DNA of 39,806 bases. Origin: Clostridiales bacterium (GTDB lineage: Bacteria; Bacillota; Clostridia; Lachnospirales; Lachnospiraceae). This document shows, piece by piece, positions 1 to 39,806 of the stretch. The notes below the pieces were generated by a model. It did no database searches. It was not told the DNA's origin and saw nothing but the letters and a program-made list of their open reading frames with translations. Both the position numbers and the translations under genes were made by a program. The first letter of the stretch is position 1; each line of letters begins with the position of its first letter. The stretch covers positions 1 through 39,806 of the forward strand of contig JAJBUA010000049.1 in NCBI GenBank assembly GCA_020860565.1. The letters run 5' to 3'.

Positions 1-2
1 TA

Positions 3-152
3 TATAAAGAAATTGAACAGCTTGAACCGGAGGATACGATGCAGCTTGTTTTGAAATCAGAAAATGATGATCAAAAAAATTTTTATGAGATGGTAGGTGA
101 TTTCCTGCTTCAACGAAAACAGCGGAAAGCGATAGAAGGGAATCTTTTTTAG
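3..152 (+). CDS. C-terminal end of an unknown protein (partial)
   Basis: An open frame enters from the left edge and runs for 49 codons to a TAG at 150-152. The visible tail is charged and probably helical, with a run of Gln, Lys and Arg residues before the end (ending NLF). No start codon with a ribosome binding site lies inside the window, so the gene begins upstream. I do not recognise the family. It is AT-richer than the genes to its right. The next gene is more than 300 bases away, so the two are probably separate transcription units. Confidence 0.5.
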   Translation, partial: YKEIEQLEPEDTMQLVLKSENDDQKNFYEMVGDFLLQRKQRKAIEGNLF

Positions 153-171
153 TGAAGAATAGATGATTAGG

Positions 172-221
172 GAACCATAATCTCCCTTTATGGTTCTGTA
201 AAGCACTGTTTTGTTTTACAG
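172..221. repeat. Two adjoining inverted repeats, possible terminator of the upstream gene
   Basis: GAACCATAA at 172-180 pairs with TTATGGTTC at 188-196 (7-nt loop). The final C of that stem begins a second repeat, CTGTAAA at 196-202 with TTTACAG at 215-221. Neither is followed by a clean T-run on the plus strand, so a terminator role is only an inference from position, 20 bases after the stop of the partial gene. Confidence 0.4.
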
Positions 222-324
222 AAAATTAATATATTGTCAAAAATATACGGAAAGAAAATACAAAATTTGGCGATGTTTCAGATTTACAGGAGAAGACATT
301 TGAATATATAATAGTTTCAATGGC

Positions 325-340
325 ATGAGATCGATCTCAT
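325..340. promoter_or_regulatory. Perfect 16-bp palindrome, candidate operator
   Basis: ATGAGATCGATCTCAT is a perfect inverted repeat without a loop. It lies about 125 bases upstream of the amylosucrase start in AT-rich DNA, a plausible place for a sugar-responsive repressor. The sequence does not match the usual LacI/CcpA core around a central CG with AACG/CGTT flanks, so the binding protein is unknown. Confidence 0.4.
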
Positions 341-464
341 AAAAATAACAATATTGATATAAATATAATGTTTGAATTTAATGTTAATTATAATGAGAAT
401 GATAACATAATTATGAAAAACGTTAGCTGATATAAGTGCTGAATCAGGAAAGGACAAAGATCAG

Positions 465-2348
465 ATGAAGCAGTCAGAAGAATTTACGAGACGTTTGGAG
501 AGCCGCTATGACGAATTAAAATGGCTTTACTGTGAATTATATCATAATGACAGGCAGGGGTTGGACTGGCTCTGTGAATCGATGGCACGGTATTATGAGG
601 AACGCAGCGAATCCTGTAAAGAAAAAGACCGCTGGAGGGAAGCCAATCCGGACTGGTACAAAGGAAACGATATGCGGGGAATGATGATGTACACGGAGAG
701 CTTTGCCGGCACGCTGAAAGGCGTGAAGGATAAGCTGGATTATATCAAGTCCTGCGGTGTGAATCTTCTCCATCTGATGCCTCTTCTGCAGAGCCCGAAA
801 GGACGGAATGACGGCGGCTACGCGGTGGCAGATTTCCGGAGGGTGCAGCCGGAACTGGGAACCATTGAGGATCTTAGGGAACTGACCGAAGAATGCAGCC
901 GGCAGGGGATCAACTGCTGTATGGATTTTGTCATGAATCACACAAGCGAGGATCACGAGTGGGCGAGAGCTGCGAGAGCGGGAGATCCGGAGGCAAGGAA
1001 ACGTTATTTCTTCTACGATAACTGGGATATCCCGTCAGAGTATGAAAAGACAGTGCCGCAGGTATTTCCGACGACAGCTCCTGGAAATTTCACCTGGCTG
1101 GAGGACTGCGGGCAGGTAGTGATGACAACCTTTTATCCTTATCAGTGGGATCTGAATTACGGCAACTGCGTAGTCTTTAACGACATGGTGGGAAATTTGC
1201 TTTTTCTGGCAAATTGCGGGATTGACGTAATCCGCCTGGATGCGGTACCATATATATGGAAAGAGCTGGGGACGAACTGTCGGAATCTGCCACAGGTTCA
1301 CAATCTGGTGCGGATGATGCGGCTTGTCAGTGAGATCGTTTGTCCGGGCGTCCTGCTTCTGGGCGAGGTTGTGATGGAACCGGTCAGAGTTGTGCCGTAT
1401 TTTGGTACGGTAGAAAAGCCGGAGTGCCATATGCTATATAACGTGACAACGATGGCAAGCACCTGGAACACTATTGCGACCAGAGATACCGGACTCCTGA
1501 AGCGACAGCTGGATCAGGTGTGCGCGCTTCCGCGGGAGTATGTCTTTCTGAATTATCTGAGATGTCATGATGACATCGGCTGGGGACTGGATTACGACTG
1601 GCTGAAAAATTTTGGCATTGACGAGGCGGCTCATAAGAAGTATTTGAACGATTACCTCACCGGGCGCGGCTATGGAAGTGATTCGAGAGGAGAGCTTTAC
1701 AATGACGATCCGGGGCTGCGGGACGCACGGCTCTGCGGAACGACAGCGTCACTCAGCGGTCTGGAGGCAGCACTTTATGAGAGAAATGACGAGAAAAAGA
1801 AAACGGCGCTTTCGTGCATTAAGATGCTCCATGCGTACCTCCTGATCCAGAGCGGGATCCCGATGATTTACAGCGGTGATGAAATCGGCCAGCTTAATGA
1901 CTACAGTTATAAAGACGATCCGTTTAAACGGGACGACAGCCGCTACATCCACCGGGGAAAATTTCCGTGGAAGTTAGTGGAGGCGAAAGACGACGCGGCG
2001 ATGGAGATTTTCCATGAGCTGAGGAAGCTGGAGACGATACGGGCAGGAAGAGATATCTTTGCAGGAAAGGCGTCTGTGGAGACTTTTGACACGGGAAATA
2101 TCCATGTGCTGGGGATACGCCGCAGACTGGGCGAGGATGTGATCACGGCGTATTTTAATTTCAGCAGTGAGCGTCAGACCGTATGGGAGATGACCGGAGA
2201 GTGTGCGGCAGGTGCGGCGGATCTGTGCAGCGGGAGAGCGTTATCCGATTTTCATGATGAACTGCAGCCGTATGGATACGCCTGGTTTGGAAAAGAAAGG
2301 AGAAAATGCAATGATGGATGTAGTAGCGTTAGGAGAATTGCTGGTTGA
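465..2348 (+). CDS. Amylosucrase (GH13 subfamily 4)
   Basis: Transfers the glucosyl unit of sucrose to an alpha-1,4-glucan acceptor and releases fructose. The 627-residue length fits the family. The first ~75 residues form the helical N-terminal domain of amylosucrases, followed by a (beta/alpha)8 barrel. The motif NDGGYAVADF is near 115-124. The nucleophile is predicted at D259 (RLDAVPYIW), the acid/base at E301 (GEVV) and the stabiliser at D369 (HDDIGW). The NFTW and YQWDLNYGN stretches are also typical, and these features distinguish it from the shorter sucrose phosphorylases. No signal peptide is visible, so it is intracellular and depends on a separate sucrose importer not seen here. The frame runs 38 nt into the next gene, a sugar kinase that can phosphorylate the fructose. 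AGGAAAGG precedes the ATG. Its last ~12 codons lie in the overlap and look poorly conserved. Confidence 0.95.
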   Translation: MKQSEEFTRRLESRYDELKWLYCELYHNDRQGLDWLCESMARYYEERSESCKEKDRWREANPDWYKGNDMRGMMMYTESFAGTLKGVKDKLDYIKSCGVNLLHLMPLLQSPKGRNDGGYAVADFRRVQPELGTIEDLRELTEECSRQGINCCMDFVMNHTSEDHEWARAARAGDPEARKRYFFYDNWDIPSEYEKTVPQVFPTTAPGNFTWLEDCGQVVMTTFYPYQWDLNYGNCVVFNDMVGNLLFLANCGIDVIRLDAVPYIWKELGTNCRNLPQVHNLVRMMRLVSEIVCPGVLLLGEVVMEPVRVVPYFGTVEKPECHMLYNVTTMASTWNTIATRDTGLLKRQLDQVCALPREYVFLNYLRCHDDIGWGLDYDWLKNFGIDEAAHKKYLNDYLTGRGYGSDSRGELYNDDPGLRDARLCGTTASLSGLEAALYERNDEKKKTALSCIKMLHAYLLIQSGIPMIYSGDEIGQLNDYSYKDDPFKRDDSRYIHRGKFPWKLVEAKDDAAMEIFHELRKLETIRAGRDIFAGKASVETFDTGNIHVLGIRRRLGEDVITAYFNFSSERQTVWEMTGECAAGAADLCSGRALSDFHDELQPYGYAWFGKERRKCNDGCSSVRRIAG

Positions 2349-3267
2349 TTTTACTTATAATGGCGTAAGTGCCCAGGGGAACGGTCTCTATGAGGCAAAT
2401 CCGGGCGGCGCTCCGTGCAATGTCCTGGCAATGTTGCAGAAGCTGGGGCGGAAAACCGCCTTTATCGGCAAAGTGGGACAGGATTCCTTCGGTGAGATTC
2501 TGACGGCCGCGGTCCGGGAACAGGGGATCAATATTGATGCGGTGAAGTATGATGAGCAGATACACACAACGCTGGCGTTTGTTCATACAACGCCGGATGG
2601 AGACCGATCATTTTCCTTTTATCGCAATCCCGGCGCGGATATGATGCTGACGGCGGACGAGGTGGATGCGGATCTGATCCGGGAGGCAAAGATCTTTCAC
2701 TATGGGACACTTTCGATGACGGCGCCCGGAGTAGAGGAGGCGACAAGGTACGCAATCGAGACGGCAAAGGCGGCGGGCGTCCTCTGCTCCTTTGATCCGA
2801 ATCTGCGTCCGCCTTTATGGGACAGTCTGGAAACGGCAAAAGAAAAGATCGCTTATGGACTTTCTCAGTGTGATATTTTAAAGATTTCGGACAACGAGAT
2901 AGAATTTATGACGGGAGAAACGGACATTGAAAAGGGAGTAAACCGTATCCTTGAAAAGTATCCGATACCCTTTGTCTGCGCGACGATGGGAAAGGACGGC
3001 AGCAAGGCGTTCTTTGACGGGAAGGTCGTAGAAGGGAAAGCGTTTCTGCGGGACGACACGATTGAGACGACCGGCGCGGGCGATACCTTCTGCGGATGTA
3101 TGCTGGATTTTGTCCTGAGCGAAGGTATTCGCAATCCTGACCCGGACAAGGTATGCGGCATGCTCGCGTTTGCCAACGCTGCTGCTTCGTTAATCACGAC
3201 CAGAAAGGGAGCGCTTCGCGTAATGCCGGAGAGGCAGGAAGTGGTTAACATATTAACCGGTTATTGA
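2311..3267 (+). CDS. PfkB-family carbohydrate kinase, probable fructokinase
   Basis: ATP-dependent sugar kinase of the ribokinase/PfkB fold, 318 residues. GELLVDF and the glycine-rich GGAPCNV near the N-terminus are the first PfkB signature. TTGAGDTF near 253-260, with catalytic base D258, is the second. The start at 2311 (or 2314) follows AAAGGAG at 2296-2302. The upstream in-frame ATG at 2203 would extend the protein with unrelated residues read from inside the amylosucrase gene. The position directly after amylosucrase, with a 38-nt overlap, suggests it phosphorylates the fructose released from sucrose to fructose-6-phosphate. Substrate choice is inferred from context and general similarity to bacterial fructokinases. 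Confidence 0.9.
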   Translation: MMDVVALGELLVDFTYNGVSAQGNGLYEANPGGAPCNVLAMLQKLGRKTAFIGKVGQDSFGEILTAAVREQGINIDAVKYDEQIHTTLAFVHTTPDGDRSFSFYRNPGADMMLTADEVDADLIREAKIFHYGTLSMTAPGVEEATRYAIETAKAAGVLCSFDPNLRPPLWDSLETAKEKIAYGLSQCDILKISDNEIEFMTGETDIEKGVNRILEKYPIPFVCATMGKDGSKAFFDGKVVEGKAFLRDDTIETTGAGDTFCGCMLDFVLSEGIRNPDPDKVCGMLAFANAAASLITTRKGALRVMPERQEVVNILTGY

Positions 3268-3280
3268 TCAATAAAAAGTG

Positions 3281-3301
3281 AGCGGCTGAAAAACAGCCGC
3301 T
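3281..3301 (-). terminator. Hairpin terminator, probably bidirectional
   Basis: AGCGGCTG and CAGCCGCT form an 8-bp stem with an A5 loop. Read on the minus strand, the stem is followed by CACTTTTTAT, a good T-tract, so it ends the YprB-like gene. It also sits just after the fructokinase stop and may stop plus-strand transcription less efficiently. Confidence 0.8.
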
Positions 3302-3311
3302 TATCGTCAGC

Positions 3312-4424
3312 TTATAGAGGATGGAATCCGTTCAGCCCGAGCCAGGCAAAGAGCTGGCGGACATACCGGTTAAAGACCGCTGCATCGGAAAAGGAGACAT
3401 TGGCAAGAGGCGCATAACTGATTTTGTCATTCCATTCCTTTTTCATGACCGGTTCCCAGAGCGGTTCCCACTGGGGGAGAAAGCAGCCGCTCTGCCTGAT
3501 ATAACAGGTTTTGGCGGTTGCTTTTTTGCGCGCTTCCCGGGCGACATATTCGCCGACGCTTTTATGAACGGCCATATCCTCATAGATCAGATAATAATAA
3601 TCTTTGTAGTTTTCAAAAAAATGTCTGAGAATGCCGTTATATAACGCAATCTCAAAGGTGGTCTGCCTCCCATCGATGTGACAGGAAACCGGCAGCATGG
3701 AAGATTCGACAGGTACCGGGATACAGACATCACTCCCGGCAGAAAGAGCAAGAAACTGAGCAGTATGACCGGTGATGTCTGTCCGCGTCAGGATTTCCTG
3801 GTTCTGGAAACATAGCGGGCAGGTAAAATAATCCGCATAATTTAAGATTGGCAGGATCTCCGGCATCCCCTTTAAATCATCTTCGTTATGCAGGATTAAA
3901 AGATCATAGAGCGTCCGGCTGTGAGTTCTGAGATATTGATGGTATACTTCAATCAACTGTCCGCCGTTGAACCGGTCGTCCCGGCAGATGCCAAGAAACT
4001 GTTCGACCGATTTTTGCTTCATATTTTCCATGCTGAGGAGTCTGCGGTAAGGTCGGGCTTTTTTGTAAATATCGACACTTTCTATCCCGGAAAAATCATA
4101 ATTCAGCCCCAGATGCCGGCAGCGTTTCATCAGAAAGGGAATATCAAAACCATCGCCGTTAAAATGCACAAGGATGCGGAATTTGCTGAGAAATGTAAAA
4201 AATGCGTCCAGAACTTCCGGCTCGGAATCTTCCCGGTCTGCAAACCACTGAATCAGCCGCCATCCGTCCGGACTCTTCCAGATGCCTCCGATCAGGTAAG
4301 TCCGGGAATTGTCTCCGGAAAATCCGGTAGTTTCGATATCAAAAAAGAGCAGATGATCCGGTGATCCGATGCGTTCCAGAGGGTAAGTTTCGCGGATGGA
4401 TACCGGTTTTTCGATTGTAATCAT
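3312..4424 (-). CDS. YprB-like ribonuclease H-fold (DEDD) exonuclease
   Basis: A 370-residue protein with an RNase H-like exonuclease domain of the YprB type (RNase_H_2). The first metal motif is FFDIETTG, with D29 and E31. The second is HFNGDGFDIPFL, and the third lies around HNEDDLKGM. These give the acidic quartet expected for 3'-5' exonucleases of the DnaQ group. The C-terminal third lacks recognisable motifs but contains one CxxC (TCPLC). No membrane or secretion signal is present. The substrate (DNA or RNA) is not known for this family. The minus-strand ATG at 4424 follows ACGAGG. Monocistronic, with its own terminator at 3281-3301. Confidence 0.85.
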   Translation of the reverse strand: MITIEKPVSIRETYPLERIGSPDHLLFFDIETTGFSGDNSRTYLIGGIWKSPDGWRLIQWFADREDSEPEVLDAFFTFLSKFRILVHFNGDGFDIPFLMKRCRHLGLNYDFSGIESVDIYKKARPYRRLLSMENMKQKSVEQFLGICRDDRFNGGQLIEVYHQYLRTHSRTLYDLLILHNEDDLKGMPEILPILNYADYFTCPLCFQNQEILTRTDITGHTAQFLALSAGSDVCIPVPVESSMLPVSCHIDGRQTTFEIALYNGILRHFFENYKDYYYLIYEDMAVHKSVGEYVAREARKKATAKTCYIRQSGCFLPQWEPLWEPVMKKEWNDKISYAPLANVSFSDAAVFNRYVRQLFAWLGLNGFHPL

Positions 4425-4468
4425 AAAAGCCTCGTTATATATATGATGTGTTTGAAAAATTCAAGTCA

Positions 4469-4487
4469 GATAACGGTAGCTGTTATC
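4469..4487. repeat. Short inverted repeat in the YprB / small-protein intergenic region
   Basis: GATAAC at 4469-4474 mirrors GTTATC at 4482-4487 around a 7-nt centre. It lies between two divergent genes in a 276-nt gap and could be an operator. No promoter could be assigned with confidence nearby. Confidence 0.3.
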
Positions 4488-4700
4488 GTAGAATCTGAGT
4501 TTTTCATTCAATGTTAACGTTATGTGGTTTGATTATAAATAGTTTCTTCACCGTCGTCAATGATTCTGCCCATGATCTTCCTGTATAAAAATAATCGTCA
4601 GTCTCAAAATAAGAGTATCTGTATAACAGATAAAGAATCAGGAGGATGCATCTGACAGCAAGATATCGGAATCATGAAACATGATAGCAGGAGGAAAACG

Positions 4701-4907
4701 ATGAACGTTTTATCAGAAACATTGACAGACGATGAATTCTATGAGGATGACGGTTCGGATCTGGATGATCTGAAAATCTGCTCGGCGACAGACTGCACGG
4801 GATTGATCCCCGCGCTGCCTCAGACGGAGACAGAGTATGGGAACTATGAGGAAATTTATCCCTTCCTCACGAAACCTGTGCCGGAGAAACCAGACAAGAT
4901 TTCCTGA
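4701..4907 (+). CDS. Small acidic protein of unknown function
   Basis: A 68-residue protein starting at an ATG preceded by AGGAGG at 4690-4695, an excellent ribosome binding site. The in-frame ATG at 4674 lacks one. The N-terminal third is strongly acidic (many Asp and Glu between residues 9 and 23). Next come two cysteines (C27 and C32, as CSATDC), then a TGLIPALPQ stretch and a Pro/Lys-rich tail. No signal peptide or membrane segment is present. I do not recognise a family, although the composition and strong translation signal suggest a real protein. The ruvA promoter starts about 27 bases after its stop, so it is probably separately transcribed. Confidence 0.7.
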   Translation: MNVLSETLTDDEFYEDDGSDLDDLKICSATDCTGLIPALPQTETEYGNYEEIYPFLTKPVPEKPDKIS

Positions 4908-4933
4908 GAAACGAATATTTGTTCGAATTGCCC

Positions 4934-4962
4934 TTGCACAGTCATTTTGATTATGGTACAAT
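4934..4962 (+). promoter_or_regulatory. Sigma-A-type promoter for ruvAB
   Basis: TTGCAC at 4934-4939 and TACAAT at 4957-4962 are separated by exactly 17 bp, with a TG at 4954-4955, close to an extended -10. Transcription would start near 4969 and give a leader of about 115 nt before ruvA. Confidence 0.75.
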
Positions 4963-4972
4963 GGGCACAAGC

Positions 4973-5000
4973 GAGCCGGATATGCCTGCATATCCGGCTC
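4973..5000 (+). promoter_or_regulatory. Perfect 12-bp hairpin at the 5' end of the ruvAB transcript
   Basis: GAGCCGGATATG at 4973-4984 pairs perfectly with CATATCCGGCTC at 4989-5000 over a CCTG loop. It begins only a few bases after the predicted transcription start. No T-tract follows, so it is more likely a 5' stability or regulatory element than a terminator. Confidence 0.6.
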
Positions 5001-5082
5001 GTCCCGGATATCGGCCATAAAATTTAGATTCAGGCTTCCAAAGCAGAAGCCTGTCATAGAGGACAGACAAAGGAGCGCGGAG

Positions 5083-5712
5083 ATGTTTTCTTATATCAGA
5101 GGTTCACTGGAAGAGGTTGCCGGAGACGCGGTGACAGTAGAAACGATGGGGATCGGCTGGAAGATTCTGGTGCCGGTATCTGTCCTGGATCGCCTGCCCC
5201 GCACTGGTACTGAGATCAAACTCTATACCTCTTTTCAGGTGCGTGAGGATGATATGACGCTGTACGGGTTTCTGACAGCACAGGACCGCAGGATGTTTGA
5301 AATGCTTCTGCTCGTGACCGGTGTCGGACCGAAAGCGGCGATGGGAATTCTTTCCGTGCTGCAGCCTGATGATCTGCGTCTGGCAATTATCGCGGAGGAC
5401 GCGAAAGCGATTTCCCGCGCGCCGGGCATCGGCCCCAAGACCGCGAAACGGATCATCCTCGATCTGAAAGACCGGATCAGTACAGAAGAGATCCTGCCAG
5501 AGGCATTTCCCTCCGACAGCAAGGCAGGTGCGGCACAGACAATATCCGCTTCCGGAACACCGGGGGCATCCGCAAGAGAAGCGATCGAAGCACTGGTTGC
5601 GCTGGGATATTCATTATCGGAAGCGACCAGAGCAGTGCGCGAGGTAAAAGAGGCAGAGACAATGACGGCTGAGGCCGTCTTGAAGGCAGCATTAAAATAT
5701 CTGGCTTTTTAA
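5083..5712 (+). CDS. ruvA: Holliday junction DNA helicase subunit RuvA
   Basis: RuvA binds four-way DNA junctions as a tetramer and loads the RuvB motor for branch migration in recombinational repair. At 209 residues it has the family length. The N-terminal OB-fold begins MFSYIRG. Two helix-hairpin-helix motifs follow, around VTGVGPK (78-84) and APGIGPK (113-119). A variable Ser/Ala-rich linker near 140-165 leads to the C-terminal RuvB-contacting three-helix domain (EAIEALVALGYS). AAAGGAG precedes the ATG. ruvB follows after 26 nt, so the two genes form the usual operon. Confidence 0.97.
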   Translation: MFSYIRGSLEEVAGDAVTVETMGIGWKILVPVSVLDRLPRTGTEIKLYTSFQVREDDMTLYGFLTAQDRRMFEMLLLVTGVGPKAAMGILSVLQPDDLRLAIIAEDAKAISRAPGIGPKTAKRIILDLKDRISTEEILPEAFPSDSKAGAAQTISASGTPGASAREAIEALVALGYSLSEATRAVREVKEAETMTAEAVLKAALKYLAF

Positions 5713-5738
5713 ATTGATAAACGGAGTGAAGAGAAACC

Positions 5739-6737
5739 ATGGAACGGAGAATCATAACCACACAGGCAACCGCAGAAGATGAAAAGATCGAATCGGGCCT
5801 GCGCCCGATGTACCTGTCCGAGTATATCGGTCAGCAGAAGATCAAGCAGAATTTAAAAATCTATATCGACGCGGCAAAGGCACGCGGTGAATCTCTGGAT
5901 CATGTTCTCTTTTACGGCCCTCCCGGACTGGGCAAGACAACACTTGCCGGGATTATCGCCAATGAACTTGGCGTACATATGAAGGTTACTTCCGGTCCCG
6001 CCATTGAGAAGCCGGGTGAGATCGCCGCAATTCTCAATGGCCTTCAGGAGGGCGATGTGCTCTTTGTCGACGAGATTCACCGCCTGAACCGTCAGGTTGA
6101 GGAGGTTCTGTATCCGGCGATGGAGGATTTCGCGATTGATATTATGCTGGGAAAAGAGGCTTCTGCCCGCTCGATCCGCCTGGACTTGCCTCATTTTACG
6201 CTGGTCGGAGCAACCACAAGAGCCGGCCTTCTGACGGCTCCGCTCAGAGATCGCTTCGGTATTGTGCAGAGACTGGAGTTTTATACACCGGAAGAACTGA
6301 AGATGATTGTAAACCGCTCTGCTTCCGTGCTGGGAGTGGAGATTGAGTCGGAGGGCGCGCTGGAGATTGCCAGACGCTCCCGCGGGACGCCCAGGCTGGC
6401 AAACCGCCTGCTTAAACGCGTGCGCGATTTCGCTCAGGTCAAATATGACGGGAGAATCACAACAGAGGTGGTGGATTTTGCTCTTGATATTCTGGATGTG
6501 GACAAAGCCGGTCTGGATAATAATGACCGCAATATCCTGCTGATGATGATCGATAAATTTGGAGGAGGACCGGTGGGACTGGACACGCTGGCTGCCGCTC
6601 TGGGGGAGGATGCCGGGACGCTTGAGGATGTGTATGAGCCATATTTGCTGATGAATGGATTTATCAACCGGACGTCCCGCGGCCGCATTGCGACGGAGCT
6701 TGCGTATCGTCATCTGGATATTCCCAAACCACAGTGA
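5739..6737 (+). CDS. ruvB: Holliday junction branch migration ATPase RuvB
   Basis: Hexameric AAA+ motor that drives branch migration with RuvA. The protein is 332 residues. Walker A GPPGLGKT is at 60-67 and Walker B LFVDEIHR has D111 and E112. A sensor region (GATTRAG) and the arginine-finger stretch (LRDRFG) follow. The C-terminal winged-helix domain includes [11 protein letters not shown] and ends in the typical GR.AT..AY.HL pattern. The ATG follows a GGAG sequence. It is co-transcribed with ruvA, and the next gene has its own promoter. Confidence 0.97.
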
Positions 6738-6777
6738 CAGGCAGATCACGAGAGCAGAGGGAAAACGATAAAATTGC

Positions 6778-6806
6778 TTGTTGTATGTACGGATTTTTGT
6801 TATAAT
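6778..6806 (+). promoter_or_regulatory. Sigma-A-type promoter for zapA and the downstream cluster
   Basis: TTGTTG at 6778-6783 and a consensus TATAAT at 6801-6806 are spaced 17 bp. The leader (about 75 nt) contains a 6-bp inverted repeat CTGCCC/GGGCAG at 6821-6843. Confidence 0.8.
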
Positions 6807-6888
6807 CACATTGGCCTGATCTGCCCGGACTTTAGCAGGGCAGCGGGGCAGAATGATGATGAGATATCATATCCGGGAGTTGACAGAG

Positions 6889-7338
6889 ATGAGACAGAAA
6901 AATTATACAGAAGTTTTAATAGATGGAACTATCTATACGGTAAGCGGTCTTGAGGACGAGCTGTATCTGCAGAAGGTGGCTGCGTACCTGAGTGATAAAA
7001 TCGGAAAGATCAAAAAAAATAAAGGTTACGGGCGGCTCAGCGCGGAATATCAGGCGCTTTTTATCGAATTGAATATTGCGGATGATTATTTTAAAGAACA
7101 GGAACGCGCACAGGAACTGGAAAATCAGAAAAGCAGACTTGAAAAAGACACTTACAGCCTGAAACATGAGTTAATCACGAATCAGATGAAGTTAGAAAGT
7201 CTTCAGAAAGAACTTGAGGAGGAGCAGAACAGGGTCAATGAGCTGCAGAAGCGTCTTGATGGAGTAAAGGCAGAACAGGAGCAGCGAAAAGCATTTCAGG
7301 CGGCTGCGGCCGCTGCCGGAAACAAACATTCACATTAA
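6889..7338 (+). CDS. zapA: Cell division protein ZapA
   Basis: ZapA binds FtsZ and bundles protofilaments at the division ring. The 149-residue form starts at ATG 6889 after GGGAG (6875-6879). An upstream in-frame ATG at 6853 lacks a good ribosome binding site. The N-terminal globular part carries the ZapA pattern VLIDGTIYTVSG followed by the YLQKVAAYLSDKI helix. A long coiled coil, rich in Glu, Gln, Lys and Leu, spans roughly residues 70-140 and is longer than in short ZapA proteins. The Ala-rich end (AAAAAAG) and a HSH tail look unstructured. It is the first gene of a cluster with wall-synthesis genes. Confidence 0.9.
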   Translation: MRQKNYTEVLIDGTIYTVSGLEDELYLQKVAAYLSDKIGKIKKNKGYGRLSAEYQALFIELNIADDYFKEQERAQELENQKSRLEKDTYSLKHELITNQMKLESLQKELEEEQNRVNELQKRLDGVKAEQEQRKAFQAAAAAAGNKHSH

Positions 7339-7364
7339 AGCATTCACATGAAAGAATTTCGAGA

Positions 7365-7392
7365 AACAGAGTTCCGCACGCGGGACTCTGTT
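7365..7392 (+). promoter_or_regulatory. Strong hairpin between zapA and the U32 gene
   Basis: AACAGAGTTCCG and CGGGACTCTGTT form a 12-bp stem (one G-T wobble) with a CACG loop. No strong T-run follows, so it may be a partial terminator or processing site that lowers expression of the downstream genes relative to zapA. Confidence 0.5.
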
Positions 7393-7422
7393 CGTTCAAT
7401 CGATGGAGGCGAGAAGAATATT

Positions 7423-9621
7423 GTGAGATCACAGGTTGAGATACTGGCACCGGCCGGATCTGTCGCAAGTATGAAAGCAGCGATCAATGCGGGAGCGGAC
7501 GCGGTATATATGGGAGGCAGCCGTTTTGGCGCGCGTGCCTACGCGGACAATCCTGAGGAAGATCAGTTTCTGGAGGCGATGGACTATGCGCACTTGTATG
7601 GCTGCAGGGTCTACATGACGGTCAATACGCTGATGAAACAACAAGAGCTGGATGAATTATATGCGTACTTAAAGCCATATTATGAGCGGGGTGTGGATGC
7701 GGTCCTTGTGCAGGATTATGGAGCATTTATGCGGATCCATGAGCTTTTTCCTGACCTTCCTCTCCATGTGAGTACTCAGATGACGGTGACCGGCCCCGGC
7801 TTCGCAAAGCGGTTAAAAGAGCTTGGCGCGTCGCGTATCGTGGCTGCGAGAGAGCTGTCCCTGGAGGAATTGCGGGAGATCCGTGATCAGGCCGATATCG
7901 AAGTAGAGAGTTTTGTGCATGGGGCGCTCTGCTATTGTTATTCCGGTCAGTGCCTGATGAGCAGTCTGATCGGCGGACGCAGCGGAAACCGCGGACGCTG
8001 TGCGCAGCCCTGCCGTCTGCCTTACGAATGGGAGAAAAACCCGGATAAAAAGAACCGTTACCTTCTGAGTATGAAAGATCTGTGCACGCTGAAGCTTCTG
8101 CCGGATATTCTGGAGGCGGGTGTGTGTTCGCTGAAGATTGAGGGACGAATGAAAAGTCCGCGTTATACGGCGGGGGTGGTCCGCATTTACCGCAAATACG
8201 TGGATCGGTATCTGGAAAAGGGAAGAGACGGGTATTATGTGGAGAAGGCCGATGAGGAGGAACTTTTAAAACTTTTTGATCGAGGAGGATTGACGTCGGG
8301 ATATTATCGGAAGCATAACGGACGCGATATGATTGCATTGAGAGAGAAGCCGGCCTTTCGTGAGGGGGATCAGGAGCTCTTTGATTTTCTGGATCAGCAA
8401 TATGTGAACATGGAAACGCAGATACCGCTGGTCGGGAATGTGCTGATCCATGAGGGAGAACCGGCTCTCCTTACTTTAACGGTATACTGCCTGACAGATT
8501 CACCGGTGAGTGTTACTGTGACAGGAGATATGGTGCAGACAGCGAAAAACCAGCCGATGTCAGAAGAACAGATTCGCAGACAATTGAACAGGACCGGAAA
8601 CTCACGATTTTATTTTGAAAGTTTCACCTGTGACCAACAGGGATCCTGTTTTTTGCCGATGCAGGCACTGAATGAGCTGAGGCGGACGGGGATGAGTGCG
8701 ATTACCGAAGAATTGTTAAGGCCATACCGGAGGTCCGTGCCTCTCGCAGCAGATACCAGAGACAGGCAGGATTTGAGAAGTCCTGAAGGGTTACATTTGC
8801 GGAAATCAGCGCCGCGTCTTCATGTCTCTCTGGAAGAATTGCGGGGACTGGATACGGTACTCGGACACAGGGAGGTGTCAGAGATCTATCTGGATGCCTG
8901 TGAAATCGGGGAGGATTTGTGGTCGGATACGGTAAAAGCGTGTCACAGCGCGGGGAAGTCCTGCGCGCTTATGCTGCCGCAGATTTTCCGCACGGAGGCC
9001 CGGGATTATTTCCTTCTTCATGAGAAAGAACTGAAAGGTGCCGGTTTTGATGCTTTTGTGGTGCGCTCTCTGGAGGAACCGGGATTCCTGAAAGAACAGA
9101 GTATCAAGCAACCGCTGATTTTTGATGCCAATCTTTATGCATGGAATCATCAGGCGGAGGAGTTTTTATACCGTGAGGGCGCATCCCGGCTGACGCTTCC
9201 GCTGGAACTCAACAGCCGGGAACTGGAGTCTCTGGGATGCCGGGGCAGGGAACTGATTGTCTACGGATATTTTCCGGTGATGGTGTCCGCCCAGTGTGTG
9301 CAGAATACCGGAAATGGCTGTAACCGTAAGCCGGGACTTCTGTGGATGAAAGACCGTACAGGAAGAATCTTCCATGTACGCAATCACTGTCGTTTCTGCT
9401 ATAACACAATCTATAATCCGTTGCCCCTGTCGCTTCTGGGACAGGAGCAGCTGGTGAAGAAACTGGAACCGTGGTCGCTGCGCCTGCAGTTTACCTGGGA
9501 GGATCCGGCCCGGATGGAAGAAATTTTGCTGGCATATAAGGAAAGCTTTCTATATGGCAGGAAGACGGAATATCCGGAACGGGAATTTACCCGCGGACAT
9601 TTTAAACGCGGTGTGGAGTAA
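7423..9621 (+). CDS. U32 family protein with DUF3656, RlhA-like
   Basis: About 732 residues. The N-terminal U32 domain begins VEILAPAG and AGADAVYMGG. It carries the cysteine cluster of the family in HGALCYCYSGQC followed by RGRCAQPC, expected to bind an iron-sulfur cluster. The central part fits DUF3656, and the C-terminus has further Cys residues (NHCRFCYN). Family members once called collagenase-like peptidases include E. coli RlhA, which hydroxylates 23S rRNA cytidine 2501, so RNA modification is more likely than proteolysis. I favour the GTG at 7423 because the N-terminal family motif begins just after it; TGGAGG lies at 7404-7409, a rather long 13-nt spacing. An ATG at 7348 would put the 7365-7392 hairpin inside the gene and has no ribosome binding site. 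Confidence 0.85.
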   Translation: MRSQVEILAPAGSVASMKAAINAGADAVYMGGSRFGARAYADNPEEDQFLEAMDYAHLYGCRVYMTVNTLMKQQELDELYAYLKPYYERGVDAVLVQDYGAFMRIHELFPDLPLHVSTQMTVTGPGFAKRLKELGASRIVAARELSLEELREIRDQADIEVESFVHGALCYCYSGQCLMSSLIGGRSGNRGRCAQPCRLPYEWEKNPDKKNRYLLSMKDLCTLKLLPDILEAGVCSLKIEGRMKSPRYTAGVVRIYRKYVDRYLEKGRDGYYVEKADEEELLKLFDRGGLTSGYYRKHNGRDMIALREKPAFREGDQELFDFLDQQYVNMETQIPLVGNVLIHEGEPALLTLTVYCLTDSPVSVTVTGDMVQTAKNQPMSEEQIRRQLNRTGNSRFYFESFTCDQQGSCFLPMQALNELRRTGMSAITEELLRPYRRSVPLAADTRDRQDLRSPEGLHLRKSAPRLHVSLEELRGLDTVLGHREVSEIYLDACEIGEDLWSDTVKACHSAGKSCALMLPQIFRTEARDYFLLHEKELKGAGFDAFVVRSLEEPGFLKEQSIKQPLIFDANLYAWNHQAEEFLYREGASRLTLPLELNSRELESLGCRGRELIVYGYFPVMVSAQCVQNTGNGCNRKPGLLWMKDRTGRIFHVRNHCRFCYNTIYNPLPLSLLGQEQLVKKLEPWSLRLQFTWEDPARMEEILLAYKESFLYGRKTEYPEREFTRGHFKRGVE

Positions 9622-9644
9622 AACGCCGCGGACTGGAGATATTT

Positions 9645-10982
9645 ATGATTAATGTGATCATCGAAGCTTCCAAGTATGTCTTGATTCTGCTGATGGCGTT
9701 GTATACTTTCTGGAATTTCAGCTTTTTCCGTGTGCAGGAAGAGGAGCGGCAGAAGAAAATCTCCTACTGTCAGAATGTGGACATGTTTCTCATTCATTTG
9801 CTTGGCTTCCTGATCCTGTATTGGAAAACAGGGGATGACCGCATGGTGATGCTGTATCTGGCACAGGTGATTTTGCTTGCGGCACTGATCGGCTTAAACC
9901 GGCTTTTTTACCCCGGGGGTTCGAGAATCCTGGTTAATAATATCTGTATGTTTTTGTGTGTCGGCTTTCTGATTCTGAGCCGGCTGTCGCTGGATAAGGC
10001 CATCCGCCAGTTTGTGATTGCAGCGGTGGCGGCGTTTGCAACACTGCTGATTCCGCTGTTGATTAATCATGTATGGCAGCTGGTGCTGATTCCCTGGTTT
10101 TATGGAATCGCGGGCCTGTTGTTGCTGATTATGGTATGGCTGGTGGGAAATAACAGTTTTGGAGCGCAGTTGTCGATTAGCGTGGCAGGGATTGCGTTTC
10201 AGCCGTCGGAATTTGTCAAGATATCGTTTGTATTTTTTGTCGCGGCGATGTTTTATCGTTCGAGGGAATGGAAATGTATCGCGGCGGTGACAGCGATGGC
10301 GGGGGCCCATGTGCTTGTACTGGTGCTTTCCAGGGATCTGGGAAGCGCGCTGATTTATTTTATTACCTATATTGCGATGCTGTTTGTTGCGACTTCCGAT
10401 GTGCTGTTATTGCTGGGGGGAATCCTTACCGGCTGCGGGGCTTCGGCAGCAGCGTATCTGCTTTTTTCTCATGTGAGGACAAGGGTATCGGCCTGGATGG
10501 ATCCGTGGTCGGATATTGACAATCGCGGATACCAGATTACGCAGTCTCTGTTTGCAATCGGGACAGGAGGCTGGTTTGGCATGGGTCTGTATCAGGGAAT
10601 GCCGTATAAGATCCCTGTCGTGGAAAAGGATTTTATCTTTGCGGCCATATCGGAGGAACTGGGAGGCATTTTTGCAGTTTGCCTGATCCTGATCTGCGTG
10701 GGTTGTTTTTTACAGTTTATGATGATTGCATCGCGAATGGAAGCGTTATTTTACAAGCTGATTGCCTTTGGCCTGGGGATCGAATATATGGTACAGGTTT
10801 TTCTGACGGTGGGAGGCGTGATCCGTTTTATCCCGTCAACCGGTGTGACACTGCCGTTGATCAGCTACGGCGGGAGCTCGGTTCTCAGCACTTTTATTCT
10901 GTTTGAAGTGATTCAGGGACTGTATATTCTGAAAAGAAATGATGAAGAAAACGGAGAAGAATACGACGAGGAAATGATATGA
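9645..10982 (+). CDS. FtsW/RodA/SpoVE-family peptidoglycan glycosyltransferase
   Basis: A polytopic membrane protein of 445 residues with about ten hydrophobic segments. Such SEDS proteins polymerise lipid II into glycan strands with a partner class B PBP. Signatures are FQPSEFVKI (185-193), an extracytoplasmic WMDPWSD stretch (285-290), the EKDFIFAAISEELG block (327-340) and STGVTLPLISYGGSS (398-412). The usual QPDLGT is replaced by SRDLGSA near 229-235. The final ATGA is shared with the next gene, a PBP, so the pair is translationally coupled. Whether it acts in division, elongation or sporulation cannot be decided from sequence. The neighbouring zapA favours division. Confidence 0.93.
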   Translation: MINVIIEASKYVLILLMALYTFWNFSFFRVQEEERQKKISYCQNVDMFLIHLLGFLILYWKTGDDRMVMLYLAQVILLAALIGLNRLFYPGGSRILVNNICMFLCVGFLILSRLSLDKAIRQFVIAAVAAFATLLIPLLINHVWQLVLIPWFYGIAGLLLLIMVWLVGNNSFGAQLSISVAGIAFQPSEFVKISFVFFVAAMFYRSREWKCIAAVTAMAGAHVLVLVLSRDLGSALIYFITYIAMLFVATSDVLLLLGGILTGCGASAAAYLLFSHVRTRVSAWMDPWSDIDNRGYQITQSLFAIGTGGWFGMGLYQGMPYKIPVVEKDFIFAAISEELGGIFAVCLILICVGCFLQFMMIASRMEALFYKLIAFGLGIEYMVQVFLTVGGVIRFIPSTGVTLPLISYGGSSVLSTFILFEVIQGLYILKRNDEENGEEYDEEMI

Positions 10983-12406
10983 ACAGGGAAAGACCGAATC
11001 CGAAAGCAAATCAAAGTCTTCTGGCAGTAATGTATGTGTTGCTGGCGATTTTTCTATGCATGATCGGTTATTTTGGCTACTTTGTTCAGGTGGAGGGCAG
11101 GTCAGTCATTAATAATTCTTATAATGCGAGGCTGGATCTTTTTGCAGAACGGATCATCCGCGGGGAGATCAGGAGCAGTGACGGACAGGTGCTGGCAGGT
11201 ACCGAGACGGCAGAAGACGGCACAGAGACGAGGGTGTATCCGTTCGGCGCCCTTTTTGCTCATGCGGTCGGTTATTCGAGCCCGGGTAAAACGGGACTGG
11301 AGTCTCTTGCTAATTTTTATCTGCTGAGTTCCCATGAGAATGCTGCGCTGCAGCTGATCAATGAGCTGTCTGACCGCAAAAATGTGGGGGACAATGTGAT
11401 AACGACGCTGGATGTCGATTTGCAGAGGGCGGCGTCAGATGCATTGAGCGGCAGGACTGGCGCAGTGGTCGTCCTTGAGCCGGATACCGGAAAGATTCTG
11501 GCGATGGTATCGGAACCCGGATTTGATCCCAACACACTATCCGAGGACTGGAATTTCCTGATTTCAGGAGATAATACCGATGCGCAGCTGCTGAATCGTG
11601 CCGCACAGGGTGTCTATCCTCCCGGATCGGTTTTTAAGATCGTGACGCTGCTGGAGTACATCCGGGAGCATCCGGATGACTGGAGAAATTATTCCTTTGA
11701 CTGCAGCGGAATCTATGACAGCGGGGAGTATACGATTTCCTGTTATCACAATACCGCGCATGGTCATCAGAATATAGGAGAAGCATTTGCAAAGTCCTGT
11801 AATGGAGCTTTTGCGAGTCTTGGCCTTACTTTGGATCAGGACTCTATGAGGAAATTAACCACACAGCTGCTGTTTAATACCGAATTGCCGGTTTCAATTG
11901 AATACAGCAAGAGTTCTTATGCGGTGGGCAGCGGGGCAGACGACTGGGAGATCTTACAGACCTCAATTGGCCAGGGAAGTACGCAGCTGACGCCGCTGCA
12001 TGTAGCGATGATTACGGCTGCGGCTGCGAATGGGGGCCTTTTGATGAAGCCTTATCTGATCGATCATGTTGAGAGCGAAGCGGGTGAGGAGGTAAAAAAG
12101 TTTACACCAGAGGCATACGGGGCTTTGATGACGGCCGATGAAGCGGAGATTCTTGGTACGGCTATGCGTATGGTAGTGACGGAAGGAACCGGATCGGCAG
12201 TGTATACGGAAGCCTATGAAGCGGCGGGAAAAACCGGTTCTGCTGAATTTGAGACAGGGAAAGAGACGCATGCCTGGTTTACCGGATACGCCCCATTGGA
12301 CGATCCGCAGATCGTGGTGACTGTGATTGTAGAGGAAGGCGGCTCCGGAGGAGCGGTCGCCGCACCGATTGCCAGGGCAGTATTTGATACTTACTTTTCC
12401 CGCTGA
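10979..12406 (+). CDS. Class B penicillin-binding protein (transpeptidase)
   Basis: D,D-transpeptidase that cross-links the glycan made by the SEDS partner just upstream; the start overlaps that gene by 4 nt. The 475-residue protein has one N-terminal membrane anchor (about residues 13-36) and a short ~100-residue region before the transpeptidase fold. The active-site triad motifs are all present: SVFK at 217-220 (nucleophile S217), SCN at 273-275 and KTG at 418-420. It lacks the long dimerisation/pedestal domain and PASTA repeats found in many PBP2 and PBP2x proteins, resembling the shorter PbpA type that pairs with a RodA/FtsW protein. A 16-bp palindrome covers the stop codon. Confidence 0.93.
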   Translation: MNRERPNPKANQSLLAVMYVLLAIFLCMIGYFGYFVQVEGRSVINNSYNARLDLFAERIIRGEIRSSDGQVLAGTETAEDGTETRVYPFGALFAHAVGYSSPGKTGLESLANFYLLSSHENAALQLINELSDRKNVGDNVITTLDVDLQRAASDALSGRTGAVVVLEPDTGKILAMVSEPGFDPNTLSEDWNFLISGDNTDAQLLNRAAQGVYPPGSVFKIVTLLEYIREHPDDWRNYSFDCSGIYDSGEYTISCYHNTAHGHQNIGEAFAKSCNGAFASLGLTLDQDSMRKLTTQLLFNTELPVSIEYSKSSYAVGSGADDWEILQTSIGQGSTQLTPLHVAMITAAAANGGLLMKPYLIDHVESEAGEEVKKFTPEAYGALMTADEAEILGTAMRMVVTEGTGSAVYTEAYEAAGKTGSAEFETGKETHAWFTGYAPLDDPQIVVTVIVEEGGSGGAVAAPIARAVFDTYFSR

Positions 12407-12424
12407 TCAGCGGGAGGTATTTTA
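12399..12424 (+). terminator. Possible weak terminator overlapping the PBP stop codon
   Basis: CCCGCTGATCAGCGGG at 12399-12414 is a perfect palindrome (6-bp stem, GATC loop) containing the TGA stop. It is followed by AGGTATTTTATT, a loose T-rich stretch. Confidence 0.45.
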
Positions 12425-12428
12425 TTGC

Positions 12429-12457
12429 TTGCAACTTTCTTCAAAAAGCGTTATACT
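12429..12457 (+). promoter_or_regulatory. Sigma-A-type promoter for the Nudix gene
   Basis: TTGCAA at 12429-12434 and TATACT at 12452-12457 are spaced exactly 17 bp, about 70 bases upstream of the start codon. Confidence 0.75.
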
Positions 12458-12522
12458 GTATCCGGTTATCAAAAAGCACACCCGGTGTCTGGTTCCATGG
12501 GCGCCGAGCAGGAGGAATTGCA

Positions 12523-12975
12523 ATGATTGAAGCAACGAGCTGTGGCGGTGTGGTTATTTTTCGAGGCAAGATATTAGTCCTTTATAAGAATTATAAGAAT
12601 AAATACGAGGGCTGGGTTTTGCCAAAGGGAACTGTAGAAGAGGGCGAAGAATATAAAGAGACGGCTCTGAGAGAAGTAAAAGAGGAGACAGGTGCCAGCG
12701 CGCAGATCATAAAATATATCGGGAAAAGTTCATACTCATTTAATACCCCGCAGAATATGATCGAAAAAGATGTCCACTGGTATCTGATGATGGCGGACAG
12801 CTACTACAGTAAACCACAGAGGGAGGAGCATTTTGTTGACTCCGGATATTATAAATTTCATGAGGCTTACCATCTGCTGAAATTTGCAAATGAAAAGCAG
12901 ATCCTGGAGAAGGCATATGGAGAATATCTGGATTTAAAAAAAGCGAATCTCTGGGGAAGCAGGAAATATTATTAA
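12523..12975 (+). CDS. Nudix hydrolase
   Basis: A 150-residue protein that is essentially a single Nudix domain. The complete Nudix box spans about G36 to G57 (GTVEEGEEYKETALREVKEETG), with the REVKEE metal-binding core. The preceding WVLPKG is typical. The family hydrolyses nucleoside diphosphates linked to other groups. The form is compatible with a diadenosine polyphosphate or (deoxy)nucleotide hydrolase, but the substrate is not readable from sequence. AGGAGG sits 8 nt before the ATG. It has its own promoter and terminator, so it is monocistronic. Confidence 0.9.
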   Translation: MIEATSCGGVVIFRGKILVLYKNYKNKYEGWVLPKGTVEEGEEYKETALREVKEETGASAQIIKYIGKSSYSFNTPQNMIEKDVHWYLMMADSYYSKPQREEHFVDSGYYKFHEAYHLLKFANEKQILEKAYGEYLDLKKANLWGSRKYY

Positions 12976-13020
12976 CAGACAGAACCGTTTAAGGATGAAA
13001 CAAAAGATGCGAAGCAGAGG

Positions 13021-13046
13021 AAAGACGTTTTCGAACGTCTTTTTTT
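13021..13046 (+). terminator. Rho-independent terminator after the Nudix gene
   Basis: AAAGACGTT and AACGTCTTT form a 9-bp stem closed by a TTCG loop and run directly into more T residues (to 13046). Confidence 0.92.
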
Positions 13047-13066
13047 CAGGTAAACAGGATAGAACC

Positions 13067-13095
13067 TTGAAAAAAAGCAGGAAGTATTTTATATT
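13067..13095 (+). promoter_or_regulatory. Sigma-A-type promoter for the RelA/SpoT-domain cluster
   Basis: TTGAAA at 13067-13072 and TATATT at 13090-13095 are spaced 17 bp. The leader is short, about 25-30 nt. Confidence 0.72.
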
Positions 13096-13127
13096 ATTAA
13101 GAGGATTACCGGAGAGGGTTGATAACG

Positions 13128-14051
13128 ATGGCATCGAAGTTTCGGCAGGAGTTCGACTTGAGGCGGATACAGGAGACGATGAATATCTCCGATAAGAGTA
13201 TTGCCGGCTGTCCGATCTCCGAAGAAGAATTGCGAAAAATTTATTATGATTACAGGGAGTTTGTGCCGCAGCTGGAGAAGCTGCGGATCGAGATACTGGG
13301 TTCCCTGACGGAGAAACTGACGGGGAAGGTTCATTCGATCCGCAGCCGGGTCAAGGAACCGGATCATCTGATTGGCAAGATCATTCGCGGCGTTTACCGC
13401 AATCCGGCTAAATATCATCAGATCAGTGCAGACAATTACCGTAAGATGATTACCGATCTGATCGGGATGCGGATTATCATTCTGGATAAACGGGACTGGA
13501 GAGGGGTCCATCAGGATGTGATGACGATTTACCGGAACCGCCCGGAGCTTTATGTGCGCCGGTCAAAGGATATTCTGGAAAATTATGATCGGTATTCTTA
13601 TCTGGTCGAAGGTCATGAGAATATTCCGGAATGCAGCTATCATGCGGAGCGGCCGGTGGTGTATATCGCGTCAGAGGACGACCGCAAACTTTATCAGGAC
13701 GAGTTTTTGAAACAGGATAACTCGAAAGCTCATTATCGGTCCATTCACTATATTATAAGATATAAAAGTATTTATTTTGAGATGCAGATGCGATCGCTTT
13801 TTGAGGAGGGGTGGCTTGAATTTGACCATCGCATGAAATATCCGAATGACCAGTTTAACCGCAAAAAGCAGGATTACATTACGATCCTCAGCAATCTGGC
13901 GATTGCAGCAGACCAGCTGATCTCATGCTATGAGGAGAGTAATTTCCGGTCAGACAGTGAAAATGCGGAAGAGTCCGAGCGTTATGGCAGATATCAGCAG
14001 GATGACCTGACCGGCCAGGGATTGGAAGAGGAAATGAAAAAACTGTTCTGA
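13128..14051 (+). CDS. RelA/SpoT-domain protein, candidate small alarmone synthetase
   Basis: A 307-residue protein with one RelA_SpoT nucleotidyltransferase domain and no HD hydrolase, TGS or ACT domain, so it resembles small alarmone synthetases making (p)ppGpp. Conserved blocks are visible: SRVKEPDHLIGKI, DLIGMRIII, HYRSIHY (the usual GYRSxH with His in place of Gly), and EMQMRS followed by W and H (WLEFDHRMKY). The catalytic Glu and the EXQXR pattern are retained, so activity is likely but not shown. A glutamate/serine-rich tail extends past the domain. The ATG at 13128 is chosen because GGAGAGGG at 13111-13118 lies 9 nt upstream. The TTG at 13119 touches that site. Two unknown genes follow closely. 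Confidence 0.8.
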   Translation: MASKFRQEFDLRRIQETMNISDKSIAGCPISEEELRKIYYDYREFVPQLEKLRIEILGSLTEKLTGKVHSIRSRVKEPDHLIGKIIRGVYRNPAKYHQISADNYRKMITDLIGMRIIILDKRDWRGVHQDVMTIYRNRPELYVRRSKDILENYDRYSYLVEGHENIPECSYHAERPVVYIASEDDRKLYQDEFLKQDNSKAHYRSIHYIIRYKSIYFEMQMRSLFEEGWLEFDHRMKYPNDQFNRKKQDYITILSNLAIAADQLISCYEESNFRSDSENAEESERYGRYQQDDLTGQGLEEEMKKLF

Positions 14052-14108
14052 GATTTTAGTACAGGAAGGCCGAAAATGGATGGTTTACGGCCTGACGGAG
14101 GAGAAAAT

Positions 14109-14372
14109 ATGGATTCAAAGGTTTGGGAATCTGTACAGAGAGATAAGCTGTTTCACAGCAGAGAAGCCTCGGACGGCGCCATGCGCCTGATGGAGCGGAT
14201 AGAGACTGACGATATGGCGATGGATATCCTGCCGAATAATTTTACCCAGTTTACGGGAGAGCTGGAGGAAAATGAATATCTGTCCTATTGCAGATTTCTC
14301 TCTTCTGCGAACGGACAGAAGGTGATACAAATGCTGGAGGTGTCGGATGAGAGAGAATTGTTTGAGCTATAG
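14109..14372 (+). CDS. Small protein of unknown function next to the alarmone synthetase
   Basis: An 87-residue soluble, acidic, probably helical protein. The ATG at 14109 follows GGAGGAG (14097-14103), far better than the in-frame ATG at 14076. No motif is recognised. It lies 57 nt after the RelA/SpoT-domain gene and overlaps the next gene by 26 nt, which points to a three-gene operon. A partner or regulator of one of its neighbours is possible but only a guess. Confidence 0.65.
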   Translation: MDSKVWESVQRDKLFHSREASDGAMRLMERIETDDMAMDILPNNFTQFTGELEENEYLSYCRFLSSANGQKVIQMLEVSDERELFEL

Positions 14373-14862
14373 TGAAATTGTCAATTATTTTGGGAATGAG
14401 AAGATTGCGGACCGATATCGTTTCCTTTATGATAAGATCACGGAGTATATCGCGGTACGCGGGCTGCAGGATAAGCTGATGATCCATGAGGGGCTTCTCC
14501 AGCAGACCGTGATGGATTACTTTGTGGACATTTACCGGCTGAAGGAATTTCATAAGATTGATAAGGCGGATATGACGAAGATTCTGGCGTATGAGGCTTA
14601 CTGGATTTTACGAAGAAAGCCGATTCTGCCCTTGGCGAAGAGCAGTGAGAGCCGCTTGATTTTTGCAAATGAAGGGTTTGTCACGACGCTTGTGGCGCAT
14701 GAATTTCTGCTTCCGTCAGCGGATGAGCCGCTCAGCCAGAATGAGGAGGAATATATGCTTGAGTTTTTGCGGAATCTGAATTACCATTTCAAGTACCGCA
14801 ATATCGAAAAGCAGAATCTGGAACTGGTATTGCTGGGATTTAAGACAGGGAGAAGTGTCTGA
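14347..14862 (+). CDS. Unknown 171-residue protein in the alarmone synthetase cluster
   Basis: A soluble protein of 171 residues, starting at an ATG with GGAGG 6 nt upstream and overlapping the preceding gene by 26 nt in another frame. The sequence looks all-helical, with many aromatic residues (YRFLYDKITEY, YFVDIYRL, AYEAYWILRR). No catalytic motif, membrane segment or signal peptide is visible, and I do not recognise a family. The ACT-domain gene follows after 57 nt and may be in the same transcript. Confidence 0.7.
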   Translation: MRENCLSYSEIVNYFGNEKIADRYRFLYDKITEYIAVRGLQDKLMIHEGLLQQTVMDYFVDIYRLKEFHKIDKADMTKILAYEAYWILRRKPILPLAKSSESRLIFANEGFVTTLVAHEFLLPSADEPLSQNEEEYMLEFLRNLNYHFKYRNIEKQNLELVLLGFKTGRSV

Positions 14863-14919
14863 CGTGAAACAACGTCTGCATAATACAACATAGATAGAGA
14901 GGAAAGGGAGTAAGTAATT

Positions 14920-15324
14920 ATGTTAAAACAGGTATCAATCTACGCGGAAAATAAAAGAGGAGCCATGCTGGATATTACCGGGATTCTCTGTTCGGAACAG
15001 ATCAACATTCTGGGGTCTGTGACAAATGACAGCGCCGAGTACGGGATTGTGCGGATGGTAGTATCCGACCCGGTTCGCTGTGTGGAGATCCTGACAGAAA
15101 AGGGATATATCTGCAAGCTGACCAATGTACTGGCGGTTGAGGTAGAAGATGAAGTCGGTAATCTGAATCACCTGCTTGCCGCATTGTATGAAAGTTATAT
15201 TAATGTAGATTACGTCTATCTGTCATTCAACCGTGATTCCGGAAAACCCATCATGGTGCTGCATACTGATGGACCGGAGGAGGTTGAGAAATGTCTTCAG
15301 GCGAAAGGATTTTCGCTGGTGTAA
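14920..15324 (+). CDS. Tandem ACT-domain protein, probable amino-acid sensor
   Basis: 134 residues, almost completely two ACT domains. The first begins QVSIYAENKRGAMLDITGIL, the usual ligand-site pattern with a glycine in the loop before the first helix. The second begins near residue 70 with the VEVEDEVGNLNHLLAALYE pattern. Stand-alone paired ACT proteins bind amino acids and regulate partner enzymes or transcription, and no enzyme domain is attached here. GGAAAGGGAG precedes the ATG. A strong hairpin follows the stop. Confidence 0.88.
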   Translation: MLKQVSIYAENKRGAMLDITGILCSEQINILGSVTNDSAEYGIVRMVVSDPVRCVEILTEKGYICKLTNVLAVEVEDEVGNLNHLLAALYESYINVDYVYLSFNRDSGKPIMVLHTDGPEEVEKCLQAKGFSLV

Positions 15325-15330
15325 TACGAA

Positions 15331-15366
15331 ATGGCGGGCCCCTCTCGTTGTGAGGATGCCCGCCAT
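15331..15366. terminator. Hairpin between convergent genes, probable bidirectional terminator
   Basis: ATGGCGGGC at 15331-15339 pairs with GCCCGCCAT at 15358-15366, with a small internal CTC/GAG stem in the loop. It separates the ACT gene from the convergent repeat-protein gene. T-tracts are short on both sides. Confidence 0.65.
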
Positions 15367-15409
15367 CGTATTTGTCGTGTACACAGATAACTGTGCAATT
15401 TTGTTATTG

Positions 15410-16249
15410 TTATGATTTCGTTGCGCCCGCGACGATTACGGTTCCCTTATCGTCATCATCGACAGAGGTTTCGGTAGAAGAGGTCGTGGAAGAAGTAGAT
15501 GATGATGTTACTCCTTCGGTGGAAGTCGCGTTTGCGGTGCTGACGGAAGAAGTGCAGATACCGTTATCTGCGAAGGTGTAAGCAATGCCGTCAATGGTGT
15601 AGGTTGTGCCGGCGATCATCTTGCCGTCCGAGTCCATATAATAGTAATTGCCGTTGTCAACGATCCAACCCGTGATGCAGTGACCGGAGTTGTTGAAGAA
15701 GTAGTACGATCCGTCGATCTCGGTCCAGGAAACTGACATCTTTCCGGAGGACGGATCCATATAATATTTGTTGGTGCCGTCGCTCAGCCATCCGGTCATC
15801 ATCTTGCCGTCTGAACCGAAATAATAATAGCCGTTATCGGTCTGCTGCCATCCGGTGATCATCTTGCCGTCGCTGCCGAACATGTACCAGCTTCCATCGA
15901 TCTCAACAGCGGCGTTGATGACACACTTGCCGGAATCCAGCGCGAAATAATACCATGCGCCGTCCATTTCTCTCCATCCGGTTCTCATCGCGCCGTCGCC
16001 GCCCATATAGTAATAATCGTCGCCGATCTTCAGCCATCCGGTTACCATGGAGCCGTCGTCAAGGAAATAATAATATTTCCCATCGACCTCCAGAAGTCCC
16101 GTCATGGCCTGGCCGCTGTCATTAAGGTAATACCATTTATCTTCAATTTCCTGGAAACCGGCGGCATAAGAAGAAAATGCCGGAGCCATTGCCAGAACAC
16201 ATACAGTACCCGCAAAAACAGCCTGTTTTAACTGCCTGCTTAATTTCAT
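15410..16249 (-). CDS. Secreted protein made of cell-wall-binding (choline-binding-like) repeats
   Basis: 279 residues from the ATG at 16249, which follows GGAGGG on the minus strand. An upstream in-frame ATG at 16312 adds 21 residues without a signal. The N-terminus is a clear signal peptide (Lys/Arg start, hydrophobic core, SSYAA cleavage site near 30). About ten aromatic repeats of 19-21 residues follow, each of the form W/YYYF..DG.M.TGW, matching CW_binding_1-type repeats that hold proteins on choline or other wall polymers. The last ~45 residues are Ser/Thr-rich with a DDDD cluster. There is no catalytic domain and no sortase motif. A surface-attached adhesin or decoy is possible. Function unknown. 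Confidence 0.85.
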   Translation of the reverse strand: MKLSRQLKQAVFAGTVCVLAMAPAFSSYAAGFQEIEDKWYYLNDSGQAMTGLLEVDGKYYYFLDDGSMVTGWLKIGDDYYYMGGDGAMRTGWREMDGAWYYFALDSGKCVINAAVEIDGSWYMFGSDGKMITGWQQTDNGYYYFGSDGKMMTGWLSDGTNKYYMDPSSGKMSVSWTEIDGSYYFFNNSGHCITGWIVDNGNYYYMDSDGKMIAGTTYTIDGIAYTFADNGICTSSVSTANATSTEGVTSSSTSSTTSSTETSVDDDDKGTVIVAGATKS

Positions 16250-16285
16250 GAGTTTCACCCTCCTTGATTTTGAACTAATAAGAAC

Positions 16286-16313
16286 ATTATAACATTGAAA
16301 TCGGCGGAACAAC
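16286..16313 (-). promoter_or_regulatory. Possible promoter for the repeat-protein gene
   Basis: On the minus strand a consensus TATAAT lies at 16291-16286. A weak -35 (AGTTGT) is about 17 bp upstream. The spacing to the ATG at 16249 is suitable for a short leader. Confidence 0.5.
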
Positions 16314-16400
16314 TAACAATTGAATTACGATTTATGTATCCTTTTCCATAACTTTTTATCAGAATTGTATCGTTGATCATTCTTTTCGCGGAAAATCCTC

Positions 16401-16429
16401 TTCACAAGATTTGGATTTTGTGTTAGTAT
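16401..16429 (+). promoter_or_regulatory. Possible promoter for the HPr-like gene
   Basis: TTCACA at 16401-16406 and TAGTAT at 16424-16429 are spaced 17 bp, giving a leader of about 100 nt. The rest of the 16250-16532 gap holds no gene that I can support. Confidence 0.5.
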
Positions 16430-16532
16430 GAATAGAAATTGATGCAGCGGTTTCCAATTGCCGCAGATAAGCCACTATGAAATGTTATTTCAATAGGAAG
16501 CTTCCATTAAGACTAACCAAGGAGAACGAGAC

Positions 16533-16796
16533 ATGAAAAGACAGGAAGTCGTAGTGAACTTACATGATCAGTCTGAATTAAGCCCGGCGGCGCTTCTCGT
16601 GCAGGTATCGTGTCGCTATCGCAGCGATATCCATATTGAGATCGGAGAAAACAAAACGATCAATGCGAAGAGCATCATGGGCGTAATGACATATGATTAC
16701 CGACAAGGGGAGTCGGTACTGGTGACGGCTGAGGGTTCCGATGAGGAAGAGGCTGTAGCAGGTGTTTGTGCATTTTTAAACGGCAGACAATCTTAA
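16533..16796 (+). CDS. HPr-like (Crh-like) protein lacking the phosphorylatable histidine
   Basis: 87 residues aligning over the whole length with PTS phosphocarrier HPr. The active-site motif, normally GIHARPA, reads SELSPA: position 15 is Glu instead of His and position 17 Ser instead of Arg. The regulatory-serine region is conserved as KSIMGVM (S47, equivalent to HPr Ser46, shifted by a one-residue insertion). Bacillus Crh has the same logic, Gln15 with Ser46 retained. This protein therefore cannot relay phosphate to sugars but could still be phosphorylated by HPr kinase and act with CcpA, an inference. It is monocistronic, starting after AAGGAG and ending at a strong terminator. Confidence 0.85.
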   Translation: MKRQEVVVNLHDQSELSPAALLVQVSCRYRSDIHIEIGENKTINAKSIMGVMTYDYRQGESVLVTAEGSDEEEAVAGVCAFLNGRQS

Positions 16797-16820
16797 CGAT
16801 AAGGACACCAAAAGAGGAAT

Positions 16821-16846
16821 CCCGGCAGGCGCGCTGCCGGGTTTTT
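16821..16846 (+). terminator. Rho-independent terminator after the HPr-like gene
   Basis: CCCGGCAG and CTGCCGGG form an 8-bp GC-rich stem with a 5-nt loop followed by TTTTTC. Confidence 0.93.
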
Positions 16847-16880
16847 CTTTCCAGGCACAGGGCCGGGTAAGGAGAAAGAT

Positions 16881-18059
16881 ATGACGACACTGGCAATAGC
16901 GACGGATCTGCATTATCTGGCGCCGGAATTGCGGGATCGGGGAGAAGCATTTGAACTGCTGATGCAGTTTTCGGACGGCAGACGGACGGAATATTCCGAT
17001 GAGATATTCCACGCATTTCTGAGAGAGATGCTGCTGCTGCACCCGGATGTGCTGCTGATAACCGGGGATCTGACGTTTAACGGGGAGCGGCTGAGCCATG
17101 AGCGGCTGTCGGCCGGTCTTTCGCTTTTAAGAAAGGTCGGGATCGCGGTGATCGTGCTGCCGGGAAATCATGACCTGGATAACCGGATGGCGGGTTCCTA
17201 CATCGGCAGGGAAGCAGAGCCTGTGGAGAGCGTGAACTGTGAGGAGTTTTCGGGTTATTATCCTCTGGGGACGGAGGCGTCTGCGCATCTTATCGCAGCG
17301 GATCCTTTTTCTCTGGGCTGTGTTTACGCGCTGCAGGAGGATCTTTGGCTGATGTGTGTGGACATCAATGGAAACAAAGCCCCATGCAGTCTGACGGATG
17401 AGATGATCTCCCGGATCCGTTCCGCGCTTGAGAAGGCCAGAGAGCGGAACGTGCGCGTGATCGGAGCCAGCCATCAGAACCTGATGGCGCATAATTCTCT
17501 GCTGTCGGCCGGATTTGTTATGGATGGCGGAGAAAAGCTTTTTGCGCTTTATCAGGAGTACGGTGTACGCCTGCATCTGAGCGGACATATGCATGTGCAG
17601 CACTGGAGAGAGGCCTCCGGCATGACAGAGATTGTCACATCCGCGCTTACGCTTTCTCCGTGCCAGTATGGAGTTTTAACAATTGACGGGAATCTGGCGT
17701 CTTATCAGACCCGGTTGGTTGATGTAGAGACCTGGGCAGAGAAAAGCGGAAATCCCGATCCGCATCTCCTTCATTTTGCAAATTATGCTTCCGAGATGTA
17801 TCTGTCTTCGGAGAAAAAGAAACTCCGGATGGAGTTTGCTGATTCCGGTCTTTGCGAATCTGGTATAGAGGAACTGGTATCCGGCATGGCACGGATAAAT
17901 CAGGCCTTTTTTGCCGGAAGGCTGTACAGCCTCAGGGAGAGCGGTCATATCCGGGCGCGCTGGCAGGAACTGGCGCCCGACAGTTTCTGGAATCTCTATA
18001 TGGACAGTATCTTTGAAGAAAGATGTAAGGATGAAAATAAAGTAACGCTCCGGCTATGA
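16881..18059 (+). CDS. Calcineurin-like metallophosphoesterase
   Basis: 392 residues. All five metal motifs of the fold are present: DLH (D9, H11), GDLTFNGE (D63), GNHD (96-98), H198 in ASHQN and GHMH (235-238). The family cleaves phosphomonoesters or diesters using two metals. The C-terminal ~130 residues are an unassigned extension. No signal peptide is seen, so it is cytoplasmic. GGAGA precedes the ATG. Its stop overlaps or abuts the next gene, a TIGR01906 membrane protein, so the two are co-expressed. The substrate is not readable. Confidence 0.88.
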   Translation: MTTLAIATDLHYLAPELRDRGEAFELLMQFSDGRRTEYSDEIFHAFLREMLLLHPDVLLITGDLTFNGERLSHERLSAGLSLLRKVGIAVIVLPGNHDLDNRMAGSYIGREAEPVESVNCEEFSGYYPLGTEASAHLIAADPFSLGCVYALQEDLWLMCVDINGNKAPCSLTDEMISRIRSALEKARERNVRVIGASHQNLMAHNSLLSAGFVMDGGEKLFALYQEYGVRLHLSGHMHVQHWREASGMTEIVTSALTLSPCQYGVLTIDGNLASYQTRLVDVETWAEKSGNPDPHLLHFANYASEMYLSSEKKKLRMEFADSGLCESGIEELVSGMARINQAFFAGRLYSLRESGHIRARWQELAPDSFWNLYMDSIFEERCKDENKVTLRL

Positions 18060-18076
18060 GAGAATGGAAGGGAATT

Positions 18077-18745
18077 ATGAGAAAAGAAAGCAGTATTTAT
18101 ACAGGAATTATCATTGCGGCTCTGATGGCGCTTGTGCTGTCCGTGTCCGTCGCGGCGCCGCTGGTTTTCCGCTCGTTTTATTATGCACATATTGAAGCTC
18201 TGGATCTTCCGCGTCAGTCGGGATATACGGCAGAAGAGATCCGGGACGCCTATGATGAAATGATGGATTTCTGCATGAAAGGGGAACCTTTTGGAACCGG
18301 CGTATTAAAATGGTCAGAATCGGGGAAGGATCACTTTGCGGACTGTGCGGTATTATTTCGTCTGGATTTTCAGGTGCTGTGGGCATCCGCGCTGATTCTG
18401 GTTCTGTGTCTGATTATTTATCGAGCATATCCGCTGCGTCCGCTGCGCTTTCTGGGCAGAGGGCCTTTGTTCTGGGCAGGAGGACTGGAGGCGGTCGGAT
18501 TTCTGGTCGTGGCAGGGCTGGCAGCGCTGGATTTTGACCGGGCCTTTGTGATCTTTCATCATTTGTTTTTCCCGGGGAAGGATAACTGGATCTTTGATCC
18601 CTGGGAAGACGAGATCATTCTTGTTCTGCCGGAGGTTTTTTTCCGTAATTGCGCGATCCTGATTGTGGGACTGATGTTTGCACTGTGTGCAGTTTTGATC
18701 GGGATCGATTTTGCACTGTCTTTGCATCAGCACAGGCATGAATAA
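18077..18745 (+). CDS. TIGR01906 / DUF1461 integral membrane protein
   Basis: About 222 residues with four to five membrane segments: one at the N-terminus, two near the middle separated by a basic loop, and one or two near the C-terminus. The conserved family block HHLFFPGKDNWIFDPWED lies after the third segment and ends in IILVLPEVFF. The large extracytoplasmic loop contains the helical EEIRDAYDEMMDF stretch. Function is unknown for the family. I favour ATG 18077, which follows GGAAGGG. The ATG at 18056, overlapping the phosphoesterase stop as ATGA, has no obvious ribosome binding site but could be used by coupling. Confidence 0.85.
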   Translation: MRKESSIYTGIIIAALMALVLSVSVAAPLVFRSFYYAHIEALDLPRQSGYTAEEIRDAYDEMMDFCMKGEPFGTGVLKWSESGKDHFADCAVLFRLDFQVLWASALILVLCLIIYRAYPLRPLRFLGRGPLFWAGGLEAVGFLVVAGLAALDFDRAFVIFHHLFFPGKDNWIFDPWEDEIILVLPEVFFRNCAILIVGLMFALCAVLIGIDFALSLHQHRHE

Positions 18746-18807
18746 ATCTGGAAAAAAGGGATAGATTACTGTCATAAGAGAGCCGGATCATAAGGAGAAA
18801 TCATTGT

Positions 18808-20322
18808 ATGAAGGAAACAGAAAATAAAGGGAGAGCTTTTACAACGTTATCGGAACTTTTAGAACGCGCGTCCGCGCTGCAGACGGCGCTGACACTTTTT
18901 GAATGGGATAATGAAACACTTGCACCAAGGGAGGCGTCGTCCCTTACGGCGCGGACGCAGGGCGCGCTGTCAGCGGCTTATCAGGAGATTATGACCGGAG
19001 AAGAGGTCGGAAACTGCCTGAAAGCGTGCGAGGAAGAAAATCTCAGCGAGAAAGAACAGGCCATCGTGAGGGAGGCAAAGAAGGAACGGGATGAATTATG
19101 TGCGATTCCGCCGCAGGAGTATCGTGCGTATCAGGAGCTCATCGCCCGCTCAGCCCTTGTCTGGGCAGAAGCAAAGAAAAAACAGGATTTTGATGCTTTT
19201 GCACCGATTTTAAAACAGGTGATTGACTGCCAGAAAAGGTTTGCTTCTTACCGTGCGAAAAAGGGGCAGAAGCTTTATGATGTGATGCTGGATGACTACG
19301 AAAAGGGATTTGATATGGAAAAGCTGGACGAATTCTTTTCGCTGTTAAAGCGGGAACTGGTGCCATTTCTTCATAATATCCAGAAGAGCGGGATTGAGAT
19401 TGAGGATGCTTTCCTGACCGGAGATTACCCGGAGGATAAGCAGCGGGAAGCGGCGATTCTGCTTGCCGGATATGTGGGTTTCGATTTCTCTAAGGGAGTG
19501 CTGGCAGTCAGTGAGCATCCATTTACGACGAATCTGCACAATCGGGATGTCCGTATCACCACGAACTTTAAGGAGCGTGTGGACAGTTCCCTTTTTTCTG
19601 TAATCCATGAGTCAGGACATGCGATATATGAGCTGGGGATCGCCGATGACCTGACACAGACGCTGGTGGGGCAGGGAGCCTCGATGGGGATGCATGAGTC
19701 GCAGTCCCGTTTCTTTGAAAATATATTGGGTCGCCGGGAATCTTTCTGGGTTCCGGTATATGAGAAGCTTCAGGAAATCTTCCCGTGTGAACTGGGGAAA
19801 ATTGCGCTTCCGCAGTTTGTAAGGGCAGTCAATAAGGTTTCGGCAGGTCTGATCCGTACAGAAGCGGATGAGCTGACCTATGGGCTTCATGTTCTGGTGC
19901 GTTATGAGCTTGAAAAGGAGCTGATTGAACAGGATCTGCCGGTAGAAAAGCTGCCTGCGCTCTGGGCAGATAAGTATGAGGAGTATCTGGGTATCCGTCC
20001 GCAGAATGTCTCAGAGGGGGTGCTTCAGGACATTCACTGGGCGCAGGGCTCTTTCGGGTATTTTCCATCCTATGCACTGGGGAGCGCGTTTGGTGCACAG
20101 ATTCTCTTTGCGATGGAAAAAGAGATGGATATCGACAGGCTGCTGGCTGAGGGCCGTATCTGTGAGATAAGAGAATATCTGAGGGAGCATATTCACAGAT
20201 ACGGCAAACTGAAGTCTGCGCGGGTGCTTTTAAAGGAAATAACCGGCGAAGATTTTAATCCGGGATATTATGTAAGTTATTTAAAGGAAAAATACGGAAA
20301 AATTTACGGAATCCAGTCATGA
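18808..20322 (+). CDS. M32 family metallocarboxypeptidase
   Basis: A 504-residue zinc carboxypeptidase of the Taq type, which removes C-terminal residues from peptides in the cytoplasm. The zinc motif HESGH is at 267-271 and the third ligand Glu is in the HESQSRFFEN block near 296-305. Other family signatures are HPFTTN (237-242) and the C-terminal GSFGYFPSYALGS. The length matches the family. GGAG lies upstream of the ATG. The neighbours are a membrane protein and a subtilase, without obvious coupling, so its role is probably general peptide turnover. Confidence 0.95.
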   Translation: MKETENKGRAFTTLSELLERASALQTALTLFEWDNETLAPREASSLTARTQGALSAAYQEIMTGEEVGNCLKACEEENLSEKEQAIVREAKKERDELCAIPPQEYRAYQELIARSALVWAEAKKKQDFDAFAPILKQVIDCQKRFASYRAKKGQKLYDVMLDDYEKGFDMEKLDEFFSLLKRELVPFLHNIQKSGIEIEDAFLTGDYPEDKQREAAILLAGYVGFDFSKGVLAVSEHPFTTNLHNRDVRITTNFKERVDSSLFSVIHESGHAIYELGIADDLTQTLVGQGASMGMHESQSRFFENILGRRESFWVPVYEKLQEIFPCELGKIALPQFVRAVNKVSAGLIRTEADELTYGLHVLVRYELEKELIEQDLPVEKLPALWADKYEEYLGIRPQNVSEGVLQDIHWAQGSFGYFPSYALGSAFGAQILFAMEKEMDIDRLLAEGRICEIREYLREHIHRYGKLKSARVLLKEITGEDFNPGYYVSYLKEKYGKIYGIQS

Positions 20323-20387
20323 AACAATCATAAAAGGAAAAGAATTTCCGTAATAAATAAAAAGAACATCTGCAACAGGGAGCGGCT

Positions 20388-22124
20388 ATGCCGGAAACAG
20401 GTGCAAATCAGAAGCTGGATGATGAATGGAATCTTGCACTGGAGCTGACAGAGAAAGAACGGGAAGCGTCAGAAGAGCTTTCGGCGGGCTACAATTTTGA
20501 GGAAAAGACCTGGGAGGTAATCGTCAAATATTCCGGAAGTCTTGAGACAGTACGGGAGATGGGAATTCCCGTCGAGGAGATGATCAATGAATATGCGATT
20601 CTGCGCGTCCCGGAGAGCAGGATCGGGGAGGTGAGCGACCTCTGGGAGATCGAATACATGGAAAAGCCAAAGCTGCTCTTTTTTGCCGATGACCGTGCAG
20701 GGACGGCATCGTGTATTCCTGCACTTCAGGGAGATATGGAGGGAACAGGACTTACGGGCCGCGGCATCCTGACAGCAGTTCTGGATTCCGGAATTGATTA
20801 TTTCCATGAGGATTTTCGCAATGCGGACGGGACGACACGGATCGTTTCCCTTTGGGATCAGCAGAACGGCCGGATTTATGACTCTGAGGAGATCAATCGT
20901 GCGCTGGAAAGCGGAAGCAGAAGTGAGGCGCTTGCGATGGTACCGTCCGTGGATGTCAGCGGACATGGGACAGCAGTGGCCGGAATCGCAGCGGGGAACG
21001 GACGTGGACAGGATGGACGTTATCGGGGAATTGCGTATGAGAGCGAGCTCCTGATTGTGAAGCTGGGCACTCCGGATCCGCAGGGATTTCCGCGGACGAC
21101 AGAATTGATGCGGGCGGTAAATTTTGCGGTAACGGATGCCATCCGCCGCCGTCAGCCGCTGGCGGTTAATATCAGCTTTGGCAATACATATGGGCCACAC
21201 GACGGTACCGGTCTGCTGGAGACCTTTCTCGATGATATCGGAAATCTGGGAAAAACCTCGATCATTGTGGGAAGTGGAAATGAGGGTGCCGCTGCCGGAC
21301 ATGCCGGCGGCAATATCCGTCCGCATACAGAGACGAAGGTTCGGGAAATGCTGTCTGTCGCCGGTTATGAAACCGGGTTTTCGGTACAATTATGGAAGTC
21401 ATACGAAGATCCGCTGGCAGTTTCGCTCCAGGCGCCTTCCGGAGAAATCCTCGGACCGCTGTCACAGGAGATGGAAATATCGCGCTTTGAGTACCACAAC
21501 ACCAGAATTCTGGTGTATTGCGGAGAACCGGCTCCTTACAGTGCGGCACAGGAGATTTATTTTTATTTTTCTGTGCGGGAGAGCGGATATGTCGACAGTG
21601 GAATCTGGACCTTTTTACTGAGTGGGACCGTGCGTGCGGGTGGGAGGTATGATTTCTGGCTTCCTGTGGCATCTGTCCTCAATCCGTCTACCCGTTTCCT
21701 GAGTCCGACCCCGGATGCGACCTTGACAATCCCGTCTTCTGCGGAAAAAGTGATTACGGTGGGAGCGTATGATGCTCTGACCGATACTTATGCGGATTTT
21801 TCCGGGAGAGGGTTCATGCGGTCAGACAATCAGACAAAACCGGATATCGCAGCACCCGGTGTCGGACTTATGGCTCCTGCGGCAGGGGGCGGTTATCTGT
21901 CGGTGACCGGCACTTCCTTTGCTGCTCCGATAGTGACCGGAAGCGCGGCGCTGCTGATGCAGTGGGGGATCCTGGAGGGAAAGGATCCCTATCTGTATGG
22001 GGAGAAGCTGAAGGCATATCTGCGCCGCGGTGCGAGACCGCTGCCGGGGTTTCGTGAGATTCCGAATCCTCAGACCGGATATGGTGCGCTCTGCCTGGCG
22101 GCAAGTCTTCCGGAGCGTTCCTGA
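20388..22124 (+). CDS. S8 family subtilisin-like peptidase, CspB-like
   Basis: 578 residues without a signal peptide. Residues ~40-95 resemble the CspB-type prodomain, followed by a subtilase domain. The catalytic triad is intact: D133 (VLDSGID), H193 (SGHGTAVAG) and S510 (GTSFAAP), with oxyanion N298 in GSGNEG. A ~140-residue beta-rich insertion sits between N298 and the serine block, as in Csp proteins. In Clostridioides and Clostridium, Csp proteases activate the cortex hydrolase SleC during spore germination. No SleC or other germination gene is adjacent, so that role is inferred. The start follows GGGAG. Gaps on both sides suggest a single-gene unit. Confidence 0.88.
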   Translation: MPETGANQKLDDEWNLALELTEKEREASEELSAGYNFEEKTWEVIVKYSGSLETVREMGIPVEEMINEYAILRVPESRIGEVSDLWEIEYMEKPKLLFFADDRAGTASCIPALQGDMEGTGLTGRGILTAVLDSGIDYFHEDFRNADGTTRIVSLWDQQNGRIYDSEEINRALESGSRSEALAMVPSVDVSGHGTAVAGIAAGNGRGQDGRYRGIAYESELLIVKLGTPDPQGFPRTTELMRAVNFAVTDAIRRRQPLAVNISFGNTYGPHDGTGLLETFLDDIGNLGKTSIIVGSGNEGAAAGHAGGNIRPHTETKVREMLSVAGYETGFSVQLWKSYEDPLAVSLQAPSGEILGPLSQEMEISRFEYHNTRILVYCGEPAPYSAAQEIYFYFSVRESGYVDSGIWTFLLSGTVRAGGRYDFWLPVASVLNPSTRFLSPTPDATLTIPSSAEKVITVGAYDALTDTYADFSGRGFMRSDNQTKPDIAAPGVGLMAPAAGGGYLSVTGTSFAAPIVTGSAALLMQWGILEGKDPYLYGEKLKAYLRRGARPLPGFREIPNPQTGYGALCLAASLPERS

Positions 22125-22182
22125 CGACAGCACCGGTGCTGAAAGCAGAAGATTCCGGGCTATATGCTTAGAATAGTAACGC

Positions 22183-22211
22183 TTGAATAAACAAAAAACA
22201 TATGTTATGCT
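22183..22211 (+). promoter_or_regulatory. Sigma-A-type promoter for the PIN-like gene and Nudix gene
   Basis: TTGAAT at 22183-22188 and TATGCT at 22206-22211 have 17-bp spacing, about 55 nt before the start codon. Confidence 0.68.
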
Positions 22212-22265
22212 AAAACGCAGTGACAGGATATCACAGATGAAGCAGATATCAGAAAGGATTGTAAC

Positions 22266-23375
22266 ATGGATTATTTTTTGATTGACTATGAAAATACCGG
22301 CGAGAGCGGACTTAAGGGGATCCGGGAACTGGGAGAGGATACCTGTACGGTGATTTTTTATAGTGAAAATGCAGATAAGATCAGTTTTGAGATGCATCAG
22401 ACACTCTGCTGCTGCAGGACAAAGCTGGAATTTCGTAAAGTTTATACCGGTAAGAAAAATGCGCTGGATTTCCAGCTGTCGACGTATCTTGGCTTTTTGA
22501 TTGCTACGAATCCGGAAAATCATTTCTTTATTGTGAGTAAGGATAACGGGTACCGGGTGGTCATGGACTTCTGGAAAGATAAGAAGATCCGCCAGATTGA
22601 TTCGATCGGCCGCGCTCATGCAAAGCCTCTGATGATCGAAACGAGAAAGCAGCCGCAGCAGCCGTCTGAGCAGGCACCGGAAGTATCATCGGGAGAGACC
22701 ACGCAAATACAGACACCGGTGTCGGCGGTATCATCAGAACCTGCGAAACAGGAGCCAGAAGACCGGTCATTACAGCAACCAGCAGAAATCTTACTACAGA
22801 CGGCATTTACGGCAATGAATGTTCCGAAGGAGACGGCGAAGGAGTCCCCGTCGGAAGTCCGGGTTATGGCGGGTGAGATGATGGATATACAGAAACCGGA
22901 GAGCGGAGCAGAAACACCGGAGGCAGAAAAAACATCCGGGTCAAAAGTGCATGATAGCCATAACAAATCGGAGCAGAATTGTCCGAATCTGGGACAGAGC
23001 GCAGAAAATGCGGATGAGAAAACAGAAAATACGGATCGGAACACAGAGATAAAAGAAGATAAGGCGGAAAGCCCGGAGATGCCGGAGGTAAAAAAGGAGA
23101 ATCCGGAAAAGCGGCCGCACCGCGGAGGACGCAGAAAGAAAACAGCATCGCAGGTGCCTCCGGTCGATGAATTCCAGCCTTCGCCGGAACTGCAGGCAGC
23201 GATTGCTCAGGTCATTGAGGGAAAAGAAGAACAGGATCACATTGGCCGTTTTATTGTAAAGTATAAAACGAAGCAGGGCGTTAACAACGCGATCGTCAAG
23301 CTGTACGGAACAGAGAAAGCAGGAGAACTTTATAAAAAGATCAAACCGCTTTTGAAGGATAAGAAGGGGAAATAA
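22266..23375 (+). CDS. PIN-like nuclease-domain protein with long disordered linker
   Basis: 369 residues in three parts. Residues 1-~120 form an alpha/beta domain with acidic positions typical of PIN-like/NYN nucleases: D7 and E9 in FLIDYEN, D68 in ALDFQ and D93 in SKDNGY. Residues ~125-300 are a low-complexity linker rich in Glu, Pro, Gln, Ser and Lys, ending in a basic patch (RPHRGGRRKK) that could bind RNA. The last ~60 residues are a compact helical domain ending KIKPLLKDKKGK. RNA cleavage is inferred from the fold. AAAGGA precedes the ATG. The stop overlaps the start of a Nudix gene by 1 nt (TAATG), so the two are coupled. Confidence 0.7.
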   Translation: MDYFLIDYENTGESGLKGIRELGEDTCTVIFYSENADKISFEMHQTLCCCRTKLEFRKVYTGKKNALDFQLSTYLGFLIATNPENHFFIVSKDNGYRVVMDFWKDKKIRQIDSIGRAHAKPLMIETRKQPQQPSEQAPEVSSGETTQIQTPVSAVSSEPAKQEPEDRSLQQPAEILLQTAFTAMNVPKETAKESPSEVRVMAGEMMDIQKPESGAETPEAEKTSGSKVHDSHNKSEQNCPNLGQSAENADEKTENTDRNTEIKEDKAESPEMPEVKKENPEKRPHRGGRRKKTASQVPPVDEFQPSPELQAAIAQVIEGKEEQDHIGRFIVKYKTKQGVNNAIVKLYGTEKAGELYKKIKPLLKDKKGK

Positions 23376-23851
23376 TGGCTTCTTTAACAACGCTGTGTTA
23401 TATCGAAAAAGACGGAAAGTATCTGATGCTCCATCGGACGGTAAAGAAAAATGACGTGAATAAAGATAAATGGATTGGCGTGGGCGGACATTTTGAAGCG
23501 GACGAGAGCCCGGAGGAATGTCTGTTGCGTGAAGTGCGGGAGGAAACCGGATATACGCTGACTTCATGGAGCTTTCGCGGGCTGGTGACCTTTGTCTCCG
23601 GGGGAGGGGTGACCGAATACATGGCGCTCTATACCGCAGACGGATTTACCGGAGTCCCGACAAGATGTGCAGAAGGAGAACTGGAGTGGGTGAATAAAAA
23701 CGATCTGCTGTCGCTGAATCTGTGGGAGGGCGATAAGATCTTTTTGCGGCTTCTGGATGAGAGAACGACATTTTTCTCCCTCAAGCTGGTCTATGACGGC
23801 GGAAACACATTGGTCCGGGCGGATCTCGACGGAAAGCCGCTGCCGTTATGA
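23375..23851 (+). CDS. MutT-like Nudix hydrolase
   Basis: 158 residues. The Nudix box GGHFEADESPEECLLREVREETGY has all conserved Gly, Glu and REVREE positions. The start MASLTTLCYIEKDGKYLMLHR and the layout match bacterial 8-oxo-dGTP diphosphatase-type proteins, although specificity cannot be proven. It begins inside the stop of the PIN-like gene, so translation is coupled. The 3' end overlaps the convergent YihY gene by 6 nt. Confidence 0.9.
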   Translation: MASLTTLCYIEKDGKYLMLHRTVKKNDVNKDKWIGVGGHFEADESPEECLLREVREETGYTLTSWSFRGLVTFVSGGGVTEYMALYTADGFTGVPTRCAEGELEWVNKNDLLSLNLWEGDKIFLRLLDERTTFFSLKLVYDGGNTLVRADLDGKPLPL

Positions 23852-24724
23852 CTGGCCGTTCTTCCTCATCGGACGTGCCGGCGGCGGGATATCGACATTG
23901 GGATTCTGAATGTGATGGTTCAGCTCTGCGCCCAGAAAGAGGATGCAGATACAGAAATACAGCCACAGCATCAGCAGGACGATGGCTGTCAGGCTTCCGT
24001 ACATACGGGAATAAGTGCCGAAGTGTGCAAAATAAATCGAATACAGATAGGAAAAAATCATCCAGCCGATGACAGAAAACAAAGCTCCGGGGATCTGATG
24101 CCAGGGGTTTTGTTTTTTCCAGGGCAGGATCGTGTAAATCCCGATAAAGCAGATAAAGAGAATCACAAAGGAAATCAGGCCGCTCATGTTGAAAAGATTT
24201 TCCAGACGGAGCAGGATCGCCGGAAAATAGTGCTGCGCAAATTGCTCCAGAGAAGAGCCCAGTACGAGAAGAAAAAGGGACATAATACATGCGGCGAGAA
24301 AGACCAGCGTATATCCGGTGCTGATCAGCCGGCGGATGATATAATTACGTTTAAAGGAACATTCGTAGACCCGGTTTAAGCCGCGTTCGATCCCCATCAT
24401 GCCAATGGAGGCGGACCACAGAGTAGAGACCGCCGTGACAGAGAGGATGGTTCCTGTCGTTTTCACACTCAGGTCATTCACATTGATGACGCTGATGGCA
24501 AAGCTGTCGAGGGTATCCGGCAGGATCTGTACCAGAAAGCGCAGAAGATCGGATTTATTCACAGAAGGAATAAACCGCAGGATCGTCAGCAGCAGCATCA
24601 GGAAAGGGAACGCTGCAATGACAATAAAAAAAGAAGCCTGTGCTGCATAGACTGGGATATCATTCTGTAAAAATCTCTTAGCGATCCGGTAAAAATCCTG
24701 AAACAATGAGACAAATAATGGCAT
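23846..24724 (-). CDS. YihY/BrkB family membrane protein
   Basis: A 292-residue integral membrane protein with about six hydrophobic helices. Family features include the N-terminal QNDIPVYAAQASFFIVIAAFP-like stretch, with conserved small and aromatic residues before the first helix, and the ASIGMMGIERGLNRVY block in the middle. Formerly annotated as RNase BN; the true function is unknown and transport is suggested. The start at 24724 follows AGGAGG at 11 nt. The ATG at 24763 has its Shine-Dalgarno-like GAAGGA directly against it. The C-terminus is basic and cytoplasmic. Convergent with and overlapping the mutT-like gene. Confidence 0.88.
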   Translation of the reverse strand: MPLFVSLFQDFYRIAKRFLQNDIPVYAAQASFFIVIAAFPFLMLLLTILRFIPSVNKSDLLRFLVQILPDTLDSFAISVINVNDLSVKTTGTILSVTAVSTLWSASIGMMGIERGLNRVYECSFKRNYIIRRLISTGYTLVFLAACIMSLFLLVLGSSLEQFAQHYFPAILLRLENLFNMSGLISFVILFICFIGIYTILPWKKQNPWHQIPGALFSVIGWMIFSYLYSIYFAHFGTYSRMYGSLTAIVLLMLWLYFCICILFLGAELNHHIQNPNVDIPPPARPMRKNGQS

Positions 24725-24835
24725 GGGAAAGAAAACCTCCTGAAATGAAACAAAAATCCGCATTCCTTCTCATCATAGTACCATTCCTTCTGAAAAATGG
24801 CAAGGAGTAACCATGGTCAAACTTATTTGAATCTC

Positions 24836-24864
24836 TTGTAGCACACAATAAATTATGTTAGAAT
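24836..24864 (+). promoter_or_regulatory. Sigma-A-type promoter for nrdG
   Basis: TTGTAG at 24836-24841 and TAGAAT at 24859-24864 have 17-bp spacing, with a TG just upstream of the -10 hexamer. The leader is about 50 nt. Confidence 0.68.
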
Positions 24865-24921
24865 GGTAAATATTGTGACAATGGATGTAAGAACGATGTT
24901 AAAATCAATGTGGGAGAAGAG

Positions 24922-25449
24922 ATGAATTACGCGACAATCAAATCAGTGGATGTGGCCAATGGGCCTGGCGTCAGGGTTTCGCTCTTCGTCAGCGGCTGCA
25001 GACATCACTGTAAAAACTGTTTTAATCAGGAAACCTGGGATTTTAATTACGGGGAACCATTTACATCCGGGACCGAGGATCTCCTGATCCGTTATCTGGA
25101 ACCTTCTTATATCGAGGGGATCACACTCCTTGGGGGCGAACCGATGGAGCCTGAGAACCAGGAGGGACTGCTGCCCCTGGTACGCAGAATACGGGAAAAA
25201 TATCCGGAGAAATCCATCTGGTGTTTTACCGGATATGATTTTGAAAGGGACATTCTTGGCAGGATGTGGACGTCTCCGGTTACGAGAGAACTGGTTCCGC
25301 TGTTTGACGTTATGGTGGACGGAAACTTTATCGAAGAGAAAAAGAATCTGAGTCTGAGGTTTCGCGGATCGGAAAATCAGAGGATCCTGAATGTAAAAGC
25401 CTCGCTGGCGCAGGGAAAGGCGGTATGGCAGGAAGAATTCCGCCATTGA
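24922..25449 (+). CDS. nrdG: Anaerobic ribonucleotide reductase activating protein NrdG
   Basis: Radical SAM enzyme that generates the glycyl radical on NrdD, needed to make deoxynucleotides without oxygen. It has 175 residues from ATG 24922, preceded by GGAGAAGAG. A GTG at 24910 overlaps that site. The iron-sulfur motif is C26-x3-C30-x2-C33 (SGCRHHCKNC), followed by NQETWDF, and GGEPMEPEN is the SAM-binding GGE motif. The length is standard. The partner nrdD is not adjacent: the left neighbour is a divergent membrane protein gene and the right a transporter. Confidence 0.95.
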   Translation: MNYATIKSVDVANGPGVRVSLFVSGCRHHCKNCFNQETWDFNYGEPFTSGTEDLLIRYLEPSYIEGITLLGGEPMEPENQEGLLPLVRRIREKYPEKSIWCFTGYDFERDILGRMWTSPVTRELVPLFDVMVDGNFIEEKKNLSLRFRGSENQRILNVKASLAQGKAVWQEEFRH

Positions 25450-25473
25450 CGAAAAGGTTAAAATGGATAATAT
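25446..25473 (+). promoter_or_regulatory. Possible promoter for the MATE gene
   Basis: TTGACG at 25446-25451 overlaps the nrdG stop, and TAATAT lies at 25468-25473 with 16-bp spacing. The leader to 25567 would be about 90 nt. Confidence 0.5.
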
Positions 25474-25566
25474 TGTATAAAAACAAAAGAAATGGGTCAT
25501 ACGATTTATCACCGGTTTGTCCGGGAAGATTATCTGGAAATACGAAACGAGGTTGTAAGATAATAT

Positions 25567-26934
25567 ATGAGTCATGCGGTTAAAAAATCGTCGACGATGG
25601 ATATGACGGTCGGCTCGATCTCAAAATTATTGATTGCCTTTGCGGTACCACTCCTGCTGGGCAATCTTTTTCAGCTTTTTTATAATACGGTTGATGTACT
25701 GGTGGTGGGTAATTTTGTCGGCAAAGAGGCACTGGCGGCGGTTGGTTCGACAACGTCCATTATTAATATGCTGGTATCCTTTTTTAACGGATTTTCCGTG
25801 GGCGCGGGCGTCATCATCAGCCGTTATTACGGCGCGCATGACACGAAACAGATGCACATCTCCATTGAAACAACGATGGCGTGTACCTTTGTTTTCAGTG
25901 TATTGTTTACGGTTATCGGCGTGGCAGGAGTTCCGCTGATGCTCCGTCTGATGTCGACGCCGGAGGATGTGATGGAGTCAGCGACGACTTATCTGAGTAT
26001 CTATTTCGCGGGGATTGCCGGACTGCTGATCTACAATATGGGAAGCGGGATTCTGCGTGCGGTCGGTGATACCCGGAGACCGTTAATGTTTCTGTGTTTT
26101 ACCAGCATTTTAAATATCTTTCTGGATCTGCTTTTTGTGATTGTCTTCCACCTGGGAATCGCCGGAGTAGCTTATGCGACGATCCTTTCTCAGTTCATTT
26201 CAGCTTTGCTGATATTAATTATGCTGACAAAAACTTCGGATATCTATAAGCTGGTCTGGCGGGATCTGACGATTAATCTGGAGATTTTAAAACAGATTAT
26301 GGCGATTGCTCTTCCTACAGCAATCCAGTCAACGGTTACCTGCTTTTCAAATGTAATTGTGCAGGCTTATGTCAATGCTTTTGGTTCGAGCTGTATGGCC
26401 GGTTGGAGTACGTATATTAAAGTCGATCAATATATGTTCCTGCCGATGCAGAGCATGGGACAGGCAGTAACCACTTTTGTGAGTCAGAATATCGGAGCCA
26501 GAGACGTTAACCGGGCCAAACAGGGAACGAAGAGTGCTTTGACCATGACGTTTGGCATCACTCTGGCGGTTTCTCTGATTATCTGGATATGGGTAACCCC
26601 GATTACCAGCCTGTTCAGCAGTGATCCGGAGGTGCTTACATACGCGCGTCTCTTTATCCGCATGAATGTGCTGATTCTGAATCTGGGAACCTTTAATCAG
26701 GTACTGGCCGGTGCTCTGCGGGGGATCGGCGACGCCAGGGCGCCGATGGCAATTATGCTGATTTCCTTTGTGGCTTTCCGGCAGATTTATCTGTATGTGG
26801 GAAGCCGGATCGCCCACGATGTCCGTGTGGTCGGATTTGGCTATCCGATGGGCTGGATCCTGTGCGCGATCCTGATGATCGGATATTACCGTTTCAGTCA
26901 CTGGGAGGAGAAGACACTGGCTAAACTGGGATAA
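25567..26934 (+). CDS. MATE family efflux transporter
   Basis: 455 residues with about twelve membrane helices in two similar halves, the MATE fold. Typical patterns are VPLLLGNLFQLFYNTVD near the start, VGNFVGKEALAAVGS in the first half, and SQNIGARDVNRAKQG at the matching place in the second half. Such pumps expel cationic drugs or metabolites using a sodium or proton gradient; the substrate here is unknown. GAGG lies about 14 nt before the ATG, a rather long spacing. The next gene is more than 130 nt away and belongs to the phosphate cluster. Confidence 0.93.
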   Translation: MSHAVKKSSTMDMTVGSISKLLIAFAVPLLLGNLFQLFYNTVDVLVVGNFVGKEALAAVGSTTSIINMLVSFFNGFSVGAGVIISRYYGAHDTKQMHISIETTMACTFVFSVLFTVIGVAGVPLMLRLMSTPEDVMESATTYLSIYFAGIAGLLIYNMGSGILRAVGDTRRPLMFLCFTSILNIFLDLLFVIVFHLGIAGVAYATILSQFISALLILIMLTKTSDIYKLVWRDLTINLEILKQIMAIALPTAIQSTVTCFSNVIVQAYVNAFGSSCMAGWSTYIKVDQYMFLPMQSMGQAVTTFVSQNIGARDVNRAKQGTKSALTMTFGITLAVSLIIWIWVTPITSLFSSDPEVLTYARLFIRMNVLILNLGTFNQVLAGALRGIGDARAPMAIMLISFVAFRQIYLYVGSRIAHDVRVVGFGYPMGWILCAILMIGYYRFSHWEEKTLAKLG

Positions 26935-26963
26935 GTGTATCCGGAAGTATCTGTTTTTTTGCT

Positions 26964-27018
26964 TTTACAAAGACTTAACACACCCGCGATTTCAGATTTA
27001 ACGTTGCGCTCATATAAT
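26964..27018 (+). promoter_or_regulatory. Predicted PhoP-controlled promoter of the pst-pho cluster
   Basis: TTTACA (26964-26969) and TTAACA (26975-26980) are direct repeats exactly 11 bp apart, the spacing of PhoP half-sites known from Bacillus (TT[A/T/C]ACA). A third near-match TTAACG lies at 26998-27003. A consensus TATAAT at 27013-27018 has a poor -35 (TTTCAG, 26990-26995), as expected for an activator-dependent promoter. A second TATAAT at 27057-27062 is too close to the start codon to be useful. Confidence 0.6.
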
Positions 27019-27081
27019 TTCCTACGTAGTGACAAGGTTACAGTTTTTTAATCTATTATAATTTAGGAGAGAATGAGTATT

Positions 27082-28050
27082 ATGAAAAAATCAATCGCAG
27101 TAATTGCAGCAATGAGTATGATGATGGCAGGACTGACCGGATGTGGCTCCAGCCAGACAGCAGAGACAACGGCAGCAGCAACCACAGCGGCAGCAGCTGA
27201 GACTGCAGCGGCAGAAACAACAGCTGCAGCGACGACAGCAGCGGAAACCGAGGCGGCAGCAACAAAGGCAGAAGGCCCGATTACGGTGGTATCGCGTGAG
27301 GATGGTTCCGGTACCAGAGGCGCTTTCATTGAGCTTTTCGGAATTGAACAGAAAAATGACGCAGGTGAGAAGGTAGATTACACGACTGAGGATGCGGAAA
27401 TCACCAACAGCACGGCGGTTATGATGACAACCATCGCCGGCAATACCAAAGCAATCGGATATGTTTCTCTGGGCTCTCTGAATGACAGTGTTAAGGCTGT
27501 TGAGATTGATGGCGCAGAGGCGACCGTAGATAACATCAAATCCGGCGAGTATAAGATTGCCCGTCCGTTTGTGATCGCGGTTCAGGAAGGCTTAAGCGAT
27601 CAGGCGACAGATTTCATCAGCTTTATCATGAGCGAGGAAGGACAGACTGTAGTAGAGGATAACGGTTATATCAGCCAGGGCAACGAGGGTGCTTACGAGG
27701 CAGCTGATGTCAGCGGTAAAGTAGTAGTGGCCGGTTCTTCTTCGGTAACTCCGGTTATGGAAAAACTGAAAGAAGCATATGAAGCTTTAAATGCAAACGT
27801 TGAGATCGAAGTGCAGCAGAGCGATTCGACGACGGGTATTACCTCCGCAATTGAGGGCGTATGTGATATCGGTATGGCCTCCAGAGAACTGAAAGACAGT
27901 GAGCTTGAGTCCGGTCTGATTCCGACTGTGATCGCGATGGACGGTATCGCTGTGATTGTGAACAATGACAGCCCGGTAGATGCGCTGACCAGTGAGAATG
28001 TCATGAATATCTTTATGGGCGACATTACGAACTGGGAAGATGTTCAGTAA
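27082..28050 (+). CDS. pstS: Phosphate-binding lipoprotein PstS, circularly permuted
   Basis: 322 residues. A lipoprotein signal ends in LTG-C21. An Ala/Thr/Glu-rich linker (about 25-62) follows, then the binding fold. The order of the two halves is reversed. First comes the block that is C-terminal in ordinary PstS: ITVVSREDGSGTRGAF (67-82), IGYVSLGSLNDSVKAV, then ATDFISFIMSEEGQ. Then comes the block that is normally N-terminal: VVVAGSSSVTPVMEKL (214-229), CDIGMASREL, AVIVNND, and finally FMGDITNWEDV at the very end. Both phosphate loops are present, so the site should be complete. It captures phosphate outside the membrane for PstCAB. The start at 27082 after AGGAG is preferred over 27073 because it gives the standard MKKS signal peptide. 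Confidence 0.92.
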   Translation: MKKSIAVIAAMSMMMAGLTGCGSSQTAETTAAATTAAAAETAAAETTAAATTAAETEAAATKAEGPITVVSREDGSGTRGAFIELFGIEQKNDAGEKVDYTTEDAEITNSTAVMMTTIAGNTKAIGYVSLGSLNDSVKAVEIDGAEATVDNIKSGEYKIARPFVIAVQEGLSDQATDFISFIMSEEGQTVVEDNGYISQGNEGAYEAADVSGKVVVAGSSSVTPVMEKLKEAYEALNANVEIEVQQSDSTTGITSAIEGVCDIGMASRELKDSELESGLIPTVIAMDGIAVIVNNDSPVDALTSENVMNIFMGDITNWEDVQ

Positions 28051-28095
28051 GACAGCAGGAAATAAGAAATCGAGCAGCATAAAAAGGAGTCATTC

Positions 28096-28947
28096 ATGAA
28101 AAACATAAAAGAATCTGTAATGCATGTGGTATTTCTTCTTTCCGCGTGTGCGTCGATTCTTGCGGTAGCCATGATCTGTATCTTCCTGTTTGCGAACGGT
28201 GTGCCGGCGATCGGCAAGATCGGTGTGCTGGATTTCCTGACGGGAAAGACATGGAAACCGGGTAATAATATTTACGGGATTTTTCCAATGATTCTGGGGA
28301 GTATTTATGTGACTGCAGGAGCGATCCTGATCGGCGTGCCGATCGGGATCCTGACTGCGGTTTATTTATCCAAATTCTGTCCGAGAATGCTTTACAAGGT
28401 AATTAAACCGGCGGTGGATCTGCTGGCGGGTATTCCTTCCGTAGTTTACGGCTTTTTCGGTATGGTGGTGATTGTTCCGGCAATGTCGTTCCTCTTTGGC
28501 GGAAGCGGAAAGAGCATGGCGACTGCTTCGGTTCTTCTCGGAATTATGATTCTTCCTACGATTATCGGTGTATCCGAATCTGCGATTAATGCGGTGCCGT
28601 CGAGTTATTATGAGGGCGCACTGGCGCTTGGCGCGACACATGAACGCAGTGTGTTTTTTGCAACGCTGCCGGCGGCAAAATCAGGCATTCTGGCCGGTGT
28701 CATCCTTGGTGTCGGGCGTGCGATCGGAGAGACGATGGCGGTAATTATGGTAGCAGGCAATCAGGCGCGTATGCCGAAGGGATTATTTGAGGGAGTGCGT
28801 ACCATGACGGCCAATATCGTGCTGGAGATGGGTTACGCGACAGATCTTCACAGAGAGGCGTTGATTGCGACCGCAGTCGTGCTGTTTGTGTTTATTCTGA
28901 TTATCAATCTGTTATTTTCTCTGATCAGCAGAAAGGCGGAGGTGTAA
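28096..28947 (+). CDS. pstC: Phosphate ABC transporter permease PstC
   Basis: 283 residues with six membrane segments. Inner-membrane permease that pairs with PstA. Visible family features are NIYGIFPMILGSIYVT, the LLAGIPSVVYGFFG loop, and the EAA-type coupling loop (YYEGALALGATHERSVFFATLPAAKSGI) that contacts PstB. GRAIGETMAVIMVAGN is the conserved block following it. AAGGAG precedes the ATG. pstA starts 3 nt after the stop. Confidence 0.96.
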   Translation: MKNIKESVMHVVFLLSACASILAVAMICIFLFANGVPAIGKIGVLDFLTGKTWKPGNNIYGIFPMILGSIYVTAGAILIGVPIGILTAVYLSKFCPRMLYKVIKPAVDLLAGIPSVVYGFFGMVVIVPAMSFLFGGSGKSMATASVLLGIMILPTIIGVSESAINAVPSSYYEGALALGATHERSVFFATLPAAKSGILAGVILGVGRAIGETMAVIMVAGNQARMPKGLFEGVRTMTANIVLEMGYATDLHREALIATAVVLFVFILIINLLFSLISRKAEV

Positions 28948-28950
28948 GAG

Positions 28951-29826
28951 ATGGAAGGAATCGTTGAGATTAACCGTCAGACGGTTGTTCAGAAAATGAA
29001 ATCTTACAGGAGAAGTCCTCTGTCGTTGCTGCTTTATCTGCTGGTGACGCTGTCAGCCCTTCTTACAGTGCTGACCCTGCTTTTCCTGATTGTTTATATT
29101 CTGGTGAAGGGAATTCCCTATCTGACGCCTGAGCTTTTTGCCTGGGAATATAACAGTGAGAATGTGTCGCTGACTCCGGCGCTGGTCAATACCGTAATGA
29201 TGACGCTGCTGGCACTGCTGGTGGCAGTACCGCTGGGAATTTTCGCGGCAATTTATCTGGTTGAGTACGCGAAACGGGGGAATAAGCTGGTTTCGGTTGT
29301 GCGTGTGACTGCGGAGACTTTGTCCGGTATCCCATCGATTGTCTATGGCCTGTTTGGCTTTCTGTTTTTTGCAGTAAAGCTTAAATGGTCTTATACCATT
29401 ATGGGCGGCGCGCTCACGCTGGCGATTATGATTCTGCCGTCCATTATGCGGACCACGGAGGAGGCTCTGAAGGCTGTGCCGGACTCTTATCGGGAAGGAA
29501 GCTTTGGGCTGGGAGCTGGGCGCCTGCGTACGGTTTTCCAGATTGTGCTGCCTTCCGCTGTACCGGGGATCCTCGCCGGTGTGATTCTGGCGATCGGGCG
29601 TATCGTTGGTGAGACGGCCGCTTTGATGTATACGGCAGGTACGGTAGCCGGTATCCCGTCCAGCCTCTTTGGCTCCGGACGTACTCTGGCGATTCATATG
29701 TATGTGCTGACCAATGAGGGGCTTCACACGAATCAGTCTTACGCGACAGCGGTTGTTCTGCTGGTCGTTGTGATCTGTATTAACGCGATCTCAGGCTTTA
29801 TTGCCCGGCAGGTAGAGAAACGCTGA
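28951..29826 (+). CDS. pstA: Phosphate ABC transporter permease PstA
   Basis: 291 residues with six membrane segments. It shares with PstC the [14 protein letters not shown] loop, an EAA loop ([28 protein letters not shown]) and [15 protein letters not shown]. The N-terminal ~30 residues are hydrophilic and precede the first helix. Its start is almost contiguous with pstC. pstB follows after 26 nt. Confidence 0.96.
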
Positions 29827-29852
29827 CTGCGGAAAGAAAAACAGTTAAGAGG

Positions 29853-30608
29853 ATGAATATGGATAAGTTTACGATTGAAAATATGGAACTGTATTACGGT
29901 GATTTCAAGGCGCTGAAGGGGATTAATCTGAATATTCAGGCGAATGAGATTACTGCGTTTATCGGACCGTCCGGATGTGGAAAATCCACTCTGCTCAAAT
30001 CACTGAACCGGATGAATGATCTGGTGGAAGGGTGTAAGATTACCGGAAGCGTGAAGCTGGATGGAGAAGATATTTACGGAGATATGGATATCAATCTGCT
30101 GCGTAAGAGGGTCGGCATGGTATTTCAGAAGCCGAATCCATTTCCGATGAGCGTTTATGATAATATTGCTTTTGGACCGCGTACCCATGGAATTCACTCC
30201 AAGGCGCATCTGGATGATATTGTCGAGAAATCGCTGACCGATGCGGCAATCTGGGATGAATTAAAGGACCGTCTGAAAAAGAGTGCGCTTGGTCTGTCCG
30301 GAGGACAGCAGCAGCGTCTGTGTATTGCCCGTGCGCTGGCTGTGCAGCCGGATGTCCTCTTGATGGATGAGCCGACCTCGGCTCTTGATCCGATTTCAAC
30401 TTCTAAGATCGAAGACCTTGCGGTTGAACTCAAAAAGGAGTATACTATCGTCATGGTGACCCATAATATGCAGCAGGCCGCGCGTATCTCAGATAAGACA
30501 GCATTTTTCCTCCTTGGAGAGGTGATTGAATTCGGTGAGACAGATCAGATCTTTTCGATGCCGAAGAATAAAAAAACCGAGGATTATATTACGGGGAGGT
30601 TTGGCTGA
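29853..30608 (+). CDS. pstB: Phosphate ABC transporter ATPase PstB
   Basis: 251 residues. ABC ATPase that powers PstCA. Walker A is GPSGCGKST, the Q-loop is [11 protein letters not shown] (the PstB-specific version), the signature is LSGGQQQR, Walker B is [13 protein letters not shown], and the switch histidine is in [14 protein letters not shown] lies upstream. phoU starts 1 nt after the stop codon. Confidence 0.97.
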
Positions 30609-30609
30609 T

Positions 30610-31254
30610 ATGAGAGAACAATACGCGAAACAGCTGGAATATCTGCATGTGGAAATGGTTCGTATGGGCGCTTTGTGTGAGGACGCGATCACCTGCGTCA
30701 CCCGTATCCTTCTGGGGGAGACTGGCCTGCAGGATCAGCTTCAGGAAACTGCGCAGCAGATTGAGCAGGAAGAAAAGGATATTGAGAACCATTGTATGCG
30801 CCTGATCTTAAAACAGCAGCCGATTGCGACTGATCTGCGCACGGTGTCATCTGCACTGCGGATGATTTCAGATATGAACCGGATCGGCGTCCAGACGCAG
30901 GATATCGCGGATATCTGCCGCTGCCTGAATGGGAAACACCTGGAATGTGAGGCTTTGCTCCGGGAGATGGCTGAGGCTGCCGGTCACATGGTGACAATGA
31001 GTGTGGATTCCTTTGTCCGGCGGGATCTGGAACTGGTACGCGAGGTTGTGGGATATGATGATGTTGTGGATGACCTCTTTGACCGGATCAAGAAAGAACT
31101 GATCGGGATACTGGGACAGGGAACCGATGAAGAACGCGGTGAGATCTGCATTGATACACTGATGGTCACCAAATATCTGGAGAGAATCGGCGACCATGCC
31201 AGCAGTATTGCGACATGGGTAGAGTATTCGATTACGGGACAGCGCACAAAGTAA
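30610..31254 (+). CDS. phoU: Phosphate signalling protein PhoU
   Basis: 214 residues, two repeats of the three-helix PhoU domain. It links PstB activity to the PhoR sensor and limits phosphate uptake. The sequence shows the E-x-x-x-D metal-site patterns of the family (for example VGYDDVVDDLFDRIKKEL, and IGDHASSIATW near the C-terminus). The start at ATG 30610 follows GGGAGG; an upstream in-frame ATG at 30526 lies inside pstB. The gene is tightly packed after pstB and 22 nt before the response regulator. Confidence 0.95.
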   Translation: MREQYAKQLEYLHVEMVRMGALCEDAITCVTRILLGETGLQDQLQETAQQIEQEEKDIENHCMRLILKQQPIATDLRTVSSALRMISDMNRIGVQTQDIADICRCLNGKHLECEALLREMAEAAGHMVTMSVDSFVRRDLELVREVVGYDDVVDDLFDRIKKELIGILGQGTDEERGEICIDTLMVTKYLERIGDHASSIATWVEYSITGQRTK

Positions 31255-31276
31255 CCAATCGGGGATAATAAGGAGA

Positions 31277-31957
31277 ATGGCTGTGATTTATTTAGTGGAA
31301 GATGATAACAGTATCCGGGATCTGGTAGTTTATACTCTGGAGACAAGCGGGCTCCCTTCCAAAGGGTTTGCGTCTGCGGCTGAGTTCTGGGAAGCGATGG
31401 AGAAGGAAACGCCGTCGCTTGTACTGCTGGATATCATGCTTCCTGATGAGGATGGCCTGAGTATTTTAAAAAAGCTTCGCCGTTCTTCTCAGGCAGCCAG
31501 GCTTCCAGTGATTATGCTGACAGCCAGGGGAACCGAATACGACAAGGTCGTAGGTCTGAACGAGGGAGCGGATGATTATATCCCGAAACCATTTGGTATG
31601 ATGGAACTGGTTGCCCGTGTGCGTGCTCTGCTCCGGAGAGCGGAGTCCGGGCAGGCAGAAAAGACGACGGTATTCCGGATCGGGGATATCATGCTGGATC
31701 CCAAAAAGCATGTGGTGAAGGTAAAGGATGAGACCGTAACGCTGACCTATAAGGAATTTGAACTTTTACAGCTGCTTATGGAAAATGAGGGTAATGTCCT
31801 GACCAGAGAGCAGATCATGGGGAAGATCTGGGGTTATGATTTTGATGGAGAAACCAGAACGGTAGATGTCCATGTGCGCTCGCTGCGAATGAAACTGGGT
31901 ACAGCGGGTGACCGGATTGAGACTGTCCGCGGAGTGGGATATAAGATCGGAAATTAA
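31277..31957 (+). CDS. phoP: PhoP/PhoB-type response regulator
   Basis: 226 residues, OmpR/PhoB class. In the receiver domain the acidic pocket is ED (about 8-9), the phosphoacceptor is D52 (LLDIMLPDEDG), and T82 and K104 complete the switch. The C-terminal winged helix (about 130-224) carries the usual LTYKEFELLQLL and RTVDVHVRSLRMKLG patterns. It should bind the TTTACA/TTAACA repeats upstream of pstS. AAGGAGA precedes the ATG. Its stop overlaps the sensor kinase start by 1 nt (TAATG), a translational coupling. Confidence 0.92.
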   Translation: MAVIYLVEDDNSIRDLVVYTLETSGLPSKGFASAAEFWEAMEKETPSLVLLDIMLPDEDGLSILKKLRRSSQAARLPVIMLTARGTEYDKVVGLNEGADDYIPKPFGMMELVARVRALLRRAESGQAEKTTVFRIGDIMLDPKKHVVKVKDETVTLTYKEFELLQLLMENEGNVLTREQIMGKIWGYDFDGETRTVDVHVRSLRMKLGTAGDRIETVRGVGYKIGN

Positions 31958-33654
31958 TGATGATGAAAATGAAGAGTAAAATCTATCATAATATATGTCT
32001 GATGGCTGTAATTACCATGGTACTTGTTACCATGGTAACTGCTTTTTTATTTTGTGTCGATCTGCAGAAGCAGATGAAACAGGAAGTAAAGGCGGAGCTG
32101 CGTTATCTTTCTGCGGCTATGGAAACGGATCCGCAGGGATTCCTTTCCCGATTGTCCGGTCACGGTGACGGCAACGCGGTCAACCGGATCACATGGATAT
32201 CGGCGGACGGAGAAGTGCTTTATGACAGCTATTCGGACGAAGAGAGTATGGAGAACCATGCACAGCGGCCGGAAGTGCAGCAGGCTTTGTCGACGGGGCG
32301 CGGTGACAGTACGAGGCTTTCGGATACGCTTTCGGAGCAGACCTATTACAGCGCTCTGCGGCTGTCCGACGGTACCGTGATCCGGGTGGCCAGTACGACG
32401 AGAAGCGGATTTGCAGTACTGGTACAGATGATTCCCTGGATGGCGATTATGACGCTGGTGATCTTTGCCGGAACCTTTTCCTTTGCGCGGGTGCAGACAC
32501 GTCAGATTGTCCGCCCGATCAATGAGATGGATCTGGATCATCCGGATCCGGAGAAGGTTTATGACGAGCTTTCGCCGCTGATCCGCAGAATTGAAAAGCA
32601 AAATGAGACGATTGTAAGCCAGATGGCGGAAATCTGGCAAAAACAGGAGGAGTTTACGGCGATCACGGAAAATATGGAGGAGGGTTTCATCATTGTGGAT
32701 TCCCACGCAGAGGTGCTTTCCTTCAACAGCAGCGCGATCCGGATCCTTGGTGTCAATATGATGAACCGGGATGGCAGACCGGCCAATGTGCTGGATCTGA
32801 ATCGTTCCAATGCTTTCCGTCAGGTGGTGGATCAGGCGCTGGACGGTCATCACAGCGAACAGAAACTGGAATTAAACGGAAGCTTTTATCAGATTATCGC
32901 GAATCCGGTCAATGTGAGTGCAGATAAGGGGAATGGAGCCGTCGTGATCATTCTTGATGTGACGGAGCGGGAATATCGGGAAGAGATGCGGCGGGAGTTT
33001 ACCGCTAATGTATCGCATGAGCTAAAGACGCCTCTGACGTCGATCTCCGGGTATGCGGAGATTATGCAGAACGGTATGGTGCAGCCGGAAGATATGGCGC
33101 GGTTTTCCGGAAAAATCTACAGTGAGGCGCAGCGTCTGATCTCTCTGGTCAATGATATTATCCGGCTTTCTCAGCTCGATGAAGGCAAACAGGATCTGGA
33201 AAAGTCAAAAGTAGACCTGTATATGGCGGCGTCAAGGACGCTGGATTATTTAAAGGAAACAGCAAAAAAGGCAGAGATTTCTCTCTGCCTGAAGGGTAAA
33301 CCGGTTGTTATAGAGGGCGTTTCTGCCATTCTGGATGAGATGATCTACAATCTCTGCGATAACGCCATCAAATATAATCATCCGGATGGATATGTGATCG
33401 TAACCGTCCACAAAGAAAACGGACATCCGACCTTGAAAGTAGAGGACAATGGCATCGGTATCCCGGATGCGGATCAGCCCCGTGTGTTTGAGCGCTTTTA
33501 CCGGGTAGATAAAAGTCATTCCCGCCAGATTGGCGGCACCGGACTGGGCCTGTCAATCGTCAAGCATGCGGCGATCTATCACAACGCCAGAATCGAACTT
33601 ACCAGCAAGGTTGGGAAAGGGACTACGATAAAGATTACGTTTCCGGCTTTATAA
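31957..33654 (+). CDS. phoR: PhoR-type sensor histidine kinase
   Basis: 565 residues. A membrane helix near 12-33 and another near 155-176 flank a ~120-residue extracytoplasmic part. A PAS-like domain (about 232-335) follows. The dimerisation/phosphorylation box is [13 protein letters not shown] with H354. The ATPase domain carries the N-box (DNAIKYN), the G1 box (DNGIGIP), the F-box (VFERFYRVD) and [10 protein letters not shown]. It is the partner of the upstream regulator. The 3' end overlaps the convergent asnA gene by 6 nt. The assignment to phosphate sensing comes from operon context. Confidence 0.93.
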
Positions 33655-34656
33655 GAGCAGGATATTGTGTGCGCGGCATTCGTCGCGCATTTTTTGCGGC
33701 CAGAGGCTTGCCTGAACCTCGCCGATGTGAGCACGGTTTAATAACAGCATACACAGGCGGGACTGCCCGATCCCACCACCGATGGTATACGGAAGCTCCC
33801 GGTTAAGGATCATCTGATGATAGGGAAGCTTGCGGCGGTCATCGCAGCCGGCCTTAGTGAGCTGTTCATCGAGCGATTTTTCATCGACGCGGATGCCCAT
33901 GCTTGAGATCTCCAGCGCACAGTTCAACACCGGATACCAGTAGAGAATGTCGCCGTTTAACTGCCAGTCGTCATAGTCCGGGGCACGTCCGTCGTGCGGC
34001 TCTCCGGATTTCAGTTTATCTCCGATTTTCATCAGGAAAACACAGCCGTATTCCCGTGTGATCTGATTTTCCCGTTCCCTGGGAGAAAGTTCCGGGTAGC
34101 GGTCTTCCAGCTGCTGCGTGGTGATAAAGGTGATGTCGTCAGGAAGATGATTAACGGCCTGCGGGTATTTATACCAGACCTCATGCTCCATATGTTTGAC
34201 GATTTTACAGATTGTGCGCACCGCCAGTTTTAAGGTATCTTCCGTACGCTGTTCTCTCATAATAACCTTTTCCCAGTCCCACTGGTCCACATAACAGGAG
34301 TGGAGATTATCGAGTTCTTCATCGCGGCGGATGGCGTTCATATTGGTGTAAAGTCCCTCGCCGGGATCAAAACGATAACGTTTTAAAGCCAGACGTTTCC
34401 ATTTGGCGAGAGAATGCACGACTTCGACGGTTTCGGTACCGATGCCGGGCACATCAAAGGCTACCGGGCGTTCGACTCCGTTTAAGTTGTCGTTTAAGCC
34501 GCTGCTTTTTTCGAGAAAGAGAGGAGCCGAGATGCGTTCCAGATGCATCTCCCGGCCAAATTCCTGCTGAAACGTATCGCGGATGTACTTGATCGCAGAC
34601 TGAGTTTCGCGGATCGTAAGATGAGGATCATAATTTTCAGGTAATATCAGTGACAT
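33649..34656 (-). CDS. asnA: Aspartate-ammonia ligase AsnA
   Basis: 335 residues. ATP-dependent synthesis of asparagine from aspartate and ammonia, a homodimeric cytoplasmic enzyme related to class II aminoacyl-tRNA synthetases. Family signatures include [32 protein letters not shown], the active-site motif [13 protein letters not shown], and [12 protein letters not shown] near the C-terminus. The length is the family standard. GGAGAA lies upstream of the ATG on the minus strand. It follows the AEC transporter gene by 52 nt, a gap that holds a 14-bp palindrome, and may be the last gene of a putP-AEC-asnA transcript. Confidence 0.96.
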
Positions 34657-34694
34657 ATGGGTTCTCCTTTTTTATTACTGAGATGACTGAATTG

Positions 34695-34708
34695 ACAGAG
34701 ATCTCTGT
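34695..34708. repeat. 14-bp palindrome between the AEC transporter and asnA
   Basis: ACAGAGATCTCTGT is perfectly self-complementary and touches the AEC stop codon. No T-tract follows on the minus strand, so it is more likely an operator or RNA processing signal than a terminator. Confidence 0.35.
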
Positions 34709-35635
34709 TTAAACTCCGAACCAGAAACGGAAGATTACCGCCAGGATCGGGATTGTGATCATGGAGCAGAGCGTGGACAGCACAACGATGATGTTGCTTG
34801 GCCCTGCGGTGGATTCATATTTGCTTCCGGCCATCGCCAGCATGGAACCGACCGGCATACCGATTGTCATGGCACACATGCAGATCAGAAGCTTATTATC
34901 CGTCAGCAGGCTCAGGTATATCGCGGTAAGAACCGGCATTACCATCAGCCTTAAGAACGTGATGACATAGATGCGCTTTTCCCCGAAAATGTCGTGCATG
35001 GAATAATCCGCCATATTTGCGCCGATGATCAGCATGGAGAGCGGAGTTGTGACATTTCCGATAAAGCTTGCCGGCTCCAGAATCAGATCCGGCAGAGTGA
35101 TTCCGGTCAGATTGATGACGATTGCCAGTACGCCGGCGATCATGCCGGGAGTAAGCAGGCGTTTCGGGTCAAAAGCGGAGGCCTTTCCCGCATCCCGGTC
35201 GATGAGGAAGGTCGCAAGAGCATAGAAAAGGACATTATATCCGAAGTTGAAGATGGTCGTATAGAAAATCGACGAATCTCCGTACAGCGCCTGAGTAACA
35301 GGATAGCCCATGAAGGCGGTATTTGCGAGCATCAGGGAAGAAATATAGATGCCTTTGGTTCCTTTTGGCGCACGTACAAGCGTTGCAGCGAGCCAGCCGA
35401 TCAGAGGAAATGTACAGTAGAGGACAGCACCGCCAAACAGCATCAGCAGCACATCCGCCCGGCTTCCGTCCGCGATGGAACCGACAGAACTGATGATTAA
35501 GAGGGGCACTGTGATATCAACGATCATCGAAGAAAGCTTTTTATTGGTGTCTGAAGTGAGGATACCACATTTATTCAGATAGAAACCAACTCCCATGGTA
35601 AAGAGCAGCTTAAACATGGTTACAACGATTGTCAT
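34709..35635 (-). CDS. AEC family transporter
   Basis: 308 residues with about ten membrane segments, the auxin-efflux-carrier-like fold. Visible family features are the helix-break sequences VPLLIISS and ANTAFMGYPVTQALYG, and the C-terminal half block NVTTPLSMLIIGANMA. Bacterial AEC proteins carry small carboxylates such as malate or possibly amino acids. Its place between putP and asnA hints at an aspartate/glutamate-type substrate, a weak inference. The ATG follows GAGGTGG and comes 13 nt after the putP stop, so the two genes are one operon. Confidence 0.88.
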   Translation of the reverse strand: MTIVVTMFKLLFTMGVGFYLNKCGILTSDTNKKLSSMIVDITVPLLIISSVGSIADGSRADVLLMLFGGAVLYCTFPLIGWLAATLVRAPKGTKGIYISSLMLANTAFMGYPVTQALYGDSSIFYTTIFNFGYNVLFYALATFLIDRDAGKASAFDPKRLLTPGMIAGVLAIVINLTGITLPDLILEPASFIGNVTTPLSMLIIGANMADYSMHDIFGEKRIYVITFLRLMVMPVLTAIYLSLLTDNKLLICMCAMTIGMPVGSMLAMAGSKYESTAGPSNIIVVLSTLCSMITIPILAVIFRFWFGV

Positions 35636-35648
35636 AGAAAGCCACCTC

Positions 35649-37169
35649 TTAAATCGAATCGAACTCCCGAGTGATTTCCTCGGAGGGCGCCGCCGTCAGG
35701 AGTGAGACAACAACAATCAGGGCGCTGCTCACAAGAAATGCGGGAAGCAGCTCGTAGATATTCCATACGCCGCCCATCGGACGAATGAGATATTTCCAGA
35801 CAAAGATCATGACGCCGCCAGAAATCATACCGGTCAGGGCTCCCTGAAGGTTCGTACGTTTCCAGAATAAGGAGAAGAGCATGATTGGCCCAAAGGATGC
35901 ACCAAAACCCGCCCATGCGAAGGATACGATGTTAAAGACAGAACTGTTCGGATCCCAGGCCATGAAGACGGAGATGAGAGCAATGACAGCTACGGTGATT
36001 CTGGCAATATTCATGGACTGCTTTTCTGTGAGATGGATTTTAAGAAAATCCTGCAGCAGATTCTGAGAGACACTGGAAGCTGCTGTGAGCAACTGGGAAT
36101 CCGCGGTGGACATCGTACAGGCGAGGATTCCGGCAAGAACAACGCCAGCTATCAATGAGAAGAGAAAACCCTTCGCGCCCAGAAGTCCGGCAAACTGGAT
36201 GACTGTCGTCTCAGAATCCGCGCTGGTGGTAAACATCGGAATGGCGCCGGCGACGGAGGCGGCATAACCGATGATACCGATCAGGATCGCGACAAACATG
36301 GAGATAAATACCCAGATCGTAGCGATTCGACGGGAAAGCCGGATCTCTTTTTCGTCGCGCATTGCCATAAAACGGAGAAGAATATGGGGCATGCCAAAAT
36401 ATCCGAGACCCCAGGCTGTCGTAGACAGGATCATGATGGGACTATATTCAGAAGCCGTATGCGTCGCCATATCGTGAAGCTGCGTCATGCTGAGATATCC
36501 TTCCAGAGAACGGGCATTGTCTGCGACGGCATCCCAGCCGCCGGCAACGTTAATACCGAAAAAGACGATGACGACAAGTGCGATCGTCATGACGATACTC
36601 TGGATCAGGTCTGTCGTTGATACAGCAAGAAATCCGCCCATGACCGTATATCCGACAATAATGATTGCGCCGATGACCATGGAAAGGTGATAATCCGTAC
36701 CGAACAGGCTGGAAAAAAGTGTGCCGACTGCCTTAAAGCCGGAGGCCGTGTAGGGAATGAAAAAGATCAGAATGACGATGGCTGCGATGCACATCAGGAT
36801 ATTTTTGTCATCCCGGTATCTCTTTGAGAAAAACTCGGGAATTGTGATCGCGTTGCAGGTAATGGAATAGCGGCGCAGCCTCCTGGCTACAATCAGCCAG
36901 TTAAAATAGGTGCCGACGCCCAGACCGATGGCGGTCCATCCGGCGTCTGCGATACCGGTGAGGTAGGCGACTCCGGGCAGCCCCATCAGGAGCCAGCTGC
37001 TCATATCGGAAGCCTCCGCGCTCATGGCCGCGACCAGAGGGCCGAGCTTGCGTCCGCCTAAAAAGAATCCTTCCGCAGAATTGTTCCCTTTTTGGCTGAA
37101 ATAAAATCCGATACCGATCATCAGCGCGAGATAGAGAACAATCGCGAGAATAATACCAGGTTGTGACAT
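35649..37169 (-). CDS. putP: Sodium/solute symporter, PutP-like
   Basis: 506 residues, about thirteen membrane helices of the SSS family. The N-terminal signatures match sodium/proline symporters: YFSQKGNNSAEGFFLGGRKLG, SAEASDMSSWLLMGLPG and the sodium-site region following. Later features are ITIPEFFSKRYRD and the GILACTMSTADSQLL block. The ATG at 37169 follows AGGAGG. An in-frame ATG at 37229 would extend into the leader. Proline is the probable substrate by similarity. It heads a minus-strand operon with the AEC transporter. The leader is about 150 nt and contains a hairpin. Confidence 0.92.
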   Translation of the reverse strand: MSQPGIILAIVLYLALMIGIGFYFSQKGNNSAEGFFLGGRKLGPLVAAMSAEASDMSSWLLMGLPGVAYLTGIADAGWTAIGLGVGTYFNWLIVARRLRRYSITCNAITIPEFFSKRYRDDKNILMCIAAIVILIFFIPYTASGFKAVGTLFSSLFGTDYHLSMVIGAIIIVGYTVMGGFLAVSTTDLIQSIVMTIALVVIVFFGINVAGGWDAVADNARSLEGYLSMTQLHDMATHTASEYSPIMILSTTAWGLGYFGMPHILLRFMAMRDEKEIRLSRRIATIWVFISMFVAILIGIIGYAASVAGAIPMFTTSADSETTVIQFAGLLGAKGFLFSLIAGVVLAGILACTMSTADSQLLTAASSVSQNLLQDFLKIHLTEKQSMNIARITVAVIALISVFMAWDPNSSVFNIVSFAWAGFGASFGPIMLFSLFWKRTNLQGALTGMISGGVMIFVWKYLIRPMGGVWNIYELLPAFLVSSALIVVVSLLTAAPSEEITREFDSI

Positions 37170-37204
37170 GGTTTTTTCCTCCTCTTTTCTGTTAAAGAAA
37201 ACCT

Positions 37205-37223
37205 GTGTCCGCTTCGCGGGCAC
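37205..37223 (-). promoter_or_regulatory. Hairpin in the putP leader
   Basis: GTGTCCGC and GCGGGCAC form an 8-bp stem (one mismatch or wobble depending on strand) over a TTC loop. On the minus strand it is followed by AGGTTTTCTTT, about 20 nt before the AGGAGG of putP. A leaky attenuator is possible. Confidence 0.4.
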
Positions 37224-37330
37224 TTCCATACATGAAAGTGACCAAAAGTCTGTATGTTCTTAAATGTATAAGCACAGGTGCACAGCCGCTGGAGTCGTTT
37301 GATCATACTTTCATGTGAAACAACAGGCTG

Positions 37331-37359
37331 ATTATATCATGAAGAAAATGCGAACGCAA
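37331..37359 (-). promoter_or_regulatory. Promoter of putP
   Basis: On the minus strand TTGCGT (37359-37354) and a consensus TATAAT (37336-37331) have 17-bp spacing. Transcription would start near 37324, giving a leader of about 155 nt. Confidence 0.72.
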
Positions 37360-37360
37360 C

Positions 37361-37383
37361 AAAAATAGACCCATTGCGGGTCT
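37361..37383 (-). terminator. Rho-independent terminator downstream of pncB
   Basis: AGACCC and GGGTCT form a 6-bp stem with a 5-nt loop. On the minus strand it is followed by ATTTTTG, a T-tract. It lies about 160 nt past the pncB stop. Confidence 0.7.
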
Positions 37384-37396
37384 GTAAAAGGGAGGA

Positions 37397-37424
37397 GCCG
37401 ATGACCTCGTATGAGATCATCGGC
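37397..37424. repeat. Inverted repeat after pncB
   Basis: GCCGATGA and TCATCGGC are perfect 8-bp arms, with a further CTC/GAG pairing inside. No clear T-tract follows on either strand, so it is likely a 3' stability element for pncB mRNA. Confidence 0.45.
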
Positions 37425-37540
37425 GATTATGAAAAAATTTTATCAATTGGTGTAGGCTTCGCTTACATTTATTACTATACCCGGAAGTTATGAAATAAAT
37501 TTAGCGGATATTTGAAAAAATTGTAAACAAATCATGAACA

Positions 37541-38995
37541 TCAGCGGTGATACTGATCAAGCAGCTGTTTTTTCATATTCCACAGAGCCAGCGAGAGATC
37601 GACATGTACTTTGTGTGGGTTATAGAGACGGAGTGATTCCGGCCACAGCGTGTTTTTCTCCTGCGTGCAGTATTTCTGCAGATCCATGACGGATGGACTC
37701 TGATAAACCTGTTTGCCGTTTAAGAAAACAGGAATCATCAGTTCTCTCATGGTGTAGCTGCCGGGTGCAAGGTGTGTTTTCTTCCAGGTCTCGATCGGGT
37801 CGAAGAGCAGAAGAGAATTGGATGTGTCAAATTTTTCATCAACCAGGCAGATCAGATCAGCGATCACCTTGCCGGTGGCTTTGTTGTAGATTCGGCGGAT
37901 CGTTTTATTTCCCGGATTGGTAATCTTCTCCGCGTTTTCAGAGAGCTTGATCTTGGGGATGAACGTACCGGTCGTTTTGTCTTTGATGGCAGCCAGCTTA
38001 TAGACACCGCCAAAGGAAGGCGTATCTTTGGATGTGATCAGGTTCGTGCCGACGCCCCAGCTGTTGATAGCCGCTCCCTGCAGCTTCAGCGACGCGATCA
38101 GATGCTCGTCCAGATCATTGGAGGCAGAGATGACAGCATCCTCGAATCCGGCGGCATCCAGCATCTTCTTGGCCTCTTTGGAGAGATAGGCGAGGTCGCC
38201 GCTGTCGAGGCGGATACCATAGAAGGAAAGTTTGATACCGGCATCGCGCATCTCCTGGAAGACCCGGATCGCGTTCGGTACTCCGGAACCCAGCGTATCA
38301 TAGGTATCGACAAGCAGGATGCAGGCCTGCGGATAAAGTCTGGCGTAAGTGCGGAACGCGGTCAGTTCATCCGGAAAACTCATGATCCAGCTGTGGGCAT
38401 GAGTCCCTTTGACCGGTACGTCAAACATCTTGCCGCAGAGGACATTGGAAGTACCGATGCAGCCTGCGATCATAGCGGCTCTGGCGCCATAGATGCCGGC
38501 GTCCGGACCCTGTGCGCGGCGGAGGCCAAATTCCATTACGCCGTCCCCCTGAGCGGCATAGACGATACGCGCCGCTTTGGTGGCGATCAGGGACTGGTGA
38601 TTGATAATGGTCAGAAGCGCCGTTTCTACCAGCTGCGCCTCCATAATCGGAGCGATGACCTTGATGACCGGTTCACGTGGAAACATGACCGTACCTTCCG
38701 GAATCGCGTAAATATCGCCCGAAAAGTGGAAATCCTTCAGATAATTAAGAAAATCCTCCTCAAAGATACCGACCGAGCGCAGATAATCGATATCTTCCTG
38801 ATCAAAATGCAGATTGTTGATGTAATCGATTACCTGATCCAGGCCTGCGCAGATCGAATAGGCGGAGTGATCGGGGTTCGTACGGTAAAACGCGTCAAAA
38901 ATAACAGTTTCATTGGCATCCTTTTCCTTAAAATACCCCTGCATCATGGTGAGCTCATAGAGATCAGTAAGCAGAGTGAGGTTACGTTCAGACAT
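37541..38995 (-). CDS. pncB: Nicotinate phosphoribosyltransferase
   Basis: 484 residues. It joins nicotinate and PRPP to make nicotinate mononucleotide, the first step of NAD salvage. Recognisable blocks are LLTDLYELTMMQGYF at the N-terminus, EFGLRRAQGPDAG, GTHAHSW with the catalytic-site histidines, VDTYDTLGSGVPNAI and the phosphate-binding SNDLDE region. The length fits the Gram-positive form. AAGGAGA precedes the ATG on the minus strand. It is monocistronic, with a promoter overlapped by a 17-nt palindrome, so NAD- or nicotinate-responsive repression is plausible. Confidence 0.96.
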   Translation of the reverse strand: MSERNLTLLTDLYELTMMQGYFKEKDANETVIFDAFYRTNPDHSAYSICAGLDQVIDYINNLHFDQEDIDYLRSVGIFEEDFLNYLKDFHFSGDIYAIPEGTVMFPREPVIKVIAPIMEAQLVETALLTIINHQSLIATKAARIVYAAQGDGVMEFGLRRAQGPDAGIYGARAAMIAGCIGTSNVLCGKMFDVPVKGTHAHSWIMSFPDELTAFRTYARLYPQACILLVDTYDTLGSGVPNAIRVFQEMRDAGIKLSFYGIRLDSGDLAYLSKEAKKMLDAAGFEDAVISASNDLDEHLIASLKLQGAAINSWGVGTNLITSKDTPSFGGVYKLAAIKDKTTGTFIPKIKLSENAEKITNPGNKTIRRIYNKATGKVIADLICLVDEKFDTSNSLLLFDPIETWKKTHLAPGSYTMRELMIPVFLNGKQVYQSPSVMDLQKYCTQEKNTLWPESLRLYNPHKVHVDLSLALWNMKKQLLDQYHR

Positions 38996-39056
38996 AAAGA
39001 TTCTCCTTGTGTTTGGTTTGTAAAATTTAAGTAAAAATCGTGTTTAAATTGTTCAT

Positions 39057-39085
39057 ACTATAGCATCTGAGGTGAAAAATAACAA
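39057..39085 (-). promoter_or_regulatory. Promoter of pncB
   Basis: On the minus strand TTGTTA (39085-39080) and TATAGT (39062-39057) are spaced 17 bp, about 60 nt before the ATG. Confidence 0.68.
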
Positions 39086-39096
39086 TACTATTGTTA
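39080..39096. promoter_or_regulatory. 17-nt palindrome overlapping the pncB -35 box, candidate operator
   Basis: TAACAATA-C-TATTGTTA is a perfect inverted repeat. One arm contains the -35 hexamer of pncB, so a bound protein would block RNA polymerase. The cognate regulator is unknown; it could be an NAD-pathway repressor or the neighbouring XRE protein. Confidence 0.5.
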
Positions 39097-39166
39097 ATAA
39101 AATGACAATCTATGGCGGCATTTTTGTAACAGAATCTGCCATGGACATATCCTTCCATATGTTATG

Positions 39167-39212
39167 TCAAAAAATGAGCATTCCTTATATATGATATAAA
39201 AGAATGCTCATT
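39167..39212 (-). terminator. Rho-independent terminator of the XRE regulator gene
   Basis: AATGAGCATTC (39173-39183) and GAATGCTCATT (39202-39212) form an 11-bp stem with an 18-nt AT-rich loop. On the minus strand it runs into TTTTTTGAC. It lies 14 nt past the regulator stop codon. Confidence 0.8.
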
Positions 39213-39226
39213 AGAATACTGTCTGC

Positions 39227-39574
39227 TCATTCGGATTTGCTTTGCCATAATTTCATGATTCGGATCAGTTTTGTCTGTTCCTCCGGCGTGAAAGTCTGAA
39301 ACAGGCGGAGGAGTTCGGCTGTCTGTTGTTCGCCCGGAGTGTGCTGAGCTTCCTCCGGGCGTCCGGCGTCTAAGATCAGATCTACCGGGACATGGCAGAG
39401 ATCCGCATAATAGAGCAGGACACGCAGGTTGAGTTTGGCACGATTGTTTTCGACATTGCTGACAAAAGCAATCGTACACTGAAGGTCATTCGCTACTTTT
39501 TCCTGAGTCACACCGAGATCCATTCGTAATCGCTTCATTTTCTGGCCAACTTTGGCAAAATCCATTTCGTACAT
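39227..39574 (-). CDS. XRE-family helix-turn-helix transcriptional regulator
   Basis: 115 residues. A Cro/C1-type helix-turn-helix occupies about residues 9-65 (MKRLRMDLGVTQEKVANDL, then the recognition helix region AFVSNVENNRAKLNL), followed by ADLCHVPVDLIL. The C-terminal ~45 residues are a helical, charged tail (ELLRLFQTFTPEEQTKLIRIM) that could mediate dimerisation. No ligand domain is present. The ATG follows GGGGAG on the minus strand. A promoter and terminator bracket it, so it is monocistronic. Its target is unknown. Confidence 0.9.
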   Translation of the reverse strand: MYEMDFAKVGQKMKRLRMDLGVTQEKVANDLQCTIAFVSNVENNRAKLNLRVLLYYADLCHVPVDLILDAGRPEEAQHTPGEQQTAELLRLFQTFTPEEQTKLIRIMKLWQSKSE

Positions 39575-39634
39575 GATGGTTACTCCCCAATAACAATAAT
39601 GGTAAAAAGGTAAAAGAATTGATTTACATAATTG

Positions 39635-39663
39635 ATTTTAATATAAATTTTGCTTTGTTTCAA
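39635..39663 (-). promoter_or_regulatory. Promoter of the XRE regulator gene
   Basis: On the minus strand TTGAAA (39663-39658) and TAAAAT (39640-39635) are spaced 17 bp, about 60 nt upstream of the ATG. Confidence 0.62.
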
Positions 39664-39771
39664 TGCGCTTATATAGTATAATTTTATATATAATTTGAGA
39701 ACTTCGGCTCAAGTTTGAAAAGAGCACTTGACAATTCTTTCCCAAATAAAGCCTGTCTTTGACAGCATAAA

Positions 39772-39806
39772 TGCGAGAACTCCTTAATCTACAAGGTATT
39801 TTCGCA
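39772..39806. repeat. Nested hairpin at the right edge of the window
   Basis: TGCGAGAA pairs with TTTTCGCA (one G-T pair), and inside it CCTT pairs with AAGG around a 7-nt loop. It may continue past the window, so its role is unclear. The 39664-39771 DNA before it is AT-rich and shows no gene. Confidence 0.35.

Follow-up and report, generated by a model that had tools for sequence, protein, structure and literature searches.

PstS is a textbook binding protein, and the gene ahead of pstC in the window (the whole stretch of 39,806 nucleotides analysed here) raises a question about the order of its chain. The first-pass annotation had read this gene as a PstS whose two halves stand in reversed order. 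Is this a circular permutation of a single fold, and, if so, how widespread is it and how might it have arisen?

Order of the two halves

The reading frame from 27073 to 28050 is open throughout and encodes 325 aa. The second Met, at 27082, is the likelier start, as first annotated, because the ORF of a relative with a 97% identical protein (L044) begins at this point and encodes 322 aa. Against the Pfam profile PF12849, the protein scored 119 bits overall (cut-off 27), with both domain halves present. Profile positions 127-267 matched at 27262-27639 (E = 1.2e-11), ahead of positions 3-126 at 27694-28050 (E = 1.4e-23). Each piece exceeds the family cut-off separately, their order is swapped within a single open frame, and chance cannot account for E-values this low. 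The classical order, with the N-half (GSTSV...NW) preceding the C-half (REDGSGTR...), is absent. The C-terminal end of the chain lies directly after ...IFMGDITNWEDVQ, the point that normally joins the C-half. Both the reversed halves and this end point had been proposed from the letters alone, and both were borne out.

The lipobox LTGC was read by eye at residues 21-24, with the Cys codon at 27142-27144. Downstream, pstC, pstA, pstB, phoU, a response regulator and a histidine kinase are all open frames (Table 1), confirming that the lipobox and the pstCAB context are intact. The position of the two-component pair suggests a Pho role for it.

Table 1. Features of the permuted pstS gene and the genes that follow it in the window
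Feature	Position	Strand	Basis
Permuted pstS, whole gene	27082..28050	+	ORF open from 27073; start by comparison with L044
Lipoprotein signal peptide with lipobox LTGC	27082..27144	+	Direct sequence reading
Ala/Thr-rich linker from the lipidated Cys to the first core strand	27145..27279	+	Sequence
Lobe II, part 1: start of the classical C-half ITVVSREDGSGTRGAF, with pocket Arg/Ser/Gly/Thr	27280..27564	+	PF12849 positions 127-267; putative limits from PhoX domains
Putative lobe I, unbroken: classical C-terminus, new junction, classical N-terminus	27565..27951	+	Model strands and PhoX limits
New junction YISQGNEGAYEAADVSG, classical C-terminus to classical N-terminus	27667..27717	+	Multiple alignment
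GSSS pocket motif, in the second half (first motif in classical PstS)	27733..27744	+	47-row alignment, conservation counts
Lobe II (putative), last part; end NWEDVQ is the joint to classical REDGSGTR	27952..28047	+	Pfam, sequences, model
pstC, permease	28096..28947	+	PF00528; role by homology and position
pstA, permease	28951..29826	+	PF00528; role by homology and position
pstB, ATPase	29853..30608	+	PF00005
phoU, regulator	30610..31254	+	PF01895
OmpR/PhoB-type response regulator and PAS-containing histidine kinase (PhoBR-like)	31277..33654	+	PF00072, PF00486, HisKA, HATPase_c, PAS

A misassembled, frameshifted or truncated classical gene could in principle mimic such an order, and we regard this as extremely improbable; nothing was found in its favour. 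The gene is one open frame, and L044, which comes from a named MAG and was assembled independently, shares this order in a protein that is 97% identical. A further genome (G317), possibly the same organism as L044, shows it too. The order recurs in the 99 distinct permuted proteins gathered from the fetched loci, in a complete chromosome (L073), in a complete plasmid (L173) and in a crystal structure, 4H1X. The annotation's view that no such defect is involved is therefore upheld.

The structure 4H1X (SP_2084 of Streptococcus pneumoniae, released in 2012) has the permuted order from end to end, like the window's PstS. The two proteins match colinearly over their full length, with 46% identity over 256 structurally aligned residues and an rmsd of 1.9, and share both the cut and the junction. 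They differ in that 4H1X is streptococcal rather than from a clostridial relative and has Gly in place of Asp at residue 190. The solved PstS structures listed in the classical-control comparison, where 4H1X was not among the matches listed, are all in classical order. Classical PstS (4GD5, 4Q8R, 1TWY and many clostridial proteins) has fold elements, main pocket residues and operon in common with the window's protein. In contrast, classical proteins of the TIGR02136/PF12849 type have the opposite order of halves, and their anchor would sit on lobe I.

The sequence, the structure comparison with its classical control and a reordering test of the two halves all support the permutation of a single fold. 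In the reordering test, the curated model TIGR02136 matched the native protein in two stretches, at 184.5 bits, below its cut-off of 206.6. With the halves reordered, it matched in one stretch, at 205.2 bits, which is still below the cut-off. All 11 permuted proteins tested fell below 206.6 (181-200 bits), and all 10 classical ones were above it (222-294 bits). In two annotated plasmid records, the permuted gene adjoins a named pstC and is called only a 'substrate-binding domain-containing protein'. The split score thus indicates that the NCBI PstS model misses the permuted form, leaving this bare name in both records, and name-based surveys of phosphate uptake in gut Clostridia may undercount PstS.

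Phosphate pocket, cut point and lipid anchor

The missed TIGR02136 cut-off would also fit two tandem or unrelated domains, or a binding protein repurposed for another ligand, a reading that we consider very improbable. The halves are neither unrelated nor duplicated domains, since the protein matches one PstS fold over its full length, and the gene sits in a pstCAB-phoU operon. Conservation was counted over 120 tree rows, comprising 65 main permuted, 9 orphan (one without the beginning of its first half) and 46 classical rows. Arg14, Ser18, Gly19, Thr20, Ser161, Ser191 and Ser209 are kept in 65/65 main permuted rows, which argues against another ligand, and Gly160, Ser161 and Ser163 of the GSSS motif are invariant in a 47-row alignment. 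In the published account of PhoX, as far as it was available, the phosphate ligands include Ser34, Ser62, Arg159, Gly164, Thr165, Asp80 and Asn201. The pocket residues were equated with these ligands by motif and by E. coli numbering rather than by structural alignment. On this basis, the Asp80 position corresponds to Ser209 in the window's PstS, and Ser is also found there in 46/46 classical rows. For Asn201, neither permuted nor classical PstS offers a clearly conserved counterpart; the nearest candidate, Asn51, is Asn in 56/65 main permuted, 2/9 orphan and 17/46 classical rows. Judged from the alignments, the main pocket motifs of classical PstS are conserved in the permuted form.

Residue 190, just ahead of Ser191, is Asp in 63/65 main permuted and 9/9 orphan rows, compared with Gly in 45/46 classical rows and in 4H1X. 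This Asp beside a pocket serine is a second point in favour of another ligand. In the window, the core residue 190 is encoded at 27823-27825, where the Asp may affect specificity or affinity.

Taken with the operon, the window's protein is very probably a circularly permuted PstS, the predicted phosphate-catching lipoprotein of the adjoining PstCAB importer. The classical fold is kept; the chain is opened in the loop that follows the ITNW helix and precedes the REDGSGT strand, and the former chain ends are joined via a short linker. The permuted protein would bind phosphate in its cleft and hand it over to PstCA like any PstS.

The cut can be placed closely. In the classical proteins read, the joint runs approximately ..IFxGxITNWxxVGGxDAxIxVVxREDGSGTR.., with variations. 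Permuted chains stop at NWxxV or a few residues further, and their core starts at IxVxxREDGSGTR. Their former termini are linked by GYIS..GAY....SGK, and the same two ends are the chain ends in the classical proteins read.

The lobe limits were borrowed from published PhoX, another PstS-type protein. In this classical protein, domain II is continuous and domain I is not, and the hinge strand has 16 residues, according to the available part of PMC5439949. Strands 102-109 and 222-235 (14 residues) of the model would be the natural counterparts of the two hinge crossings. The rows of M. tuberculosis PstS-1 in the structure search align from 144 to 229 and then stop, which fits this placement. A cut within lobe II would put both chain ends and the lipid anchor on lobe II, the reverse of the classical arrangement. 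We infer from the model that the anchor is on lobe II rather than lobe I, and that lobe I forms a single unbroken inserted domain. The moved anchor may change how PstS docks on PstCA, as the first-pass annotation had suggested.

E. coli PstS carries no lipid and is free in the periplasm. In the cryo-EM complex of PstSCAB (9K3X), as partially described in the source, it has the classical order and is seated on PstCA, which makes the complex a template for judging what the moved anchor does. Another comparison is TpMglB-2 (Tp0684), a circularly permuted glucose-binding lipoprotein for which the term 'Type Ic' was proposed (PMC4990184, in part). Like the window's PstS, it serves an ABC importer as a lipid-tethered binding protein whose permutation is natural, and it still binds its ligand and changes conformation. 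It differs in having a Type I sugar-binding fold, another ligand and membership of another permuted family. It was not among the structure-search matches listed for the window's protein, for which the best match was a PstS.

For TpMglB-2, relief of site strain in lipid-anchored proteins was suggested, and its type of permutation was found mostly in treponemes and in Gram-positives with tethered proteins (available text of PMC4990184). Permuted PstS likewise occurs in Gram-positives and a Treponema. These parallels point to the possibility that a lobe II tether was selected for better PstC/PstA docking or for less strain at the binding site. We consider such adaptive re-anchoring rather unlikely. 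All five classical PstS read from the same family also have a lipobox, so tethering alone is insufficient to explain the permutation. The strain argument was not adopted because in sequence the new N-terminus, like the classical one, is separated from a pocket residue by only about five residues. A neutral, tolerated move of the anchor is at least as likely as an advantage from that move. Common permuted PstS, coexisting as lipoproteins with the classical form within the same bacterial family, constitutes a natural experiment on how lobe order and the anchor-bearing lobe relate to docking.

The distance from the lipobox to the core has a median of 20 in permuted proteins (range 8-62, n = 91); the pattern matched in only 3 classical ones, and the comparison of the two forms was set aside. 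One permuted PstS (L082, 4434-5777) has a signal peptide without the lipobox Cys and is perhaps secreted unanchored.

There are indirect signs that permuted PstS is functional. The available part of PMC11075461 gives SP_2084 the name pstS and SP_1400 the name pstS2, and SP_2084 is therefore most likely part of the pneumococcal Pst1 system. The PDB molecule name for 4H1X, 'pstS 2', conflicts with this listing. According to the accessible portion of PMC4913102, low phosphate induces Pst1 more than 100-fold, and Pst1 is required for optimal uptake following phosphate limitation, with the initial rate about halved in its absence. Uptake at 1 mM phosphate and low-phosphate growth were unchanged in single deletions. 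These reports on Pst1 lend indirect support to the view that a permuted PstS works.

Our literature search, which was poor in subscription papers, found no publication on permuted PstS as such and none naming 4H1X. What is already known is that permuted binding proteins exist (TpMglB-2; PMC4990184, in part) and that the PDB has contained a permuted PstS since 2012. The recognition of PstS 4H1X and its kin as a permutation, their frequency and the orphan pair described below are undescribed as far as the searches reach.

Distribution and descent

In the window's own genus (24 genomes), we found 13 genomes with the permuted form, one classical, one ambiguous and nine without a match. Classical order is therefore not the rule among close relatives, as 13 of the 15 genomes matching at E 1e-8 are permuted. 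Among 61 relatives, 34 matched at E 1e-8, of which 18 were permuted, 14 gave two swapped pieces and 2 an ambiguous single piece. All 80 loci from named genomes hold a permuted protein, in a search biased to close relatives. The window's genome carries two permuted genes and one other PF12849 match, which is below the cut-off.

In a family sample of 200 genomes from 199 genera, 118 matched at E 1e-12. The permuted form was found in 61, a number also obtained with a second permuted query. The other 57 lacked a full-length colinear match, as expected of classical genes, and those among the matches listed show the swapped pieces. Genomes of this classical type are thus nearly equal in number to the permuted ones (57 versus 61), a point against adaptive re-anchoring. 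In its favour, both forms occur together in at least three family-sample genomes (G431, G520, G525), the only ones among the matches listed. However, co-occurrence may be commoner beyond the genus, since 7 of 27 genomes with a permuted gene (G293, G030, G220, G145, G140, G342, G357) carry a further long colinear match to the Pfam model PF12849. A phylum sample of 299 genomes gave 175 matches at E 1e-10, with at least 10 permuted among the matches listed. The form is common in the window's family and is not confined to Clostridia; it also occurs in Streptococcus (4H1X) and a Treponema.

Two plasmid records, from Monoglobus and Treponema saccharophilum, both contain a permuted pstS with pstCAB-phoU. 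The latter, the one Treponema plasmid record seen, is a complete plasmid from another phylum, with the operon at 5929-9947 of L173, and it was probably acquired by horizontal transfer. The phage-labelled matches were mostly short unannotated faecal contigs and were not counted as evidence of phage carriage.

A pstC lies within 400 bp downstream of 88 of the 99 distinct permuted proteins, compared with 42 of 50 classical ones. Of the 11 exceptions, two are the first member of a tandem pair and four are orphans; a further two lie where the locus ends, which leaves three unexplained. In Anaerotignum, differing permuted pstS genes stand in tandem ahead of pstC (L056, 394-2330; L059, 4902-6892).

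Descent was examined in a PstS tree of 105 de-permuted rows (59 permuted, 46 classical), which remained when 148 were thinned at 85% identity; three pieces were left out, two of L147 and one of L038, which runs off the locus end. The tree requires two changes of order, although a single change suffices in 77% of bootstraps, and none of 500 shuffles gave a number as low. Two changes rather than one are needed because a classical protein on a long branch (L161) falls among the permuted rows. Constraining the permuted rows to one group lowers the log-likelihood by 19.1 units and is not rejected (p-AU 0.236). A tree of 120 rows, built by a quick method from the 105 rows and 15 of 31 further proteins (all 31 permuted), places the permuted rows on one side of a branch (SH-aLRT 89). 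The PstC partners split like PstS (97/62), in 95% of bootstraps of a tree of 82 rows, which was thinned from 143 with one short row dropped and has no streptococcal row. The grouping of permuted PstS and PstC together in the trees is a further point for adaptive re-anchoring. In L161 (3647-4561), a classical-order PstS and its PstC adjoin the permuted group, either as its nearest classical sister or through a long-branch effect.

The two changes in the 105-row tree, the long branches of 4H1X and L023, and the contrast between Asp190 in the main and orphan rows and Gly in 4H1X would suit a permutation that arose independently at least twice in one and the same loop, for example once in Clostridia and once in streptococci. 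We judge this to be improbable, because the cut point and junction position are identical in the permuted rows read, and because a single clade is supported by the 120-row tree and not rejected by the constrained one. The simplest reading of the sequences, although not proven, would be one origin, passed down with PstC. The likeliest route would start from a single ancient permutation, for which duplication of the gene and later trimming is the probable mechanism; the permuted gene would then have descended alongside PstC, with losses and some transfer.

None of 168 PstS ORFs contains either half twice, as a duplicated intermediate would. Classical PstS of 380-392 aa with about 100 extra N-terminal residues (L133-L136, family f88) was rejected as such an intermediate, since the extension is unrelated to the C-half. 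L147 was likewise rejected as a natural split; its halves, in separate frames, read as a frameshifted classical-order gene.

An orphan homologue beside a Na+/phosphate cotransporter

The second permuted homologue in the window's genome, on contig C98, is about 40% identical and lies outside any pst operon. It adjoins a full-length Na+/phosphate cotransporter (L215, G000:C98 2968-5481). Such a pair was found in 11 of 12 genomes examined (L215, L153, L154, L155, L205-L209, L211, L212), the exception being G380; the 12 were chosen from the best-scoring matches and do not cover every case, and G525 matches only in part. The binding protein comes first in 8 pairs and the transporter in 3, and the genes overlap or lie within about 150 bases of each other's aligned parts. 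The transporter of L153 contains Na_Pi_cotrans and PhoU domains according to Pfam, and the other transporters match it by tblastn. A permuted homologue located away from PstCA in 11/12 genomes is another point against adaptive re-anchoring.

Neither the literature search nor the available part of PMC13170248 yielded a pair of a binding protein and a Na+/phosphate cotransporter. A speculative reading, less likely than not, is that permuted PstS is an old alternative topology, replacing the classical one in about half of the sampled PstS-bearing genera of this family, and that the orphan lineage arose from it and serves the PhoU-domain Na+/phosphate cotransporter instead of an ABC importer. The secondary transporter would then have a phosphate catcher or sensor of its own, anchored by lipid, which would amount to a binding-protein-dependent Na+/phosphate system. 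The pairing is a directly testable lead.

The proteins of G525 and G415 are outside the tree and were called orphan because they matched the orphan query better. In the 120-row tree, the orphans form one group (SH-aLRT 100) that includes the G380 row.
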